The translations under genes were made by a program, and so were the position numbers. This document shows, piece after piece, positions 1 to 64,000 of a DNA stretch of 64,000 nt. Positions within the stretch are counted from its first letter, which is position 1. Every line of letters starts with the position of its first letter. The notes under the pieces were generated by a model that saw only the letters and a list, made by a program, of their open reading frames with translations, was not told the origin of the DNA and ran no database searches. Source of the stretch: a virus; the IMG/VR virus record IMGVR_UViG_3300037606_000123, positions 1-64,000 of that record. The stretch is one strand, 5' to 3'.

Positions 1-228
1 AAAAAATATATTACGTACCGGTAATACATGTTCTATTAATGATACTGTCATGTCATTAAACTTATCTAAAAATTCAACATTATCATCATTATTATATAGT
101 ATTGGTGATAATGTTCGTTGTAATATATTTTTTGAATAATCAAATCCCGTATTTTGTAAATTATCATCATGTTTATGTCTCAACATAAACATTTCTGGTA
201 TTTCGCTATTTTCTTCTATTAAACTCAT
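1..228 (-). CDS. Partial virion-associated protein, N-terminal 76 residues
   Basis: An open frame starts at ATG 226-228 (MSLIEENSEIPEMFM) and runs off the left edge without a stop. It follows the gp6-like gene by only 3 bases on the same strand, so it is probably the next gene of the baseplate operon. I recognise no domain in the visible part; it is polar, with no membrane segment. The reading frame is sound because it stays open for 76 codons and keeps the codon style of its neighbours (TTA, AAT, GAT). Confidence 0.7.
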   Translation of the reverse strand, partial: MSLIEENSEIPEMFMLRHKHDDNLQNTGFDYSKNILQRTLSPILYNNDDNVEFLDKFNDMTVSLIEHVLPVRNIFF

Positions 229-231
229 ATC

Positions 232-2127
232 TTATTTTAATTGTTTTCTTTTAGTTTTTTCAGGTAAAATTAAAATATTAATTGGTGAAAATTGACCCAT
301 ACCTGGTTGTAAATTATAATAATTATTATATCTATCAGTAAATCCACCTCGAATTAATGGTAATTCTGTTTTTTCTATTAAAATATCACCCAATATCGGA
401 TCTAAACCAACAGTGTTTTGATTATCATATGATTTACCATCGCCCATAATTAATTCAGTACCTTCCGGAACTCTACCATTTTGTATGTAAAATTCTTGAG
501 ATTTAATTAAAAACTCCTTATGATAATTTTCATTTTCTTCTGAAATATATTCAACAACAACAGAATCAACACCATAAATGCTATCAATAATTCTTACAAT
601 ATCTGATGGTGGTATACGATCTCTTCTCATTTCACTAATAAAATAATCCGAAATACTAGATGTTATTTCATTTATAATATTTGTTTGTACAGCATCATCA
701 TAAATTCTTAATGTAATGTTTAATACATATTTTTTAATTAAAATATCAACAATTTTTACTTCATTTGTAATTACTTGTAATCCCTCATTTGATAAATAAT
801 TTAATATTCTTTTTTTTTCATCATTGTTTAATGTAAACAAATCTGTATCAATATTAAAATAATTTATATCAACAGTTTTACCATAATAAATTCTAATATC
901 TGGAATAATAAAAACATTAATTAAATTGTCACCACCTTCTGTTAATAATAATTTACGTAAAATTTTAATCTCATTTAAATTTTGTGCAACTAATTGTGAT
1001 AATGTTGATGAATTATCTGAATCATTAATAGTATATAATAAATCTGTGTTTTTCTTAGCCAATGTATAAATATCATTTATAATATTTGTTCCTTGTTTTT
1101 TGCTCGTATACACATCAATTATTGAAAATAAACCTAATCGTTGTAAAAAGAATTTATATTGATCTGGTCCAACTAAAACAAAGTTAGAACTAACATATGG
1201 CATTATTGATTTTAAATAATTATTCGTATCACCAACACTACCAAATGTTATATCAGTTTCAATATAAATATCAAAAAATTGTCCTGTATCAATTTCTACA
1301 TTAAATGATGATCTTGGCATATCAACAAATTTAAATTCATTTAATTGAGGATCAATTAAATTACCTTCTATTCCATTTGTTGCTAAAAATTCAAATACTA
1401 TTATTGAACCCAATTCTGGTATCATTCCTTCGGAACCGTTACCAAATATTATATCAACACCACCAGAAAATCCAGTATATGGAACATATGCTTTTTCATC
1501 AGACAACATATCAAATTTATGTTTTCTCGGTGTCCATAATTCCGAATTTACATATAAATTAAATTTGTAATTATCAATTTGTTTCCCGTTTGGTGAATTA
1601 ATAGTATATGATTGATTTAATTCGCCAGTTCCTGTAAATGACGATGTAATCCATGAACCTTGAATTATATTTAAACTTATTGGTATTTGATTATTTAATG
1701 TAAATGTTAAATCATCTTGATTTAAATCTAAAATATATTCTAAATTGTTTTTAACATTTTTTAATTTCTGTCTATTTGTAAATATAACTTTACTCCCTGG
1801 TAATTCTTCTTCTATAACAGTTCCAGCTTTTAACTTCAATTCAATACTACCACTCGCTGCTTGACCTCTACTCGGATTATACTGACCAATCTTTGCCAAT
1901 GCTCTTATAGTTTTATCATTATCATTTAATACATCATTCATGTCCATTGATCTTTGTACATTTTGTACATGTAACATATTTAATTGAAATAATTCTGTAG
2001 TTGTTGATAATAATTGACCAAATGGTGATCCCAATGTAAATACACTTCCAGCTCGATTATATCTTTTTTTCAAATTGTAAACAATTTGTTGGTATAACTT
2101 TTTAAATGTTATCTCACTTAGTTGCAT
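232..2127 (-). CDS. Baseplate wedge protein, gp6/J-like
   Basis: This 631-residue protein is close in length to T4 gp6 (about 660), which forms the ring joining the baseplate wedges. Features of the gp6/baseplate-J family are visible: an N-terminal helical part with IRALAKIGQYNPSRG, a glycine-rich stretch GNGSEGMIPELGSIIVFEF, and a central part with an invariant-looking ATNGIEGN. The C-terminal third (NEGLQVITNEVKIVDI) looks like the conserved wedge interface domain. It overlaps the upstream 202-residue gene by 14 bases, which indicates translational coupling. The start is ATG 2127. The gp6 assignment is inference from motifs and neighbours; J-like membership is fairly secure. Confidence 0.8.
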   Translation of the reverse strand: MQLSEITFKKLYQQIVYNLKKRYNRAGSVFTLGSPFGQLLSTTTELFQLNMLHVQNVQRSMDMNDVLNDNDKTIRALAKIGQYNPSRGQAASGSIELKLKAGTVIEEELPGSKVIFTNRQKLKNVKNNLEYILDLNQDDLTFTLNNQIPISLNIIQGSWITSSFTGTGELNQSYTINSPNGKQIDNYKFNLYVNSELWTPRKHKFDMLSDEKAYVPYTGFSGGVDIIFGNGSEGMIPELGSIIVFEFLATNGIEGNLIDPQLNEFKFVDMPRSSFNVEIDTGQFFDIYIETDITFGSVGDTNNYLKSIMPYVSSNFVLVGPDQYKFFLQRLGLFSIIDVYTSKKQGTNIINDIYTLAKKNTDLLYTINDSDNSSTLSQLVAQNLNEIKILRKLLLTEGGDNLINVFIIPDIRIYYGKTVDINYFNIDTDLFTLNNDEKKRILNYLSNEGLQVITNEVKIVDILIKKYVLNITLRIYDDAVQTNIINEITSSISDYFISEMRRDRIPPSDIVRIIDSIYGVDSVVVEYISEENENYHKEFLIKSQEFYIQNGRVPEGTELIMGDGKSYDNQNTVGLDPILGDILIEKTELPLIRGGFTDRYNNYYNLQPGMGQFSPINILILPEKTKRKQLK

Positions 2128-2722
2128 AAATTATTTCTATTATTTTTTTATAAACATCTTGCAATGTTGTTTGTATCATTTCATTATTTATTTGAAGCTC
2201 CCACGAATCTTTTAAACACTTTAAACTAAAATAATATGTTTCCGTATTTGTTTCTAATTTAAATGCAAATAATGTATCTAAACATGATTTATTCCCATGC
2301 GGTATAAATGTTAAATTAGATGCAAATGCTGTTTTATTGTCTTTTTTTAATGCTATATTAAACATATCTGTACCATTTAATATAAATTCCGATAATTCAA
2401 TATTTGTTTTTTCTTTTTTAATTAAATTTAACATTTTATCAAATACATCATTTATATTTTCTTCTAATGTTATAGATGTATATTCACAATTTTGTCCATA
2501 TAAATAAGAAATAACATTTTCTGTTATTTCTGTTTTTTCCTTGTTAATCCAAAATATAAATTTTAAATTAGGATAAAAAAAAGATGTATCGTTTGTTGTT
2601 AATCCTTGAATATTATAAATCAATTTCCACGAACCATCCCTTGTTTTTTCATAAACTTTATCAAAAAATAATACCTTATATTCTTTCAATAAATTCTCAA
2701 ACGAAACTATTATATCAATCAT
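2114..2722 (-). CDS. Unknown baseplate-operon protein
   Basis: A 202-residue soluble protein between a large structural gene upstream and the gp6-like gene downstream. I do not recognise its family. It is rich in aromatic and acidic residues with no membrane segment. It starts 5 bases after the 1047-residue gene stops and overlaps the next gene by 14 bases, so the three are one transcription unit. By position it could be a small baseplate component or an assembly factor, but no motif proves this. Confidence 0.7.
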   Translation of the reverse strand: MIDIIVSFENLLKEYKVLFFDKVYEKTRDGSWKLIYNIQGLTTNDTSFFYPNLKFIFWINKEKTEITENVISYLYGQNCEYTSITLEENINDVFDKMLNLIKKEKTNIELSEFILNGTDMFNIALKKDNKTAFASNLTFIPHGNKSCLDTLFAFKLETNTETYYFSLKCLKDSWELQINNEMIQTTLQDVYKKIIEIIYATK

Positions 2723-2727
2723 TTTAA

Positions 2728-5700
2728 TTATAATCTGTCTATTTTTATATTATATCTTTGATCAATCAAATTAACCGCTAAATCAACATTACTTATACGT
2801 ACAATTGAAATTTTATATCCTTTTAAAAATGTTAATATCGGTTTAATTTTTAAAAATCTATCAATATTAACATACGTTTCTGATGGCAATGATGCAATAT
2901 TTGTAATTGTATCATAATTCGTTAAAAATGCTGTTAATATCGGATTAACATTTATATCCATTGAAATATTTACTCGAGTTACATTTTTTACAAATAATTT
3001 AATTGTAGCATTATTATCACCTAATCCAATTATTGTAATTGAACCTATTCCATCAAGAATGTCTTTTGTAGTTAAACCAGTTGTATTAATTAATTCAACA
3101 TTCGTTACATTTCCAGATGAATTTGCAGTTACTTCAACATCAACTATATATGCTCCATCATATATCAAACCTGTAACTAATGTAGTTCCTGCTGTGTATG
3201 ATGTTCCAGGTGTAACAACCTCAGCGCCAATAATTTTATCTCTTACATATGTTGGATTATTTGAATTATTAAAAACTTCATATTGTGAACTCAAATCCAT
3301 AAATGTACCACCTGGTGTTATTGGATTTTCTTCTAATAAAAAATTATCAATATAAATTCGTGATAATATATCTACAAATGATCTATCTAAAGCGTTAACT
3401 TTAGCTATTAAATCATCTTCAACAACAAATGAAAATATTCTATCATTTGTTGAATATTTTGAATAATAAATATTTCTAATATTCCAACTCGGTATTGTAT
3501 TTAATCCAACATATGGTTCATCATATATGTTCAAACCAACACGGTTCTTTAAAACCGGTAAACTAAATTCACCTAATAATTGTTTAATATTAATATTACT
3601 TGTTCCATCATTATAATTAATATATAACTCCAATTTTTTATCATTTATTGGATGGTTTACTGGATTTGTAATTGATATTAAATCTGAATTTATTTTTGGT
3701 ATAAATAAAATATCAATTTTTTGTTTATAAAATAAATCTTTTTCAATAACTAATGATAATTTATCTTGAAGAACAGTTGGATCATATACAAATGCTGGAA
3801 CACTATTATCATTATTGTTTACAACAGTTAAAAAATCTTTACCACTTACAACAGGTATTATTTTTTCAACTTTATTAACTTGTGTCAATGTATTTATATT
3901 TGTAAATTCTGTATACATATTTTTTGTATCAAATTGATAAACATAACCATATTGCTTGTCAATGCTTGTTAATCTAACTAATGGAGGATTAGATGATGTA
4001 TCTAATGTTGCAGTAATTGTATCGGAATCACCTATTTGTAATGTAGAATATATGTTTAATAAATTTTCAATATTATCCATTCGTGCTCTAACACTTTCTA
4101 AATTTTGTTGTGTATAAACAAGTCCTGTTAATCCTTCAACTTTTGAATTTAATTCTAAATTAGAATTAACAAAATACGATAATTGATCATTAAAATATGT
4201 AATTCTTGTTAATGCTTCATAAAATAATTCCATACCAAATAATGAATAAACTTTATCTGGATCAAATGTTGGAGCTGAAACATCACTATCAATTGTAATA
4301 TTTGTATCTAATGAAAATGTAAAAGAATTACCATCTTGAAAACCGTTACTAACTAATTTTCTTATTCCTGGTATCTTTGTTTTTGCAAATAATAAATCAT
4401 TCTCTGGTGTATCTAAAAACTCAACACCATACAAATTTGTTGCAGATATTGTATTATTTCCAGTAACATCTTCAATTGTATAATACCACAATATCGCATT
4501 AAATTCAAAATCTTTAGGTGCAATATTATTAAATGATGTTGCACAATATTCATTGAATGTTTCTATTGGATAAATATAAGAAACTGGTTGAGCATAATCA
4601 TCAATATTTAAATTTAATGATAATCCATCAATTCTCGATCCATCAAAATCTGGATATTTATATGTAGGTGAAATATTATTTAATGCTGAAACACCATAAT
4701 AATATCCATCTCGTTTATTAACATTTCCGGTTTCTGTTTTATATAAAAATCCACTAGTATCAAATTGCCCCCAAATATCACCTGGAAAATTTGAAGGATT
4801 TGTTAATATTGGATTATTTGGATTCTCTCCACCTTGTATTTCAGCTTGTATTTCAGAAGGTAATATAGGAAATTCTAAATTTGGTTTATAATTATTATCA
4901 TCCATTATATTCCATAAAGCATACGGAATTTGTCCGTGTTGATGTGAAATATATGCAAATGTTTCTGTATATGATTTATCTGGTAATTGAACATTATTTA
5001 ACCCTCCAATTTCAGATATAAATTGTACAAATTGTTGGTAACTATTATACATCTCTAATTCAGAAATAGTTCCTAAACCACTTATTAAAACACCACTATC
5101 AACTTCAACTATAATTGTATCATTTAATGTTACATTTGTAGCTAATCCAATAACTTGTAATAATGATTGTGTTGATGAATACCCTAATCCTGGAATTATA
5201 TTATCAATCAATTCTTTATTTAAAATAATAAAATCACCAGGCTTAAATGTTGTCGATGCTGTTAATTGAATTGTTATAAATTGCATACCAGGATTTAAAC
5301 TCGGTAATATTGCAGGTATTGTCGTTGCTGGTGTTGAAAATGAAACATTTAATGCATCATATATTTTAGTTGATCGCTCTTTCCATAAATGTTCACGAAA
5401 ATGTGTAACATTCCCGTTAGGTCCATTATTATTATATTTCGGATTTGCACCAAAATATTCGTTTATAGGATCAGCAACTTCTAAATTAATTAAATTTAAT
5501 CTTTTACACCATTTCCAAAATATTTTTTCGGTTGTTGTTGCCGGTTCAAATGTATCATAATAATACTCTGTATTATTGATTTTAGAGTTTCTAATAACAC
5601 TTTCATGATTAGCAACATAATTTCTTAATGATTCAACCAAAGCATCCTTAAATGTAGGCGGTGCAATCGATGTGTTATTTTGCTCAAATGAATTTTCAAA

Positions 5701-5871
5701 ATCAAAAGTTTTATCTATCACTTGTTTAGGAAAATTAACTAAAACAAAATGTGATAAATACATTTTATAATTGTCATTTTGTGTCTCAAAATTCTTATCT
5801 TCTGAAACAGATGGAAAAACATACATTGTTGTTCCGTTCTTTTTCATTGGTTTATATAATGGAGTTATCAT
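2728..5871 (-). CDS. Large baseplate structural protein, possible gp7 counterpart
   Basis: A 1047-residue protein heading a minus-strand baseplate operon. Its length and place just before the gp6-like gene match T4 gp7 (1032 residues), the wedge initiator, but I see no diagnostic motif, so gp7 is only a positional guess. The N-terminal 170 residues (PLYKPMKKNGTTMYVFPS, then FWKWCKRLNLINLEVADP) look like a conserved globular domain. The rest alternates beta-rich stretches with Asn/Gly/Thr-rich loops, as in virion proteins. The upstream sequence contains TATATAAATA-like words that could be a phage late promoter. Confidence 0.7.
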   Translation of the reverse strand: MITPLYKPMKKNGTTMYVFPSVSEDKNFETQNDNYKMYLSHFVLVNFPKQVIDKTFDFENSFEQNNTSIAPPTFKDALVESLRNYVANHESVIRNSKINNTEYYYDTFEPATTTEKIFWKWCKRLNLINLEVADPINEYFGANPKYNNNGPNGNVTHFREHLWKERSTKIYDALNVSFSTPATTIPAILPSLNPGMQFITIQLTASTTFKPGDFIILNKELIDNIIPGLGYSSTQSLLQVIGLATNVTLNDTIIVEVDSGVLISGLGTISELEMYNSYQQFVQFISEIGGLNNVQLPDKSYTETFAYISHQHGQIPYALWNIMDDNNYKPNLEFPILPSEIQAEIQGGENPNNPILTNPSNFPGDIWGQFDTSGFLYKTETGNVNKRDGYYYGVSALNNISPTYKYPDFDGSRIDGLSLNLNIDDYAQPVSYIYPIETFNEYCATSFNNIAPKDFEFNAILWYYTIEDVTGNNTISATNLYGVEFLDTPENDLLFAKTKIPGIRKLVSNGFQDGNSFTFSLDTNITIDSDVSAPTFDPDKVYSLFGMELFYEALTRITYFNDQLSYFVNSNLELNSKVEGLTGLVYTQQNLESVRARMDNIENLLNIYSTLQIGDSDTITATLDTSSNPPLVRLTSIDKQYGYVYQFDTKNMYTEFTNINTLTQVNKVEKIIPVVSGKDFLTVVNNNDNSVPAFVYDPTVLQDKLSLVIEKDLFYKQKIDILFIPKINSDLISITNPVNHPINDKKLELYINYNDGTSNINIKQLLGEFSLPVLKNRVGLNIYDEPYVGLNTIPSWNIRNIYYSKYSTNDRIFSFVVEDDLIAKVNALDRSFVDILSRIYIDNFLLEENPITPGGTFMDLSSQYEVFNNSNNPTYVRDKIIGAEVVTPGTSYTAGTTLVTGLIYDGAYIVDVEVTANSSGNVTNVELINTTGLTTKDILDGIGSITIIGLGDNNATIKLFVKNVTRVNISMDINVNPILTAFLTNYDTITNIASLPSETYVNIDRFLKIKPILTFLKGYKISIVRISNVDLAVNLIDQRYNIKIDRL

Positions 5872-5933
5872 TTAAAAAAAATATATTTTATTACATTTAT
5901 ATATCTTATTTATATATATTCATTCAAATAAAA

Positions 5934-5958
5934 AAAGACCAAACATTGTTCGGTCTTT
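5934..5958. terminator. Bidirectional hairpin terminator
   Basis: AAAGACC (5934-5940) pairs with GGTCTTT (5952-5958), and an inner AAC/GTT pairs around a short loop. An A-run precedes it and T-rich sequence follows, so it could work on both strands. It lies between the small minus-strand gene at 5987-6100 and the large baseplate gene. Confidence 0.7.
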
Positions 5959-5986
5959 CTACTATTTAATTATTATTCTTTAGTCT

Positions 5987-6100
5987 TTAATCAACCAATA
6001 CATTTGCTTGTTTATTTATATCTGCTAAAATAGTTGTAGTAAATAATCTTTTACCTACAGCATTATAATTGTTGTTATCATAATTGTTTTTAATATACAT
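5987..6100 (-). CDS. Small unknown protein, 37 residues
   Basis: A short frame on the minus strand, MYIKNNYDNNNYNAVGKR... ending NVLVD. It fills the gap between two transcription units and is followed directly by a strong terminator, as expected for a real short gene. Asn/Tyr-rich N-terminus, then a mildly hydrophobic part. Function unknown. Confidence 0.45.
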   Translation of the reverse strand: MYIKNNYDNNNYNAVGKRLFTTTILADINKQANVLVD

Positions 6101-6118
6101 TTTTATTATATATAAATT

Positions 6119-6685
6119 ATGATAACATCAATTAACGAATTCAATGAATTTTCAATAAATTTGAAATACCATTTAGATAATCAATTACCAATAATAGAAA
6201 ATATATTTCGTCCAACATCTGTTGAATTTTTTAATCTTATTGTTGAAACTAGAAATTTATTTGATAAAAATAAAATAAATCTATCTACAGAAATAGATAA
6301 TGAATTATTTATAAATACAGATGTCGGTATTACTGCAATGTATAATAATGAAAAAATTATATTAGATTTACCACTTGAAAATATAACAATAAATGAAGCA
6401 GAATATAAAAATAAAGAAGTTCAATTAAATTACCCAAAAAGAGGTGGTACAAAAAAATATTACGTTTATGTAAATAATCCAAAAACTGACAAAGTTATGA
6501 AAATACAATTCGGTGATACAACCGGACTAAATGCAAAAGTAAGTGATCCAAAAGCAAGAAAATCTTTCGCAGCAAGACAACAATGTGCAATAAAAAAAGA
6601 TAAAACAACAGCCGGATATTGGGCTTGTAGAATTAATAAATATGGACACTTATGGGGTGGTAAAACATATCCAGGTTTCTGGTAA
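6119..6685 (+). CDS. Phage virion-type protein with MITxINEF leader and conserved C-terminal domain
   Basis: 188 residues. The N-terminus MITSINEFNEF matches a leader shared by several proteins here and resembles the capsid-targeting leader of T4 internal proteins (inference). The C-terminal half (about 110-188: IQFGDTTGLNAKVSDPKA, then KSFAARQQCAIKKDKTTAGY, YWACRINKYGHLWGG) is a short Cys/Trp-containing domain that I recall from T4-like head-region proteins, usually FGDP...RKSFRARH. Exact role unknown; structural or packaged is most likely. The gene follows TATATAAATT immediately before ATG and has no Shine-Dalgarno sequence. Confidence 0.65.
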   Translation: MITSINEFNEFSINLKYHLDNQLPIIENIFRPTSVEFFNLIVETRNLFDKNKINLSTEIDNELFINTDVGITAMYNNEKIILDLPLENITINEAEYKNKEVQLNYPKRGGTKKYYVYVNNPKTDKVMKIQFGDTTGLNAKVSDPKARKSFAARQQCAIKKDKTTAGYWACRINKYGHLWGGKTYPGFW

Positions 6686-6710
6686 GTAAATATAATAAAA
6701 TAAAATAAAA

Positions 6711-6977
6711 ATGCTACCATTCATAGAAAAAAAAATATTTAATAATACATTCATTAGAGAATTTAAACAAGAAACTAATGTAGGTGAATTTACATGGCAC
6801 AGAGATCAAGAAAATAGAATTATTGAAACTGTACATTTAACAGATTGGTTAATACAATTAGATAATCAATTACCAATACAACTAATAATAAATAAACAAA
6901 TAAAAATACCTAAAGGCGTTTATCATAGATTAATAAAAGGTACAAATAATCTAATAATAAAATTAATAAAATTATAA
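6711..6977 (+). CDS. Small cupin-like protein
   Basis: 88 residues. The spacing of EFTWHRDQENR, the DNQLP turn and IPKGVYHRLIKG fits a single-domain cupin of a type I recall from many phages: His and Asp/Glu residues near the first half and a His in the second half could bind a metal. The motif set is WHxD ... E ... H. Substrate unknown. It sits 25 bases after the preceding gene and 11 bases before the metalloprotease gene, so the three are probably co-transcribed. Confidence 0.65.
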   Translation: MLPFIEKKIFNNTFIREFKQETNVGEFTWHRDQENRIIETVHLTDWLIQLDNQLPIQLIINKQIKIPKGVYHRLIKGTNNLIIKLIKL

Positions 6978-6988
6978 TATAATATTAT

Positions 6989-7801
6989 ATGATAACTAAA
7001 ATAAACGAATATAAAAATAAACATGTACATATATGCACATGCTCAAATATGTATTTCTCTAATGATAATCTAAATGATAATCTAAATGATAATCTAAATG
7101 ATAATCTAAATGAAAATATAAATGAAAATTATATAGATTTAAATACATACGATTTAAATACACTATTCAATACAATAAATAAAGAATGCTTCAATTCAGA
7201 ATTAGAACCAATCAAATTCAATGTAAGCAAATCAAAATCATTCACCGCACAATTCTCAGCATTCTATATACCAAAAACAAAATCAATGGAACCAAAAGAA
7301 ATTAAATTTTCAAATATGTTCCACTTTACAGAAGAAAAATTAAAAAATATTCTTTGCCACGAAATGATTCACTACTTTGTCGCAATGAACTATATACAAG
7401 AAGCAAGAACACAACACCACGGTATGCGATTTAAACTTAATATGCATAGAATAAATGATCTAAATCTTGGATATAAAATTACAATAACAGACGACGAACC
7501 AGGTGAACTAAATACCGAAAACATCACGGAAACAAAACCATTACTATTCGTACATGGTAAATATAATAATAAAGATATATACATTCTTACAAATATAAAT
7601 AACTATCATGCATTAGAATTAGATAAAATTATAACCAACTATAAACTATACGATGTAATAATATATGTAACAACATCTCCCCATACAAAACCATTACCAA
7701 AAACAAATAAACTAAAACTACAAGGTATAAAAACACAATACTCATACCTATTACAAAATATTATCAATGATACTAAATATACAATAATACAAAAAGACTA
7801 A
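6989..7801 (+). CDS. SprT-like zinc metalloprotease
   Basis: 270 residues. HEMIHYF at about 124-130 is the HExxH zinc site and HGMRF at about 144-148 fits the third ligand region of SprT/Spartan proteins. In cells this family cuts proteins from DNA; a phage version may clear crosslinks or act on host proteins (inference). Residues 25-45 are a low-complexity NDNL repeat from a 12-bp DNA repeat. The N-terminus MITKINEY belongs to the shared leader family, so it may be packaged. A hairpin terminator lies downstream at 7929. Confidence 0.75.
   Translation: MITKINEYKNKHVHICTCSNMYFSNDNLNDNLNDNLNDNLNENINENYIDLNTYDLNTLFNTINKECFNSELEPIKFNVSKSKSFTAQFSAFYIPKTKSMEPKEIKFSNMFHFTEEKLKNILCHEMIHYFVAMNYIQEARTQHHGMRFKLNMHRINDLNLGYKITITDDEPGELNTENITETKPLLFVHGKYNNKDIYILTNINNYHALELDKIITNYKLYDVIIYVTTSPHTKPLPKTNKLKLQGIKTQYSYLLQNIINDTKYTIIQKD
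7061..7129 (+). repeat. 12-bp tandem repeat inside the metalloprotease gene
   Basis: Four perfect copies of AATGATAATCTA (7061-7108) and two altered copies follow. The repeat is in frame and encodes NDNL units, so copy number can change without breaking the protein. Confidence 0.9.
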
Positions 7802-8154
7802 TATTTATATACCATATCTTTTCTCATTATATCCATATCTTTACCATATCAAACAATAATCAAAATAATATAATCTATTACAAATATACAAATTAAACGC
7901 CCCAAATGGTTTGTAATCAATAAAATATAAAGATATGTGAATACTTACATATCTTTTTTTATTCAAAAATGTATAATATTACGAGAGATAGACACTTTCG
8001 TTTTTTTTTTATCATTATAAATTAATAAGAATCAATTCTACATAATAAAAATCAATTTTACATAATAGGAAAATTTTTTTAAATGTGTGTGGTATTGAAA
8101 ACGAAAATTCAAATGTGTTTGGTATTGAGAATAAATTTATATTATGTAGAAATG
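7802..8154. other. Gene-free spacer with terminator and short direct repeats
   Basis: No convincing gene. It holds the hairpin at 7929-7956 and a 30-bp-period direct repeat at 8081 and 8111 (AAATGTGTkTGGTATTGA). A plus-strand frame does run from 8085 into the next gene, but the promoter and paralogue alignment place the true start at 8190. Confidence 0.6.
7929..7960 (+). terminator. Hairpin terminator
   Basis: AAAGATATGT (7929-7938) pairs with ACATATCTTT (7947-7956) around an 8-base loop and is followed by T residues. It ends the transcript of the metalloprotease operon. Confidence 0.75.
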
Positions 8155-8185
8155 TTTTTTTATTCATTTATTATATGTATATTTG
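8155..8185 (+). promoter_or_regulatory. Bacteroidetes-type promoter, leaderless
   Basis: A run of seven T, then ATTCATTTATTATATG, then the -7 box TATATTTG at 8178-8185. The same ~31-bp pattern occurs at 11226, 13384 and, inverted, at 12627. Only four bases (TGAT) separate the box from ATG 8190, so transcription would start at or beside the start codon. Confidence 0.75.
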
Positions 8186-8189
8186 TGAT

Positions 8190-8717
8190 ATGAAATATTT
8201 AAGAGTAAAACTTGAAGATAACAAAAATGTTTTAGTAGATGAATCTGTTGAGATAAAAGAAGGTGATTACGTATTATTAGAATACCCAGGGTGTAAAGAA
8301 ATTAAACAACTGATTAGAGGAGTTCCTTATGAGAATGCTGCGTTTGTTAAATCGGAAATTAAATTCGATGGATGCAAGCATAAAAAATTAGTAGCTACAA
8401 TAAACCATACTATTAGTTTAGATGTACCAGGGGTTATTGTTGATATTGATGAAAAGGCAGAGGATGGTATTTATAATATGGGTCATTTATCTGATTATCT
8501 TAATTTTGTTGAAGATAATTATCACTATCACGATGATAATTGGTATGATAGAGATACAGATGAACCTATACAAAGAGCAAAAATGCTTTTTACATTTGTT
8601 AAAACATTGAAAAAAGAATACATTGAGTTAGAAACTTATATTGTATCTGATGATGATAAAAAAGAAATTATCACTACTGAAAGAGTTGATGGACAATTGA
8701 TGGTTTATGTTAAATAA
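8190..8717 (+). CDS. Unknown protein, paralogue of the gene at 9686
   Basis: 175 residues. The start MKYLRVKLEDNKNVLVDES aligns with MKYKVIKLEDNKSILVDES of the 9686 gene, and the ends align too (GQLMVYVK versus GQLIAYIK). This pair settles the start at 8190 and not 105 bases upstream. Shared parts include EGDxxL, ATINH(T/Y)ISLDVP and a C-terminal EYIELE. Acidic, soluble, family not recognised by function; this type of small protein is frequent in Bacteroidetes phages (recollection). Remnants of the same family lie at 11261 and 13792. Confidence 0.75.
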   Translation: MKYLRVKLEDNKNVLVDESVEIKEGDYVLLEYPGCKEIKQLIRGVPYENAAFVKSEIKFDGCKHKKLVATINHTISLDVPGVIVDIDEKAEDGIYNMGHLSDYLNFVEDNYHYHDDNWYDRDTDEPIQRAKMLFTFVKTLKKEYIELETYIVSDDDKKEIITTERVDGQLMVYVK

Positions 8718-8734
8718 TAAATAAATAAATAATT

Positions 8735-8989
8735 ATGGTATTTTATACAGGAACGAGTGAAAATGGTTCAGATATGGAACAAGTACAGGGTATGTATATA
8801 TCAGAAGATGGAAACGAATGGTCAAATCAACTATATCCTATTCATCGAGAATTAAGAAGACATTTAAATTATGTAAGATTAAATCTCAGAGAAGCACATG
8901 AAGCAATGTTAAACAATACATCTAAAGCATCTAAAAGAGTACAAAAATATTTAATTGCTAACTATAGCGCAATGAATCCTAAACATTAA
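8735..8989 (+). CDS. Small unknown protein
   Basis: 84 residues; starts 18 bases after the previous stop. The middle (HRELRRHLNYVRLNLREAHE) looks helical and basic. No known domain seen. Probably in the same early operon as 8190-10267. Confidence 0.65.
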   Translation: MVFYTGTSENGSDMEQVQGMYISEDGNEWSNQLYPIHRELRRHLNYVRLNLREAHEAMLNNTSKASKRVQKYLIANYSAMNPKH

Positions 8990-8993
8990 AATT

Positions 8994-9059
8994 ATGAAGT
9001 ATTTAGAATCAATTGATTTAGATTTAACAAAATCGTGGTTATTAATACAAAAACTTTAA
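8994..9059 (+). CDS. Possible 21-residue peptide
   Basis: ATG 8994 follows the previous stop by four bases and encodes MKYLESIDLDLTKSW then LLIQKL. It fits exactly between two operon genes with 2-4 base gaps. It may be a real micro-gene or the start of a decayed gene of the MKYL family. Confidence 0.35.
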   Translation: MKYLESIDLDLTKSWLLIQKL

Positions 9060-9061
9060 TT

Positions 9062-9301
9062 ATGATAACAGCAGAAGAATTTTTAAAAGGTAAACCCTTT
9101 TCAATAGAGGCAATAAATCAACACATGATTAAATTCACTAAACTTCATTGCATAGAACAAGCAAGAGTGATTAGTGAAAAAGCTAAAATAGAAACTTTTA
9201 TGACTTTTATTAAAAATGTGGAATCGGCAACTTATTTAAACGATGTTTTTGTAGACAAAGACTCAATCCTAAACGCTTACGATTTAAACATTATAAAATA
9301 A
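9062..9301 (+). CDS. Small phage protein of the AEEFL type
   Basis: 79 residues from ATG 9062 (MITAEEFLKGKPF). An upstream start at 9035 is possible, but it overlaps the micro-gene and adds unrelated residues. The pattern of an FxxEFL start, a helix with KLHxxxQARxxSEKA, and the end SILNAYDLNII is one I recall from many Bacteroidetes phage proteins of unknown role. It shares the segment F-IE-I with the next gene. Confidence 0.65.
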   Translation: MITAEEFLKGKPFSIEAINQHMIKFTKLHCIEQARVISEKAKIETFMTFIKNVESATYLNDVFVDKDSILNAYDLNIIK

Positions 9302-9305
9302 TACA

Positions 9306-9689
9306 ATGAATAATAACATAGAAGAAAGTCGTGTAACATTTGATGTTGCTAAACTTTTAAAAGAAAAAGAATTTGATATTGAAACAATTGAATCTTATTG
9401 TAGTAGTGTTAATGACAGTATGATAGTTAAGCTCTTTCCTAGAGTGCAACAATACAAACCTAATGTAAAAGAAGAGTGGTATGCACCAACACAACAATTA
9501 GCTATTGATTGGATAAGAATTAATTTTGGTATTTATATAATATTAGATTGGGATGGCGATGAATATTTTTGTGCTACAAGAAAAGTTGTAGATTCTAAAA
9601 TGGTAATTGATGTATTTGGTTTACGATTTAATAAACCCGAAGAAGCTAAAGAAGCAGCTATTAATCACGTTTTAACAAATTTAATATGA
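9306..9689 (+). CDS. Unknown small phage protein
   Basis: 127 residues. The first third (LLKEKEFDIETIESYC) resembles its upstream neighbour. The second half has the pattern YAPTQQLAIDWIRINFGIYI ... EEAKEAAINHVLTNLI, seen in many Bacteroidetes phage small proteins (recollection) that lack a known function. Its stop overlaps the ATG of the next gene by four bases (ATGA), a sign of coupled translation. Confidence 0.7.
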   Translation: MNNNIEESRVTFDVAKLLKEKEFDIETIESYCSSVNDSMIVKLFPRVQQYKPNVKEEWYAPTQQLAIDWIRINFGIYIILDWDGDEYFCATRKVVDSKMVIDVFGLRFNKPEEAKEAAINHVLTNLI

Positions 9690-10267
9690 AATATAAAGTA
9701 ATAAAATTAGAAGATAACAAAAGTATTTTAGTAGATGAATCTGCTGAAATAAGAGAAGGTGATTGGTTTTTGAGAGATTTTGACAATATTATTACAAAAG
9801 CTAATGTAAATAGTGACCATAAACTTTATAAATCATTTAAAATCATAGTCACAATAAACCACTATATTAGTTTAGATGTACCAATGGTCATTGTAGAAGA
9901 TGAAGTTGATGGGTTAAAATTATTAAAACAAATTGGATATGATAATCCATATATAACAGTAACTGAAATTTGGATTGCAAAAGAAATACACAAAGCAGCA
10001 CAAGAAAAAGGTGTTTATTCAGAAGATGATTTAATAAATGCTGCAAAGTACGGTTATGAGTTTAGAGATACGACGAGTTTTCCTGAGCATAAATTTGAGG
10101 ACAGTTGCATTAATAATTTTAAACAGCATTTACAATCTATCAAACAAAAAGATATTCAAGAATACATTGAGTTAGAAATGGTTATTGATTTAGACAATTT
10201 ACATAATTATAGAATCAAGACAAGTAGAAAAAGAAATGGTCAATTAATTGCTTATATAAAACATTAA
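9686..10267 (+). CDS. Unknown protein, paralogue of the gene at 8190
   Basis: 193 residues. It aligns with the 8190 protein over the first 70 residues (KLEDNK, LVDES, EGD, INHYISLDVP) and over the last 30 (EYIELEM, GQLIAYIK). The middle differs and holds a Trp/Lys-rich helix (TVTEIWIAKEIHKAAQEKG). Duplication followed by divergence is the simplest history. Function unknown. Overlaps the previous gene by four bases. Confidence 0.7.
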   Translation: MKYKVIKLEDNKSILVDESAEIREGDWFLRDFDNIITKANVNSDHKLYKSFKIIVTINHYISLDVPMVIVEDEVDGLKLLKQIGYDNPYITVTEIWIAKEIHKAAQEKGVYSEDDLINAAKYGYEFRDTTSFPEHKFEDSCINNFKQHLQSIKQKDIQEYIELEMVIDLDNLHNYRIKTSRKRNGQLIAYIKH

Positions 10268-10290
10268 TTTTTATATTTTGAGAATTTATT

Positions 10291-10298
10291 TATATTTG
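10291..10298 (+). promoter_or_regulatory. Predicted -7 box TATATTTG
   Basis: TATATTTG followed by TAATCTAAATAA, 51 bases before the AspA/AstE-like gene. The leader carries TAAA repeats just before ATG, the usual context of strong starts in this host group. Confidence 0.6.
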
Positions 10299-10348
10299 TA
10301 ATCTAAATAAATTTTTAAAAAAATATATATAAATAAATAAATAAATAA

Positions 10349-11194
10349 ATGAAAACATTAATAAAACAATTAAAAGGGAAAAATAAGGCTGGTAAAAAAA
10401 TTCTTATTATTGCTGGAGTTCATGGAGATGAGATTACACCGGTGTATATGCTTGCTAAAATGTTAAAGGATAATGATTTTGATCATAATCTTAAAAATGT
10501 TAATAGTATAACTATTATAAATGGTCTTAATATATCTGGTCTTAAGGGAAAGGTAAGAGATGTAGTTTCTAATTCAACACAAGACTTGAATAGAATTTTA
10601 TCTAATGATCCAGAAGAAAATTGTATTGAATTATTGAAAGAGTATATTAAAAAAAACGATGTTATAATTGACATACATTCTTCTCCAACATGTACAGAAT
10701 TTGCACTTGTAGATATTGATGAATATACTCAGTTAGTTAGTGATTGGTGTAAAAAAGCAGATGTTAGCTGTGCATTTAGATATTCAGGAGCAAATACAAT
10801 TAAAAGATATTGTCTTGAAAATGGTAAACTTGCTGTCACTCTTGAGATAAATAAAATGAATGTAGTAGATAAAATTTCAGTATTTAAAAGCTCAAAAATG
10901 ATTGTTAAACTAATTGATGCTTCTGTTGATGTTAATCTTTTGAAATCTGTGTTAACTGAAACAATTAAGCCTATGGTAGAGATTAAAACATATTATACTG
11001 GGCTTATAGAAACAGATCTTAAAAACGGTGACATTATTAATCTTGGAGTTATTCTTTATACTGTATTGAATTTTGAAGGCGAATTAATTTCCAAAGTGAA
11101 AGCTAGTAAGTCTGATTGCGGCCTTATTTTGTGTGAACCAAACAATCATTTTATAACTAGAGGAGATACATTATTTTTAATACAACCATTATAG
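10349..11194 (+). CDS. Succinylglutamate desuccinylase/aspartoacylase-like hydrolase
   Basis: 281 residues with the zinc carboxypeptidase-like fold of the AspA/AstE group. Visible motifs are GVHGDE at about 23-28 (His and Glu zinc ligands), DLNR at about 79-82 (substrate arginine) and DIHSSPT with the third ligand His at about 110. The C-terminal 70 residues form the beta-rich lid domain with LKNGDIINLG and RGDTLFLI. Such enzymes remove acyl groups from amino acids; a phage target is unknown. Leu is often CTT and Gly GGA here, unlike the neighbours that favour TTA and GGT, so the gene may be a recent import. It has its own promoter. Confidence 0.75.
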   Translation: MKTLIKQLKGKNKAGKKILIIAGVHGDEITPVYMLAKMLKDNDFDHNLKNVNSITIINGLNISGLKGKVRDVVSNSTQDLNRILSNDPEENCIELLKEYIKKNDVIIDIHSSPTCTEFALVDIDEYTQLVSDWCKKADVSCAFRYSGANTIKRYCLENGKLAVTLEINKMNVVDKISVFKSSKMIVKLIDASVDVNLLKSVLTETIKPMVEIKTYYTGLIETDLKNGDIINLGVILYTVLNFEGELISKVKASKSDCGLILCEPNNHFITRGDTLFLIQPL

Positions 11195-11225
11195 TTGGGT
11201 TATTAGAAAAATAGTTAATGAATTA

Positions 11226-11256
11226 TTTTTTTATTCATTTATTATATGTATCTTTA
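11226..11256 (+). promoter_or_regulatory. Promoter of the 31-bp repeat type
   Basis: Seven T, ATTCATTTATTATATG, then TATCTTTA at 11249-11256. As at 8155, four bases separate the box from an ATG (11261), but that frame stops after ten codons. Confidence 0.6.
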
Positions 11257-11260
11257 TATT

Positions 11261-11293
11261 ATGAAAAAAGTAAGAGTTACAAAAAGTAATTGA
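11261..11293 (+). pseudogene. Decayed 5' end of the MKY/KLEDNK family
   Basis: ATG 11261 sits at the leaderless position of the promoter and reads MKKVRVTKSN then TGA. The start resembles MKYLRVKLEDNK of the 8190 gene. The following 100 bases are AT-rich without a frame, so this looks like a promoter plus the stub of a deleted paralogue. A leader peptide is an alternative. Confidence 0.4.
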
Positions 11294-11383
11294 GATGTTT
11301 AACAATAAAAAAAAATAATTACTGTAGATAATACTAACTAAAAAATAATTAGTGAATAATTATTTTTATTGGAATATTATACG

Positions 11384-11391
11384 TATCTTTA
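11384..11391 (+). promoter_or_regulatory. Predicted -7 box TATCTTTA
   Basis: TATCTTTATAATCTAAAT, 20 bases before ATG 11411. The same string TATCTTTATAATCTAAAT recurs at 13857, before another gene of this region. Confidence 0.6.
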
Positions 11392-11410
11392 TAATCTAAA
11401 TTATATAAGT

Positions 11411-11818
11411 ATGAGTATTATAGTTAATGTAAAAGATGTGAATGATTTTGGAAAGGTTTCAATTAATCCGAGTGTATCACAATACCAACAGACAGGTAAA
11501 CGACCGACGAAGAATGATATTATGATTTATTATTATCCAAAAATTGGTAATAGTAATGGTCCATCTGTTGGTATTTATCAAGTTATAGCGGAAACTAAAT
11601 CCGAAGGACAAGGTACAGTATATGGTTATTTTCAAGGAACGATGCGCAATTTATTAGGCACACGTGATGCTATAACTGTAATAAATGATATGATTAAATT
11701 TAATAAAGACTTGGGTACAAGAATAGATAATACTATTTATGATTTACAAAAAAAATACAATCCTGAGATTTTTAAAAACATTATCGAAGAAACTAATTTA
11801 GATATTACTGAAATATAG
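11411..11818 (+). CDS. Unknown small protein
   Basis: 135 residues from ATG 11411 (MSIIVNVKDVNDFG), chosen because the promoter box at 11384-11391 lies inside the longer frame. Tyr-rich beta-like centre (KNDIMIYYYPKIGN) and a helical C-terminus. No family recognised. It is followed by a bidirectional terminator shared with the converging gene. Confidence 0.65.
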   Translation: MSIIVNVKDVNDFGKVSINPSVSQYQQTGKRPTKNDIMIYYYPKIGNSNGPSVGIYQVIAETKSEGQGTVYGYFQGTMRNLLGTRDAITVINDMIKFNKDLGTRIDNTIYDLQKKYNPEIFKNIIEETNLDITEI

Positions 11819-11870
11819 TAATAGTTCTGAATGTTATTTATAAACAAAACATATTAAATTATGAAATAAA

Positions 11871-11900
11871 AAAATGCAAGATTTAAATCTTGCATTTTTT
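11871..11900. terminator. Bidirectional terminator
   Basis: AAAATGCAAGATTT (11871-11884) is directly followed by its exact complement AAATCTTGCATTTT (11885-11898), flanked by A- and T-runs. It separates converging genes ending at 11818 and 11915. Confidence 0.85.
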
Positions 11901-11914
11901 TATTTATGTAATAA

Positions 11915-12385
11915 TTACATAGTTGGGGCTTTACTTGAAGGACCACCGGTATCATCTGATTGTGTAATTAATTTTTTATCTTTTACTATATTTAAGTACT
12001 GACATGGAATATATACCATGTCTGGTAATATTGATATATTATCTGTTTTAGGCATTACACCGATATATACACACCCGTTTAGATATTCTATACGTTCTAA
12101 TGCAACGCCTTTAAAACCGCTTACGTGTTTAACTGTATTACCTAGTATAATATCTGTATGAGCTAATTGAGATGCAGAACATGTATTATGTTCTGTTGAT
12201 TTTAGTAATCCTTTATCATACCAAATTGTATTGATTGGATCACCGTCAGGTTTAAAACCTGACGGTGTTATTGCATATTGTACAGTACCATTTAATGTTT
12301 TTGATTTACCAGTAACAACACCAGTCATTCCATTAATGATATGTATTGCGGACATACCAATTTTAATTTTATTTATATCTATCAT
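11915..12385 (-). CDS. Unknown phage protein with two similar beta modules
   Basis: 156 residues. Two segments share the order hydrophobic strand, GxxG loop, LNGxVxY/IGV: GMTGVVTGKSKTLNGTVQYA and GFKGVALERIEYLNGCVYIG. I recall similar doubled modules in small phage proteins near accessory genes. Residues 1-20 (KIGMSAIHIINGM) fit an SH3/KOW-like start. Role unknown, perhaps nucleic-acid or protein binding. Followed by the shared terminator. Confidence 0.65.
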   Translation of the reverse strand: MIDINKIKIGMSAIHIINGMTGVVTGKSKTLNGTVQYAITPSGFKPDGDPINTIWYDKGLLKSTEHNTCSASQLAHTDIILGNTVKHVSGFKGVALERIEYLNGCVYIGVMPKTDNISILPDMVYIPCQYLNIVKDKKLITQSDDTGGPSSKAPTM

Positions 12386-12405
12386 TATTTATTTATTTGT
12401 TTATT

Positions 12406-12576
12406 TTATCCTAGTTCTTTTACTCTATACGTTCTCTTTTTTGAATCTTGCCAAATACTTCTACAATTTAATTGTTTGATTTCATCACCATGTACATTAC
12501 CATGAAATACTAAATTTCGTTTTAATGCTTCTTCAATGCTTATAATTTTAAATGTTCTAATATACCATTCTTTCAT
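12406..12576 (-). CDS. Small unknown protein, 56 residues
   Basis: ATG 12576 to TAA 12406 encodes MKEWYIRTFKIISIEEALKR ... NCRSIWQDSKKRTYRVKELG. Basic, no membrane part. It lies 20 bases upstream of the 156-residue gene on the same strand and is served by the promoter at 12627-12658. Confidence 0.6.
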   Translation of the reverse strand: MKEWYIRTFKIISIEEALKRNLVFHGNVHGDEIKQLNCRSIWQDSKKRTYRVKELG

Positions 12577-12600
12577 ACGTTTTCTTTTTTATAATTTTTT

Positions 12601-12634
12601 TATATGTAATACTTTATTTCATACTACAAATATA
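12601..12634. repeat. Left flanking repeat of the ADP-ribosyltransferase-like gene
   Basis: Bases 12613-12634 (TTTATTTCATACTACAAATA, then TA) recur in direct orientation at 13338-13359. Bases 12601-12619 recur inverted at 13361-13379. Both matches are perfect. Confidence 0.85.
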
Positions 12635-12658
12635 CAAATAATAAATGAATAAAAAAAA
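12627..12658 (-). promoter_or_regulatory. Promoter of the 31-bp repeat type, minus strand
   Basis: Read on the minus strand: T-run, ATTCATTTATTATTTG, then TATATTTG (complement of 12627-12634). Four bases later ATG AAA TAA occurs, a two-codon frame, before the 56-residue gene at 12576. Confidence 0.7.
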
Positions 12659-12700
12659 TTATAATATTTATATATAAATATAAATTAAACTATTATAAAT

Positions 12701-13336
12701 ATGATAACTACTATACGTGAATTTTTAAATAAACAGAAAATAATTAATGAAGCATCATTTAATAGTTTTTCTAATGATGATATTTTGAGTGATAAATACA
12801 TTAAAGATTTTATTAATCGTGATGATTTATCTAATGATTTACTTGATTTATTTATTGAATATGATAATTTGGATGAAGATAATAAAGAAGAAATAGAAGA
12901 ATCAGAAGATTATTATAATTTTATTAAAAATGAATTAGAAAGAAATTTAGAAAATGCTAAAGAAAATATATATGATAAAATTGACTACAATACAGATAAA
13001 ATAACTATATACAGAGCAATTACTGTTGATGACAATTGGATCCAACATTTAGTAACACAAGGTAAAAGGTTGGGTATTTATTGGTCTTGGGATAAAAGTG
13101 GAGCTGATGCTCATTGGGGTTATAATTCAAATAAAAAAACAGCTGTAGTAAAAATAGAAATTGATGAAAAATACATTGATTGGGTAAATACATTACAAAT
13201 GAATATGCACCCCAATTATACACATGAAAAAGAAATTCGGTTATTTAAAAATACAAAAATTAAAATAAAATCAATTAAAATTGATGATGTTAAAATTGAC
13301 ATATCAAAATTAAAAAATAAAGTTTTTTATTCTTAA
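12701..13336 (+). CDS. Probable ADP-ribosyltransferase-like effector
   Basis: 211 residues. The C-terminal half has the order of an R-S-E ADP-ribosyltransferase: TIYRAITV (Arg, about 101-108), GIYWSWDKSGA (strand with Trp-Ser) and HEKEIRLF (Glu-x-x-Arg region, about 175-182). T4 carries Alt and Mod enzymes of this class that modify host RNA polymerase. The N-terminus MITTIREFLNKQKIINEA looks like a capsid-targeting leader, which would fit an injected enzyme; residues 20-95 are a very acidic spacer. The gene is flanked by repeats of a promoter region, so it may be an inserted cassette. The fold call is inference by eye; other members of the same superfamily are possible. Confidence 0.5.
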   Translation: MITTIREFLNKQKIINEASFNSFSNDDILSDKYIKDFINRDDLSNDLLDLFIEYDNLDEDNKEEIEESEDYYNFIKNELERNLENAKENIYDKIDYNTDKITIYRAITVDDNWIQHLVTQGKRLGIYWSWDKSGADAHWGYNSNKKTAVVKIEIDEKYIDWVNTLQMNMHPNYTHEKEIRLFKNTKIKIKSIKIDDVKIDISKLKNKVFYS

Positions 13337-13337
13337 T

Positions 13338-13379
13338 TTTATTTCATACTACAAATATATAAATAAAGTATTACATATA
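13338..13379. repeat. Right flanking repeat of the ADP-ribosyltransferase-like gene
   Basis: 13338-13359 is a perfect direct copy of 12613-12634, and 13361-13379 is the inverted copy of 12601-12619. Another CAAATATA box at 13352-13359 would read leftward. Confidence 0.85.
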
Positions 13380-13383
13380 AATT

Positions 13384-13414
13384 TTTTTTTATTCATTTAT
13401 TATTTGTACATTTG
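13384..13414 (+). promoter_or_regulatory. Promoter of the 31-bp repeat type, leaderless
   Basis: T-run, ATTCATTTATTATTTG, TACATTTG at 13407-13414, then TAAT and ATG 13419. The four-base gap equals that at 8185-8190. Confidence 0.75.
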
Positions 13415-13418
13415 TAAT

Positions 13419-13793
13419 ATGGCATATAAAATAGGTGATAAAGTTTGGGTAAAACCAATAGATTGGCAAGATTTAATAGGTGTTGTTATAGGATTTCAAC
13501 AAGTAGAACCATACAATCCTATAATAGAAATTGATTATTTAGATAAAAAAATAATAAAAGCGTTCAGTCTAAATGAAATAAATCCATTTGTTGAAAATAA
13601 TTTCAAAAAACAGATAATCACCATTCTACAAGACAATTCAAAAGATGGTTGGGATGGTAATATAGAAGCTGTTGCATATGTTGATTTTGAAAAAGTGGCT
13701 AAAGATTTGGAAGCGATGTTTTCAAAATCAATTGGTTTAAATATAGAAGACAAGCTTTGTAGTAATTGTAAATTTAAAACAGAACAAAATTGA
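13419..13793 (+). CDS. Unknown small protein
   Basis: 124 residues from ATG 13419 (MAYKIGDKVWVKPIDW); the longer frame would include the promoter. The first 55 residues look like an SH3-type beta barrel (GDKVWV, GVVIGF). The C-terminus has CSNCKF, a single CxxC pair. The stop codon overlaps a remnant of another gene (13792-13821), so the 3' end may result from recombination. Confidence 0.65.
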   Translation: MAYKIGDKVWVKPIDWQDLIGVVIGFQQVEPYNPIIEIDYLDKKIIKAFSLNEINPFVENNFKKQIITILQDNSKDGWDGNIEAVAYVDFEKVAKDLEAMFSKSIGLNIEDKLCSNCKFKTEQN

Positions 13794-13821
13794 TAGTAAA
13801 TTAATAGCTTATATAAAATAA
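13792..13821 (+). pseudogene. Remnant of the 3' end of a KLEDNK-family paralogue
   Basis: In the frame beginning at 13792 the DNA reads DSKLIAYIK and stops, matching the C-terminus GQLIAYIKH of the 9686 protein; the DNA words TTAATnGCTTATATAAAA agree as well. No start remains. Confidence 0.5.
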
Positions 13822-13856
13822 TTAGTTAAATTGTTTTTATATTAAAATATTATGTG

Positions 13857-13864
13857 TATCTTTA
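13857..13864 (+). promoter_or_regulatory. Predicted -7 box TATCTTTA
   Basis: TATCTTTATAATCTAAAT, identical to the element at 11384, 20 bases before ATG 13884. Confidence 0.6.
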
Positions 13865-13883
13865 TAATCTAAATAATAAAATT

Positions 13884-14360
13884 ATGAGTAAAATATTTTT
13901 TGAAGATTTTGAAGATTTTACACCGGATTTTACACCTATTGAAATATTAAAATTAGGTTCTTTTGGTGGTACTTATTTTTATAATATTAAAATAATTGAA
14001 CCATGGAATACAGTAGTTCCAGATGTGTTTTATAAATTGGTATTAGAGCAACTATCACCAAAATTATATGTTAATATAAAATATAATACTTTATATAATA
14101 AACATAAAGTTAAATGTGGTTCTAACTATGATGAATGGTTGTATAGTGGTTGGATCAGATACCAAGATCCATATGGTTGGTATAATTGGTATGTGAATTT
14201 TTACTATGGTAGACGATCAGTAGATGATATAAGACAAATTAGTAGATGGTTTTCATTCAAAGCTAGACATTCTGCAATGTATATCAAATTTCCAAATTCA
14301 AAAAAAACAATGCAAAATTTACTACATTGGGGTATCAATTATGATAAAATAAAAAAATAA
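13884..14360 (+). CDS. Conserved protein with SGWIRxQDPYGWY core
   Basis: 158 residues from ATG 13884; the longer frame contains the promoter. The middle (DEWLYSGWIRYQDPYGWYNW, YYGRRSVDDIRQISRW) matches a domain I recall from fungi, giant viruses and phages, where it reads GWxxxQDPYGWFxWYxRFYxGRRxxDDxRQI. It is rich in Trp, Tyr and Arg, and its function is unknown to me. The C-terminal codons lie in the first copy of a 41-bp tandem repeat. It would be worth structural comparison. Confidence 0.65.
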   Translation: MSKIFFEDFEDFTPDFTPIEILKLGSFGGTYFYNIKIIEPWNTVVPDVFYKLVLEQLSPKLYVNIKYNTLYNKHKVKCGSNYDEWLYSGWIRYQDPYGWYNWYVNFYYGRRSVDDIRQISRWFSFKARHSAMYIKFPNSKKTMQNLLHWGINYDKIKK

Positions 14361-14420
14361 TGATTATATTTGTGTATAATTATGATAAAATAAAAAAATA
14401 ATGATTATATTTGTGTATAA
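14337..14420. repeat. 41-bp tandem duplication carrying a promoter box
   Basis: 14337-14377 and 14378-14418 are identical. Each copy includes the end of the 13884 gene (NYDKIKK and stop) and a TATATTTG box (14365-14372 and 14406-14413). Confidence 0.85.
14406..14413 (+). promoter_or_regulatory. Predicted -7 box TATATTTG, second copy
   Basis: Copy two of the duplicated box lies 23 bases before ATG 14436. The first copy at 14365-14372 is 41 bases further upstream. Confidence 0.55.
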
Positions 14421-14435
14421 CAATAAAAAATTAAT

Positions 14436-14930
14436 ATGAAAATTGAAGTTCTAAAATTAGAAACAACTGAAATATCTTGTGTTGGATATTTGACACATAT
14501 TGGAAGAAATCGTAATGATTTACGACATTTCACTATTCCATCACCTATTATATTAGATAGTATTAATGTTCATTTATATTTTATTACAAAAGATAAAATT
14601 AAAACAGGTGATGTTTTTTATAATGCTATATTGAATGCTGTATTTACAGCTACAGATAAAAATGTATCTAATTTAATTGGTGTTGAATTTTTTAAAGTTG
14701 TAACAACAACTGATACTAAATTTATAAATATACCCAAAACATCTGATGATGTTATTGATTTATATTGCCGTATACATAATGAAAGTCCTATAGTTTTATA
14801 TTCACAACAGTATGATTCTTATTGTTTTTTAAATGGATCAATGTATGAAAATGATGGTAAAGTTTCTAATGCTAATTTTCATAGTTTAGAAAAAGCTGCA
14901 AATAATTCATTTCATCCTGTATTTTTATAA
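14436..14930 (+). CDS. Unknown small protein
   Basis: 164 residues. The start MKIEVLKLET resembles MKYKVIKLED of the KLEDNK family, but the rest does not align by eye. Beta-rich, with SHVHL/YF strands in the first half and a C-terminal FHSLEKAANNSFHPVF. No domain recognised. Expressed from duplicated promoter boxes. Confidence 0.65.
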   Translation: MKIEVLKLETTEISCVGYLTHIGRNRNDLRHFTIPSPIILDSINVHLYFITKDKIKTGDVFYNAILNAVFTATDKNVSNLIGVEFFKVVTTTDTKFINIPKTSDDVIDLYCRIHNESPIVLYSQQYDSYCFLNGSMYENDGKVSNANFHSLEKAANNSFHPVFL

Positions 14931-14953
14931 TATTAAAAAAGAATTACTATCAT

Positions 14954-14976
14954 AAATTGAAACTGTTAAAAAATAA
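14954..14976 (+). repeat. Direct repeat, left copy
   Basis: The 23-base string AAATTGAAACTGTTAAAAAA TAA occurs here and at 15378-15400. It encodes the last codons (IETVKK stop) of the gene that it precedes, so it is the tail of a lost upstream copy or a recombination scar. Confidence 0.85.
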
Positions 14977-14980
14977 AATT

Positions 14981-15400
14981 ATGAAAGATTTAAGAAAAGC
15001 AACCGAAAATGAAATAAACGATTTTGAAAGATTAGCTACTGATATTTTCGATTTTTTAAATAAACATTGGGATATTGAAGTTAAACCAAAAAAATATGAT
15101 AAATATTTAGAAAACTTCGAAGAATTTGAAGACATGGATAACATGGGAAAATATGAAAAAGATTTTAAAGGTTTTAAACCAGCTTGTGATGGATTATCAT
15201 TACCTGAAACTTTATCTTTACCAAATACAGCATACAGTGATGTTCATCAAAGTAGAACACCATTACAAACTTTAATTGGTGCTATCTTATCCTATGGATT
15301 AAAAATAGGTAACAGAAGAAAAGAAATTGATAAATTAGATATAGATAATATTACGAAATTAATTGAAAAAATTACTAAAATTGAAACTGTTAAAAAATAA
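14981..15400 (+). CDS. Unknown protein flanked by direct repeats
   Basis: 139 residues from ATG 14981 (MKDLRKATENEINDFERL). An upstream ATG at 14957 lies inside the repeat and is less likely. Helical and charged in the first 60 residues, then a short proline-containing loop (GLSLPETLSLPNTAYSD) and a C-terminal helix. No known family recognised. Its own 3' end is duplicated upstream of its start. Confidence 0.65.
   Translation: MKDLRKATENEINDFERLATDIFDFLNKHWDIEVKPKKYDKYLENFEEFEDMDNMGKYEKDFKGFKPACDGLSLPETLSLPNTAYSDVHQSRTPLQTLIGAILSYGLKIGNRRKEIDKLDIDNITKLIEKITKIETVKK
15378..15400 (+). repeat. Direct repeat, right copy
   Basis: Second copy of the 23-base repeat, forming the last codons of the 14981 gene; both copies are followed by ATTATG and a start codon. 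Confidence 0.85.
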
Positions 15401-15405
15401 TAATT

Positions 15406-15576
15406 ATGGCAAAAAATGAATGGATCTCTGTTGTAGATGAATTACCTACAATACAAAAATATTATAAAGTTAAATATTCAAATGGTGTAGAAGATATGAA
15501 ACCATTTAGAATACGACCAACAAAAAACATTTTAGGTTTTATGACTGAAAATGAAGTTACACATTGGAAAAAATAA
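15406..15576 (+). CDS. DUF551-like small protein
   Basis: 56 residues. EWISVVDELP at the start and VTHWKK at the end match the DUF551 pattern (EWISVxDxLPE ... VTHWxPLP) known from phage and bacterial small proteins of unknown function. Starts five bases after the previous stop. A second protein of this kind is at 18148. Confidence 0.65.
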   Translation: MAKNEWISVVDELPTIQKYYKVKYSNGVEDMKPFRIRPTKNILGFMTENEVTHWKK

Positions 15577-15579
15577 TAT

Positions 15580-16146
15580 ATGAATAAATTAGAAATAATA
15601 AATGGTATTAATACTGAGATAAATGATAATAAATTATCACTATCTGAAATTAGTCTTAATGAAGATTATCGTAAAGAATGGAATATTCATTGTAATGATT
15701 TTTTATATTTAACTAGAAATGGAGAAATATTAAATAATAATACACTATATCGTATAGGTGGATTAAATATTTTTAAATTAAATGTTGATAAATATTTTAT
15801 ATTGATTAAACATAAAGAAGAATATTATGATAAAAAAATACTTGAATCCTCTAGTTCAAAAAACCCTAAACATTTAGAAAGTTCATGGTGTATTTTAGAT
15901 ATTTATGGTAATGAATTAATTGAATTATCAACATTTATATCTCCATACTTAGTTAAAAATAGTTGTATCTATAGTGTTAGTAATTTTTATTATAATATTG
16001 AAACTGGTGAATGTTATGGTCATACAACAAGTACAATGGAAACGTCAGAATATTTATTTTTAGATAATAAATATAATAAAGATACAGATAAAAAAGGTGT
16101 ACTTAGAATAAATAAAAGTGATGGTAAATTTAAATTATATAAATAA
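15580..16146 (+). CDS. Unknown protein
   Basis: 188 residues, starting three bases after the DUF551-like gene. Beta-rich with many Tyr and Asn; a segment SSWCILDIYGNELIELST suggests a strand pair. No motif recognised. It is part of the operon 14981-16310 that ends at the terminator 16296-16325. Confidence 0.65.
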   Translation: MNKLEIINGINTEINDNKLSLSEISLNEDYRKEWNIHCNDFLYLTRNGEILNNNTLYRIGGLNIFKLNVDKYFILIKHKEEYYDKKILESSSSKNPKHLESSWCILDIYGNELIELSTFISPYLVKNSCIYSVSNFYYNIETGECYGHTTSTMETSEYLFLDNKYNKDTDKKGVLRINKSDGKFKLYK

Positions 16147-16160
16147 ATTTAAGTGATAAT

Positions 16161-16310
16161 ATGTCGGGTGGTAAATCAAATACTACAATAACACAACCTG
16201 ATAGTGTTATTGTAAATAGTGTAAAAGAAGCAAAAGAATATATGGATAGTAAAATTACACCAATATATGGTTGGATTGTTACACAAAATAATAAAAAACT
16301 TTACATTTAA
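16161..16310 (+). CDS. Small unknown protein, 49 residues
   Basis: ATG 16161 to TAA 16310 encodes MSGGKSNTTITQPDSVIVNS then VKEAKEYMDSKITPIYGWIV. It closes the operon, and its last codons form the left arm of the terminator. No domain recognised. Confidence 0.6.
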   Translation: MSGGKSNTTITQPDSVIVNSVKEAKEYMDSKITPIYGWIVTQNNKKLYI

Positions 16311-16328
16311 ATGTAAAGTTTTTTTTTT
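16296..16328. terminator. Bidirectional terminator overlapping two stop codons
   Basis: AAACTTTACATTT (16296-16308) is followed at once by its complement AAATGTAAAGTTT (16309-16321) and a T-run. It serves the genes ending at 16310 (+) and 16327 (-). Confidence 0.85.
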
Positions 16329-16860
16329 AATTAAATATTATTTTATAAATAGAATTTTCTGTTTTAAAAATTATATGTTTCTCTGTTGTTTCTACTATTT
16401 CAGTAATGACACTGGTTCTAAAATTGTAGTAAGTTTTTGATTGAAATACATGAAAAGCATTTCCAACAATTGGCATAGTATATTCCCACATAAATCCTTC
16501 TTTAATATAACCATCAGGATATTTATCTGGTTGTGGATGTTTTGCGTCTTCTAAAGTTTTCATCTTTATCAAATTATAATTTTTTGGATAAATCATTGAA
16601 TCTTTATATTCTTTATACATTGTGTATAGTTTAGAAATTGTAACATCAATACCATCAATACCAATTTTTTTACTAATTTCATCTATATTGTTAATATCAA
16701 TTTCACATTGTTGATCTTTATCACTATCAACATTATCTGTCAATGTTATAATAGCTTTATTTTCATTTATTTTTTTAGCATAAAAAAATAAATTATCAAT
16801 CTGATAAACTAAAACAGAACTATATATTTCTAGCTTTTTAATTTTTTCTATATTTTTCAT
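16327..16860 (-). CDS. Unknown protein
   Basis: 177 residues, a single minus-strand gene in a plus-strand region. Acidic, mixed alpha/beta; the C-terminal half has Tyr/Trp-rich KEGFMWEYTMPIVGNAFHVF. No family recognised. It lies opposite the promoter at 16921, which reads the other way. Confidence 0.65.
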   Translation of the reverse strand: MKNIEKIKKLEIYSSVLVYQIDNLFFYAKKINENKAIITLTDNVDSDKDQQCEIDINNIDEISKKIGIDGIDVTISKLYTMYKEYKDSMIYPKNYNLIKMKTLEDAKHPQPDKYPDGYIKEGFMWEYTMPIVGNAFHVFQSKTYYNFRTSVITEIVETTEKHIIFKTENSIYKIIFN

Positions 16861-16920
16861 ATTATTTATATGGTATTTATATTAAATTGTTTATATGTTT
16901 TTTAATTCGTTTTTTATTTA

Positions 16921-16928
16921 TATATTTG
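16921..16928 (+). promoter_or_regulatory. Promoter box TATATTTG with leaderless mini-frame
   Basis: A T-run and TTTATTTA precede TATATTTG. Four bases later ATG 16933 opens a nine-codon frame (MDNIIKINK) that stops six bases before the next gene, so a leader peptide may be made. Confidence 0.6.
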
Positions 16929-16967
16929 TTTTATGGATAATATAATAAAAATAAATAAATAAAAAAT

Positions 16968-17144
16968 ATGAAAGTTAAAATAGGTGATAAAATATTTGAT
17001 GGTAAAGATGAACCAATCATGTTAATTTTATCTGATAGCGATAAAAAAAATATTGAAAATATGTTACCAGATGCAAAAAAATATTGTCAATTTCCAGATA
17101 CAATAGATTTAGAAACAATTAAAAAATTTATGAAAACAAATTAA
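16968..17144 (+). CDS. Small conserved phage protein
   Basis: 58 residues: MKVKIGDKIFDGKDEPIMLI, then SDSDKKNIENMLPDAKKYCQ. This DEPIMLILSDxDKxNI...PDAxKYCxFPD pattern is one I recall from Bacteroides-type phages and prophages. Function unknown. It follows the mini-frame of the promoter at 16921 and heads the membrane-protein operon. Confidence 0.65.
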   Translation: MKVKIGDKIFDGKDEPIMLILSDSDKKNIENMLPDAKKYCQFPDTIDLETIKKFMKTN

Positions 17145-17155
17145 AATTATATTAT

Positions 17156-17395
17156 ATGAATAAAAAATTATTATTAATTCTTAAATGGATCGGTTATTCA
17201 TTAATAGTATTATATGTTTTTAATAGTTTAACATTAAAAGTATACAATATTAAACAAAAAGAGTATATTGATTTAAAACAGAAAATCAGTAAATCAACAT
17301 TAAATAAAACCACATATATTAAAAAATTAAATGAAGTTGATTCACAATTACATAATTTAGAAAAATGTTTTCTAACAAAATATATAATAAAATAA
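17156..17395 (+). CDS. Small membrane-anchored protein
   Basis: 79 residues. After a lysine-containing start, residues 5-25 (LLLILKWIGYSLIVLYVF) form one membrane segment; the rest is a polar helix, possibly a coiled coil, on the outer side. The type resembles a spanin or holin accessory, but no motif proves that. The next gene, also membrane-bound, starts eight bases later. Confidence 0.6.
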   Translation: MNKKLLLILKWIGYSLIVLYVFNSLTLKVYNIKQKEYIDLKQKISKSTLNKTTYIKKLNEVDSQLHNLEKCFLTKYIIK

Positions 17396-17402
17396 AAATA
17401 AT

Positions 17403-18143
17403 ATGGAAGTTAATTTAAATCGTAACGCGTGGTATAATAAATTACAAATCTGGACATTAAAAGAAAAAAAACCAAATTTATTTAATTTGTGTCCATATTT
17501 TTGGTTAACAGTTTTTTGTATAATTATAATACCATTTACATTAATTTTTAAAGTATTTAAATATTTTAAAAATATTATAGTCGAAAAACAATTAAAACAA
17601 TTAATAGAAAATTTAACATTAGATGATATATGTAATATTAAGTATAAGAATTATAAAACTAAATCTTTATTTTTAAGACATTTACATTTAATGTATATAT
17701 TTGATAAATGGTTTGATTATATGTTAACTAAAAAACATACAAAAGAAGAAATATATCTTATGATTAATAACATATATGAAATTAATTCAAATAAAATTTT
17801 AGAAAACAAAAAGAAAATAAAAATAAAAATTAAAAAACCAAATAATATTTGGTGGATTCCTGTTGTTAAATATACCAGATTAATTATTAGATTAATTATT
17901 AATATATCAATAATTAATCTAATAATTTTAATATTATTAATGTTAATAATGACAATTAATTTTAAATTTATAATTAATTTGGGTATGGGTTTAATTTTTA
18001 CATTTATTATATATTTTTTAATATTATTGATAGTATCAATAAAGCCATATATAAAAAATAAATTTAAAAGATTTTTTAAATTTTTTAAAAAAGATTATTG
18101 TCCAGGAATTAATTGGAACGATGAAAATATTGAGATAAACTAA
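17403..18143 (+). CDS. Multi-pass membrane protein
   Basis: 246 residues. Hydrophobic segments are at about 30-50 (WLTVFCIIIIPFTLIFKVF) and two or three near 160-215 (IIRLIINISIINLIILILLM; LGMGLIFTFIIYFLILLIV), with a charged middle part on one side. The end is basic (KNKFKRFFKFFKKD). Not recognised; a superinfection-exclusion, holin-like or envelope protein are all possible. Confidence 0.6.
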   Translation: MEVNLNRNAWYNKLQIWTLKEKKPNLFNLCPYFWLTVFCIIIIPFTLIFKVFKYFKNIIVEKQLKQLIENLTLDDICNIKYKNYKTKSLFLRHLHLMYIFDKWFDYMLTKKHTKEEIYLMINNIYEINSNKILENKKKIKIKIKKPNNIWWIPVVKYTRLIIRLIINISIINLIILILLMLIMTINFKFIINLGMGLIFTFIIYFLILLIVSIKPYIKNKFKRFFKFFKKDYCPGINWNDENIEIN

Positions 18144-18147
18144 AAAT

Positions 18148-18312
18148 ATGATTTGGATTAATATTAAAGATAAATTACCAATTGACACGACTATAAAATA
18201 TATAGTTGAAACAAAAACGATGTGTGGTAATATCCATAGATTAGAAACTAGATTTAATGGTAAATTGTTTGGTGTAAGAAATCAAATAGTTTTACGTTGG
18301 TTATTAGAATGA
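18148..18312 (+). CDS. DUF551-like small protein
   Basis: 54 residues: MIWINIKDKLPIDTTIKYIV to VLRWLLE. The WINIKDKLP start and the hydrophobic W near the end fit the DUF551 pattern of the 15406 protein. Its TGA overlaps the next ATG (ATGA). Confidence 0.55.
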   Translation: MIWINIKDKLPIDTTIKYIVETKTMCGNIHRLETRFNGKLFGVRNQIVLRWLLE

Positions 18313-18443
18313 TATTAGATGAACCAGAATATATTATTCTAAATAAATTAAAGAAAGAAAAGAAAATATATACTATTATTTTACAATTAGAAATTTATTT
18401 TATTTTCTTTCTTTTAATTTTTTATTATAAATATTTTTTATAG
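18309..18443 (+). CDS. Small membrane protein, 44 residues
   Basis: ATG 18309 overlaps the previous stop by four bases. A charged first half is followed by one membrane segment at the C-terminus (LEIYFIFFLLIFYYKYF). Function unknown. Confidence 0.5.
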   Translation: MILDEPEYIILNKLKKEKKIYTIILQLEIYFIFFLLIFYYKYFL

Positions 18444-18459
18444 CATGTAAATCTGTGCA

Positions 18460-18896
18460 TTATTCATTTATATTATTTTCACGTATTGGTGTTTCTATTC
18501 CTCTTTTTTTATTTCTTTTAATTTTTTTTAATTCCTGTTCTTTATTTTTAATATTTTTTAATATTATATTTTCTTCTTCTTTAATATTAAAAATAGCTTT
18601 AATACCATCAATAGTATTTAATTTTTTATCTTCAATATAGTAATTTACTTTTTTTTCATCAGAATCATCATGTATTTTATAACTAATAACTTCATGAAAA
18701 GTTATACCATAATTATTTGATACTTCTATGTGCATCGTTTCTTTTTTTAAATCTATAATTCGACCTTGTATATTATTTGTTTTAATACGTAAAACATATT
18801 TATCTTTTTTAAATATGTTTTTTATTGTAGAAATTACACCTTCATTTATATTATTTTCATATATCGCATTTTGAATTCATTAATATTTGTTATCAT
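18460..18896 (-). pseudogene. Gene with MITNINEF leader broken by a frameshift
   Basis: ATG 18896 reads MITNINEFKMRYMKII and stops. In another frame the DNA continues without a stop as AIYENNINEGVISTIKN, KDKYVLRIKTNN, MHIEVSNNYG to a TAA at 18460. The two parts join naturally near the AAAA at 18868-18871 if one base is lost or gained. Together they give about 145 residues: leader, a basic beta-rich core, and a lysine-rich tail. It may be a pseudogene, a sequencing error in a homopolymer, or a programmed shift. If translation begins inside, the first ATG gives a 91-residue product from 18735. Confidence 0.55.
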
Positions 18897-18898
18897 AA

Positions 18899-18960
18899 TT
18901 AATATTTTAATTTATATTTTAATTATATATTAATATTTTAATTTATATTTTAATTATATA
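18899..18960. repeat. Two perfect 31-bp tandem repeats
   Basis: 18899-18929 and 18930-18960 are identical and contain only A and T. They lie between the MITNINEF pseudogene and the promoter at 19019. Confidence 0.9.
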
Positions 18961-19018
18961 CATATGTAGTTAAAAACCCTTTTCTTTCTTTTAATTTTTT
19001 TTTTACAAATATTATTAA

Positions 19019-19026
19019 TATATTTG
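19019..19026 (+). promoter_or_regulatory. Predicted -7 box TATATTTG
   Basis: TATATTTG preceded by a T-run (18999-19004) at a distance of about 15-20 bases; 22 bases before ATG 19048. Confidence 0.6.
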
Positions 19027-19047
19027 CAATATATAAAAATAAACAAT

Positions 19048-19293
19048 ATGAGGGATATGGATTTTTTATTCGATGATTTAAAAAATGTTTTAAAAATAGA
19101 TTCTTCTTTAGCATCTATAGATGAAATAAAAGATTTATGTGATGTTAGAATAAAAACACATACAAAATTAATTGCACAAAATTTCAATATGCCTTTTTAT
19201 GTTGGTGGTATTGGGCATATGAGTGATTTTTGTCATATTCAAGAATCATACGAATTAAACGAATATAAAAAAATATTACTTAGATGTATTTAA
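19048..19293 (+). CDS. Unknown small protein
   Basis: 81 residues from ATG 19048 (MRDMDFLFDDLKNVLKI); the longer frame begins inside the promoter. A His/Cys-containing loop (VGGIGHMSDFCHIQESYE) could bind metal, but no family is recognised. The following 67 bases show no gene. Confidence 0.6.
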   Translation: MRDMDFLFDDLKNVLKIDSSLASIDEIKDLCDVRIKTHTKLIAQNFNMPFYVGGIGHMSDFCHIQESYELNEYKKILLRCI

Positions 19294-19360
19294 GTCGAGT
19301 TTAAGAACACTTATACATAAATTAATGCACTACTATATAAAATCTTAAAAATAGCTTAAA

Positions 19361-19744
19361 ATGAATGTTAAAATGATTAAAAAAGAATCATATACTATAG
19401 ATGAAGTTTTAAGTAATGTTATACCATACGACGCAAAGATTGGTAAACATTTTGTAGATTTTGATGGTGATTTAATGCGAATGGAATCACAGCGATATAA
19501 ATTATTTAAACGTGTCGGATGTACATGTATTAGTTGTGGAATTCATGGATCTTTTTTTAGAAAAGAAAGACATAAACATGATATAATGTTTCATTTTAAT
19601 TTATATGCCATTGATAATAATGGTAATGAAATATTAATGACAAAAGATCATATCATACCCAAATCTAAAGGGGGTAAAAACAATTTAAGTAATTATCAAG
19701 TGATGTGTGTTATATGTAATAATAATAAAGGAAATCAATTATAA
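19361..19744 (+). CDS. HNH endonuclease-like protein
   Basis: 127 residues. CTCISC pairs with CVIC to give four cysteines, and the core DHIIPKSKGGKNNLSNYQVM with CNNNKGN is the classic HNH motif (metal-binding His, Asn, and a C-terminal His/Asn position). It likely cuts DNA as a free-standing homing or restriction-type nuclease. The gene stands alone, followed by a strong terminator, which suits a mobile gene. Confidence 0.8.
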   Translation: MNVKMIKKESYTIDEVLSNVIPYDAKIGKHFVDFDGDLMRMESQRYKLFKRVGCTCISCGIHGSFFRKERHKHDIMFHFNLYAIDNNGNEILMTKDHIIPKSKGGKNNLSNYQVMCVICNNNKGNQL

Positions 19745-19758
19745 TTTTATATTAAAAA

Positions 19759-19786
19759 AAAGTTCTGAAATATTTCAGAACTTTTT
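19759..19786. terminator. Bidirectional terminator
   Basis: AAAGTTCTGAAAT and its complement ATTTCAGAACTTT form a perfect 26-base palindrome (19759-19784), with T residues after it. It lies between converging genes. Confidence 0.85.
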
Positions 19787-19804
19787 AGTATGTATAAAAA
19801 CTTA

Positions 19805-22663
19805 TTAAAATATAGTTTTAAATATAACTGCAATTATTGTCATAAATAATATACTGTTCGTATTTGTATCATTAGTTATATTTTTGTAACTATATGATAT
19901 ATAAACAGATTTTAATATATTCATTAATAATAAAGCTAATTGTTCAGATACTTTTAATTTTAATGATAAGTTACTAACATTATCTATATCATCTACACCA
20001 GCATTAAAATTAGAATCTAATAATTCTTGTGTTATTTCAGTATATGAAATTGATCCAATTTTATTTTTAAATTCTTCTTTTAAATCTGTTGTTAATAATG
20101 CAAAGTATGATTTGAATTTATCTTTATTTTGGTCAATAAATTCTGACATATTAAAAATGATTTCTGTATTTTCAGTACCTAAATCTAAATCAAAGTTATT
20201 AATAACTTCTTGTAACATTGTTGTATATTTTGCAGTGGCTAAAATATTTTCTTTTAACATTTTAGTATATGATTCATATGTTTTTAATTTTGCTGAATAT
20301 TCAGCATCATTTTTAATATATGTTTTATAAATCATTTCCATATCTTTATGGAAATCACCAGTTAATAAATTATGGTATGAAAATTTTAAAAAACTATCGC
20401 TTTCAATCATACGTTTTACTGCATCAATATTATAATCTGGTTTAACATACACTTTATCATTGTCTTCAATATTAAAAACATTATATTTAGGATTAGCATC
20501 ATTTACTAATGGCATAATTTGTTTATAGTCATTAGGATTTAACGTTGATAAAGTTATCGTAGTTTCATTAATAATAACATTACTAACTTTTTGTATATTA
20601 TCATTTCCACCCGAACCAATATTAAATTCTCTACCTTTTTTATAATATGTATTAATATCATCATCTGATAAATTTGCAGACATATTTGTGTTTACAACAT
20701 CACCATTTTCAAATTCAACTGTAACATCTCTTAATGATTCATTAATAATAATATCTAATGCTTTTGCTGCATCTTTATAAGTATATTTATTAACAGCATC
20801 ACCTAAAATTGTTTTATCACCTAATACTAAATCTGTATCGTCAAAATACAAAGGACTTTTATTAGACATCAAGGGTTTAAACAAATCAGCAATAGACATA
20901 GATTTATCAGGACTAGCAAAACCATTTGGCATACGACCACCATAAGTTTTTTTAATTATATCTATTTCGTTTAAACTTAAATATATACCATTGTTATCAA
21001 TCTTTTCATCTTTAAGAAAAGCAAGTACAATATTTGCAAGCTTTACATCTAAATTTACTGACTCGTTAATATTTTTAAATTCAATTGTAACATCTCTTAA
21101 TGATTCATTTGTTGCATTCCAATCGTTATCGATTTCTTGCCATTGTACATTTGTTAATTTTGCTGGAGAATCAACATTAAATTCTTTTAATTTATTCAAA
21201 AAATATTCTTTATATTTATTTTCTGTTGTTGAAACCCAATTATTATCAATTTCTTCCCATTGTTCTGGTGTCATTTCTGAAATATCTTTAATACCAAATT
21301 CTTGTGTTTTATTTAAAAAGTATTTATCATAATCCATTTTTTTACTTTCTTTTAAATATGGTTCTTCTTCTAGCATTAATTCTTCTTCTGTTTCATTTTC
21401 AAAATCAATACCCATACCAACTAAATAACCCATAATTTTATCAACCATGTCTAAAGTCCCACCATTATTAATTATTTCTAATTCTAAATCTGTTACTTTA
21501 TAATTCAATATATCTTTGATTTTATTGTATAAATCATTTGCAATATCTTCTTCAATATTGATTGTTCCCATTGATTCGTTCGTGTTAGATATTTCTGTTT
21601 TTAATATGTTTTTAAATTTATCAAAATTAACAATTTCTTCATTTTTAATACCAGCAATAATATCAACTAATTCTTCAGCTAATTTATGAAAATTAACATC
21701 AACTAATGATTTTTTTAATTCTTTTAATATTTCAATATCAGTATTTTTATCAATAGTTAATGCATATTGAAGCATATCATTATAATTAAAAACATTTGAC
21801 CAGCTATCACCTGGTTTAAAAGTTTTTTTGTGGATTGATTCTAATGTAACATCTTGTATAATTTCTTCTTTTGATAAATACATAGATAAATAATCAGTAA
21901 CTTCATCTCTATTATATTCTTCTGGTAATGAATTTACAAATTCATTTATATTTTCTTTAATTGTTGGATCTTCTTCTGGTTTGTAACCTTTTGTAAATTT
22001 AAAATACATGTTATCTAAATTATCGTAATAGCTATTTTCTAATGTTGGTTCATTCATATCTGTTATTGTTTTATTTTCTGCTAATTCTAGTTCAGGTATT
22101 TCACTTAATAATACAATTGTATTATATCCAGTATTATCTTTTTTTAATATTTCTTTATTATCAAATAAATTATTTAACTCTTTGTATGTAATTTCCATAT
22201 TTTCATTATCTTCAAATGTTAAATTAACAGAATGATTATTAAAATCAACATGTGTTATTTTACAATTAACTAATTCATTATTTAATAATTCTTTTTGAAT
22301 AAATTTATTTACTAATTTATTTGTTATAAATTCTTCTATATTTTCAAGATCATCATCAGCATAATTATTTTCTAAAATAATTTTGTTTTCTAAAATAAAT
22401 CCTAACTCTTTTGCTTTATTATAAAAATCTTGTGCAATTTCAACATAACCTAAATCATTTAAAACCGTACCTCTAATTTGTGCTTGTATTGCATTTTTTG
22501 TTTTTAATAAAATTTTATCAAATTCAATTATTAATTTATCATCTTTTTCAGATACAATAACATTAGAATTTTTATCTAATATTTTATTAAAAAATTCTAA
22601 TTCTTTATTATACTTATTTTTATATTTAAATGGATTTTTTGTTAATTCTTTTACTTTATCCAT
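19805..22663 (-). CDS. Very large modular protein, probable virion or prohead-associated
   Basis: 952 residues. Two modules at about 440-465 and 480-510 share YFLNKxxEFxxxSxxxxxxxWxEIDNxW; I recall a related EFGVxSPxELSxEExxxFFxxVDxxW module in small head proteins of marine T4-like phages. Short motifs NESLRDV(T)xEF recur at about 520 and 642, with TNESMG (about 363) and INESVN (about 535). The L/I-x-E rule of the T4 prohead protease makes INE and TNE sites possible cutting points (inference). The gene is terminated near 19784 and lies beside the sigma factor. A tape-measure or scaffold role cannot be excluded; the end is hydrophobic (LLLMNILKSVYISY, FMTIIAVIF). Confidence 0.55.
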   Translation of the reverse strand: MDKVKELTKNPFKYKNKYNKELEFFNKILDKNSNVIVSEKDDKLIIEFDKILLKTKNAIQAQIRGTVLNDLGYVEIAQDFYNKAKELGFILENKIILENNYADDDLENIEEFITNKLVNKFIQKELLNNELVNCKITHVDFNNHSVNLTFEDNENMEITYKELNNLFDNKEILKKDNTGYNTIVLLSEIPELELAENKTITDMNEPTLENSYYDNLDNMYFKFTKGYKPEEDPTIKENINEFVNSLPEEYNRDEVTDYLSMYLSKEEIIQDVTLESIHKKTFKPGDSWSNVFNYNDMLQYALTIDKNTDIEILKELKKSLVDVNFHKLAEELVDIIAGIKNEEIVNFDKFKNILKTEISNTNESMGTINIEEDIANDLYNKIKDILNYKVTDLELEIINNGGTLDMVDKIMGYLVGMGIDFENETEEELMLEEEPYLKESKKMDYDKYFLNKTQEFGIKDISEMTPEQWEEIDNNWVSTTENKYKEYFLNKLKEFNVDSPAKLTNVQWQEIDNDWNATNESLRDVTIEFKNINESVNLDVKLANIVLAFLKDEKIDNNGIYLSLNEIDIIKKTYGGRMPNGFASPDKSMSIADLFKPLMSNKSPLYFDDTDLVLGDKTILGDAVNKYTYKDAAKALDIIINESLRDVTVEFENGDVVNTNMSANLSDDDINTYYKKGREFNIGSGGNDNIQKVSNVIINETTITLSTLNPNDYKQIMPLVNDANPKYNVFNIEDNDKVYVKPDYNIDAVKRMIESDSFLKFSYHNLLTGDFHKDMEMIYKTYIKNDAEYSAKLKTYESYTKMLKENILATAKYTTMLQEVINNFDLDLGTENTEIIFNMSEFIDQNKDKFKSYFALLTTDLKEEFKNKIGSISYTEITQELLDSNFNAGVDDIDNVSNLSLKLKVSEQLALLLMNILKSVYISYSYKNITNDTNTNSILFMTIIAVIFKTIF

Positions 22664-22699
22664 AATTACAATTCATGTTTTTTTTTATTATATATTAAA

Positions 22700-22729
22700 A
22701 AAGTCTGATCAAATGATCAGACTTTTTAT
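22700..22729 (-). terminator. Hairpin terminator after the sigma-factor gene
   Basis: AAAGTCTGATCA (22700-22711) pairs with TGATCAGACTTT (22714-22725) around AA. Minus-strand reading ends in T residues. It may act on both strands. Confidence 0.8.
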
Positions 22730-22750
22730 AACATTTAATATTTTAATATT

Positions 22751-23368
22751 TTAATTACTATTATTTAAAATATTTTTAAAGTTTAGTTGTGTATTTTTAA
22801 TAATTTTAATTCTACCGTGATGTAGTCTATTTTTTACTGTTTGTAATTTTACACCTAATATTTGTGAAATTTCATCATAAGATTTTCCTTGAATATCACA
22901 CAATTCAATATATTGTTTATATTTAAAATCTAATTTAGATATTTCTTTTAATGTAATATTATATTTTTCATTTGTAATATTATCAAATGAAATATCATTT
23001 TCAATATTATTATCTATTTTTGAATTTAAATAATATTGAAAAGCATTAAAAGCATTATCATCACTTGATTCACATGATGTATCTACTAATATTTCTTTTT
23101 TACTATCTATTTTGTGTTGTAGTGCTAAGTTTTTAGCAATAGAAAATAACCATGTACTATAATGATTTTTTTGATTAAATTGTTCTATTTTTTCTAATGA
23201 TTGCATGAATGCTTGACTAGCTATTCCTTCTGCATCTAATTGTGTTATATTATACTTTTGGATATACCATATTAATTTTGTATAATATTTTGTGTAAAAT
23301 TTGTTGAATGTGTGTCCTGTTTTTTCTTCAAATAATTTTTCATAAGCATTTGTTCTTCTTAATTCCAT
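22751..23368 (-). CDS. Sigma-70 family (ECF-like) sigma factor
   Basis: 205 residues. Region 2 covers about 20-90 (DAEGIASQAFMQSLEKIEQF, HYSTWLFSIAKNLALQHK) and region 4 covers about 135-195 (YIELCDIQGKSYDEISQILG, LQTVKNRLHHGRIKI, a helix-turn-helix). Regions 1.1 and 3 are absent, as in ECF factors. By analogy with T4 gp55 it may redirect host RNA polymerase to late genes (inference). It is divergent from the primase gene, and the 290-base gap holds a 45-bp element shared with the RecA-like region. Confidence 0.85.
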   Translation of the reverse strand: MELRRTNAYEKLFEEKTGHTFNKFYTKYYTKLIWYIQKYNITQLDAEGIASQAFMQSLEKIEQFNQKNHYSTWLFSIAKNLALQHKIDSKKEILVDTSCESSDDNAFNAFQYYLNSKIDNNIENDISFDNITNEKYNITLKEISKLDFKYKQYIELCDIQGKSYDEISQILGVKLQTVKNRLHHGRIKIIKNTQLNFKNILNNSN

Positions 23369-23540
23369 TTTAATTTCCTAATTCTTTTTATTTCTTGTTA
23401 TGCCTTAAATGTTATAATAGTATATATTAAATACCACGTCTTCTATTTGAGCTATACATTATAATAAACAAAATATTCAAAAAAAGTTTCAAATAATAAA
23501 AAATAAAGTTTAAAATATTTTATAATTTAAATTATTTTTA

Positions 23541-23585
23541 TTATATATCACATGTGTCCACTTTATTTTTTATGAAAATTAAACT
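23541..23585 (+). promoter_or_regulatory. 45-bp shared intergenic element, copy A
   Basis: Matches 58970-59014 at about 40 of 45 positions without gaps, with the core ATGTGTCCACTTTATTTT and GAAAATTAAACT. It lies 74 bases upstream of the primase gene, between divergent genes. An inverted repeat (AAACTAATAAAA, 23581 region, and TTTTATTAGTTT, 23615 region) follows. May be an operator, promoter or origin element. Confidence 0.7.
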
Positions 23586-23658
23586 AATAAAATTATAACC
23601 ATATAAGAAAACTTTTTTATTAGTTTAAACAATTTTTTAAATAATTTATATAATATAC

Positions 23659-24858
23659 ATGAGTGATGCATTAGATATAAATTATATTAAAAACACAATA
23701 TCAACGATATTAAGTAAAGTACATACACATCCAACAAAATTAAAAATTAATGATCGTAAACATGATAGATTAAGTTTTGCTTGTCCTATATGTGGAGATA
23801 GTCATAAAGATCCAAACCAAAAGAGGGGACATTTATTTTATAATAATTTATATTATAAATGTTATAATGAAAATTGTCATTCAACATTTACAAAATTGTG
23901 TAAAGATTTTGATGTGCGTATAGATCCAAGTAAAAAAATGGAATTGATAAAATATATCGATTTAAATTTTCAACGTATAAAGAAAAATGACGATGATTGG
24001 ATCATTGGTAATTTAACAAAATTAATAAATTTTGATGATTTACAAGAATGGTTTAATTGTGGTAAAGGGCCATTAAAAGGATTTAAACCGGTTGAGTTTG
24101 GTTCTACTGTTTATATGTATTTATTAAATCGTGGAATACCAAAAGATTTTATTTCTGAATTATTTTATGAAGGTATAAAAACAAATGGTAAATGGTCCGA
24201 ACCATTTGTTGTTTTTATTAATAAAATTAATGATAAAGTTATAGGAATGCAAGAACGTAACTTAAGAAATGGATATGAAAGAAAATTTAAAATATGGACA
24301 TTTAAAGATTTATATGAAAATGTATACGATGATGAAATGGATCTTATTGAATCTATTTCATATAATAAATTAAGTTATCTATTCAATATTTTAAATATAA
24401 ATTTTGAAAAACAAATAACAATATTTGAAGGATATATAGATTCAATATTTATTCCTAATAGTATAGGTGCTGTAGGTATAAATACAGATTATTCATTTTT
24501 AACAAATAATGATTTAGATATTCGTTTTCTTTTTGATAATGATAATATAGGTAAAAGAAAGAGTGCAGAGTATCTTAAGAAAGGTTTTAATGTGTTTTTA
24601 TGGGAAAAACTAATAAACGACTTAGCTAAAAAAGATATTGACCCACACGCGTTTAAAAAACGTTTTAATTCAACGATAAAAGATTTAAATAAATTAATGC
24701 AAGTATTCAATATACATTATACAGAATTAGATAAATATTTCAGTGATAATGTATTTGATATGTTATATATTAACTATGAGAAAAAATATATTAAACAAAT
24801 ACAAGAAAAAAAAATACATAACATTAATTGGCAAGAAAAAATAAGTAATATAAAATAA
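23659..24858 (+). CDS. DNA primase, DnaG/gp61-like
   Basis: 399 residues. The N-terminal zinc finger has CPIC at 42-45 and CYNENC at 68-73. The TOPRIM part shows FEGYIDSIF at about 255-263 (catalytic Glu) and FDNDN at about 289-293 (acidic pair). It would make RNA primers at the phage replication fork. No helicase domain is present, so a separate helicase is needed, as with T4 gp61 and gp41. Its TAA overlaps the ATG of the next gene (TAATG). It starts behind the shared 45-bp element. Confidence 0.85.
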   Translation: MSDALDINYIKNTISTILSKVHTHPTKLKINDRKHDRLSFACPICGDSHKDPNQKRGHLFYNNLYYKCYNENCHSTFTKLCKDFDVRIDPSKKMELIKYIDLNFQRIKKNDDDWIIGNLTKLINFDDLQEWFNCGKGPLKGFKPVEFGSTVYMYLLNRGIPKDFISELFYEGIKTNGKWSEPFVVFINKINDKVIGMQERNLRNGYERKFKIWTFKDLYENVYDDEMDLIESISYNKLSYLFNILNINFEKQITIFEGYIDSIFIPNSIGAVGINTDYSFLTNNDLDIRFLFDNDNIGKRKSAEYLKKGFNVFLWEKLINDLAKKDIDPHAFKKRFNSTIKDLNKLMQVFNIHYTELDKYFSDNVFDMLYINYEKKYIKQIQEKKIHNINWQEKISNIK

Positions 24859-25394
24859 TGCAAGAAATAGAAAATAATGAACAACATGTTATAAAATATA
24901 ATGTAAATTTATTACAATGGTATTTTAAAAAAAATAAAAAAGTATTAGAAGAAAAAGAAAAAGAATATATTTTTTCTTTAATGAGTTATTCTTTTTTAGA
25001 AGATCACTATTGTTTTATGCGAATATTATTATATATTGCTAATACTCGAAAAACTGATGAACAAGAAATAACTTATAAAATAATAATTCATTTTTTATGT
25101 ATCATGTTTCCGGATATTGTTATGGCCAATATAGATATGTTTTTAAATTTAGGTAAAAAAGATGATGTAATTTATTTTTTACAATGTAGTAATATGTCAG
25201 CAATGATTTTAAAATATGTTAATCATAAAGCTAAACAAGATGATGATTTTAAAATATTATTAACCGGTGAATTAATTAAAAAAAATCAATCGGTATTTAT
25301 TAAATATAAACCAAAATTTAAATCGAAATTAGTATGGACAGTTTTTTTAAATCAATTATTAGATGATCCAATATTAAATGGTATTACATTATGA
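24858..25394 (+). CDS. Unknown helical protein coupled to primase
   Basis: 178 residues, overlapping the primase stop. It looks all-helical: FMRILLYIANTRKTDEQEIT and the PDIVMANIDMFLNLGKKDDV segment resemble the helical-repeat part of TROVE/DUF2828-type proteins, but the match is weak and made by eye. The ends of this gene and the converging fibre gene overlap by six bases. A replication role is only suggested by linkage. Confidence 0.55.
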   Translation: MQEIENNEQHVIKYNVNLLQWYFKKNKKVLEEKEKEYIFSLMSYSFLEDHYCFMRILLYIANTRKTDEQEITYKIIIHFLCIMFPDIVMANIDMFLNLGKKDDVIYFLQCSNMSAMILKYVNHKAKQDDDFKILLTGELIKKNQSVFIKYKPKFKSKLVWTVFLNQLLDDPILNGITL

Positions 25395-26021
25395 TAAATC
25401 AATTGTTGTTGTAACATGCATACCAACTCTAACTAATGTTCCTACACCAGATGTCTGAATGTTTAAACATTGTAACCGATAAAAACCACCAACTAATGAT
25501 ATAGTGAAAGATCCACTTGTAACTATATCTATGTTTGGATCATTATGTTCATAAATTATACTTTGTCCAATTATTGCACCATTATTTGAAGCTAAAACTA
25601 AACGATATTCACCATATGACATTTTATTAATTGCTGCTCCTGTTGTACCACGAGCATATACACGTATATTTAACATTATTGGTCTATGTCCAGTAGCATA
25701 AGATATGTTTTCAATAACATCACAAAATAATGATGTTGATACATTATTTGATATAACTACTGAATTTGTTACTACATTTCTAAGATGTAATTCATTATAT
25801 ATACCAGGTTTTACTGCATTAATAGATGCATTAATAGATGTAAATGATGCGGTTGCTAATGCAATAACATGATTTGAAATATATGTTTTAAAGTTTAAAC
25901 CAGATTTAAATACAGTATTATAAACACCAGGACTAATATATTTATCTACAGGTATTAAATCTATATCTGTAATGTTTATACCAGTATCTGATGTTAATTG
26001 ATGTATTCTTACATTTGCCAT
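25389..26021 (-). CDS. Fibre or virion surface protein
   Basis: 210 residues. N-terminal NVRIHQLTSDTGINITDIDL is like the start of small phage fibre proteins; the C-terminal 120 residues are beta-rich and low in charge (GSFTISLVGGFYRLQCLNIQ). It follows the 992-residue fibre gene and has TATATAATTT directly upstream. Exact role unknown. Confidence 0.55.
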   Translation of the reverse strand: MANVRIHQLTSDTGINITDIDLIPVDKYISPGVYNTVFKSGLNFKTYISNHVIALATASFTSINASINAVKPGIYNELHLRNVVTNSVVISNNVSTSLFCDVIENISYATGHRPIMLNIRVYARGTTGAAINKMSYGEYRLVLASNNGAIIGQSIIYEHNDPNIDIVTSGSFTISLVGGFYRLQCLNIQTSGVGTLVRVGMHVTTTIDLS

Positions 26022-26044
26022 AAATTATATATTATTTTTTTTTA

Positions 26045-29023
26045 TTAAATATAAACAATATTATCACCATTATTATTTATTAATGAATCATTACTATCAT
26101 TAATAATATTAAAAGTTTCATTACTTGAAATGAATGTATGTTGTATTGTATGTTTAGTACGTTCACCATTTTTAAATGTACTTTTTAAAAATTGATTTTC
26201 AGACATATTATTTAAACCATCATCAATATAAAACCAAGTAATCCAAAATTCAACATGTATTTGTACTTTATTTGTTGGTGTAATATTAAATTCAACATTT
26301 TGAGAATTAATATTTTTAATAGTGAAATCTTGTGGGTACTGTGAAACAAGTGGATATAAATTCCAACAATATTCTTTACCATTAGTGTATGTTAAAAATG
26401 GTGGACAATAATTACAATAATTTACAGTTGTTGCTAATGGTACATTAAACAAATCCGTTTCAAATATTTTAACTTGTTCAACCTCTATAAAACATGCTGA
26501 AACAGTTTTAACTACTCCATTAGACTCATAGATTCCTAATTGTCTCAAATTTAAATATTTAAGTCCATTAGGAATTGCTGTAGGCGTTACAATATCATGA
26601 TAAATATTATCTACAATTGGTCCAGATGAAGGAATTATTTTTAAAAAAACTTTTAAAAGTGGATCATTCATTGTTGAATCTGGAAATTTATCTGATTTTT
26701 TATGAATATAATGTAAATGTAATGTAATATCTCGTCTTGTACTTATTTCTGTTGGATAAATATAATTATTATTACCTATAACTCTTGCATCATCAACATT
26801 AACTATTTGACCAATATTAGATGGTGGTAATGCAACTCCGGGAAAATTTACATTAGTATTAATATTTACATTACCAAATCTATTACGAATTGCATTGTCT
26901 TCTGTAAATGAAGACAATGCAATTAGTTTATCTGCAAATAATACACGTTGCTTTATATGATTTAAATTCCAAACACCAGAAAATGTCATTGGACCATTAT
27001 CTAAAATAACAGATTTAATATTACGTATTGTACTATTATATAACTGTATTGTGCCTTCAATAATTGGTGCTTGATATGCTAATTTGTAAATTGGAGCATC
27101 TACAGTAACTGTATCTACTTGTACTCTATGTTGTGACGTATAATATGAAATTTCATTACCAGTAATTGCTTCTGTTTTATTTAATTCTAAACTATAATCA
27201 GATATATTTAATGGTGTCGAACCAAATAAACCAGTTTTCCATGGTGTTTTTCTATCACTTAAATATGATAATGTATTTATATTCGTACCAGTAACAGTAT
27301 CACCATAAAATTGAATATTAACATTATTCCATATAACACCAGGATCAATTTTTGCACCGTCACCTAATCTAACATTATTTAAATATATAGTAGTATCAAT
27401 ATTTGTAGGAATAACAACAGTATTTGTAATAACAGAATCATATATAATTCCAGATATTATTTCACTATTATTTATATAACCTTTTAAATTATTATTTGTA
27501 TTATTTAAAAAACAGTAATTCATAATAGGAACCGTTGGTCCTGTAACATATTGTTTATTATTTTCATTAATATAAATATTATTACCAATAGATGAACCAT
27601 TAAATTGTGTTGTATCATTAAATATAATACCACTTAAACTTCCTTCTGTTACATTATTATTAATATTAAAATAAATATCATTAGTTAATGATATAAAATT
27701 TCCTACAATTGTACTATTATTTATAGTTAATTTATCTAAACTTAAATTAATAAAACCAATTTTAACATTTGTAATATTATAATCACTTAATGTTGTTGTT
27801 ATTAATGTAGGCCAAATTGGTATTAACGATGCACATTGTATTTGTATATTTGCACTATTAATATCACCAAATGTATATGATGTATTTATAATTGTTCCAG
27901 TTAAATTTGTATTTAAATCATTGAATGTATCATTTATAGTTTCAATACCTGAAATATAAACATTACTACCGTTTTCCCATTTTTTATTTGCTAATACATT
28001 ATAATTAACATTGAATGAGATTAAACCTGGTGTATTAGTATAAATTATATCATTAAGATTTAATGGAATTAATGTATCATAAAGTGCATTATTAACAGTT
28101 GTTAATCCTGAACCTGTATTTGTAACATAATGCATTACACCAGATAATAGTGTTATATCTTTAGTCGATGTACCATTTCCAATTATTGGTTCTAAACTAC
28201 CAATTCTTGCTTTATTTATAATAACAACAGTATTTAATTTTATACGTTCATTATATGGATTATCAAAATCACCATTATTAATAATTAAATTATTAGCATG
28301 ATTAAATCTTTCATATTGAGAATAACCCCAACCATTATTATTATTTGTTGTTGGTACAACAATTAAAGTAAATGGGTTATTTATAGATATTGTAGTATCT
28401 TCAATAACTTTAATTTTTTTTGTAATTGGATTAGATACATCAGTTTTAGAATTTATAATACCTTTACCAATATACACATTTTTAGAAACAATATGATTTA
28501 TTATAATATGATTTATGTTTGCTGATCCTAATAAAGTATTTAAAATAATGGTATTTGTATCTGTTCCAAAAACCCCATTATTTATAGTTCCTTTTTTAAA
28601 ATTACCATTTAAAAAACATGTTCTAGATACATAAATATTTTTATATAAATTGTCACTTGAATATGTATTATATGCTAAATTTATTAAATTTTGTGGATTA
28701 CCGAATCTATTATTTGTATTACCGTATGGATATATTAAAGTTGGATTTGTTATTGGATAATTAATAACAAATGAATTATTTGTATAATTAACCGAAATAA
28801 TTTTATATCCATTACTATTTGATTTAAATGGATTAAATGTGTTTGGTGTTAATGATGAAAAATCAGATATAAATAATAAATTATTAACATTATCATAATG
28901 ACCACCGATAATAAATATTTTATCACCGACAATAAATGAATGATCTAATTCAGTATATAATTCTAAATTATTACTATTATTTTTAGCATAATTTAATAAT
29001 TTTAATGATTTATCAAATCCCAC
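26045..29023 (-). CDS. Large fibre-like protein, probable beta-helix
   Basis: 992 residues, rich in Asn, Thr and Ile, with many short repeats of the form NNxxIxxxxIxNxxxI (for example SNPITKKIKVIEDTTISIN, IIYDSVITNTVVIPTN) as in right-handed beta-helix fibres or tailspikes. The C-terminal 250 residues change character (FLKIIPSSGPIVDNIYHDIV) and could be a trimer or receptor part. The start is probably GTG 29023, as there is no ATG in frame upstream. The tRNA array begins 60 bases upstream. Confidence 0.65.
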   Translation of the reverse strand: MGFDKSLKLLNYAKNNSNNLELYTELDHSFIVGDKIFIIGGHYDNVNNLLFISDFSSLTPNTFNPFKSNSNGYKIISVNYTNNSFVINYPITNPTLIYPYGNTNNRFGNPQNLINLAYNTYSSDNLYKNIYVSRTCFLNGNFKKGTINNGVFGTDTNTIILNTLLGSANINHIIINHIVSKNVYIGKGIINSKTDVSNPITKKIKVIEDTTISINNPFTLIVVPTTNNNNGWGYSQYERFNHANNLIINNGDFDNPYNERIKLNTVVIINKARIGSLEPIIGNGTSTKDITLLSGVMHYVTNTGSGLTTVNNALYDTLIPLNLNDIIYTNTPGLISFNVNYNVLANKKWENGSNVYISGIETINDTFNDLNTNLTGTIINTSYTFGDINSANIQIQCASLIPIWPTLITTTLSDYNITNVKIGFINLSLDKLTINNSTIVGNFISLTNDIYFNINNNVTEGSLSGIIFNDTTQFNGSSIGNNIYINENNKQYVTGPTVPIMNYCFLNNTNNNLKGYINNSEIISGIIYDSVITNTVVIPTNIDTTIYLNNVRLGDGAKIDPGVIWNNVNIQFYGDTVTGTNINTLSYLSDRKTPWKTGLFGSTPLNISDYSLELNKTEAITGNEISYYTSQHRVQVDTVTVDAPIYKLAYQAPIIEGTIQLYNSTIRNIKSVILDNGPMTFSGVWNLNHIKQRVLFADKLIALSSFTEDNAIRNRFGNVNINTNVNFPGVALPPSNIGQIVNVDDARVIGNNNYIYPTEISTRRDITLHLHYIHKKSDKFPDSTMNDPLLKVFLKIIPSSGPIVDNIYHDIVTPTAIPNGLKYLNLRQLGIYESNGVVKTVSACFIEVEQVKIFETDLFNVPLATTVNYCNYCPPFLTYTNGKEYCWNLYPLVSQYPQDFTIKNINSQNVEFNITPTNKVQIHVEFWITWFYIDDGLNNMSENQFLKSTFKNGERTKHTIQHTFISSNETFNIINDSNDSLINNNGDNIVYI

Positions 29024-29082
29024 AATAACGTTATATATTTTTAATTATATATTGAATATTGTAATTCATTAAAAAAAATATG

Positions 29083-29167
29083 TACCGCTAGTAGGAATCG
29101 AACCTACAATTGAGTTTCCTCAAACTGGATATGAGCCAGTCACTATTACCAATCTGATCATAGCGGC
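29083..29167 (-). tRNA. tRNA with CAU anticodon and long variable arm
   Basis: Acceptor GCCGCTA pairs with TAGCGGT (first pair G-U), then A73. The anticodon stem is ACTGG/CCAGT with loop CTCATAT, giving CAU. The variable region TTGAG GAAA CTCAA is a five-pair arm, as in class II tRNAs (Leu, Ser, Tyr). T-arm GTAGG TTCGATT CCTAC. CCA is not encoded. CAU is normally on class I tRNAs (Met, Ile2), so identity is unclear. The 5' end overlaps the stop codon of the next gene by ten bases. Confidence 0.85.
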
Positions 29168-29349
29168 ATTTCTTCAAATTCTATATCATCAATAGTATTA
29201 CAAAACATATAGAATTCTACATCTTGTAATACATGTTCTGTATGAATAAATTTCATATATTTTTGTACTATATTAATATCAGCAAATTGATCTTTTCTAA
29301 TACGTCTTTTTAAATAATATAATTTATTATTATTTTGAACTATTTCCAT
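29158..29349 (-). CDS. Small unknown protein next to tRNA
   Basis: 63 residues, MEIVQNNNKLYYLKRRIRKD to FEEMPL. The start overlaps the end of the HAD gene by ten bases, and the last codons lie in the 5' end of the CAU tRNA. Basic middle, acidic end. No domain recognised. Confidence 0.55.
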   Translation of the reverse strand: MEIVQNNNKLYYLKRRIRKDQFADINIVQKYMKFIHTEHVLQDVEFYMFCNTIDDIEFEEMPL

Positions 29350-29756
29350 AAATTTATTATATTTTTAATTTCATTTATATTTTCAACTGTTAATCCTATA
29401 TATGATTTTTTAATCGGTACAACATTTAAAACATATGGTATAATATCACGAACATTATCATCAATCACAATATAATTATCAATACAATTATTAGATAACC
29501 ATATAGCAATTTCTTCACCACGTTCAATTCCTAATACATCAGTATAATCTAATATTTCAACATCAATACCATGACCGTAAAATATATTTTGTAATTCATG
29601 TAATTTATAATGTATTCTCCATGTTGATGTTATAACCGGTTGTAAATTAAATTCATTACATATATCAGAATACATTTTACAACATTTTTTATTCCATTTT
29701 TTTGGATTGTTTATTTGTAAAACACCATCAATATCTGTAAATATTATATTTTTCAT
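29340..29756 (-). CDS. HAD-family phosphatase of the RNA-repair type
   Basis: 138 residues from ATG 29756; the longer frame would read through tRNA-Cys and is not used. FTDIDGVLQIN is the DxDG motif I, STWR fits motif II, and YIVIDDNVRD is the acidic motif IV. Small HAD proteins of this layout include the HAD domain named for Swiss Army Knife RNA repair proteins (family knowledge, not proven here). The position inside a tRNA array with a KptA gene elsewhere in the genome supports RNA end-repair, but nucleotide hydrolysis is equally possible. Confidence 0.65.
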   Translation of the reverse strand: MKNIIFTDIDGVLQINNPKKWNKKCCKMYSDICNEFNLQPVITSTWRIHYKLHELQNIFYGHGIDVEILDYTDVLGIERGEEIAIWLSNNCIDNYIVIDDNVRDIIPYVLNVVPIKKSYIGLTVENINEIKNIINLWK

Positions 29757-29760
29757 TTTG

Positions 29761-29831
29761 AGTTGGAAATCGGGATCGAACCAATATAACTGGTTTTGCA
29801 AACCAGCGCCTAACCATTCGGCCATTCCAAC
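29761..29831 (-). tRNA. tRNA-Cys (GCA)
   Basis: 71 bases. Acceptor GTTGGAA/TTCCAAC with U73, typical of Cys. Anticodon stem CTGGT/ACCAG, loop TTGCAAA. T-loop TTCGATC. CCA not encoded. Confidence 0.9.
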
Positions 29832-30007
29832 ATTTTATAATAACGTCGTAACCTAAATATCATTGACGTTCATTACACTGCACAAATCGTTTAACATTTA
29901 TTAATATGCCGAAACAGGGAAAAGTTACTAATTGAACTAAGTTTATATATCTATCAATACTGAATTGTACACTTCAATAAATCAGTGTATATAACTAGTT
30001 CAAAATG
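29832..30007. other. Inter-tRNA spacer, possibly structured
   Basis: 176 bases without a gene. TTGAACTA and TAGTTCAA form an inverted repeat about 65 bases apart (near 29932 and 29995), closing a region ahead of tRNA-Thr. It is less AT-rich than ordinary spacers. No known RNA recognised. Confidence 0.4.
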
Positions 30008-30080
30008 AGCCTGATACCGGGATCGAACCGATGACAACCGCTTTACAAAAGCGGTGCTCTACCAACTGAGCTAATCAGGC
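30008..30080 (-). tRNA. tRNA-Thr (UGU)
   Basis: 73 bases. Acceptor GCCTGAT/ATCAGGC, D-arm GCTCAGTTGGTAGAGC, anticodon stem CCGCT/AGCGG with loop TTTGTAA, T-arm with TTCGATC. CCA not encoded. Confidence 0.95.
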
Positions 30081-30218
30081 AAAATGTATTTACGTTTCAA
30101 ATACTAAGCAGGTTTAGTTGCAGACTTTCCTTCTTCTGAATGATTCTTTTTTTATACATACGTCTACATATAATGGCATGTTATTCCAGTTTTCAACACT
30201 AAGCCAAAGTGTTATCAA

Positions 30219-30518
30219 TCATCTTAAATATAGTTTACAATCTATACAATATTTTTTAATATAAGTTATTAAATTATCAATTTCAACATTAAATAATTCA
30301 TTTTTAAATGTTAATCTATTATTTAATTCATGATCATTTTTTAATTTTAAACCAGATTCTAAAATATCATTTATTAACAATATAGATTTATCTAATTGTA
30401 CGGTTTTAAATTTTAATTATGTTTTTAAATCATAAATTTCTCCATCTAATTCTTCAATATAATTAATTAATTCTTCATTTGATAATGTATTTAAAATTAA
30501 TTTATTATATTTCTTCAT
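30219..30518 (-). pseudogene. Gene interrupted by an in-frame TAA
   Basis: ATG 30518 reads MKKYNKLILNTLSNEELINY, then EELDGEIYDLKT, and meets TAA at 30417-30419. The same frame stays open for 65 more codons (LKFKTVQLDKSILLINDILE to DCKLYLR, TGA 30219) with coding-like character. Whole length would be 99 residues: an acidic helical protein. It overlaps the upstream gene by 14 bases. A nonsense mutation, suppressed stop or sequence error would each explain it. Confidence 0.6.
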
Positions 30519-31170
30519 TTTGTTTATCTTCTTCTGTAAATTTTGTTTCTTCTGTAAATTCCGTCATATATGAATAATCTGTAGAATATGCACCAATATT
30601 TTCTACACTATAAATAGTCATATCTATTTTATAACCAGGGTTTTTATCTATTCTATTATATGTCCATGATTTATCCATCCAAATAATTCTATTATTTGGG
30701 TAAATAAAATAATTACCATTATCCATTTTAAATACATGTCCACATTTATGTTCAGGCGTTTCAGAAAAATTTGTATCGATCATATTTCTATCCTGATGCG
30801 ACCAATCTAATGTAAATAAATATACACCTTGTCTTTTTACATTAGTTATTGATATTAAATCTGCTCTCAATCCACTCAATCTTTCTCTTACGTTAACTGC
30901 AATATATGAACTAAAACAATCCCAATAAATATATTCGCTCAGTGGTAAAATTTCAGCATCTTTTTTCCAAACAAATGCATGTATTGGTCTTCTTGTCCAA
31001 TTAACACCATTTTCTAGAAATCCTTCAAATAAGGGTATTCTTTTTTCTATTGAGGCAACAGAATGAACATCAACTAATGTAAATTCTTTATGACCTTTTT
31101 CATTGTTAAATAAAAATTCATTTCTTATAAAACATGTAATTGTTGGTATGTTTGCATTTAAATACGACAT
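30505..31170 (-). CDS. Conserved phage protein of the MSYLNANIP family
   Basis: 221 residues. MSYLNANIPTITCFIRNEFL, then PIHAFVWKKD, YWDCFSSYIAVNV, FTLDWSHQDRN, HKCGHVFKMDNGNYFIYPNN and RIIWMDKSW match a widespread phage family I recall from cyanophages and others. Its His, Cys, Asp and Trp residues are conserved in memory, suggesting an enzyme, but no activity is known to me. The C-terminus is acidic. The gene sits between the tRNA cluster and the large RNA segment. Confidence 0.75.
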   Translation of the reverse strand: MSYLNANIPTITCFIRNEFLFNNEKGHKEFTLVDVHSVASIEKRIPLFEGFLENGVNWTRRPIHAFVWKKDAEILPLSEYIYWDCFSSYIAVNVRERLSGLRADLISITNVKRQGVYLFTLDWSHQDRNMIDTNFSETPEHKCGHVFKMDNGNYFIYPNNRIIWMDKSWTYNRIDKNPGYKIDMTIYSVENIGAYSTDYSYMTEFTEETKFTEEDKQNEEI

Positions 31171-31402
31171 TATCTTACTTAGTTATTTTTTTTATTATTT
31201 ATAAACACATACGTACATACATAAAATATATTACCTTTTTACAAGATTCAAACATGTTTAAACTCTCATCTAAGAAACATGGTAATTTATTTAATTACGT
31301 ATGTACGTATATAGTTAATCCAAAATATACATTCTTAGCAGTTATTTCAAGAATAACATTCACTAAAGGGATATTAACTATTTGTTTATTTTGTTTGTAA
31401 TT
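31171..31402. other. Spacer with long inverted repeat
   Basis: ATACGTACATAC (31209-31220) is complementary to GTATGTACGTAT (31299-31310), with 78 bases between. A 48-codon plus-strand frame (31254-31400) lies here but has no promoter or typical context. This segment may belong to the RNA region that follows. Confidence 0.45.
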
Positions 31403-32158
31403 AAAAAAAAAAAATCAATCTTGGTAGTTGCTAAAGCTACATATTTTAAATCAAGCCCTGACCGCATTATCTCTTTAAAAACAGTCTACCTCCTGAAAGC
31501 TTACTGTTAAATCTGAAATACCTTATAATAAACAACATCTTTTAGCAGATTGTAACAAAAGGATTTGGGCTTTTTATGTGGTCGCGTCACTTGTTAAATC
31601 CTCACCTTTCCAATTCCGTATACAGATCTCCTAAAGATCTGTTGCATATATTGTTAGTCACTGTTTATTATAAACAAGATTAATTTTAATGTTTTATGTA
31701 AACAATTTCCATCTCATTTCGAGTTCGTCTTTAGTTTACACTGGTTTAAACGTTTAACCTTAATCTAAGACACACTTTGATTAGTAAATAATATAAACTC
31801 TACAAAGTTGTACCTTGACATAACAAAACTATTATAGGCTTATGTTTAAGTTCTGTTTCTTACGTGTTATAGCTTCAAATATACACCCACAATTGGATAA
31901 AGTTTAATATTTTTTTATTATTAATTTTTTACTAGATAATTCTTTTAATAACTAAAGATATAATACTCACATATTCTTATTACACCCCACGTCATTAATG
32001 ACAGAATTATTACTTTTAAATTGAAATTTATATTTTTCATTTCATTAAATTATGTTTTCCTACTCATAAGGCTTTTCAGAATACTCCCCGTTTTTTAAGT
32101 GTTTTCTGGTCTTCACTTTTTAAAATTATGTATTCATTAGATTACAAATAATTAATTT
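31403..32158 (-). ncRNA. Candidate large structured RNA, about 750 nt
   Basis: No gene-like frame on either strand. On the minus strand it begins just after a TATATTTG promoter box (32166-32173) and ends with a hairpin (GTAG/CTAC, 31424-31440) and 12 T (31414 down to 31403), as an independent transcript would. Many helices are visible: ACAGATCT/AGATCTGT (31622-31642), AACAGT/ACTGTT (about 31479-31508), AATCTG/CAGATT (31510-31551), TGTAAAC/GTTTACA closing 31697-31740, and GTCATTAATGAC (31991-32002). AAGCCC (31453) with GGGCTT (31567) and GACCGCAT (31460) with ATGTGGTC (31576) would cross, making a pseudoknot. Large phage RNAs such as GOLLD and ROOL lie near tRNA genes; I cannot say whether this is one of them. 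Confidence 0.65.
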
Positions 32159-32165
32159 TACAAAA

Positions 32166-32173
32166 CAAATATA
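32166..32173 (-). promoter_or_regulatory. Promoter box for the large RNA
   Basis: Minus-strand TATTATATG then TATATTTG, the same order as the leaderless promoter at 8155-8185. The first transcribed base would be near 32158-32162. Confidence 0.6.
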
Positions 32174-32220
32174 CATATAATATTTTAATAATAAAAACAA
32201 TTATTAATATTTATTTTTTG

Positions 32221-32303
32221 TACTCTTAGCAAGACTCGAACTTGCACTCTCTTGCGAGAACCGGGTTCTAAAGCCGGGGTGTCTACCATTCCACCATAAG
32301 AGC
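32221..32303 (-). tRNA. tRNA-Leu (UAG)
   Basis: 83 bases, class II. Acceptor GCTCTTA/TAAGAGT (first pair G-U), A73. D-arm GGAATGGTAGA. Anticodon loop TTTAGAA with a C-C mismatch at the loop end of stem CCGG/CCGG. Variable arm TCTC GCAA GAGA. T-loop TTCGAGT. CCA not encoded. Confidence 0.85.
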
Positions 32304-32394
32304 ATTTGGGTAGAACCAAACGCGTTTTGTCTACCGAGACCTTGTCGTTAAATTATTACTAACCAGAGCGAAACAAGACACAGTTTTAATATTG

Positions 32395-32468
32395 TAGTGC
32401 TAACAGGACTCGAACCTGTGACATTCTCGGTATCAGCGAGATACTCTAACCAACTGAGTTATAGCACT
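32395..32468 (-). tRNA. tRNA-Ile (GAU)
   Basis: 74 bases. Acceptor AGTGCTA/TAGCACT, A73; D-arm ACTCAGTTGGTTAGAGT; anticodon stem TCTCG/CGAGA, loop CTGATAC; T-arm ACAGG TTCGAGT CCTGT. CCA not encoded. Confidence 0.95.
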
Positions 32469-32604
32469 ATGTATTAGAGATTTGGTATTTTAGCACTCTA
32501 ATGTTAAAAGTAATACCTTAACTTTTGCTACCATTCATCATGTTTCAGATCATGCAATGGTTGTTATTTTATTATCTGAGTCAAATAACAAACTTCTGAT
32601 AGGT
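32469..32604. other. Structured inter-tRNA spacer
   Basis: 136 bases without gene. Several inverted repeats: ATTAGAG/CTCTAAT (32473 and 32499), GGTATT/AATACC (32482 and 32507), ACCATT/AATGGT (32531 and 32557). Possible precursor structures or remnants of tRNA genes. Confidence 0.4.
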
Positions 32605-32727
32605 TGTTGTTGATAGGATTCGAACCTATAATAGTACCATACTCTTTGTATCAAAACAAATACACAGATTTGAACTGTGATAATCAGTCTCTTAGACCGA
32701 CCTGTCTACCAGTTTCAGCACAACAAC
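32605..32727 (-). tRNA. Composite tRNA-like gene with two T-arms
   Basis: 123 bases. Acceptor GTTGTTG/CAACAAC closes the whole. The 5' part has a Leu-like D-arm (CTG AAACTGGTAGA CAG), an anticodon stem TCGGT/ACTGA with loop CTAAGAG (AAG at 34-36), and a T-arm CACAG TTCAAAT CTGTG. Instead of the acceptor, about 50 more bases follow: a hairpin TTTG TTTTGATA CAAA, a small arm AGTA TGG TACT, and a second T-arm ATAGG TTCGAAT CCTAT. It looks like a fusion of two tRNA genes or a tRNA with a large insertion. Confidence 0.55.
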
Positions 32728-32814
32728 GATTTATTAGTCTATCCTAATAGTCATTAGAATTCATTTTCACCTTAAAGTGGAACATCTAATCAACACACTC
32801 GTTTTTTTATTTTG

Positions 32815-32903
32815 TTGTATTGACAAGATTCGAACTTGCATAATGTCTGTCCTCAGTATCAAAACCTACTAACAAACCGCGTCACCAATTGCACCACAAT
32901 ACA
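32815..32903 (-). tRNA. tRNA-like gene with enlarged anticodon loop
   Basis: 89 bases. Acceptor TGTATTG/CAATACA, A73; T-arm GCAAG TTCGAAT CTTGT; variable loop ATTAT. The anticodon stem GTTTG(T)/(A)CAGAC closes a loop of about 21-23 bases instead of 7. The loop includes TTTTGATAC, usual for tRNA-Gln(UUG), and a possible inner helix AGTA/TACT. U1-A72 also fits Gln. It may carry a ~16-base insertion needing removal, or be an inactive gene. Confidence 0.55.
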
Positions 32904-32953
32904 AAGAACAATAGTTTTTTGTTCTATTTTACCATTCATTAAATATTCTATTG

Positions 32954-33261
32954 TACACCAGACGGGACTTGAACCCGTACGCCTTTTAGGGGCAAGGGAT
33001 TTTCATACCACTATAGTTTTCACTACCAACGGACTGTTGTTTGTGGTCTGGACTATCTCTCAATCATGTCGTATAAATACGATTTAGACCACTCCCGTTT
33101 AGTCTCTACACGTTCACCACTATTTTCATAGTTTAGCTTCGCTCGGGATTGCCATTTTAAAGGGTTCCCCGAATTTGAGAGTGTATGCATTTATATCTTT
33201 TCAAATATAACGCTCAATTTTTATTTAAGTCCCTCATGTCTACCAATTCCATCACCGGTGC
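32954..33261 (-). tRNA. tRNA-Leu (UAA) split by a group I intron
   Basis: Exon 1 is 33227-33261 (acceptor GCACCGG, D-arm ATG GAATTGGTAGA CAT, stem AGGGA, loop CTT). Exon 2 is 32954-33003 (AAAA, stem TCCCT, variable arm, T-arm ACGGG TTCAAGT CCCGT, acceptor CTGGTGT, A73). Joining gives loop CTTAAAA with anticodon UAA. The break lies between U34 and A35, the same place as in cyanobacterial and chloroplast tRNA-Leu(UAA) introns. CCA not encoded. Confidence 0.85.
33004..33226 (-). ncRNA. Group I intron, 223 nt, no ORF
   Basis: The intron starts AAATAAAAATTGAGCG after U34 and ends in G (33004) before A35. Conserved core blocks are visible in order: AATCCCGAGCGAAGC (P/Q-type), GTGTAGAGACTAAACGGGAG (R-type with GACTA) and GAGATAGTCC (S-type). 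These match group I core sequences of the cyanobacterial tRNA-Leu class (AATCCTGAGC, GCAGAGACTC, GATATAGTCC). It should self-splice with guanosine. No homing endonuclease is inside. Confidence 0.85.
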
Positions 33262-33369
33262 ATTTGTTATAAACTATCCTCAAATACTTCACGGTTTATT
33301 ATCCGTTTCATTATATTGTGTCCTATAACATTTTTTATTTAATCCAATACGTCAAAGATCGTTTATCTT

Positions 33370-33600
33370 TTAATCTTTATAGTTCTTTAATTTACAACAA
33401 CGAGCATCATTAAATGAGATGTTATTTTTTCTTGCAAAATTAGAACGCACTCTATCAGAATTGTTATAACCATCTTCTGCATAAACTAATGCTTCTTTGG
33501 TTCTGTTTGCATCTGATGCTACAAACATTGTTTGTTTTACTTTACTTCTGTCTAAAATATCTAATAATTTACAGACAGGTATAATATTTGCAATACTCAT
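33370..33600 (-). CDS. Small conserved phage protein
   Basis: 76 residues. IIPVCKLLDILDRSKVKQTM, SDANRTKEALVYAEDGY and RSNFARKNNISFNDARC form a pattern I recall from Bacteroidetes and other phages; function unknown. It is first behind the promoter at 33626, so it may be transcribed with the tRNA array. Confidence 0.65.
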   Translation of the reverse strand: MSIANIIPVCKLLDILDRSKVKQTMFVASDANRTKEALVYAEDGYNNSDRVRSNFARKNNISFNDARCCKLKNYKD

Positions 33601-33625
33601 ATTTTATTTTATTTATTTTATAAAA

Positions 33626-33633
33626 CAAATATA
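33626..33633 (-). promoter_or_regulatory. Promoter box upstream of the tRNA array
   Basis: Minus-strand TACTTATATTTG, with the box TATATTTG complementary to 33626-33633, 25 bases before ATG 33600. It could drive the 76-residue gene and the tRNAs behind it. Confidence 0.6.
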
Positions 33634-33681
33634 AGTATTTTTTTTTAATTATAAAAGCATTTAAAAAATAATAATAAAAAA

Positions 33682-33715
33682 AAATTGGACTCATATTTCT
33701 ATGGTCCAATTTAAT
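33682..33715. terminator. Bidirectional terminator
   Basis: AAATTGGAC (33682-33690) pairs with GTCCAATTT (33704-33712), with an inner CAT/ATG. A-runs precede and T-rich sequence follows. Confidence 0.75.
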
Positions 33716-33734
33716 TTATATTTTTTAAATAAAT

Positions 33735-33815
33735 TTAACCCATAGTTTTTTTAGTACATAATAAAATTGTGCACATGCTAATTGTAAGGGTTAATATTTT
33801 ATTTATATTTTTCAT
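33735..33815 (-). CDS. Possible 26-residue membrane peptide
   Basis: ATG 33815 encodes MKNINKILTLTISMCTILLC then TKKTMG, a positively charged start and one hydrophobic stretch, followed 20 bases later by a terminator. It resembles a small lipoprotein-like or membrane peptide; evidence is limited to shape and context. Confidence 0.4.
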   Translation of the reverse strand: MKNINKILTLTISMCTILLCTKKTMG

Positions 33816-33914
33816 AATAGTTATATGTTATATATATGTAAAAGTTTACTCTTCTTTTTAATATTATTTGAAAAATATATAATATATAATATAAATTATA
33901 AATGCATAATTATA

Positions 33915-34484
33915 ATGTCTAAATATATTTTTAATAAATTAATAAACAACAATGTTAAAATAACAAATACAGTAACTGGTGATATATCATTCTTATCACC
34001 AGATAAGAATGTTTCGTTATTAAATAAACATATAAATAATATAAATACATATATTATTGAAATTTCTACTAGTAGTGATAATAAAAAAATGTATGATAAA
34101 ATAATTATTCCATATAATGAAATAGATTTATTATCATCTGTACCGACATTTGTTGCAACAACACCCGAAGATTTTATTACTGAATTAAATACAAAATATT
34201 TTTTTGTAGTAGTTAACATTTCAATTGATTCTATTTCAGTTAATACAGGACATCTTAGAGTACCTAATATAATTAGGACTAATGGTATAGGTATTATTAA
34301 TAGTATAGTGTATGATTTTACTGTTGCTAATGTTGGAAATTTAAATGGTTTTATTCTAAATAATATTATAAAACCTGGAGAATCTCTTAGTTTCGAAGCT
34401 GGTGCTATAAATAACTATTATGCAAGTAATATTATTGTATATGATGGAACAGATACAGAATTGATAATTATATATAACAATTAA
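33915..34484 (+). CDS. Virion/fibre-region protein
   Basis: 189 residues from ATG 33915 (MSKYIFNKLINNNVKIT); the longer upstream frame is poor. Beta-rich, with a C-terminal part (GFILNNIIKPGESLSFEAGA) like small fibre or decoration proteins. It starts the plus-strand fibre operon; the next gene follows by three bases. Confidence 0.55.
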   Translation: MSKYIFNKLINNNVKITNTVTGDISFLSPDKNVSLLNKHINNINTYIIEISTSSDNKKMYDKIIIPYNEIDLLSSVPTFVATTPEDFITELNTKYFFVVVNISIDSISVNTGHLRVPNIIRTNGIGIINSIVYDFTVANVGNLNGFILNNIIKPGESLSFEAGAINNYYASNIIVYDGTDTELIIIYNN

Positions 34485-34487
34485 ATT

Positions 34488-34895
34488 ATGAGCACAAATA
34501 TATCTATAAAATTAAATAAGGGGTTTATAGCAGTTGAAAATTATGATGCATTACCATCTGTTGTTACTAATATTAATGGACATTATTGGGTTATTGCTAG
34601 TCAAGGAATAGCCTGGTTACCGTATTCAGTAGGTGGTACATATCACCCAAAAGGTATTTATTTTTCTGATGGTTTCACATGGACACATATAGATACACCG
34701 TTTCAAGCAACACAAGGAGAAGTAAATATTGGATTGAATGATGACAAATTTTTAACACCTTCAACATTCAATGAGTCTGCATTAATAAAGTCTAAAGTGA
34801 ATATAGCAACAAATCAAATTTTTTTAATTGATCAAGCTGCAATATTAATAAAAAATCAACGAATATTTGTTGATTTTTTAACAAAAATACAATAA
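34488..34895 (+). CDS. Fibre N-terminal or adaptor protein
   Basis: 135 residues. GFIAVENYDALPSVVTNING, GIYFSDGFTWTHIDTPFQAT and QGEVNIGLNDDKFLTPSTFN follow a pattern frequent in phage fibre proteins (TQxEVxxGxxDDxFVTPxT), a region that joins a fibre to the baseplate. The 3' end lies in a short direct repeat AATATTTGTTGATTTT (34860 and 34906). Confidence 0.6.
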   Translation: MSTNISIKLNKGFIAVENYDALPSVVTNINGHYWVIASQGIAWLPYSVGGTYHPKGIYFSDGFTWTHIDTPFQATQGEVNIGLNDDKFLTPSTFNESALIKSKVNIATNQIFLIDQAAILIKNQRIFVDFLTKIQ

Positions 34896-34985
34896 ATAAA
34901 TAAATAATATTTGTTGATTTTATAACATAAACGCATTAAATAAATAATATATAAATATACAAATAATAAATAAACAAATAAATAA

Positions 34986-35192
34986 ATGCCAACAATAGAA
35001 GAAGCAATTATAAATTTAACCACAGAAACAACGGCATTATTAGATGCAGTTAATATTTCAAAATTAACGATAGAGTCTAATATTGCTGCAGCTGTTTTAG
35101 TTTCAACAAATGCTGCAATCGAACCATTGTTTGTTGTATCAACTAATCTTATAAATACACAAGCATTACTTGTAACGTTTATTAGTTTATAA
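34986..35192 (+). CDS. Short fibre-like protein
   Basis: 68 residues: MPTIEEAIINLTTETTALLD, with AAVLVSTNAAIEP. Its first half resembles the start of the next gene (LTTATTLLTNAV), so both may come from one fibre-stem duplication. Ala/Thr-rich helix likely. Confidence 0.55.
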   Translation: MPTIEEAIINLTTETTALLDAVNISKLTIESNIAAAVLVSTNAAIEPLFVVSTNLINTQALLVTFISL

Positions 35193-35210
35193 AAAATAAA
35201 TAAAATAAAT

Positions 35211-35810
35211 ATGTCAACTACAGAACAATTATTAGCAGATTTAACCACAGCAACAACTTTATTAACAAATGCAGTTGCCGTACAACAAATAGCAGTAAAT
35301 GATGCAGTTTCACAATTTGCTTCTGTAATTAATAAAGTTAATACAGAATTGAATTATGTAGATAATACATCAGATGCAAACAAATCTGTTAGTAATGCAA
35401 CAACAGAAGCATTATCTTTTAAACAGAACACACTTGTGTCTGGCGTAAACATAAGTACGGTCAACGGTTTATCTATATTAGAAGGTCAACCATTAGTAAT
35501 AGAAAGAAGTGCAACATCACTCGTAAGTCTTGAATACGATAATAGAGATACTTTAAGATTAGAACCTTTGTTACCAAGCATATTAGATGATTCTGTTGTT
35601 GTTGAAGGTATTGGTTTATTAATGTTTGTGACAACACAGCTTGAACCAGATGATGATGAAACATGTTTTACGTCATTGATAGGACAATGGTTATTATCTG
35701 TTCCTGCACCAGATTTATTAGACGCTTGGGCAACCGATGAAAGACATTTTAACGATGAACTTGACGAAGATGAAGTAACAAGATTATCAACAAGTTTTGT
35801 TGGTTTATAA
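35211..35810 (+). CDS. Fibre-associated protein
   Basis: 199 residues. The N-terminus (STTEQLLADLTTATTLLTNA) is helical like the previous protein; KQNTLVSGVNISTVNGLSIL is a motif often found in fibre shafts. The acidic C-terminus (EPDDDETCFTSLIGQW, DELDEDEVTRLSTSF) is like fibre assembly partners. Codon choice is less AT-biased than neighbours. Confidence 0.55.
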   Translation: MSTTEQLLADLTTATTLLTNAVAVQQIAVNDAVSQFASVINKVNTELNYVDNTSDANKSVSNATTEALSFKQNTLVSGVNISTVNGLSILEGQPLVIERSATSLVSLEYDNRDTLRLEPLLPSILDDSVVVEGIGLLMFVTTQLEPDDDETCFTSLIGQWLLSVPAPDLLDAWATDERHFNDELDEDEVTRLSTSFVGL

Positions 35811-35833
35811 AAAAAAAATATAAAAATATAAAA

Positions 35834-37915
35834 ATGAGATTATCAACAAGAAGATTATTAACAGCAGTTAAATCGGGATTAGTCCTTGGTCCAGAATTAG
35901 AAACAAGGTTGTTAGATGCAGGTGTTAAATCTGGATTTTTAGAAGCACTTTCAATGCGTAGTGAAACTAAAAGTTTGGCTGCTAATCCGGTAGCAATAAC
36001 GGCTATTGTAGCAAGTCCGATAGCAACAGATTCAGTTTTTGGAGCAGCTAGTATAAATAATTCAACAGCTGCACAAGCAATGGCTGCTAGTCCTGTAGCA
36101 ATGCTTAATGTAACGCTTAACTTGCCAACTTTAACTAAAATTATAAACAATCAGGTGGCGTGGAATATATACTTACAAAGCCCTTATGCTGTAGATAATA
36201 TCGGTTATGCTGCTGCTGTTTTTGCTGGATTAAATTTAATAACATATCCAGATAGAACTTTTGTATTTGCAGACACTGTAGCAATGGCACAAATCATAGC
36301 TAGTACTAATGCAATTAGATCTGTTATTGAAGATGATGATTTAGTTTTAAGAACATCAGTCAATAGTATTGGTATGGAGTTAGTAGCTACAAATGCAACC
36401 GCTTTAAGTTATATAACAAATTCTCAAAGAGGTATGAGTGCTTGTGCAAACAGTGCTATAGCTATGTTTGAATTATCTTCAAAGTCATTGGCTATAGTTG
36501 CTATATCTAATAGTAAAATAGCAGTAGATACAATATATGCTAATAGTGTTGCAAGAGCTTCTTACAAAGCAAGTGCATTCTTTGTAGCAAATTTAAAAAA
36601 CACAATTGCAAACCTAGCAGGAATTAACCCATTGTCCTTTCCAACAATTGACGATATTATAAATAATAATATTGCATTAACTGCGGTTAACGCAAATGAA
36701 GGTGCATCAGAAGCATTATCTTCAAGTAGTGCTGCAATGCTAACATTAGGGACAAGTGCTAATCTTTCTATTGTAACAGGTAATACAGTTATTATGGCAG
36801 CCTTGGCAAGTAATAATACTGCAATGGTTAATATAGCTACAAGTACAAACTTTGCACTTGTGAAAGGCAATGCAGTAATAATGACTGCTCTTGCAGGTAA
36901 TTCAGCAGGCGTAACAGCGTTATCTACCCACGCTAATTTAACACTTGCCATTAATGACCCTATTGGAATGGCTAAATTATCAGCTAATTCTATATCAGTT
37001 GGAATCTTAGTAGGAGCTACTTCAACAGTTGGAGTAAGAGATATTATATTTAACTCTGAAACAGCGATGGTATCAGTGTCTAACAATACTGTATCAATCA
37101 ATGCTATTAATGCAAACGCTACAAGATGGACGGAATTTAAAGAAAGCCCTTATTATGAAGACAATGCTTTTGCAATAACTTATAATCTTGCAGGTATAAC
37201 TCTTATAATGTCAACTTTTACTCAAATGATAGCTAAAGCATCAGCTTTAACATTAGTAAATGCAAACGCAGGAGCATCAGAAGTACTAGCAACTAATTCA
37301 GATGCAATGCTTACCCTTGCTACAAGTGCAAACTTTGGTATAGTAGTTGGAAATAGTTTAATTATGACAGGATTCGTTACAAATGCAGCAGCACTTACAG
37401 CGCTTGGAGGACATTCAAATATTAATGTAGCAATAGGAAATGCTGTAGCAATTGGATTAATAGTTAATTCAGCACCAGCAATGGCAAGTTATGTTGCAAA
37501 TAATACAATCCTTGCATCACTGTTTGCTAGTTCAGTAGCTAAAACAGCTATATTTACTTCTACTGTAACAGTAGCAGCATTAGCTGCATCAGCATCAGCT
37601 GTTACATATTTGAAATCTATCCAAACATTATTATTATCATCAACTACCCCAACAGCTGGGAATTGGGTTTCATTTGGAACTGGAGTACCAGCTAAAATAT
37701 TAATGGTAACTTACAGACAACAGGGAATTGGTGCAATTGAAACACCAATTAGATTCCGTTCCCCAGAGGGTCCACAATTAAGTATGGTAGGTACAGCAGC
37801 AATTGGTGATCAGATTGGTAGAACACATATTGGTGCTTATAGTAACTTAGAATTTAATACTACTGCTATTAGTGCAATCACAGGATCAGGTATTGGTTAC
37901 ATAAGCATGCTATAA
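35834..37915 (+). CDS. Alanine-rich repetitive fibre protein
   Basis: 693 residues. The body is built of about 12-residue units such as SSSAAMLTLGTSANLSIVTG, MAALASNNTAMVNIATS and MTALAGNSAGVTALSTHA. I recall this AM-ALA-S-TAM style in phage tail proteins. A non-repetitive C-terminal domain begins near 600 (TPTAGNWVSFGTGVPAKILM; RFRSPEGPQLSMVGTAAIGD) and could bind the receptor. The DNA is clearly richer in G and C, and the antisense strand is open for 179 codons as a side effect. A palindromic terminator follows. Confidence 0.65.
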   Translation: MRLSTRRLLTAVKSGLVLGPELETRLLDAGVKSGFLEALSMRSETKSLAANPVAITAIVASPIATDSVFGAASINNSTAAQAMAASPVAMLNVTLNLPTLTKIINNQVAWNIYLQSPYAVDNIGYAAAVFAGLNLITYPDRTFVFADTVAMAQIIASTNAIRSVIEDDDLVLRTSVNSIGMELVATNATALSYITNSQRGMSACANSAIAMFELSSKSLAIVAISNSKIAVDTIYANSVARASYKASAFFVANLKNTIANLAGINPLSFPTIDDIINNNIALTAVNANEGASEALSSSSAAMLTLGTSANLSIVTGNTVIMAALASNNTAMVNIATSTNFALVKGNAVIMTALAGNSAGVTALSTHANLTLAINDPIGMAKLSANSISVGILVGATSTVGVRDIIFNSETAMVSVSNNTVSINAINANATRWTEFKESPYYEDNAFAITYNLAGITLIMSTFTQMIAKASALTLVNANAGASEVLATNSDAMLTLATSANFGIVVGNSLIMTGFVTNAAALTALGGHSNINVAIGNAVAIGLIVNSAPAMASYVANNTILASLFASSVAKTAIFTSTVTVAALAASASAVTYLKSIQTLLLSSTTPTAGNWVSFGTGVPAKILMVTYRQQGIGAIETPIRFRSPEGPQLSMVGTAAIGDQIGRTHIGAYSNLEFNTTAISAITGSGIGYISML

Positions 37916-37950
37916 TTATAATTTAAAATACAGAATTATTGATCTTTAAA

Positions 37951-37988
37951 TAAACACATCAAATAAAATATTTTATTTGATGTGTTTA
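37951..37988. terminator. Perfect 38-base palindromic terminator
   Basis: TAAACACATCAAATAAAAT is followed by its full complement, giving a 19-pair stem without obvious loop. It ends the fibre operon. Confidence 0.75.
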
Positions 37989-38098
37989 TATTTATGTACT
38001 CATAAAACAATTACAGTATTTTATTATAATTGTTAAAAAAAATATAAATAATATTTAATATATAATATTATAATAAGAAAAAATTAACTAATAACAAC

Positions 38099-38662
38099 AT
38101 GGCATTACCACATTTTAATACCGTATTATCACATAATACAAATGCTGAACCTATTTATAAAGCATTATTTGAATTAACATTTGATTTACCTCCAGTTTTA
38201 GGTCGTTCTATAACTGATGTACAATTGATGTTAGAGAATGCTCGAAATATAATGTTACCATTAACACCAGATATTGAAGTACAAGTACAACGTTTTAAAT
38301 TTAGTACAAGAGCTTATGTAACATTACCATCAGAAACACATATTGCTGATTTATCTATCAATTTTAATTTAAATGAAAATGATAGAAACGCAGTATTTGT
38401 ATGGAATATATTAAAATCATGGTACGATTTAGCATGGAATTCACAAACAGGTGAAACACATACTAAAACAGAAATGGTTGGAAATATTATAGTAAATCAC
38501 CATAATAAAAAAGGACAAGTTATTAGACGTGTTACTTATCGTAATGTACAAATTGTTGGTGTAAGTGAAATCGAATTAAATTGGGACTCTCCAACAGACA
38601 TATTAGAATGTTCTGGTAAATTTATCGCAGATTACTGGGAAGATTTATATATTGATCAATAA
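38099..38662 (+). CDS. Tail tube protein, gp19-like
   Basis: 187 residues. The order of strands and the part DLSINFNLNENDRNAVFVWN, ILKSWYDLAWN, then ECSGKFIADYWEDL fits T4 gp19-type tail tube proteins (163 residues in T4), which polymerise into the inner tube of the contractile tail. The upstream region contains ATATAAAT and TATATAAT words that may be late promoters. It is framed by two terminators, so it is probably a single-gene, highly expressed unit. Confidence 0.7.
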   Translation: MALPHFNTVLSHNTNAEPIYKALFELTFDLPPVLGRSITDVQLMLENARNIMLPLTPDIEVQVQRFKFSTRAYVTLPSETHIADLSINFNLNENDRNAVFVWNILKSWYDLAWNSQTGETHTKTEMVGNIIVNHHNKKGQVIRRVTYRNVQIVGVSEIELNWDSPTDILECSGKFIADYWEDLYIDQ

Positions 38663-38695
38663 TCAGCAATATATTTTCTTAAACAAATTTAAATA

Positions 38696-38730
38696 AAAAG
38701 GTATAATAATAAAATGTTATACCTTTTTTA
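38696..38730 (+). terminator. Terminator after the tail tube gene
   Basis: AAAAGGTATAA (38696-38706) pairs with TTATACCTTTT (38717-38727), followed by T residues. Confidence 0.8.
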
Positions 38731-38733
38731 TTT

Positions 38734-40287
38734 ATGTTAAAATTAGAAATACAAAATATATTAAATATATTTATAAATAGTGGTAAAAAAATAAGTACAA
38801 GATTGACATATGATTTTTGGATAAAAAATTATCCATTAATTTATGATGAAATGATTGAGTATAACGCTATTAATAATTTAAAATGTAGTAATCTATCAGA
38901 AATTATATATTGTGTACTACATGATATTACAGTTAAACCAAAATGTAATGTATGTGGTATAAATATAACTAATTATAAAAATTTTAATTTAGGTTATGTT
39001 AAAACATGTTCTAAGAAATGTACTAATTCAGATCCAGATAAAATAAAAAAAGCATTAAAAAAATATAAAGAAACATGTATTGAAAAGTATGGTGTTGAAA
39101 ATATTTCACAATTAGATAGTATACAGAAGAAAAAAGAAGAAACGATGTTATTTAATTATGGTGTTAAATATAACAGTCAACGTACAGAAGTAAAACATAG
39201 TATTTCTGAACATATAACAAAAGTTAATATAAATAAAAATAAGTTAATGAGATTTAATTTATTATCAGTGTTAAAAAATATTGATATTGTAAATTTATAT
39301 AATGATAAAAATAGGTATTTAACAGATTTGTCATGTTTATCATGTAATAATATTTTTAGTATATCACAACATTTAGCACAAGTTAGAAATAAATCAAATC
39401 ATATTATATGTACAATTTGTAATCCTATATTGAAATATACATCTAAAGGTGAAATTGAATTATACGAATTTATAAAACAAAATTATGCAGGTAAAATTAT
39501 AACCAATAGTAGATCTATTATTGGTCCATTAGAATTAGATATTTATTTACCTGAATTAAATTTAGCATTTGAATTTAATGGGTTATATTGGCATTCTGAA
39601 ATGGAAAAAGATAAAAAATATCATTTAAATAAAACTAAATTATGTAATGAAAAAAATATTCAATTAATACATATTTATGAGGATGATTGGTTATATAAAG
39701 AATCTATTATTAAAAGTAGGTTAAAGAATCTTTTATATAAATCAAAACGTATATATGGAAGAATATGTGAAATTCGTACAGTATCTACTATTGAGCGCAA
39801 ATTATTTTTAAATAATAATCATATACAAGGTGATTGTATATCGAAATATAATATTGGATTATATTTTAATAATGAACTAATTTCTATGATGACATTTGGA
39901 AAATCTAGATTTACAGAAAATTTAGAATTATTAAGATTTTGTAATAAATTAAATACGACAATTATTGGTGGTGCAAGTAAATTATTTAAATATTTTACAA
40001 ATAATTTTAAATATGATAATATAATATCGTATGCTGATAAAAGTTGGTCTAATGGAAATTTATATAAACAATTAGGATTTGATTATTTAAATGATACAAA
40101 TCCTAATTATTATTGGATTGTTAATGGAATTAAATCAAATCGGTTTAATTGGCAAAAACATAAATTGGTTAAAATGGGGTATGATAAAAACAAAACAGAA
40201 ATACAAATTATGCATGATTTAGGGTATTATCGTTTATATGATTCTGGTTCACAAATATGGGAATATAAAAAAGAGATTCAAATTTGA
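38734..40287 (+). CDS. Homing endonuclease, EDxHD/VSR-like
   Basis: 517 residues. A zinc-finger-like CNVCG ... CSKKC lies at about 71-98 and a second pair CLSC ... CTIC at about 200-235. The nuclease core is KGEIELYEFIK (about 240-250) and LELDIYLPELNLAFEFNGLY, WHSE (about 265-290), the pattern of the VSR-fold EDxHD family found in phage homing nucleases. The C-terminal 180 residues (IQGDCISKYNIGLYFNNELI, SMMTFGKSRF) are a DNA-binding or regulatory module often attached to it. It sits alone between terminators, ten bases after one, as expected for a selfish inserted gene. Confidence 0.75.
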   Translation: MLKLEIQNILNIFINSGKKISTRLTYDFWIKNYPLIYDEMIEYNAINNLKCSNLSEIIYCVLHDITVKPKCNVCGINITNYKNFNLGYVKTCSKKCTNSDPDKIKKALKKYKETCIEKYGVENISQLDSIQKKKEETMLFNYGVKYNSQRTEVKHSISEHITKVNINKNKLMRFNLLSVLKNIDIVNLYNDKNRYLTDLSCLSCNNIFSISQHLAQVRNKSNHIICTICNPILKYTSKGEIELYEFIKQNYAGKIITNSRSIIGPLELDIYLPELNLAFEFNGLYWHSEMEKDKKYHLNKTKLCNEKNIQLIHIYEDDWLYKESIIKSRLKNLLYKSKRIYGRICEIRTVSTIERKLFLNNNHIQGDCISKYNIGLYFNNELISMMTFGKSRFTENLELLRFCNKLNTTIIGGASKLFKYFTNNFKYDNIISYADKSWSNGNLYKQLGFDYLNDTNPNYYWIVNGIKSNRFNWQKHKLVKMGYDKNKTEIQIMHDLGYYRLYDSGSQIWEYKKEIQI

Positions 40288-40299
40288 ATCTCTTTTTTT
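40270..40299. terminator. Bidirectional terminator over the stop codon
   Basis: AAAGAGATTCAAA (40270-40282) is followed by its complement TTTGAATCTCTTT (40283-40295). It serves the nuclease gene and the converging gp51-like gene. Confidence 0.85.
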
Positions 40300-40304
40300 A
40301 TTAA

Positions 40305-40556
40305 TTATTTTTTAAATTTATTCATAAAAGAACCGGCATTAAAATTACCGATACCGGAAGATGATTGTGATTTTTTATGTTCTTCTTCTTGTTTTTTTCT
40401 TTGTGATGCTAATTCATCATTACGTTTATTTAGACGTTCAACAAATGCTTCAAATTTCCAATATGGTAATTTTTCAATAACATCTATTTGTTGATGTGTT
40501 TGCATTAGAAATTCAAATTCGTTGTCTAATATATTGCTTAAAGGCATTTGGAACAA
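40305..40556 (-). CDS. gp51-like tail/baseplate assembly protein, overlapping frame
   Basis: 83 residues. IEKLPYWKFEAFVERLNKRN followed by a charged tail is the pattern of T4 gp51-type and tail-chaperone C-terminal proteins. Its first 44 bases overlap the gp26-like gene in another frame. It may start at ATG 40556 or be made by a +1 frameshift as a fusion, as with tail assembly chaperones of many phages. Terminated by the hairpin at 40270. Confidence 0.6.
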   Translation of the reverse strand: MFQMPLSNILDNEFEFLMQTHQQIDVIEKLPYWKFEAFVERLNKRNDELASQRKKQEEEHKKSQSSSGIGNFNAGSFMNKFKK

Positions 40557-41523
40557 TGAAAAGAGCTCTTGGACCGTTGGGAAAGGAAAAGGGTACTTTC
40601 ATCTCCTTTCCGCATTTGTTGCAATTAGTTTTTACGCTATCAACACCAAATCCCATTAAATCTATTGTATCATAAATAAATTCAAAAACTTCATTATTTA
40701 TTTTTGTAAAGTTATATTCTTCTTGTTCTAATTGTTCTATACTTAAACGTTTAACACCTAAACCAGCTTTTATATAACCGATACATTGCATAAATGTTAC
40801 ATTAGGTAATTTTTTACCTTGTGATTTATTTGTTACATAGAATATATAAGTATTAATATCTTCTGTTAAACCTATTGTTGGAGGTGCTAATTTATAATCA
40901 ATATCACCACCATTAATAGTTAAAGGAAATTTATATATTCTATCAATATTATCAAAAAATTCAGCAATATCTTCATTTTCTTCTTTATAAATATAATTAG
41001 CTGGAATTAATTCTACTAATTGTTCATCATTACTATTATTACAATCACAGTTAATTACTTTTTCATTTTTTCTACCATGTTTAGCACTAATTTTAGATAT
41101 TATTATAATTAGTGTATTTCTATCACCGTCTTGTAAATCTTTATATGATCCTAATAGCCCATCAATATTTTGAAATTTAACACAAGATGATAATAATTCA
41201 TTTAATTTTAATTGAACATCATATGGGTGTTCTTCATTAATAACAGCGAAAGCTTGAATTTCTTTTGTTGTTGTTGGTCTAACAAATATGCGTGTTCCAA
41301 TTTTATAAAATTTACCATAAGGTAAATCTTCTAAAGGTATGTTTTGCCATTCATCATTTAATTCAATTTTATCAACTTTTTGTCGTGTATTATTACCAAA
41401 ACTTTCAATATTTGAATTTTCATTAATATGTGTTGTTTGTCTTTCTGTATTAGAAATAAAATCCATTAAATGATCTTCTTTATTTTTGTCTTCATTATTT
41501 TTGTTTTCTATATTATCTGACAT
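40513..41523 (-). CDS. gp26-like baseplate hub/tail chaperone protein
   Basis: 336 residues. The first 55 residues are acidic and disordered; then WQNIPLEDLPYGKFYKIGTR and IFVRPTTTKEIQAFA begin a conserved domain. A zinc site is likely from CDCNN (about 155) or CNKCGKEMKV (about 305). T4-like phages carry such a gene before gp51. T4 gp26 is shorter (208 residues), so the assignment is tentative. Upstream lies TATATAAATTATAATA, a candidate late promoter. Confidence 0.6.
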   Translation of the reverse strand: MSDNIENKNNEDKNKEDHLMDFISNTERQTTHINENSNIESFGNNTRQKVDKIELNDEWQNIPLEDLPYGKFYKIGTRIFVRPTTTKEIQAFAVINEEHPYDVQLKLNELLSSCVKFQNIDGLLGSYKDLQDGDRNTLIIIISKISAKHGRKNEKVINCDCNNSNDEQLVELIPANYIYKEENEDIAEFFDNIDRIYKFPLTINGGDIDYKLAPPTIGLTEDINTYIFYVTNKSQGKKLPNVTFMQCIGYIKAGLGVKRLSIEQLEQEEYNFTKINNEVFEFIYDTIDLMGFGVDSVKTNCNKCGKEMKVPFSFPNGPRALFIVPNAFKQYIRQRI

Positions 41524-41597
41524 GCTTTATTAATATTTTTTTATTATAATTTATATATTTTATAAATGTCTTTACCTATTTTTAATTAGATAATAAA

Positions 41598-41680
41598 AAA
41601 AAACCACAGAGTAGCGAATTCTGTGGTTTCTATAGCCGAAACTATACCCGGTCCTAATCGTGAGACATACGCCTCGGGTT
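41598..41680 (-). ncRNA. Candidate small structured RNA with terminator
   Basis: On the minus strand: ACCCG/CGGGT (41646-41679), TATAG/CTATA with loop TTTCGG region (41631-41646), then AAACCACAGA/TCTGTGGTTT (41601-41629) followed by nine T. The segment is much richer in G and C than its surroundings. It may be a 3'-UTR structure of the 41696 gene or a separate RNA. Confidence 0.5.
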
Positions 41681-41695
41681 CTTAAAATAATATAA

Positions 41696-42514
41696 TTATA
41701 TTATTTTTATATCTATTTTATTTGTAATAAAAGGATTTAATTTATTTGTTGTAACTAAATTCAAATATAATTCAGGTTTATAAATACTAACATATTCTTC
41801 AATTTTTTGTTTTAACCATGGTATAGTATTGATTAAATATTTTTGTAACCATATATTTATATTTTTACATTCTTCAATATTTGCATCTTCATCATCATAA
41901 AAATTAGAAACTTTATATTTATCTAATATTATTGGTTCAAATTTACTATCTTCTATTTTATATCCGATAATATTTTGTAATATACAATTCATTTTTTTTT
42001 CACTTGTTGTGCCTACAGAATTGATTACCGTAGGATCATTAACAAAAATAAAATCGGTTAATTTAATATTATGTTTATCAAGATTATCTTTCAATTTATT
42101 TAATATTTTTTTGTGTGCTTTTTTATTACCTCTTGCAGTTAAAATATTAATAATATCTTTTGTTCCGGATAAATGTATAATATTATTAATATAAACAAAT
42201 AAATTTTCTGTTTGTTTATCAATTAAATCGTTATCATTATATTCTCTTAATGATAATCCAATATCAATCATTTCAATACTTTTAATTCTTTGTATTTTTA
42301 CAAACAATTCATTTGGTAACCATCCACTAAAACCGTTATATGTAAAATAATGATTATCATTTTTGTAATTACCACTTAATATTAAATATCCATCATTAGG
42401 TTTAATACGTAATATTGGTTTACTTGGATTTTTTTTATCAACAATCCACCATTTACTATTTGTATTCCATAATGTATAATCAGCATCAAACCAATGTATT
42501 ATTTCATTTTTCAT
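41696..42514 (-). CDS. HAD-like phage protein
   Basis: 272 residues. HWFDADYTLWNTNSKWWIVD contains the DxDxT motif of HAD phosphohydrolases; INILTARGNKK fits motif II (Thr-Ala-Arg) and SNFYDDEDANI fits the acidic motif. I recall proteins of this layout in T4-like phages without a proven role. The next gene upstream overlaps it by four bases. Its transcript runs into the structured RNA at 41598. Confidence 0.65.
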   Translation of the reverse strand: MKNEIIHWFDADYTLWNTNSKWWIVDKKNPSKPILRIKPNDGYLILSGNYKNDNHYFTYNGFSGWLPNELFVKIQRIKSIEMIDIGLSLREYNDNDLIDKQTENLFVYINNIIHLSGTKDIINILTARGNKKAHKKILNKLKDNLDKHNIKLTDFIFVNDPTVINSVGTTSEKKMNCILQNIIGYKIEDSKFEPIILDKYKVSNFYDDEDANIEECKNINIWLQKYLINTIPWLKQKIEEYVSIYKPELYLNLVTTNKLNPFITNKIDIKII

Positions 42515-42855
42515 ATTTTTTCAATTGGAAAATCACCTTTTATTTTTATACCTTTAAATGTTCCATCTTTAAACACACCATTATTCCATGTACCTTTAAA
42601 TGTTCCGTTTAAAAATATACCACCATTCCAAATACCAGATCTAAAATCACCAGTTTCAAATATACCCCATTCCCATACACCCCAATAAAAAACACCAGAT
42701 TTCCAATGTAATAAATTGTTTTTTATTTCAATACATACATCATCTAATTCACATGTTAATAACCAATTAAAATTAGATGTATATAAATACTGTTCTATTA
42801 ATTTAGAAGATGTTAAATGTAAACTTTCCGTTTTAAGTTCTAAAAATCTTTGCAT
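42511..42855 (-). CDS. Protein with GxFxxGxW repeats
   Basis: 114 residues. From about residue 50: FYWGVWEWGIFETGDFRSGI, WNGGIFLNGTFKGTW, NNGVFKDGTFKG: units of 5-10 residues rich in Trp, Gly and Phe, similar to MORN- or pentapeptide-like repeats in phages. They form beta ladders that bind partners; no specific role is known. Overlaps the next gene by four bases. Confidence 0.6.
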   Translation of the reverse strand: MQRFLELKTESLHLTSSKLIEQYLYTSNFNWLLTCELDDVCIEIKNNLLHWKSGVFYWGVWEWGIFETGDFRSGIWNGGIFLNGTFKGTWNNGVFKDGTFKGIKIKGDFPIEKI

Positions 42856-42868
42856 ATTAAATTATATA

Positions 42869-43321
42869 TTAAAATAATGATTCAATACTAGAACCATATA
42901 CTAATTGATCAAAGGATTGTTCAAAAATTATATTAACCGGTATTTCACCTTTATTTGCATTGTAAAACATATTAGCCATTTGTTGTATACTAAAACCTGA
43001 TAATAATTTTATATTTACACCGTAAGCAATAAAAAATTCCATTTGTGGATTATCGATAGCAAATAAATATAATTCTCTTATATCTGATTTTATTTTCTTT
43101 GTTGGAATAGAAGGATTCTTTTTTATGCGTAGGTCTTTAGTTATAATACCATACGACTGTCCCATTATACCTTTTCCTTGTCCCTGTTGCGCCCCAAATG
43201 TTTTTTTGGCAATTAGTGCAGCTCCTTTACCATGACGTCCCTCAGGGTTCGAACCAAATACAAATATTTGATTTGATTCTAATTTATTTAAATGTCCGGT
43301 ATATGTTTTTCTTTTATTCAT
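42869..43321 (-). CDS. Macrodomain-like protein, Appr-1''-p type
   Basis: 150 residues from ATG 43321; a TTG start at 43333 is possible but overlaps the upstream stop. FVFGSNPEGRHGKGAALIAK, then AQQGQGKGIMGQSYGI and TKDLR match the phage macrodomain-like family with the ADP-ribose loop GxxxGKGAA. Yeast Poa1-type macrodomains process Appr-1''-p, the by-product of Tpt1 (KptA), and a KptA gene is only 5 kb away. Activity is inferred from family. Confidence 0.7.
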   Translation of the reverse strand: MNKRKTYTGHLNKLESNQIFVFGSNPEGRHGKGAALIAKKTFGAQQGQGKGIMGQSYGIITKDLRIKKNPSIPTKKIKSDIRELYLFAIDNPQMEFFIAYGVNIKLLSGFSIQQMANMFYNANKGEIPVNIIFEQSFDQLVYGSSIESLF

Positions 43322-43329
43322 ACATATAT

Positions 43330-43776
43330 TCAATTTTGTAAATAATCATATACATCTATCCAATTTTTAAATTTATCAGATCCAAAATGAATTAATTCAC
43401 CAGTGAATTTATCTTGACCACGACCAAAATTGTGATCATCAATTAAATAATCACCAATTAATAATGATTTATTAGAACATATAATTAGTTTTTCTATCCA
43501 TTCTTCACCAACATTATTTTTTATCCAATATGCTTTTTCTGTATAACATAATAAATTTTTAAAACTTGGTGCTGTTAAAAACCAAATATCATATTTAGAT
43601 TGTAATAGTTTAATAGTTTCAATACTATCTTTAATAATTTCCAATTCCATAAAAAAACCATATTGTGATTGTGGATATGGTTGTTCAGGTGTTTTAATTT
43701 TATATTTACTATATGCTTTTTCAACATCCGCTAAAACTCCATCAATATCTATGTATAATATTTTTTTATCTATCAT
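43330..43776 (-). CDS. 5'(3')-deoxyribonucleotidase-like HAD protein
   Basis: 148 residues. LYIDIDGVLADVEKAY is motif I; WFLTAPS is motif II; and LLIGDYLIDDHNFG the acidic motif IV, in the layout of 5'(3')-nucleotidases (NT5C). It would remove phosphate from nucleotides, helping salvage during infection. It overlaps no gene; the macrodomain gene begins nine bases after its stop. Confidence 0.75.
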   Translation of the reverse strand: MIDKKILYIDIDGVLADVEKAYSKYKIKTPEQPYPQSQYGFFMELEIIKDSIETIKLLQSKYDIWFLTAPSFKNLLCYTEKAYWIKNNVGEEWIEKLIICSNKSLLIGDYLIDDHNFGRGQDKFTGELIHFGSDKFKNWIDVYDYLQN

Positions 43777-43806
43777 ATTTATTATAAGTGAAATTTTATA
43801 AAATGT

Positions 43807-44523
43807 TTAATTTTTCATTATAAATTTAACATAATGTATAGTTTCAGAAATATTTGGAATATTATTACCGGCTAATTGTACATTACCAGGTCCGGCATTA
43901 TATGCAGCAAATGTTAAATCCCATCGTTTATATTTTTTATATAAATAATCTATATAAAATGTACCAATTAATATGTTTTGTTTATTTTTATCTAAATGAT
44001 CTATATTACCATTTTTAGTAACATAACGTTTTTTAATTGCAGTAAATGTTTTTGGCATAACTTGCATATAACCATTTGCACCCATATGTGATTTAGCGTT
44101 AGGATTATATTTACTTTCTTGCCATATCAATCTATAAATATATTTTAATGGAATAGAATATTTTTTTGACATTTTATGAATTAACATTATATCATCTTTA
44201 TTAATTTTTTCAGGTATTAATATTTTACCATGTTTAAAAGCTAAATACCTATAATAATCACCATCTTGTTTTAATGAATCTAATTCAATTAAATCAAATA
44301 ATAATGAATCATTAACATAATGAATAGAATCATTATTAAATGTTAAATCATTAATAGTTAAATTTAAATCTGTGATTTTATTATCACGAAATTTATAACC
44401 ATATAACCAACTACTACTAATAGAAATTAATAACATTGGTATAATGATATATTTTTTTTTTGATTTTGTATTAAAAATATATGTAAAATAAATACGTTCA
44501 ATAAATCTTTTAATGTTTTTCAT
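43807..44523 (-). CDS. Membrane-anchored lytic transglycosylase
   Basis: 238 residues. A membrane anchor is at about 26-43 (IIIPMLLISISSSWLYGY). The SLT domain covers about 118-238: RLIWQESKYNPNAKSHMGAN with catalytic Glu near 136, GYMQVMPKTF, and AAYNAGPGNV. It cuts peptidoglycan glycan strands; in a phage this may serve lysis or DNA entry. The N-terminal anchor implies export to the inner membrane. Confidence 0.8.
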   Translation of the reverse strand: MKNIKRFIERIYFTYIFNTKSKKKYIIIPMLLISISSSWLYGYKFRDNKITDLNLTINDLTFNNDSIHYVNDSLLFDLIELDSLKQDGDYYRYLAFKHGKILIPEKINKDDIMLIHKMSKKYSIPLKYIYRLIWQESKYNPNAKSHMGANGYMQVMPKTFTAIKKRYVTKNGNIDHLDKNKQNILIGTFYIDYLYKKYKRWDLTFAAYNAGPGNVQLAGNNIPNISETIHYVKFIMKN

Positions 44524-44532
44524 AATTATTAA

Positions 44533-44958
44533 TTAAAATGGACAATCGTTGTTTAGTTCTGTAATTATTTTAGTATTACATTCAACCCAAAATTGATATG
44601 GTTTACCTGTTTCATCTAAGGTAAATTTTAAATATGAATTATATTTTTTAGTGTTTTCGCTATTAGTTAATATTTGAATATTTGTAATACAATAACCTAA
44701 AATTTCATCAATGCGATCAATATGAAAACTTGTTTTAGATCTACCTTTACCAAAAATATAATTTGTTTCTATTGCAAATTTTTTAAATTCATTAAATGTT
44801 AATGTAAATTCTTTACCTCTACGTTTTGCATTTGTTTTTAAATTTTGAAATGATGATTGTATAGGATTATTTTCTCTATACTTACGACTAATACATTTAT
44901 AACACATCGTTCTATTTTTAACTTTAGTATTACAACAATATTTTGTTTTACATTTCAT
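44533..44958 (-). CDS. HNH-type nuclease-like protein
   Basis: 141 residues. Four or more cysteines in the N-terminal 25 residues (CKTKYCC, MCYKC) suggest a zinc finger; SFHIDRIDEILGYCITNIQI, LTNSENTKKY is the HNH pattern in a phage family I recall. The ATG at 44958 is only four bases from the promoter box at 44963, so the mRNA is probably leaderless. Confidence 0.7.
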   Translation of the reverse strand: MKCKTKYCCNTKVKNRTMCYKCISRKYRENNPIQSSFQNLKTNAKRRGKEFTLTFNEFKKFAIETNYIFGKGRSKTSFHIDRIDEILGYCITNIQILTNSENTKKYNSYLKFTLDETGKPYQFWVECNTKIITELNNDCPF

Positions 44959-44962
44959 AATG

Positions 44963-44970
44963 CAAATATA
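44963..44970 (-). promoter_or_regulatory. Leaderless promoter of the HNH gene
   Basis: Minus strand: TTTTG, about 21 bases, TATATTTG (complement of 44963-44970), CATT, ATG. The spacing equals that of the promoters at 8155 and 13384. Confidence 0.65.
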
Positions 44971-45084
44971 ATAATAATAAATTAAAAAATAGCAAAATTT
45001 GGTAATATTCTTGTACTACCATATTTCAAAACACATATCTCAAATTTTTGTAGCATGTGTATTACTTTTTATTTATATAGAAAT

Positions 45085-45117
45085 AAAAAACCGACTAAAA
45101 TACGTTTAGCCGGTTTA
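45085..45117 (-). terminator. Terminator of the tmRNA gene
   Basis: On the minus strand AAACCGGCTAAA pairs with TTTAGTCGGTTT (one mismatch) and is followed by six T. It lies 31 bases after the mature tmRNA 3' end. Confidence 0.75.
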
Positions 45118-45147
45118 TCTATGAATGTTAAAACATTCGTGCCACGG

Positions 45148-45540
45148 TGGAGGTGGAGGGATTCGAACCCCCGTTTTTATAAGAAAATTCATTATTTTCT
45201 ACATGTTTATTTATCTTATTCACAAGATAACAAAATATTTATTTTTTGTTATAACAAACATTTTATTCAATTTTAAAGTTTGAATAAAAAACAACTTTTT
45301 GTTTACTGATTGGTTAATCCTTTCGGATCGACTTAAGCTGTTGCTAATTCAAAAGCTGTCTCAGTTACTACAGCTGTAGAAGAAACTTCTACTGAACCAC
45401 CTAAGTCAGAAACTAATTTGTTAAAAGAAGTTTCGTTTTTAAAGTTTGCATTTATTTTTTAGTACTTTATTTAAGTGTATTTACAAAAACACTACATGCT
45501 TATATTGATCATACATTACAAATCAAATCCAAACACCCCC
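45148..45540 (-). ncRNA. ssrA: tmRNA (SsrA)
   Basis: 393 bases. The tRNA-like ends are GGGGGTG (45540 down) with CACCTCC (45149-45155) and A73; the T-arm is GGGGG TTCGAAT CCCTC. GGATTTGA after the acceptor is typical. The tag frame starts at GCA (45447-45449) after AAATAAAT and reads ANFKNETS to AFELATA, then TAA at 45333-45335: 38 codons, much longer than the usual 8-30. Downstream helices include TCCGAAAGGA (45316-45327) and AT-rich stems. It rescues stalled ribosomes and tags the peptide. CCA is not encoded. A promoter box is at 45569 and ClpP lies directly upstream. Confidence 0.92.
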
Positions 45541-45568
45541 ATAAATCAAAGAACATATATTTCTATTA

Positions 45569-45576
45569 CAAATATA
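45569..45576 (-). promoter_or_regulatory. Promoter box for tmRNA
   Basis: Minus-strand TATATTTG at the complement of 45569-45576, about 29 bases before the mature 5' end of tmRNA, in the gap after clpP. Confidence 0.6.
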
Positions 45577-45612
45577 TAAATTATATATTAAAAATAAAAA
45601 TATGTTTAATTT

Positions 45613-46224
45613 TTATTTTATTTTATCAATTGCACCATATGTAATTGCATCTTTAGCTTTCATCCAATTATCACGTTCAGCATCTTTTAAAACTTTTTTA
45701 TATGAAACACCTGTATGTTTAGCTATAATTTCAATTAAATCATGTTTTATACTTTGCATTTCATTATTATAAATAGCAATATCAGTTGCTTGTGAAAAAT
45801 GCATTCCACCTAATGGTTGATGCATCATCATTTTACTATTAGGTAAAATAAATCGATTTCCTTTTTCACCACAAATAGCTAATATAAATGCCATACTTGC
45901 AGCTAATCCTACAACACATGTATACACAGGACAATCAATCATTTGAATTGTATCATAAATAGCTAAACCATCATAAACAGATCCACCTGGACTATTAATA
46001 TACAACCAAATTGGTTCAGATTTATCAGAATTATTATCTAAAAATAATAGTTGTGCTATTATTGTATTTGCAATAAAATCATCTATCTCTTCACCTAAAA
46101 AAATAATTCTATCTTGCATTAATCTATCAAACACTGATAATATTTGCATATTAGAATTACTCTCTTCAATAACCATTGGTGTAAAACTTTTTGGTTTTTT
46201 AAATACTGATGAAACTTTTGTCAT
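45613..46224 (-). CDS. clpP: ClpP-like serine protease
   Basis: 203 residues. Catalytic residues are in place: Ser near 110 in GLAASMA, His near 135 in MMMHQPLGG, and Asp near 185 in DAERDNWM. INSPGGSVYDGLAIYD is the ClpP substrate-channel motif, and length matches cellular ClpP (about 200). It forms a barrel that needs an ATPase such as host ClpX. It lies 70 bases upstream of tmRNA on the same strand. In some phages ClpP-like proteins act as head proteases, but the full-length ClpP sequence favours the housekeeping type. Confidence 0.9.
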   Translation of the reverse strand: MTKVSSVFKKPKSFTPMVIEESNSNMQILSVFDRLMQDRIIFLGEEIDDFIANTIIAQLLFLDNNSDKSEPIWLYINSPGGSVYDGLAIYDTIQMIDCPVYTCVVGLAASMAFILAICGEKGNRFILPNSKMMMHQPLGGMHFSQATDIAIYNNEMQSIKHDLIEIIAKHTGVSYKKVLKDAERDNWMKAKDAITYGAIDKIK

Positions 46225-46280
46225 ATTTTATAAAATATTTTTTATTTATATGTATAAATATATAACTTGTTTATAAAAAA

Positions 46281-46313
46281 AAAAACACTATAATTAATTA
46301 TAGTGTTTTTTAT
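46281..46313. terminator. Perfect 30-base palindromic terminator
   Basis: AAAAACACTATAATT is followed by AATTATAGTGTTTTT (46281-46310). It ends the 46337 gene transcript. Confidence 0.85.
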
Positions 46314-46336
46314 AAAAAAAAAAAATAAGAATATGA

Positions 46337-47227
46337 CTATAATACCATTGTTGGCTTATATCCGTATTTAATTTTTAAATCTTCTTGCATTGGACATAAT
46401 TCATTCCAAGAAAAATATTGTCCTGGAATTTCTTCTAACTCAATTAAAATGTTTTTTACAACATCGTCTTCAAATTCTTCATCTTCAAATTCTTCATCAT
46501 AATAATATTTTTCATCACGAGAAAAATATTCTACTTCATCAGTTGCATCATCTTCAACATTACTATTAGTATTATCGTAAATCATTGCAACAGTTCCAAC
46601 ACCACCTGTTATAATTCGCAAATTACCGTTTACACCTTCAACATAAATAAGATCACCCAATTTTGGAATTAATACTGAACCAACTGGTTCATTACTTGAT
46701 TGTTTTGAAATTTCATTATTTATAATATCATCAACAAAAATTTCTAGTTGTGTTTTGGTTTTATATTTACCTAAATTTGGTGCATCAAAATTAATACTGT
46801 TAATAATTTTTTCAAAATCAAAATCATCTTCTGGTGTTTCAAATTTAGATTCTAACTGATCAAAATTAATACTGTTGTTAATTTTTTCAAAATAAGAATC
46901 ATCTAAAGTTGCTTCTGGTGCAATATTAAATTGTTTCATTTTTGTTGGATATAGTGTTGCAAAATTAATACTGTTTTCTTTAATCATTGCAGCTTCAAAA
47001 ATCGCACGACCAGTATGAATATCAAATTTAGTTTCCACTATATTTGTTTTTTGAATTGAATCTGGTAATGAATCTAATTCAACAACTTTTACATTATCTG
47101 TTTTAATATTAAGATTTTTAATAACATCATTGAATGGTGCTGTTGGATCCATACATTCAATAATTTTTTTATCGTTATCGTAAATTGCATACGACGTAGT
47201 ATTTTTTAATGTTATTACTGTTATCAT
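46337..47227 (-). CDS. Unknown protein with SINF repeats
   Basis: 296 residues. The motif SINF occurs three times (KENSINFATL, KINNSINFDQL, KIINSINFDAP), and the DNA word CAAAATTAATACTGTT repeats with it. The N-terminus is a beta-rich module (MITVITLKNTTSYAIYDNDK); residues 255-265 are very acidic (DEEFEDEEFEDD). Not recognised. It is divergent from an acidic prohead-like gene. A DNA-mimic or scaffold role is possible but unproven. Confidence 0.6.
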   Translation of the reverse strand: MITVITLKNTTSYAIYDNDKKIIECMDPTAPFNDVIKNLNIKTDNVKVVELDSLPDSIQKTNIVETKFDIHTGRAIFEAAMIKENSINFATLYPTKMKQFNIAPEATLDDSYFEKINNSINFDQLESKFETPEDDFDFEKIINSINFDAPNLGKYKTKTQLEIFVDDIINNEISKQSSNEPVGSVLIPKLGDLIYVEGVNGNLRIITGGVGTVAMIYDNTNSNVEDDATDEVEYFSRDEKYYYDEEFEDEEFEDDVVKNILIELEEIPGQYFSWNELCPMQEDLKIKYGYKPTMVL

Positions 47228-47337
47228 GTTTAATTATTTAATTATTTAATTATTTATACAAATATAACAATAATTTTTAATAAACAAAAAATAATATATA
47301 ATTATTCAATATATAATAAAAAAGAATAACATTAAAT

Positions 47338-47694
47338 ATGAAATTACAAATAAACGGTTTTGATATTGAAATAAACACAGATGAAGCAAATATCACAATG
47401 AAAGTAATGGATGCTAATGGAAAAGAATTATCAAATAACACTTTCACACAATCAATGGAACAAACAGATGATGTTATTGATGTAGATATGCCAGAAACAG
47501 ATGAAATAGCTGATGAAGTTGTTGAAGATGAAATAGCTGATGATGTTGTCGAAGATGATGTTGTTGAAGATGATGTTGTTGAAGATGATGAAGTTGAAGA
47601 TGATGAAGTTGAAGATGATGAAGTTGTTGAAGACGAAGTTGGTGAATCTTTTATATTAAATTTTGAAGATTTTAAAAAACAATTAAATAAATAA
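47338..47694 (+). CDS. Acidic repeat protein, prohead-core-like
   Basis: 118 residues. From about 55 to 100 it is almost entirely VEDD(D/E) repeats made by a 9-15-bp DNA repeat (GTTGAAGATGAT). The last 16 residues (ESFILNFEDFKKQLNK) match an LNFxxFKxxL pattern also seen in the 62237 protein. T4 prohead core proteins gp67 and gp68 are also small and acidic, so a scaffold or internal role is likely (inference). Confidence 0.6.
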   Translation: MKLQINGFDIEINTDEANITMKVMDANGKELSNNTFTQSMEQTDDVIDVDMPETDEIADEVVEDEIADDVVEDDVVEDDVVEDDEVEDDEVEDDEVVEDEVGESFILNFEDFKKQLNK

Positions 47695-47697
47695 AAA

Positions 47698-47724
47698 AAA
47701 GTCCAGTTTAACTGGACTTTTTTA
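47698..47724. terminator. Bidirectional terminator
   Basis: AAAGTCCAGTT and AACTGGACTTT pair around one base (47698-47720), with T residues after. It lies between converging genes ending at 47694 and 47727. Confidence 0.85.
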
Positions 47725-47726
47725 TT

Positions 47727-47888
47727 TTAAGAATTTTGTAATTCTATTGCGTCAGCAAGTTTTAATAATGTTGGTAAATCTTCAAATGATTTTGCAACTA
47801 AACCTAATAACTCTTTATTATGATTTTTTTTAGTAACTTTTACTAAAGCTTTTTCTGATGCTGTTTTTTTAACTATTAATTGATTCAT
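47727..47888 (-). CDS. Small unknown protein, 53 residues
   Basis: ATG 47888 encodes MNQLIVKKTASEKALVKVTK, KNHNKELLGLVAKSFEDLP and ends ELQNS. Probably two helices. It follows the KptA gene by 11 bases on the same strand and is closed by the shared terminator. Confidence 0.6.
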   Translation of the reverse strand: MNQLIVKKTASEKALVKVTKKNHNKELLGLVAKSFEDLPTLLKLADAIELQNS

Positions 47889-47899
47889 ATTTTATTTAT

Positions 47900-48442
47900 T
47901 TATTTATTTAAAAATTGATTTTCTACGTCTGGTGTTAAATAAACATTATTATCTGATAAATATAATTTTCCTTTATTAGATAAATAATTTTTAACATCCA
48001 TTGTAATTATAACTCCTGTTGATTTATTTTTTATTGCTTTTTGATTCGCTCTAAATTGAGCCAATTCAAGATTTGTAGTCCAATGTACATGTTGTCTGTT
48101 ACCTGCTCTTAAACTTGATAAAATGATTAAATCATGTGCTTTCTGATCGGTTCCATGATATAACAAAAATGTTTTTTGTATCGATGTAATTTGAGATAGT
48201 TTTTTGTTTATTGCAACATTTGATGAATGACCTTGATTTGCACATATTAATGTTTCATCATCATTAAAACTAAATCTTTTTTTATCGTTTGTTTCAACTA
48301 TATTTTTTAAATCAATTAATGTAATATTAAAATGATTTAAAATACTATCAACACACATCCAACCATCAGAATTTAATTTTAAAGGTGTTGGATCATGTCT
48401 TAATAATTTACTTAATGTTCTTGATATTTTATCTAAATTCAT
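47900..48442 (-). CDS. kptA: RNA 2'-phosphotransferase KptA/Tpt1
   Basis: 180 residues from ATG 48442; a GTG at 48469 overlaps the previous gene. The motif ISRTLSKLLRHDP with NSDGW, then KKRFSF and ANQGHSSNV, LYHGT and HVHWTTNLELA match Tpt1/KptA, an NAD-dependent enzyme of the ADP-ribosyltransferase fold. It removes an internal 2'-phosphate left by tRNA ligation and releases ADP-ribose cyclic phosphate. The catalytic Arg-His-Arg-Arg set appears present. Its role in a phage is probably RNA repair; abnormal tRNAs occur in this genome. Confidence 0.85.
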   Translation of the reverse strand: MNLDKISRTLSKLLRHDPTPLKLNSDGWMCVDSILNHFNITLIDLKNIVETNDKKRFSFNDDETLICANQGHSSNVAINKKLSQITSIQKTFLLYHGTDQKAHDLIILSSLRAGNRQHVHWTTNLELAQFRANQKAIKNKSTGVIITMDVKNYLSNKGKLYLSDNNVYLTPDVENQFLNK

Positions 48443-48461
48443 ATTACAATAATATAAATAA

Positions 48462-48941
48462 TTATTCACTTATAAAATATTTTAATACTAACATATTTTC
48501 TAATGTTATATTATCTGGTAATTGATCTAATTCAATTTTATTGAATTCAACAGTTGTTTTCATTTGTAAATTTTTATTATATTTAGAAATCTGTATGTCA
48601 CGTTCTTCAATTATATTAGTATAATTTTTTTTTAATAAATTAATATCAATAAGCCATTGTTCATCTGTTTCATCAATATCGTAACCATTATTTGAATTTA
48701 TTAATGGATTATTTGATGCATCACGTTTAGTATATTTATCACATAAGAATATTCTTTTTTTATCATATTCTTCAAATTCATCTGATGGTTTAACCGAATT
48801 AACCAATTCATTTATTGCATCATCTAAAATAACAATATTTTTAGATATTGTAAATGTAAGTTTTACACCTTCTAGTTTTTTTAATGATTCTAAATTACTT
48901 TTTAAAGCATCTGATAATATAAATAAGTCTATATTTTTCAT
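48462..48941 (-). CDS. DUF1617-like phage protein
   Basis: 159 residues. The order SLKKLEGVKLTFTISKN, EEYDKKRIFLCDKYTKRDAS then a helical C-terminus fits DUF1617, a phage family of unknown function often near structural genes. It overlaps the GTG, but not the ATG, of kptA. Confidence 0.55.
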   Translation of the reverse strand: MKNIDLFILSDALKSNLESLKKLEGVKLTFTISKNIVILDDAINELVNSVKPSDEFEEYDKKRIFLCDKYTKRDASNNPLINSNNGYDIDETDEQWLIDINLLKKNYTNIIEERDIQISKYNKNLQMKTTVEFNKIELDQLPDNITLENMLVLKYFISE

Positions 48942-48988
48942 TCTTTTATGTTATAGTTTTTAATTTATATCATATAAATTAAAAAAGT

Positions 48989-49609
48989 TTAATTTAAAAA
49001 AATGTCTGTATGTGATAGTGTATCAAAGTGACCATTAAAATTATCAAACATTTCTGTTGAATAAAATAAAAACCATCTACTATTATTTTCTATAGCATCA
49101 AAAACTTGTAATAACAACATTTTTTTATTTTTTGCTTTCAATGCGTTTTCTATAGCATATGTATGTTGTAGTGTTAAATAGTTTTTGAATTTATCAAATT
49201 TATCTTGTAGCTGATTTGGCATTTTAACTTTATCATCTATTTCTACATTAATAAGTGATAATGTATCTAACATTAATGTTTTAATTAATTTTTTACTATC
49301 TTCAAATGATATTTTTTGACCCTTTTCTAATATATCTTCAATTAATTTTGTCATGTTATCTAAAAATGTATCGATATAGTAATAATATAATTCAGTTTTT
49401 AAATCATTATCAAATTCATTTAATTTAGATTCAAATTTTATTGCTTTTAATGTAACTAATACATTATGATTTTTAATATTATAATTACCACCACCTAAAT
49501 TAGAAAGAAACACATCTGTTAAACCTTCTCGCAATTTTACATTATTAAAAATCCAAGTTGTTAATATTGCACCAATACCAACTATAATTTCTTGTAACCC
49601 AAAAGTCAT
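48989..49609 (-). CDS. Unknown protein with N-terminal membrane segment
   Basis: 206 residues. Residues 3-22 (FGLQEIIVGIGAILTTWIFN) are a likely membrane anchor; the remainder is helical and charged with a Phe-rich C-terminus (RWFLFYSTEMFDNFNGHFD). Not recognised. A holin-like or structural role is possible. Confidence 0.55.
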   Translation of the reverse strand: MTFGLQEIIVGIGAILTTWIFNNVKLREGLTDVFLSNLGGGNYNIKNHNVLVTLKAIKFESKLNEFDNDLKTELYYYYIDTFLDNMTKLIEDILEKGQKISFEDSKKLIKTLMLDTLSLINVEIDDKVKMPNQLQDKFDKFKNYLTLQHTYAIENALKAKNKKMLLLQVFDAIENNSRWFLFYSTEMFDNFNGHFDTLSHTDIFLN

Positions 49610-49657
49610 AATATATACATTAATTTTTATAATTTATATATAAAAAATTAAAAACAA

Positions 49658-49810
49658 TTATGAAATAAACACATGACTTGTTTCAGATCCACCACCAATA
49701 TAATCATAATTTGGTCCGTCTAATGAATACGCATCTATATTACCACCAATAACACCAACTGGTAATTCTATAATAAAATTATCAGATGCAAATAATATAT
49801 CATCAATCAT
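49658..49810 (-). CDS. Small unknown protein, 50 residues
   Basis: MIDDILFASDNFIIELPVGV, IGGNIDAYSLDGPN and the end SETSHVFIS. It follows the 700-residue virion protein on the same strand. Its Gly-rich end resembles small phage structural tails. Function unknown. Confidence 0.5.
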   Translation of the reverse strand: MIDDILFASDNFIIELPVGVIGGNIDAYSLDGPNYDYIGGGSETSHVFIS

Positions 49811-49825
49811 ATTTATTTTTTATTT

Positions 49826-51973
<2,148 letters not shown>

Positions 51974-52804
51974 TTATAATTTTATTATTTTTATTATTAC
52001 ATTTATTCTACTAACAGTATCAGCACTTATAACATTAAATGCTATTACATCATATATGTTTAATGCTGTTGTCCATGTACTAAGATTATTATTATTATTA
52101 ATTTGTTGTGAAATTAATTTTGGTAATTGTGTCCCTGCTATTGTATTTGCTACTGTTGGAATATTATAAGATGTACCTCTCCATATATCAATTTCACAAT
52201 TTCCAACAGTATTACCGATTATATCCCAACCTATAATAATTGCATCATATGGTAAAATTAAATATCCTTTTATACCAGGTGTTATAACAGATCCAGCACC
52301 ATCAACAGTTAAACCAAATGTTGAAACTAGTTCTTGAGATGGTTCTAAAAATTTAATTTTACAAATAAATCCAGTTGATGGATAACTCGAATTAACTATT
52401 ACGATTGGTTGAATATTAAAAGTAAAATATGTTGTATTATCAATTATACTTAAAATTTTATATTTAATCCATTTATTAGAATTTGATGCATCTTGTATTA
52501 ATATTATATTATTTTTTTGCATTTTATTGAATAAAAAATTACATACAAAAGAATTTATATCTGTAGTATGTATATATAATATTGTAGCTTGTGTCATATT
52601 ACTATTATTTACTCTAAATGTATTTATAGATGGATTGCTTAATGTACTTCCATCATATAACCATGTACCAATATTTAATAAATCAACAAATAAATCATCA
52701 ATAAAATCTTTATTCACAGCATCTAATTGATTTACAGGTGTTGCAAGATTTTTGATATTGTTTTGATTTAAATTTAAATGTGTTCTAACTTTTTTTTCTG
52801 CCAT
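51974..52804 (-). CDS. Fibre protein with LNLNQN start
   Basis: 276 residues. RTHLNLNQNNIKNLATPVNQ, LDAVNKDFID is the phage fibre N-terminal pattern also present in the next gene upstream. The C-terminal 100 residues are beta-rich (GYLILPYDAIIIGWDIIGN). The start of the next fibre gene is adjacent. Probably one unit of a multi-part fibre. Confidence 0.65.
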   Translation of the reverse strand: MAEKKVRTHLNLNQNNIKNLATPVNQLDAVNKDFIDDLFVDLLNIGTWLYDGSTLSNPSINTFRVNNSNMTQATILYIHTTDINSFVCNFLFNKMQKNNIILIQDASNSNKWIKYKILSIIDNTTYFTFNIQPIVIVNSSYPSTGFICKIKFLEPSQELVSTFGLTVDGAGSVITPGIKGYLILPYDAIIIGWDIIGNTVGNCEIDIWRGTSYNIPTVANTIAGTQLPKLISQQINNNNNLSTWTTALNIYDVIAFNVISADTVSRINVIIKIIKL

Positions 52805-52823
52805 ACATACATTATATAATATT

Positions 52824-54065
52824 TTATACTGGTTGTCCTATATTTCCAATAACAACAGCGATAACATTTATATTTGAACCGTTTGCAGTAATAGTAACAG
52901 TATTAACAGTTGTATTTACAATTGTAACTATATATTCTTCAAATGTTGAAGCATCATATACTGTTACAGATACATTACGTGTATTAAAATTATGTGTAAT
53001 TATTTGAGCACCCGCCATATCACCAATAGTTATAGCACTTGTTGCAACTTTACTTACATAATTACCTATTGTTAATTGATTAGAACCGTTTTTTGTAATT
53101 GTATTTGTATCTACTAAAACATTTAAACCTGTTCCTGTTGTTTGAATAGCACCAGTAGCATTTAAATTTACACCAATAGAATCTGGATTTACTGTTATTG
53201 AATTATCTGCTGCAACAACGTCAATAGTATTACCAGTTTTAGTTAAACCAAAACCACCAATAATTGTACCTGTTGCAGAAAATTGTGTAAATATTAAATC
53301 GTTTGTACCAACTACATCATTAGTTTGATTATTCGTACATGTCCAACCAGTATCAGCATTTATTGTACCTTCTTCTACAAACATAAAAGCGGATGCAACA
53401 TTATCTCCAATTTTAAAATCTAATGCTCTTGTCCAAGCTCCAGCATTTGCTAAGTAAATACCATCTTGTGTAGTTGTAGTTTGACCTGTTAGTAATACTC
53501 TATCATTTGCTAATAATGTAACACCATCTATTGTTAATAAACCACTTAATGCACTGTTTGATAATCCTATTACACGAACAGAATTTTTAACTTTTAATCC
53601 TTGCGCTACAGCATCAACATATGCTTTATTTGCACCATCGGTATTATTTATTGGTGTATCATTAATTGTTATTTTATTAATGATAGTATTACCATCAACA
53701 TCTCTAAGCATTAATGTTGATGCTGTAGCTGATTCTGTCGCGTTGTTTAATTTTGCTTTATCTGCTGCTGACATTGATCCTGCTGCAACTATTGTAGCTG
53801 GATCTAAAGATACTGTTGCAATACCATCAACATCAACAGTTACAGCAATACCGCCACCACCAGCAATAACATTTATTATATCTCCACCATAAGACCAGAC
53901 AGGACCTACAATATTAATACAAACACCAATTTGTAATTTTACAGTATCAAAGTATATTTGACCCAATTTCGGTGTTAATGGTGATGTAGCTGAATTTTCT
54001 ACCCTTGCTTTTAAAAGTTCATTTTGATTTAAATTTATATCAACTTTATAATTTCTTTGTGCCAT
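52824..54065 (-). CDS. Tail fibre protein
   Basis: 413 residues. YKVDINLNQNELLKARVENS opens the attachment domain. Blocks typical of Bacteroidetes phage fibres follow: GQIYFDTVKLQIGVC, GLKVKNSVRVIGLSN, DRVLLTGQTTTTQDGIYL, DTGWTCTNNQTNDVVGTNDL and GGFGLTKTGNTIDVVAADNS. The C-terminus ends in short beta strands (VTVYDASTFEEYIV). This is the most certain fibre gene in the window. Confidence 0.8.
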   Translation of the reverse strand: MAQRNYKVDINLNQNELLKARVENSATSPLTPKLGQIYFDTVKLQIGVCINIVGPVWSYGGDIINVIAGGGGIAVTVDVDGIATVSLDPATIVAAGSMSAADKAKLNNATESATASTLMLRDVDGNTIINKITINDTPINNTDGANKAYVDAVAQGLKVKNSVRVIGLSNSALSGLLTIDGVTLLANDRVLLTGQTTTTQDGIYLANAGAWTRALDFKIGDNVASAFMFVEEGTINADTGWTCTNNQTNDVVGTNDLIFTQFSATGTIIGGFGLTKTGNTIDVVAADNSITVNPDSIGVNLNATGAIQTTGTGLNVLVDTNTITKNGSNQLTIGNYVSKVATSAITIGDMAGAQIITHNFNTRNVSVTVYDASTFEEYIVTIVNTTVNTVTITANGSNINVIAVVIGNIGQPV

Positions 54066-54104
54066 AAATAAATAATATATTTTTTATTATATATATTATT
54101 TATT

Positions 54105-54362
54105 TTAAGAGATAATTGCAATACCTTCAACTGGATTATTAAATATTATTTGTAATTGCATATTATTAATATAATTTATTTCTCCCTCAATAGTTTTATT
54201 GTTTATATCATAAATTATAACATTTACATGTTTATTTAATAAGTGTGTGATATTCCAAGTTGTTAATGGGAATGGTTGAGTATATGTAAAAGACAAATTA
54301 AAATCTAATTTATCTTTTGATATAGATTGATTTTTAATTTGTTTACCTTTAATTATACTCAT
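54105..54362 (-). CDS. Short fibre-tip-like protein
   Basis: 85 residues. TWNITHLLNKHVNVIIYDIN, then GEINYINNMQLQIIFNNPVE follows the W-xI-H-L ... V-V-D-xxG ... I-xF pattern common at the C-terminus of phage fibre proteins, here as a separate gene. TATATAATTT lies directly before ATG. Confidence 0.6.
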   Translation of the reverse strand: MSIIKGKQIKNQSISKDKLDFNLSFTYTQPFPLTTWNITHLLNKHVNVIIYDINNKTIEGEINYINNMQLQIIFNNPVEGIAIIS

Positions 54363-54378
54363 AAATTATATATGAAAA

Positions 54379-54969
54379 TTATTTTGTAATTATATATTTA
54401 GACCAAAATTCAACTGATTTTTTATATAATTCATGATTTAATTTTACCCCATTACCTCCCTCTTTTTTACCTAATGCATTTCTGAAAATTGTTATCGGTG
54501 GCATTGGGTCTGGTTCTGATTCAGCACATCCTAAAATAGCAACAACACCCCATTCACAATCTTCACTTAATTCAAAATCAAATGTTTGTATTTCTGTATA
54601 ATATTCATTTAATAATTGTTTATACGTGTATAATACAAATACTAAATAATTTGCTTTTGGTTTTTTAAAATATTTTGGTAATTCTAACCATTCAGATAGT
54701 ACTGGTAATTCATTTGGTGTTCTTGAAGAATACCCTGTACGTAAAAACATATGTTGATCTATTGAACGTTCAATAACTCCTTGTTTTATTTCATTAAATT
54801 TATTTTCTATAATTAAATATTTACAATGATCATCTGGTGAATCAATTAAAATATGATCTGCATAATTAATATCTTTTAATAACAAAGTAGAAATATCTTC
54901 TGTTATTTTTGTACCAACAAATGATACATTAAATTGTCTTTTTACAAAATTCGTATATTCAATTATCAT
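54379..54969 (-). CDS. DUF3228-like protein
   Basis: 196 residues. TGYSSRTPNELPVLSEW (about 80-95) and ESEPDPMPPITIFRNALGKK (about 150-170) with a C-terminal FWSKYI match DUF3228 as I recall it (EPEPMDPMTMxRNxLGKxGG). This family occurs in bacteria, eukaryotes and phages without a settled role. The upstream gene overlaps by 11 bases. Confidence 0.7.
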   Translation of the reverse strand: MIIEYTNFVKRQFNVSFVGTKITEDISTLLLKDINYADHILIDSPDDHCKYLIIENKFNEIKQGVIERSIDQHMFLRTGYSSRTPNELPVLSEWLELPKYFKKPKANYLVFVLYTYKQLLNEYYTEIQTFDFELSEDCEWGVVAILGCAESEPDPMPPITIFRNALGKKEGGNGVKLNHELYKKSVEFWSKYIITK

Positions 54970-55393
54970 AATTAAAATTTATATTTTTTATATATTCGTA
55001 TAATATTGTCCAATCAGTTTCTGCATTAAATCCAGCTTTATCTTCTAATAATAAATTAAAATATATTTTTTTATTATAACAGCCTAAAGAATCATTATGA
55101 ATATCTAAATTTTCATTTGCATATTTAAAAATAATACTGTCTTTTTTAAAAAAAGATAAATATTTTGTTATTTCTGATGGGTGTGAACATGTATAAATAA
55201 TCAATACTATATCTTTACGTGTAGATAAATATTGTAATACTTCTTTTGAATTTGATATATATTCAGTAGGTAATCCATTTTTATTATAATTACCATACAC
55301 AATAGTATTATGTATATCTACAGCAATATATATTTTATCCCATTTTTTATCCTGAGCACTTAAATGCACTCTATGTAACGCGTCTATAAGCAT
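54959..55393 (-). CDS. HAD-like hydrolase
   Basis: 144 residues. IYIAVDIHNTIVYGN is a DxHxT variant of HAD motif I, LIIYTCSHP is motif II and LLLEDKAGFNAETDW the acidic motif. One of four HAD proteins in the window. Substrate unknown; nucleotides or RNA ends are likely in a phage. Confidence 0.65.
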   Translation of the reverse strand: MLIDALHRVHLSAQDKKWDKIYIAVDIHNTIVYGNYNKNGLPTEYISNSKEVLQYLSTRKDIVLIIYTCSHPSEITKYLSFFKKDSIIFKYANENLDIHNDSLGCYNKKIYFNLLLEDKAGFNAETDWTILYEYIKNINFNYDN

Positions 55394-55400
55394 AATATAA

Positions 55401-55688
55401 TTATTTTTTAATTTTTATTGTAATATATTCTAATTCTGGATCATATTCTGAAACACCAACTATATAATTACCTTCATTTGTCATAATAATATCAGAAAAA
55501 TGATATATTATATCTAATGTTTGAAATTCTATTGGTAATGTTTCATGAAAGTTATAATCATTTTTTGTGTAAATGTTTAAAATATCATATTCTATATTAC
55601 TAAAAATATCACATTTATATTGCTCTTTCAACCATTCTATAAATAAATTTTTTAATAATGTTTGATTCAATAATTGTACTACTTCCAT
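55401..55688 (-). CDS. Unknown small protein
   Basis: 95 residues from ATG 55688, chosen because it follows the stop of the repeat protein; an ATG at 55721 would overlap it. Acidic, with a Tyr-rich centre and GNYIVGVSEYDPELEYITI near the end. No family recognised. Confidence 0.6.
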   Translation of the reverse strand: MEVVQLLNQTLLKNLFIEWLKEQYKCDIFSNIEYDILNIYTKNDYNFHETLPIEFQTLDIIYHFSDIIMTNEGNYIVGVSEYDPELEYITIKIKK

Positions 55689-55693
55689 AATTT

Positions 55694-56707
55694 TTAATTT
55701 AAAACTGTAAATTTTTGGCATCTGATTTTGCCACCTGCATGAACTAAAGCAGCTAGATCATCTTTGTGAATTCTAACTTCTACAACCAATTCTTCGCAAT
55801 AATCAGTTGCCTGTGGTTTTGTCCAAACAGATAATCCAAATGAATTTTCATTATCATTATTGAAATCAGCATGACATTCATATTCTTGACCTTTTAAGTA
55901 TTGAAATTGAAAGTTAAATTTACTATAACGATCACTTCTAATACCTTTAAATCCATAAACATAATTACCTTTAACTACATATAAACCAGTCTTTTTAATA
56001 GCTTCTAATTTATAATCACCATTCATATATAACCAACTATTATTATTCAATCTTAATTTATGTTCAATAATAAAAGATTCAGATAACTTTTGATATTTTG
56101 ATATACAACCCCAATAAACATAATCTTTATGTTCAATTATAAACGATTCAGATAATTTTTGAAAACATGATATACGATCCCAAGAAACTTTATCTTTATG
56201 TTCTGTAATAAAAGATTCAGATAATTTTTGATTACTTGATATACGATCCCAATTAACTTTATCTTTAAATTCAATAATAAAAGATTCTGATAATTTCTGA
56301 TAATATGATATACAATCCCAATAAACTTTATCTTTATGTTCTGATATGAATGATTCTGATAATTTCTGATTATATGATATATAATTCCAATCAACATAAT
56401 CTTTATGTTCAGTAATGAATGATTCTGATAACTTTTGATAATATGATATACAAGTCCAATCAACTTTATCTTTAAATTCAGTAATAAAAGATTCTGATAA
56501 CTTTTGATACATCGATATATGATTCCAATATAATTTATTTAAGTCAATTTTATTTGATTTTTTGAATATTGATAATAATTCTGGATATTGATTTAAAACG
56601 TTATAATTAATATTTTTTTTAATTAATTTATCATATAAAACTTTCTTTAAATCTTTCGATTTTGTTTTAATATTCAATAATTCAATAATTTGTTCTGTTG
56701 TTCTCAT
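55694..56707 (-). CDS. Repeat protein with ISxxQKLSESFI units
   Basis: 337 residues. About seven 22-residue units of the form WDxISxxQKLSESFIxExKD, V/D W cover about 60-220. I recall the same unit in giant viruses and phages. The C-terminal 110 residues (YVVKGNYVYGFKGIRSDRYS, YCEELVVEVRIHKDDLAALV) form a separate conserved domain. Likely protein-protein binding; role unknown. Confidence 0.65.
   Translation of the reverse strand: MRTTEQIIELLNIKTKSKDLKKVLYDKLIKKNINYNVLNQYPELLSIFKKSNKIDLNKLYWNHISMYQKLSESFITEFKDKVDWTCISYYQKLSESFITEHKDYVDWNYISYNQKLSESFISEHKDKVYWDCISYYQKLSESFIIEFKDKVNWDRISSNQKLSESFITEHKDKVSWDRISCFQKLSESFIIEHKDYVYWGCISKYQKLSESFIIEHKLRLNNNSWLYMNGDYKLEAIKKTGLYVVKGNYVYGFKGIRSDRYSKFNFQFQYLKGQEYECHADFNNDNENSFGLSVWTKPQATDYCEELVVEVRIHKDDLAALVHAGGKIRCQKFTVLN
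56062..56520 (-). repeat. 66-bp tandem repeats inside the repeat-protein gene
   Basis: Seven units of 66 bp, each with GATTCAGATAA and TTTTGATA words. They are in frame and encode the 22-residue protein repeat, so this is not a CRISPR. Confidence 0.85.
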
Positions 56708-56763
56708 ATTTTAATAATATATAATAATAGAACAAAAATATAAATAATAAACAACAAATAAAA

Positions 56764-57780
56764 ATGTATAGAAGTATAAATGAATTTTTCTTTTCAAAAC
56801 ATTATATGTATGATGCAAATAATAGATTTAATTTAAGAATAAAAAACGCAAAGATTTTAAATAGTTTTCAAGATCCAATTAAGGCAGATTTAAGATTAAA
56901 AAAGGCATTATATTATTATGCATTAGAATTATTAGATAAATCATCTATTGCAATACAACCGATTGCTATTGCTTTTGGTAATATATATTTTAGAGAAAAC
57001 AGTAGATTACAAGCGGCAGAAATTGAAATTGATAATATTGTTAAAGGTAATGTTTATGTAGCAGTTATAAAAGAGCAAACCGTTGTAACATTATTATTAA
57101 TGCCATTAACAATTAGTAATGAAGATATAGCTAAAAAAATATATGATCATGATGGAACAACAATTAAACAGTTGCGTGATATGGATTTTAAAGAATTATC
57201 TTTTAATGATAAAAAACGCAAAACTATAGTTATAGATTTAGATATGTCTGATGTTGATTTTATGAATTTATATCCGGTTGTAACATTAAAAAATAATAAA
57301 ATAACTACAGCTAGTGGTTTATCCAAAATTGAATTAGATGAGATAACAAATAAGAAAGAGGTTAAAAAAGAACGAACATTTTCTATTAATGCAATACCGC
57401 AAGAATTTAAAGCATTAGTACCAAATAAAGAGTTTGTTATTTATGAAGGTATGGAAATATATGTACCATATCCAGATGGACCAAAGAAAAAGAAAATAAG
57501 AAAATTGATTATAGATGAGACTGGAACAAGTCGTAAATTTTCATTAGAATTTGAAAATACACTTAAACCAATGATATTAGATTTAAATACAACATTTATT
57601 ATATCACCAAAAATGTCTAATGATGTTTATAAAAAATTATTAATAGGTTTTAATTTAGATGAAAACACTGAATTAGATTTTCAAGGACCTATAACTAAAT
57701 TTAATTTTTATAAACTTGGTAAAGGTGGTTCTAAAGTAAATAAACTTGGAGTTATAATAGATCCAAAGATGTATTTTTAA
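56764..57780 (+). CDS. Unknown protein with SINEF start
   Basis: 338 residues. MYRSINEFFFSKHYMYDANN resembles the MITxINEF leader. A basic helical part (KNAKILNSFQDPIKADLRLK) precedes beta-rich sequence. No family recognised. The gene converges on and overlaps the polymerase-like gene by 29 bases, which is unusual in this genome. Possible packaged or structural protein. Confidence 0.6.
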   Translation: MYRSINEFFFSKHYMYDANNRFNLRIKNAKILNSFQDPIKADLRLKKALYYYALELLDKSSIAIQPIAIAFGNIYFRENSRLQAAEIEIDNIVKGNVYVAVIKEQTVVTLLLMPLTISNEDIAKKIYDHDGTTIKQLRDMDFKELSFNDKKRKTIVIDLDMSDVDFMNLYPVVTLKNNKITTASGLSKIELDEITNKKEVKKERTFSINAIPQEFKALVPNKEFVIYEGMEIYVPYPDGPKKKKIRKLIIDETGTSRKFSLEFENTLKPMILDLNTTFIISPKMSNDVYKKLLIGFNLDENTELDFQGPITKFNFYKLGKGGSKVNKLGVIIDPKMYF

Positions 57781-58894
57781 TTATTAATTCGTTTAGTGAT
57801 TGTATAAATATTGTTTTAACTTTAACATATGCATATTCAGGAATTATAATACTATCATGTATTGTAATTATAGGTAAATTATTATATTCAGCTAAAACAT
57901 TAGGAATTAATTTATTAAAAATAAAATTAGATTCAATTCTTTGTAATTTATGTGCAATAATTTTATAATTTTTATTTTGTTTTTTATATGCACAGATCCA
58001 TTCATAGACATCAGGATATAAATTATTAAATAATATGTTCCAATAATTTTTAGACATGTTACGACCAAATAATACTGAATAAATATTTACTTTAACTTCT
58101 TTTCTATCTTTACCACTTATATCTTTTATTTTATCATATATAACACCAGTCATAACATCTGTATCAAATCCATTAAATTTAATGAATCCATTTTGTCTCA
58201 TTAATAAATATAAAAAAAACGGCTGCGAATTAGTAATATCAATTTCTTTTATTTTATCTTTTCCAAAAGTTAAAAAATTATTTCTAATATCTTTTTTTAA
58301 TATTGTGTAATTTGTATGAAATCTACCATAATTATCAAAACTATAATAAATATCTTTAATAGCAATTTTATTACATGCATTTAAATTCATTAAATGTGCT
58401 TTATCATTTATATCTATATTATTATCTATCCACTGTTTAGCCCCAACAATATTTAAATCCATTTTATATAAATCTTTAATTAATTTATTTTTCAATGTAT
58501 CTGAAATTAAATTATTAGCTATATTTAATTGTATCGTTTTATCATATAATTTTTTTGGTACATCTACAGTAATTGATAAATACCCGTTTCTTTTTGTTTT
58601 TTCTGTTAATTTATAACATTTAGATTTAATGCCAGAACTATAATTCTTAAATAAGTAAATAAAATTATATTCCATTAAATATTCGATATACTTAACATAT
58701 GAATTACCATATAAAGATTTCAAAACACGAGAATTTAATTTCATATTATCTTTATTAAAACATATATATCTATTCAAAAACATATCAATAATATTTATCA
58801 TATTAATAGTTTTTAATCTTGTCTCTTTATAATTAATATACTTTTTAGTATAAATATCTTTTAAAATAGGACTAATATATTTTAAATTTTGCAT
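57752..58894 (-). CDS. Short family-A DNA polymerase-like protein
   Basis: 380 residues. The palm and fingers motifs are visible: motif A IKEIDITNSQPFFLYLL (Asp near 219), motif B DRKEVKVNIYSVLFGR (Arg 264, Lys 268, Tyr 272, Gly 277) and motif C ITIHDSI (His-Asp near 346-347). There is no exonuclease domain. The N-terminal 100 residues (SLYGNSYVKYIEYLMEYNFI) look like a winged helix. The protein is half the length of normal PolA or gp43, so it may be a specialised polymerase or inactive relative. It is divergent from the RecA-like gene. Confidence 0.6.
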   Translation of the reverse strand: MQNLKYISPILKDIYTKKYINYKETRLKTINMINIIDMFLNRYICFNKDNMKLNSRVLKSLYGNSYVKYIEYLMEYNFIYLFKNYSSGIKSKCYKLTEKTKRNGYLSITVDVPKKLYDKTIQLNIANNLISDTLKNKLIKDLYKMDLNIVGAKQWIDNNIDINDKAHLMNLNACNKIAIKDIYYSFDNYGRFHTNYTILKKDIRNNFLTFGKDKIKEIDITNSQPFFLYLLMRQNGFIKFNGFDTDVMTGVIYDKIKDISGKDRKEVKVNIYSVLFGRNMSKNYWNILFNNLYPDVYEWICAYKKQNKNYKIIAHKLQRIESNFIFNKLIPNVLAEYNNLPIITIHDSIIIPEYAYVKVKTIFIQSLNELIIKNTSLDLL

Positions 58895-58969
58895 ACAACT
58901 ATTAGTATAAATATTAATAAAAGTTTAAAAAATGATTTTTAATATTTATAATATTTTAATTATTTTTAC

Positions 58970-59014
58970 TTATATATCATATGTGTCCACTTTATTTTCA
59001 AGGAAAATTAAACT
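58970..59014 (+). promoter_or_regulatory. 45-bp shared intergenic element, copy B
   Basis: Nearly identical to 23541-23585, including ATGTGTCCACTTTATTTT and GAAAATTAAACT, and the sequences to the left also share AAGTTTAAAA. It lies 104 bases upstream of the RecA-like gene, between divergent genes. Confidence 0.7.
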
Positions 59015-59083
59015 TTTTTATTTAATACAATATAATAATGTTATTATTTTTTAGTTTTTATTTTTTTAATTCAAATAATTTAT

Positions 59084-59091
59084 TATCTTTG
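59084..59091 (+). promoter_or_regulatory. Predicted -7 box TATCTTTG
   Basis: TATCTTTGTAATG, 27 bases before ATG 59119. A minimal ATG TTC AAT TAA frame follows the box. Confidence 0.6.
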
Positions 59092-59118
59092 TAATGTTCA
59101 ATTAATAAATATAAAAAA

Positions 59119-60201
59119 ATGTCACAAAAAATTTCACAAAAAGATATAGTGTTTGATTTTTTAAAAACTGTATCACCAACACAATCATCTTTATCTGTAT
59201 GGGAAGAGTTTGAAACAGCTAATCCAGGGTTTAATAAAAAAAATTATAGTTTTTATAGAAATCAAGCAATAAATGATGGGATATATGTACAAGTTAAAAA
59301 AAGACTTGTAACTGATATAAATACATTAAAAGTATTTAACGAAAAAGAATTAGTTGTTAAAACAATTAATCTTGATACTATTGATCCTGCAAAATTTAAA
59401 GCAATACCAACAGGTACACCATTTGATAAAATTGCATCTAAGCGTTTAGGAATAATGCCTGGAACTGCATATATGATTACAGGTGAATCTGGTGCAGGTA
59501 AAACAACTGTATCTACAAATATTGCAGATTATTTAAAAGAAAACAATGAAGGATATACTGCGGGATTTATTTCAGGTGAAATGGATGAAAATGATTGGAC
59601 AGAAGAATGTTTAGACAATCCAAGATTAGCTGATTTAGAAACTGTATTTTTATTAGATTATTTAGATGCTTCAAATTATGTTGAAATTTTAGTTGAAAGT
59701 TTATCAAAATGGAATTTTGTAATTCTTGATTCGTTTGAAGTTGTAATTGATCAATTAAAAGATATAAAAGGTTGGACTGCAAAAAAAGCAGAAGCAGAAT
59801 TAATTAATATGCTCAGAAAAGCAGCAGCAGAATCTAATTGTACAGTTCTTGCAATTCAACAATATACAAAAGGTGGTACATTTGTTGGGTCTAATAAAAT
59901 CAAACACTTATTAACAGGAATGATTTTTGTTAGATTTGATAAACACGGAGATCGTTATATCGAATTTGTTAAAAACCGTCGAGGTGGACATATGATAGGA
60001 AAACATATGTATTTTACTAAAAATAAAGAAACAGGTAGAATTGAATTTGATGATTTACGATTTGAAAATGATGCAGCTTTAGTATCTTTTAATCAAGATG
60101 AAGCTACAAAAATTCAAGAAGAAGTTGGTATCTTTGATGATTTAATTATGTTACAAGCAGAAGCGGCACAAAAACGTAGAGAAGAATTATTAGCAATTTA
60201 A
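59119..60201 (+). CDS. RecA/RadA-like ATPase
   Basis: 360 residues. The N-terminal 80 residues look like a winged helix (QKDIVFDFLKTVSP, NYSFYRNQAINDGIYVQV). The ATPase core has Walker A GESGAGKTT at about 122-130, GFISGEMDENDW, Walker B VILDSFEV and an internal AIQQYTKGGTF. It resembles RadA/Sms more than UvsX. It may serve recombination or helicase loading. DNA-binding loops of UvsX are not evident, so recombinase identity is open. Followed by another DNA-metabolism-like gene with its own promoter. Confidence 0.75.
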   Translation: MSQKISQKDIVFDFLKTVSPTQSSLSVWEEFETANPGFNKKNYSFYRNQAINDGIYVQVKKRLVTDINTLKVFNEKELVVKTINLDTIDPAKFKAIPTGTPFDKIASKRLGIMPGTAYMITGESGAGKTTVSTNIADYLKENNEGYTAGFISGEMDENDWTEECLDNPRLADLETVFLLDYLDASNYVEILVESLSKWNFVILDSFEVVIDQLKDIKGWTAKKAEAELINMLRKAAAESNCTVLAIQQYTKGGTFVGSNKIKHLLTGMIFVRFDKHGDRYIEFVKNRRGGHMIGKHMYFTKNKETGRIEFDDLRFENDAALVSFNQDEATKIQEEVGIFDDLIMLQAEAAQKRREELLAI

Positions 60202-60242
60202 AAATAATTAATAAAATATTTTTTTTATTAAAAAAGAATTAC

Positions 60243-60250
60243 TATATTTG
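60243..60250 (+). promoter_or_regulatory. Predicted -7 box TATATTTG
   Basis: TATATTTG preceded by a T-rich stretch (60220-60230), 37 bases before ATG 60288. Confidence 0.6.
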
Positions 60251-60287
60251 TTAAACAATATAAATAAATAATTATATAAATAATATT

Positions 60288-61427
60288 ATGGCACAATCAA
60301 AATTAAATAGTACAAACGTTTCACAAGAACAGTATAATGAATTTAAAGAAAAAGCATTAAATCATTCGATTGTTAGACGTGTTATTTCATTCAAGGATTT
60401 AACATTAATAAGCGATAGTATTATCGAGTATAGTGGTGTGCAATTTCAAATGACAGAAAATGCATTTAAATCATTAGTGAAAATATTAGGTTTATCTAAT
60501 GGTGTAATGGAAACAATTACAAAACAATTAGGTGAATCAGTAACAAATAAATTGTTATCAATGATGAAAGTTGCAATGAGTAGCGATACATCAAAAAATA
60601 CAATTTGTATTTTAGTAGATAAAAAAACAAGTAAAATAGTTGGATTTAGTAAATCAGCTCAATCAATTTTATCAAACAACGCATATTTTACATTGTTTGA
60701 ACAAACAATGAATAACCATACAGGAATGCACATTAAAAATATGGGTATTACTGAAAATGGAAATATTGAAATTTCTGTTTTAAATGACAATTGGGAATTT
60801 AATGTTGGGGGATTGAGTGATGAATATTTTAAATCTGGTTTAGTATTTATTAATACACCAGATTCAACAATTATTAATCCATTTAACGAACGTCTAGTTT
60901 GTACTAATGGTATGGTTGTTTCTGATAATGGTTTGTCATTAATCCTTAAAAATGGAGATGCAAATTCTATAAGTGGTTTCTTTGATGCTGTTCGTAATTT
61001 AAGTGGTACAATTAATTTTGAAAAAGAATTTAAAAATCGTATCATTAAAATGATGGACACAAAAGCATCATACGGCGAAGTTCTTAGTGTTAGAAAAAAT
61101 GTTGAATACCACGTTTCAAATATTAGTCACCCTGATGTAAGAGCAAGCGTAGAACAATTTATTCCAACACAATATATTCATCGTTCATTTTTAGATCAAA
61201 AAGTGGATATTTATAAAATTGATAGTAAGAATTATGCGAAAATTAACACGATGTTAACGGTTTGGGATTTAGTAAATAGATTGACAGATTTATCATCACA
61301 TCCTGTTAAATACGGTTTTGAACTACAACACGGAAATAGTTCTATTTTTGAATTACAAAAAGCGGCTGGTAATTTATCATTTAAAAAGCAATACGATTTA
61401 GAATGTGCGGTTAAACAAATTTTCTAA
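60288..61427 (+). CDS. DUF932-like DNA-metabolism protein
   Basis: 379 residues. NAFKSLVKILGLSNG, INPFNERLVCTNGMVVSDNG and FDAVRNLSGTINFEKEFKNR follow the outline of DUF932 phage/plasmid proteins, usually near recombination genes. The match is by eye only. It may bind DNA or anneal strands, but no activity is known. Own promoter, and a terminator follows. Confidence 0.55.
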   Translation: MAQSKLNSTNVSQEQYNEFKEKALNHSIVRRVISFKDLTLISDSIIEYSGVQFQMTENAFKSLVKILGLSNGVMETITKQLGESVTNKLLSMMKVAMSSDTSKNTICILVDKKTSKIVGFSKSAQSILSNNAYFTLFEQTMNNHTGMHIKNMGITENGNIEISVLNDNWEFNVGGLSDEYFKSGLVFINTPDSTIINPFNERLVCTNGMVVSDNGLSLILKNGDANSISGFFDAVRNLSGTINFEKEFKNRIIKMMDTKASYGEVLSVRKNVEYHVSNISHPDVRASVEQFIPTQYIHRSFLDQKVDIYKIDSKNYAKINTMLTVWDLVNRLTDLSSHPVKYGFELQHGNSSIFELQKAAGNLSFKKQYDLECAVKQIF

Positions 61428-61447
61428 ATATTATTAGTTGAACAATT

Positions 61448-61478
61448 AAACCTATTAAGAAATTAATAGGTTTTTTTT
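61448..61478 (+). terminator. Hairpin terminator
   Basis: AAACCTATTA (61448-61457) pairs with TAATAGGTTT (61464-61473), followed by T residues. Confidence 0.8.
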
Positions 61479-61510
61479 ATATATATAATATATAAAAAAA
61501 ACGTAATAAT

Positions 61511-62218
61511 ATGCATCAAAAAAATTTAACACCAATACAAGATGGTGAAATTGTTAAATTACAAAAACCTTTAAATAATACATTTTCTGATCATGTTAAA
61601 AATAATGATGGAATTGTATTGGCCACATGCGATAATTGTAAAGCTGAAAATGTTAATATTGAAGATCACATATGTAAAACATTAGTTACATTACCTAATC
61701 CATCAGATATGGTTACAACTATAGAAAATTTTAAAAAAATAATAAAAGAAAATATGTTTACAACAAGAAAAGAATTTATTAATTCATTAAATGAAAATTC
61801 AAACAATACAGAATTAAAAACATTAGAAGACAATATGTATTTTGTGATTAAATCATCGGAATTACGAATTACTAAAAATTCATATAATGATGGTGAAACT
61901 GGTGAAACTACACACAGTGATACTGGTTTAGAAAAAAAACAATATAAAAACGTACAAGAAATTTTAGATCAAATAGATAGTCGTCTTACAAGTGATAGTT
62001 TAACTATTATGGATGATAGAATTATTTGTAGTTATTTAGGTGGAATGTCTGATGATAATAATTATGTTGCAACTGATTCATTAAAATACAATCAATGGAA
62101 AAATGATGAATTAGAATTGTACACATTTGATTATGATATAGTTATTGAAATTGTAGTTAAAACTAATTATACATCTCAAGATTTATCTAATTTATTAGGT
62201 ATTGCAAATTATGATTAA
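61511..62218 (+). CDS. Unknown protein
   Basis: 235 residues. A CxxC with HIC near residues 40-56 (ATCDNCKAENVNIEDHICK) could be a zinc site. The segment FINSLNENSNN is like the leader family found within other proteins. No family recognised. It starts an operon with the next two genes. Confidence 0.6.
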   Translation: MHQKNLTPIQDGEIVKLQKPLNNTFSDHVKNNDGIVLATCDNCKAENVNIEDHICKTLVTLPNPSDMVTTIENFKKIIKENMFTTRKEFINSLNENSNNTELKTLEDNMYFVIKSSELRITKNSYNDGETGETTHSDTGLEKKQYKNVQEILDQIDSRLTSDSLTIMDDRIICSYLGGMSDDNNYVATDSLKYNQWKNDELELYTFDYDIVIEIVVKTNYTSQDLSNLLGIANYD

Positions 62219-62236
62219 TAAATAAATAAATTAGAT

Positions 62237-62890
62237 ATGAAAGAATATATATTTTTAAGATATGCAAATCAACCTAATCCACAAGTTACTGAGGTATTGG
62301 TAAATAGTATAGTTAAACAAGGTGCAAAACCTTTTTTTACATCATTACCTGGTGTTATGATTACATCGTTTAAAAGTGATTTAACTGAAAGTGAAATACG
62401 TGGAAAATTAGATATTTTAGATATTTTATATGATATAGTAGAAAAGAAAAATATTGTTGTAGATAGTCCTACAAGTACTAATACAACAACAACAAATAGT
62501 AAAGAAGAATTACAACGTGAAATGGATGCAGCAGTAGAATCTGAAGATTATGAAAAAGCTGCAACATTAAGAAATAAGATTGAGCAATTATATGGTCCAA
62601 ATGAATCATTAATTTTAAATTTTAATTTTTTTAAATACCTTAAAGAAAATATGTCAACAGAATTATCAGTTGAACGTAAGATTGAAATATTAGCTGAATT
62701 ATCTGAATGGTCTGGTGGTTATGATCCAACAGAAATGTCGTTTGATCCTAATTATAGTGATGATAGTGATGATAATGAAACACTTAATCAATACATTGAA
62801 AATTATATTTTACAAGATGAAGTAGAATTAGTTACAGATTGGTTTGTTGATTTACAGAATGGTGCTGATGATATAAAAAAATATCAATAA
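62237..62890 (+). CDS. Protein with UVR-like motif and internal LNFxxFKxxL
   Basis: 217 residues. EELQREMDAAVESEDYEKAA, TLRNKIEQL at about 92-120 fits the UVR motif of UvrB/UvrC and Clp-adaptor proteins, a helical pair for protein binding. ESLILNFNFFKYLKEN follows and matches the C-terminus of the acidic 47338 protein. The last 70 residues are acidic. A packaged or scaffold-associated role is plausible. Confidence 0.6.
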   Translation: MKEYIFLRYANQPNPQVTEVLVNSIVKQGAKPFFTSLPGVMITSFKSDLTESEIRGKLDILDILYDIVEKKNIVVDSPTSTNTTTTNSKEELQREMDAAVESEDYEKAATLRNKIEQLYGPNESLILNFNFFKYLKENMSTELSVERKIEILAELSEWSGGYDPTEMSFDPNYSDDSDDNETLNQYIENYILQDEVELVTDWFVDLQNGADDIKKYQ

Positions 62891-62892
62891 TT

Positions 62893-63648
62893 ATGATAAC
62901 AAATATTAATGAGTTTAAAGTATACTTAAATGAAAATGTTGATATGTCAACATTTTCAATCATACAAAGAAGTGATGGAATAATATCTAAATATGGTCAA
63001 GAAAATAATTTAGATATAGATGATTGTATTGAAAATTTAATATATTATAATATTATATCTGATAATTATACAGAAGACGAATTACGTATATTATTAAATA
63101 ATTTAAAATTAAATCAAACACACACATTTGGTTCTAGATGGACACAAACAGAAGTCACAAAAACACATTCTAATGATACATTATTAGAAAATGTACGTAT
63201 TCCACAAGAAGTTGAATTAAAGTTTGGTGTGAAGTATAAAAACATCAATTGGAATGATTTAAATCTTATTAATGTTGGTGTCTATGGTGATACTGTATTT
63301 TACGGTATTCAAATACCAGGGGAGAATAATAAATACAATAAAGGAATTATTGTTGATCTTAAAAATGAAGATGAATTAAATCGTATTGATATAATGATGG
63401 ATTTTAATTTACAAGGTTTAGGATTAGGATATAAAATTTATAAAAAAATTATAGAACAAACTGGACACATTTATTCATTATTTAATAAAAGAGTTAATGA
63501 TGATGCTATTCCTAAAATTTGGGAAAAATTAAAAAACGATTCTGATATTGAAGTACATTCAAACAAAGATGGTGAAATAGCAATTTGGAAAAACATGAAT
63601 GATAATGAATTAAAAAATAATTTAATTTCTAAAATAAATAACAAATAA
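62893..63648 (+). CDS. GNAT-like protein with MITNINEF leader
   Basis: 251 residues. The N-terminus MITNINEFKVYLNEN is the shared leader. LQGLGLGYKIYKKII (about 178-192) resembles the acetyl-CoA loop of GNAT acetyltransferases (Q/RxxGxG/A), and the following VNDDAIPKIWEKL with EVHSNKDGEIAIW is like phage GNAT-type proteins. The first 100 residues are helical and unknown. If packaged, it would enter the host with the DNA. Confidence 0.55.
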   Translation: MITNINEFKVYLNENVDMSTFSIIQRSDGIISKYGQENNLDIDDCIENLIYYNIISDNYTEDELRILLNNLKLNQTHTFGSRWTQTEVTKTHSNDTLLENVRIPQEVELKFGVKYKNINWNDLNLINVGVYGDTVFYGIQIPGENNKYNKGIIVDLKNEDELNRIDIMMDFNLQGLGLGYKIYKKIIEQTGHIYSLFNKRVNDDAIPKIWEKLKNDSDIEVHSNKDGEIAIWKNMNDNELKNNLISKINNK

Positions 63649-63672
63649 TTTTTATATTAAATTAATTATTAA

Positions 63673-63680
63673 TATCTTTG
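63673..63680 (+). promoter_or_regulatory. Promoter box of the tRNA leader
   Basis: TATCTTTG after TTATTAA, about 54 bases before ATG 63734. It would drive the leader peptide and the tRNAs after it. Confidence 0.6.
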
Positions 63681-63733
63681 TAAAGAATTTAATAAAGGAG
63701 TAAACTTTTTTAATATATAACAATATAATAAAC

Positions 63734-63811
63734 ATGAAAAGAATTTTAAACATACAAGCAGTTATAGGTCAAGCCGGGAGAAATCTACCGACTCAGAATT
63801 TGTATTGTTAA
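63734..63811 (+). CDS. Possible 25-residue leader peptide
   Basis: ATG 63734 encodes MKRILNIQAVIGQAGRNLPT, QNLYC and TAA. It sits between the promoter at 63673 and the terminator at 63836 and contains GACTCAG (63790-63796), the complement of the terminator left arm. Confidence 0.45.
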   Translation: MKRILNIQAVIGQAGRNLPTQNLYC

Positions 63812-63835
63812 TTTTTAAATATTTAACTACTACTA

Positions 63836-63868
63836 AAACCTGAGTCAATTTGATTCAGGTTTTTTTTA
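63836..63868 (+). terminator. Terminator, possible attenuator
   Basis: AAACCTGAGTCAA pairs with TTGATTCAGGTTT (63836-63862), then T residues. CTGAGTC (63840-63846) could instead pair with GACTCAG (63790-63796) inside the leader frame. Confidence 0.7.
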
Positions 63869-63876
63869 TTTATAAT

Positions 63877-63947
63877 GCAAGATATAGCTTAATGATAAAG
63901 CGCCACACTTCCAATGTGGAGACGGAGTTTGATTCTCATATTTTGCT
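63877..63947 (+). tRNA. tRNA-Gly (UCC)
   Basis: 71 bases. Acceptor GCAAGAT/ATTTTGC, D-arm AGCTTAATGATAAAGC, anticodon stem CCACA/TGTGG, loop CTTCCAA, T-loop TTTGATT. U73. CCA not encoded. Confidence 0.85.
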
Positions 63948-63960
63948 CTAAATTATAATA

Positions 63961-64000
63961 TGCACCATTAATTCAATGGTAGAGTAAATGTCTTATATAC
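63961..64000 (+). tRNA. Partial tRNA, cut by window end
   Basis: TGCACCA acceptor arm, D-arm ATTC AATGGTA GAGT, then AATGT CTTATAT AC. If the stem is AATGT/ACAxT-like the anticodon would be UAU (Ile, AUA), but the 3' half is missing. Confidence 0.5.

What the first reader, a model, noticed from the sequence alone, without database searches (positions are those of the whole stretch)
45148..46224. Phage tmRNA gene next to a phage ClpP gene
A full tmRNA (tRNA-like ends, resume codon GCA, TAA) lies directly behind a full-length ClpP with an intact Ser-His-Asp triad, both on the minus strand. Known biology: tmRNA tags stalled peptides and ClpXP degrades them. A phage with both could keep ribosomes free and recycle or remove chosen proteins in late infection. 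No SmpB or ClpX is visible here. The sequence shows both genes; the joint role is inference.
Basis: partly seen in the sequence, partly recalled or inferred. Interest (0 to 1): 0.85.

Follow-up and report, generated by a model that had tools for sequence, protein, structure and literature searches.

The report
Phage clpP–tmRNA unit, very long tag
A large virus of bacteria carries its own ribosome-rescue RNA (with an unusually long 38-residue tag), the RNA's protein partner SmpB, and a real ClpP protease whose gene sits directly in front of the RNA in what looks like one late transcription unit; each part is known in phages, but this linkage and tag length appear undescribed.

Summary
A complete one-piece tmRNA (RF00023, 73.2 bits) lies 72 nt behind a full-length ClpP with an intact Ser-His-Asp triad. 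A diverged relative (ClpP 73-74% identical) keeps the clpP-tmRNA order and a 35-codon tag from the same resume site; Bacteroidota tmRNAs have 9-10-residue tags. Two things were missed. The phage does encode SmpB, 3 kb beyond the window. And clpP-tmRNA looks like a separate unit in both phages: hairpin terminator, T4-type late promoter TATAAATA, clpP, tmRNA, terminator. ClpP is not the head protease: a gp21-like one sits between portal and capsid genes. ClpX is absent from this 123-kb, possibly incomplete record but present in some other phages with tmRNA and ClpP. Most likely this is a phage-owned late trans-translation system that frees ribosomes and tags stalled chains for phage ClpP working with a host or off-contig unfoldase. 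Parts known; linkage and tag length make it a new variant. Joint function is inference.

The parts
45146..45540 (-). one-piece tmRNA (ssrA) gene
   Evidence: ARAGORN; RF00023 73.2 bits over the full model. Its partner SmpB is at record 66,982-67,434 (+), outside the window
45333..45449 (-). tag reading frame: resume codon GCA, 38 codons, stop TAA: ANFKNETSFNKLVSDLGGSVEVSSTAVVTETAFELATA
   Evidence: translation; Rfam-aligned resume site; same site opens 35 codons in L019; resume position nt 92 within the range of other tmRNAs
45453..45454 (-). U-A at -5/-4 of the resume codon (equivalents of E. coli U85 and A86)
   Evidence: read from sequence; rule from PMC2481249
45317..45328 (-). hairpin AUCC-GAAA-GGAU directly after the tag stop
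   Evidence: predicted with one compensatory C-G to U-A change in L019
45613..46224 (-). clpP, 203 aa, catalytic S110, H135, D185
   Evidence: PF00574 231.7 bits; triad invariant; solved ClpPs ~186 bits
46243..46250 (-). T4-type late promoter TATAAATA, 18 nt before the clpP start
   Evidence: motif enriched 7.5-fold upstream of ORFs in the record, strand-biased 30 to 6; also upstream of clpP in L019
46280..46311 (-). A+T-rich hairpin followed by a T run, terminator of the preceding gene
   Evidence: -12.2 kcal/mol, z -3.3
45088..45116 (-). intrinsic terminator after the tmRNA
   Evidence: 12-pair stem plus T tail; -14.9 kcal/mol, z -5.9; counterpart in L019
45569..45576 (-). TATATTTG box between clpP and tmRNA, possible extra tmRNA promoter (weak)
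   Evidence: motif 5-fold enriched upstream of ORFs but on few hits; read from sequence

Best explanation
A large T4-like phage, probably of a Bacteroidota host, carries its own trans-translation system and expresses part of it late. The phage tmRNA, charged with alanine by host AlaRS and bound by phage SmpB, enters ribosomes stalled on cut or stop-less mRNAs, resumes translation at GCA and adds the 38-residue tag (after the tmRNA's own alanine), then terminates and frees the ribosome. Tagged chains are degraded by a protease containing the phage ClpP, whose gene is transcribed with the tmRNA from one late promoter; the unfoldase is host ClpX or one encoded outside this contig. Shown: the genes and their intactness, their shared and flanked unit in two diverged phages, SmpB in the same genome, a long tag frame open in both. 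Inferred: expression timing, tagging activity, ClpP-tag coupling, unfoldase, benefit to the phage.
For: Intact tmRNA with the conserved resume context; SmpB over two equivalog cut-offs in the same record; true ClpP with intact triad. Same clpP-tmRNA order and a 35-codon tag in L019, ClpP 73-74% identical, with three compensatory acceptor-stem pairs and G3-U70 kept. Terminators on both sides of clpP-tmRNA in both phages; TATAAATA before clpP in both. tmRNA, SmpB and ClpP co-occur in other huge phages, some with ClpX. A tmRNA lies close to clpP also in L023 and L026.
Against: No ClpX in the record. The tag ends ELATA, not the ALAA of likely hosts, so ClpX recognition is uncertain. The phage ClpP stops at IDKIK, short of the C-terminal end of most ClpPs, so docking to an unfoldase is untested. 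Tag peptide similarity between the two phages is weak and codon-position identity flat; an open frame of this length has a 5-11% chance by composition. No expression data.
Confidence: 0.55

Rival explanations
1. The phage tmRNA and SmpB rescue ribosomes, but ClpP is functionally unrelated (turnover of phage or host regulators late in infection); adjacency only reflects a shared late unit, and tagged chains go to host proteases.
For: ClpP occurs in many phages without tmRNA; in other phages with both, the genes are mostly 25-90 kb apart.
Against: Adjacency with flanking terminators conserved in two diverged phages; tmRNA near clpP in a second phage group, L023 and L026.
Confidence: 0.27
2. The long, non-host tag is a private signal: it routes stalled products to a protease containing phage ClpP (or protects them from the host ClpXP), separating phage rescue from host quality control.
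For: Tags of 35-38 aa against 9-10 aa in Bacteroidota; ends LATA and LMAA; clpP in the same unit; several other phage tmRNAs have 24-26-aa tags.
Against: No adaptor or unfoldase specific for the tag was found; the relative's LMAA is close to ordinary ClpX signals.
Confidence: 0.13
3. The tag is short (ETAFELATA), as ARAGORN calls it, and the long frame is chance.
For: U-A also stands at -5/-4 of that site.
Against: It would start at nt 179, against nt 89-107 in ten phage tmRNAs and 93-99 in 25 Bacteroidota tmRNAs. L019 has no such site while the GCA site is identical.
Confidence: 0.05

Closest known systems
Bacterial tmRNA-SmpB-ClpXP trans-translation
   Same: One-piece tmRNA with G3-U70, resume codon at the usual place, SmpB, ClpP with intact triad
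   Different: Encoded by a phage; 38-residue tag; clpP and tmRNA in one unit; no ClpX in the record
tmRNA and SmpB of huge phages (PMC7162821); Lak phages and LR756504
   Same: tmRNA, SmpB and ClpP in one phage genome; portal of this record is nearest to huge phages
   Different: There the genes are far apart, tags are 10 or 24 aa, and ClpX is also present
Other phage tmRNAs: mycobacteriophages and Bacillus phage G (PMC4131195), Melnitz two-piece tmRNA (PMC9004378), AP-J-162 with tmRNA and Clp genes (PMC11242549)
   Same: Phage-borne tmRNA, in AP-J-162 together with Clp genes
   Different: No clpP-tmRNA unit or 35-38-residue tag described in the passages read
Mollicute tmRNAs with long tags read by Lon (Mesoplasma florum)
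   Same: Tag longer than in most bacteria
   Different: Those hosts lack active ClpXP and their tags end NYAFA (PMC9382460); here ClpP is linked and the tag is 35-38 aa
ClpP-like head-maturation proteases
   Same: Same S14 fold family
   Different: ClpP subfamily model 245.6 bits against 92.4 for the head-protease model; the phage has a separate gp21-like head protease

Membership tests
tmRNA (RF00023) | covariance model score over cut-off | tested here: met
   73.2 bits, cut-off 47
tmRNA (RF00023) | alanine identity pair G3-U70 | tested here: met
   acceptor stem read from sequence; kept in L019 amid three compensatory changes
tmRNA (RF00023) | resume codon after PK1 with U-A at -5/-4, then an open tag and stop | tested here: met
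   rule from PMC2481249
tmRNA (RF00023) | tags nascent chains on stalled ribosomes | not testable with these tools
   needs experiment
SmpB | equivalog model over cut-off | tested here: met
   NF003843 138.6 (cut-off 130) and TIGR00086 132.3 (cut-off 119.1) bits
ClpP (peptidase S14) | full-length S14 domain with Ser-His-Asp | tested here: met
   PF00574 231.7 bits; triad
ClpP (peptidase S14) | NCBIfam ClpP equivalog or subfamily cut-off | tested here: not met
   NF001368 245.6 against 249, TIGR00493 216.5 against 308.6: a diverged ClpP
Phage head-maturation protease (ClpP-like) | best fit to head-protease models or place in the head gene block | tested here: not met
   92.4 against 245.6 bits; gp21-like protease adjacent to portal, 66 kb away. 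PHROGs' best hit is labelled head maturation protease, which that library does for ClpP-like proteins in general
Complete tmRNA-ClpXP pathway | ClpX unfoldase encoded | tested here: inconclusive
   none in this record, but the record may be incomplete; present in Lak phages, LR756504 and G019

The most novel reading that the evidence does not exclude
The phage tmRNA tag is a phage-specific sorting signal: its 35-38-residue length and non-host end direct stalled products to a protease containing the co-expressed phage ClpP, so the phage runs a private ribosome-rescue and degradation route separate from the host's GENNYALAA-ClpXP route.
Probability: 0.2. Interest if true: 0.85.

Novelty: new variant of a known kind. 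Interest (0 to 1): 0.6.

Why it matters
It shows a virus owning most of a bacterial quality-control pathway (the RNA, its protein partner and the protease), with the protease and tagging-RNA genes in one apparent late unit and a tag far longer than those of likely hosts. This makes it testable why phages keep their own trans-translation: to free ribosomes, recycle amino acids, or choose which proteins are destroyed. The long tags are also candidate new degrons.

Tried and rejected
ARAGORN's short tag was rejected on position, comparison and the Rfam alignment. The head-protease reading was rejected (separate gp21-like protein; model scores). A recent host copy was rejected (host tags uniform and different). 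DNA similarity of the tmRNA against INPHARED gave only tRNA T-arms. Pattern searches on the tmRNA 3' and 5' ends gave no related tmRNA. A single-sequence ClpP search of viral contigs found nothing; the profile search found L019. Similarity of the two tag peptides is weak (core p about 0.02) and codon-position identities are flat (15, 19, 16 of 35), so coding conservation inside the tag is not proven by those tests; the chance of an open frame by composition is about 0.05 and 0.11, so the resume-site argument carries the weight. The sigma-70 promoter scan was below chance level and was not used. A literature search for jumbo phage plus trans-translation found nothing.

Full report
OBSERVATION. 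ARAGORN calls a one-piece tmRNA at 45146-45540 minus; Rfam RF00023 matches over the whole model at 73.2 bits, E 1.5e-26, cut-off 47. ClpP is the 203-aa ORF 45613-46224 minus, PF00574 231.7 bits, about 186 bits to solved ClpPs, with S110, H135 and D185 invariant in the alignment with phage homologues. Only 72 nt separate the two genes.

TAG. ARAGORN gives ETAFELATA from nt 179 of the tmRNA. The Rfam alignment puts the resume codon at GCA, nt 92, in AAAAAATAAAT-GCA-AAC. That frame is open for 38 codons. According to PMC2481249 the resume codon lies 12 nt after PK1, with U85 and A86 conserved upstream; both bases are present at -5 and -4. Of 30 tmRNA loci fetched from Bacteroidota genomes, ARAGORN called 26; in 25 the tag starts at nt 93-99 and is 9-10 aa (GENNYALAA and close variants), and the other, L231, is an evident mis-call. 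In ten phage tmRNAs read by the resume site the start lies at nt 89-107. So nt 92 fits and nt 179 does not. Tag lengths among these phages: 38 (window), 35 (L019), 26, 25, 24, 24, 13, and 10 in four. Whether 38 is the longest known tag was not checked against the full tmRNA database.

RELATIVE. A profile search found L019 (IMGVR_UViG_3300019459_000172), ClpP 73-74% identical. Its tmRNA starts 48 nt after clpP on the same strand, RF00023 46.3 bits, just under the cut-off of 47. The same AATAAATGCAAAC resume site opens a 35-codon tag, ANTKNSAFSKIAEALAPSSFSNEVISTEDNVLMAA, ending in the same TAAGTCGATC context. The length difference is 9 nt, a multiple of three. L216, from another metagenome contig of 29.5 kb, carries an identical tag and neighbourhood. 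The surrounding genes (KptA, acidic ORFs, SLT transglycosylase, NT5C and others) are shared. Between the two tmRNAs the acceptor stem has three compensatory pairs while G3-U70 is kept, and a GAAA hairpin after the stop has one. Weak points: the tag peptides are only weakly similar (p about 0.02) and codon-position identity is flat.

TRANSCRIPTION UNIT. In both phages a terminator-type hairpin precedes clpP and another follows the tmRNA. TATAAATA, the T4 late promoter consensus (PMC9004378 quotes TATAAAT), is 7.5-fold enriched upstream of ORFs in this record, with 30 same-strand against 6 opposite-strand hits within 60 bp of starts. It lies 18 nt before clpP, before clpP in L019, and before the capsid and head-protease genes. 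A gp55-like late sigma factor hit is in the record (phrog_234, E 7e-6). So clpP-tmRNA is most likely one late unit; a TATATTTG or TATAATTG box between the genes might give the tmRNA a second promoter (weak). All of this is inferred from sequence.

GENOME. The window is the first 64 kb of a 123,031-bp IMG/VR record of unknown completeness. T4-like portal, gp21-like protease, gp23 capsid, gp32 and DNA polymerase B are present. The nearest portals belong to huge phages LR756502, LR756504, LR745206 and LR756501 at 38-42% identity, so the record may be part of a larger genome. SmpB is at record 66,982-67,434 plus and passes two equivalog cut-offs. The ClpX model TIGR00382 gives no match anywhere in the record. 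The Bacteroidota host is inferred: best cellular ClpP matches are nearly all Bacteroidota, portal relatives include Prevotella and Tenacibaculum phages, and there is a DUF805 RNA motif (its Bacteroidota association is from memory).

CLPP CLASS. ClpP-subfamily models score 245.6 bits against 92.4 for the ClpP-related head protease. In a 167-row tree the window ClpP and L019 form a supported pair with viral L020, inside a mix of phage and Bacteroidota ClpPs (quick method, long branches; head proteases were not in the tree). With a separate head protease next to the portal, the head-protease reading fails. PHROGs' label 'head maturation protease' for the best hit is a family-level annotation.

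PRECEDENT. ClpP, tmRNA and SmpB co-occur in Lak phages, LR756504 and one IMG/VR contig (G009), but 25-90 kb apart. ClpX is also present in the Lak phages (split in Lak-A1) and LR756504, and together with ClpP and tmRNA but without an SmpB match in another contig (G019). In L023 and L026 a tmRNA with a 24-25-aa tag lies 0.6-1.5 kb from clpP, on the other strand. Papers report tmRNA and SmpB in huge phages (PMC7162821), ClpP in jumbo phages as a protease possibly deployed against the host (PMC7824862), tmRNA in about 2% of phage genomes (PMC9004378), and tmRNA plus Clp genes in AP-J-162 (PMC11242549). None of the passages read describes a clpP-tmRNA unit or tags this long in a phage. Only open-licence papers could be searched.

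MECHANISM. See best explanation. Shown: genes, intactness, linkage, SmpB, long tag frame in two phages. Inferred: late timing, tagging, degradation by phage ClpP, unfoldase identity, benefit. The tag end ELATA departs from the ALAA of Bacteroidota tags, while the relative's LMAA is closer, so recognition by host ClpX is the least certain step.

Noticed in passing
window 32605-32727 (-): A 123-nt tRNA-Leu-like gene that ARAGORN misses; it holds an extra internal T-arm-like hairpin (CACAGTTCAAATCTGTG) before the real T-arm, as if two tRNA ends were fused.
   Followed up: partly
window 47900-48469 (-): RNA 2'-phosphotransferase (Tpt1/KptA family), also present in the relative L019 close to clpP. 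Might belong to RNA repair, with a weak RNA ligase hit elsewhere in the record.
   Followed up: no
window 32053-32121 (-): DUF805 RNA motif (RF03081, 70.8 bits) among the phage tRNA genes.
   Followed up: no
L011:1533-1748 (-): A short viral contig with a permuted (two-piece) tmRNA and predicted tag GKSISMVPQAFRMAV.
   Followed up: no
Lak phages MK250016 and MK250024, and LR756504: These huge phages encode tmRNA, SmpB, ClpP and ClpX together, apparently the whole trans-translation and degradation kit.
   Followed up: partly
L020 record (IMGVR_UViG_3300014508_000071, 54.5 kb): ClpP closest to the window/L019 clade and SmpB present (175 bits), but no convincing tmRNA found in the contig.
   Followed up: no
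L023 record (G005): The ClpP match contains one TAG, a possible sign of stop recoding in this phage.
   Followed up: no
record 110198-116546, beyond the window: T4-like head block with an 821-aa gp21-like protein, far longer than T4 gp21, perhaps fused to scaffold.
   Followed up: no
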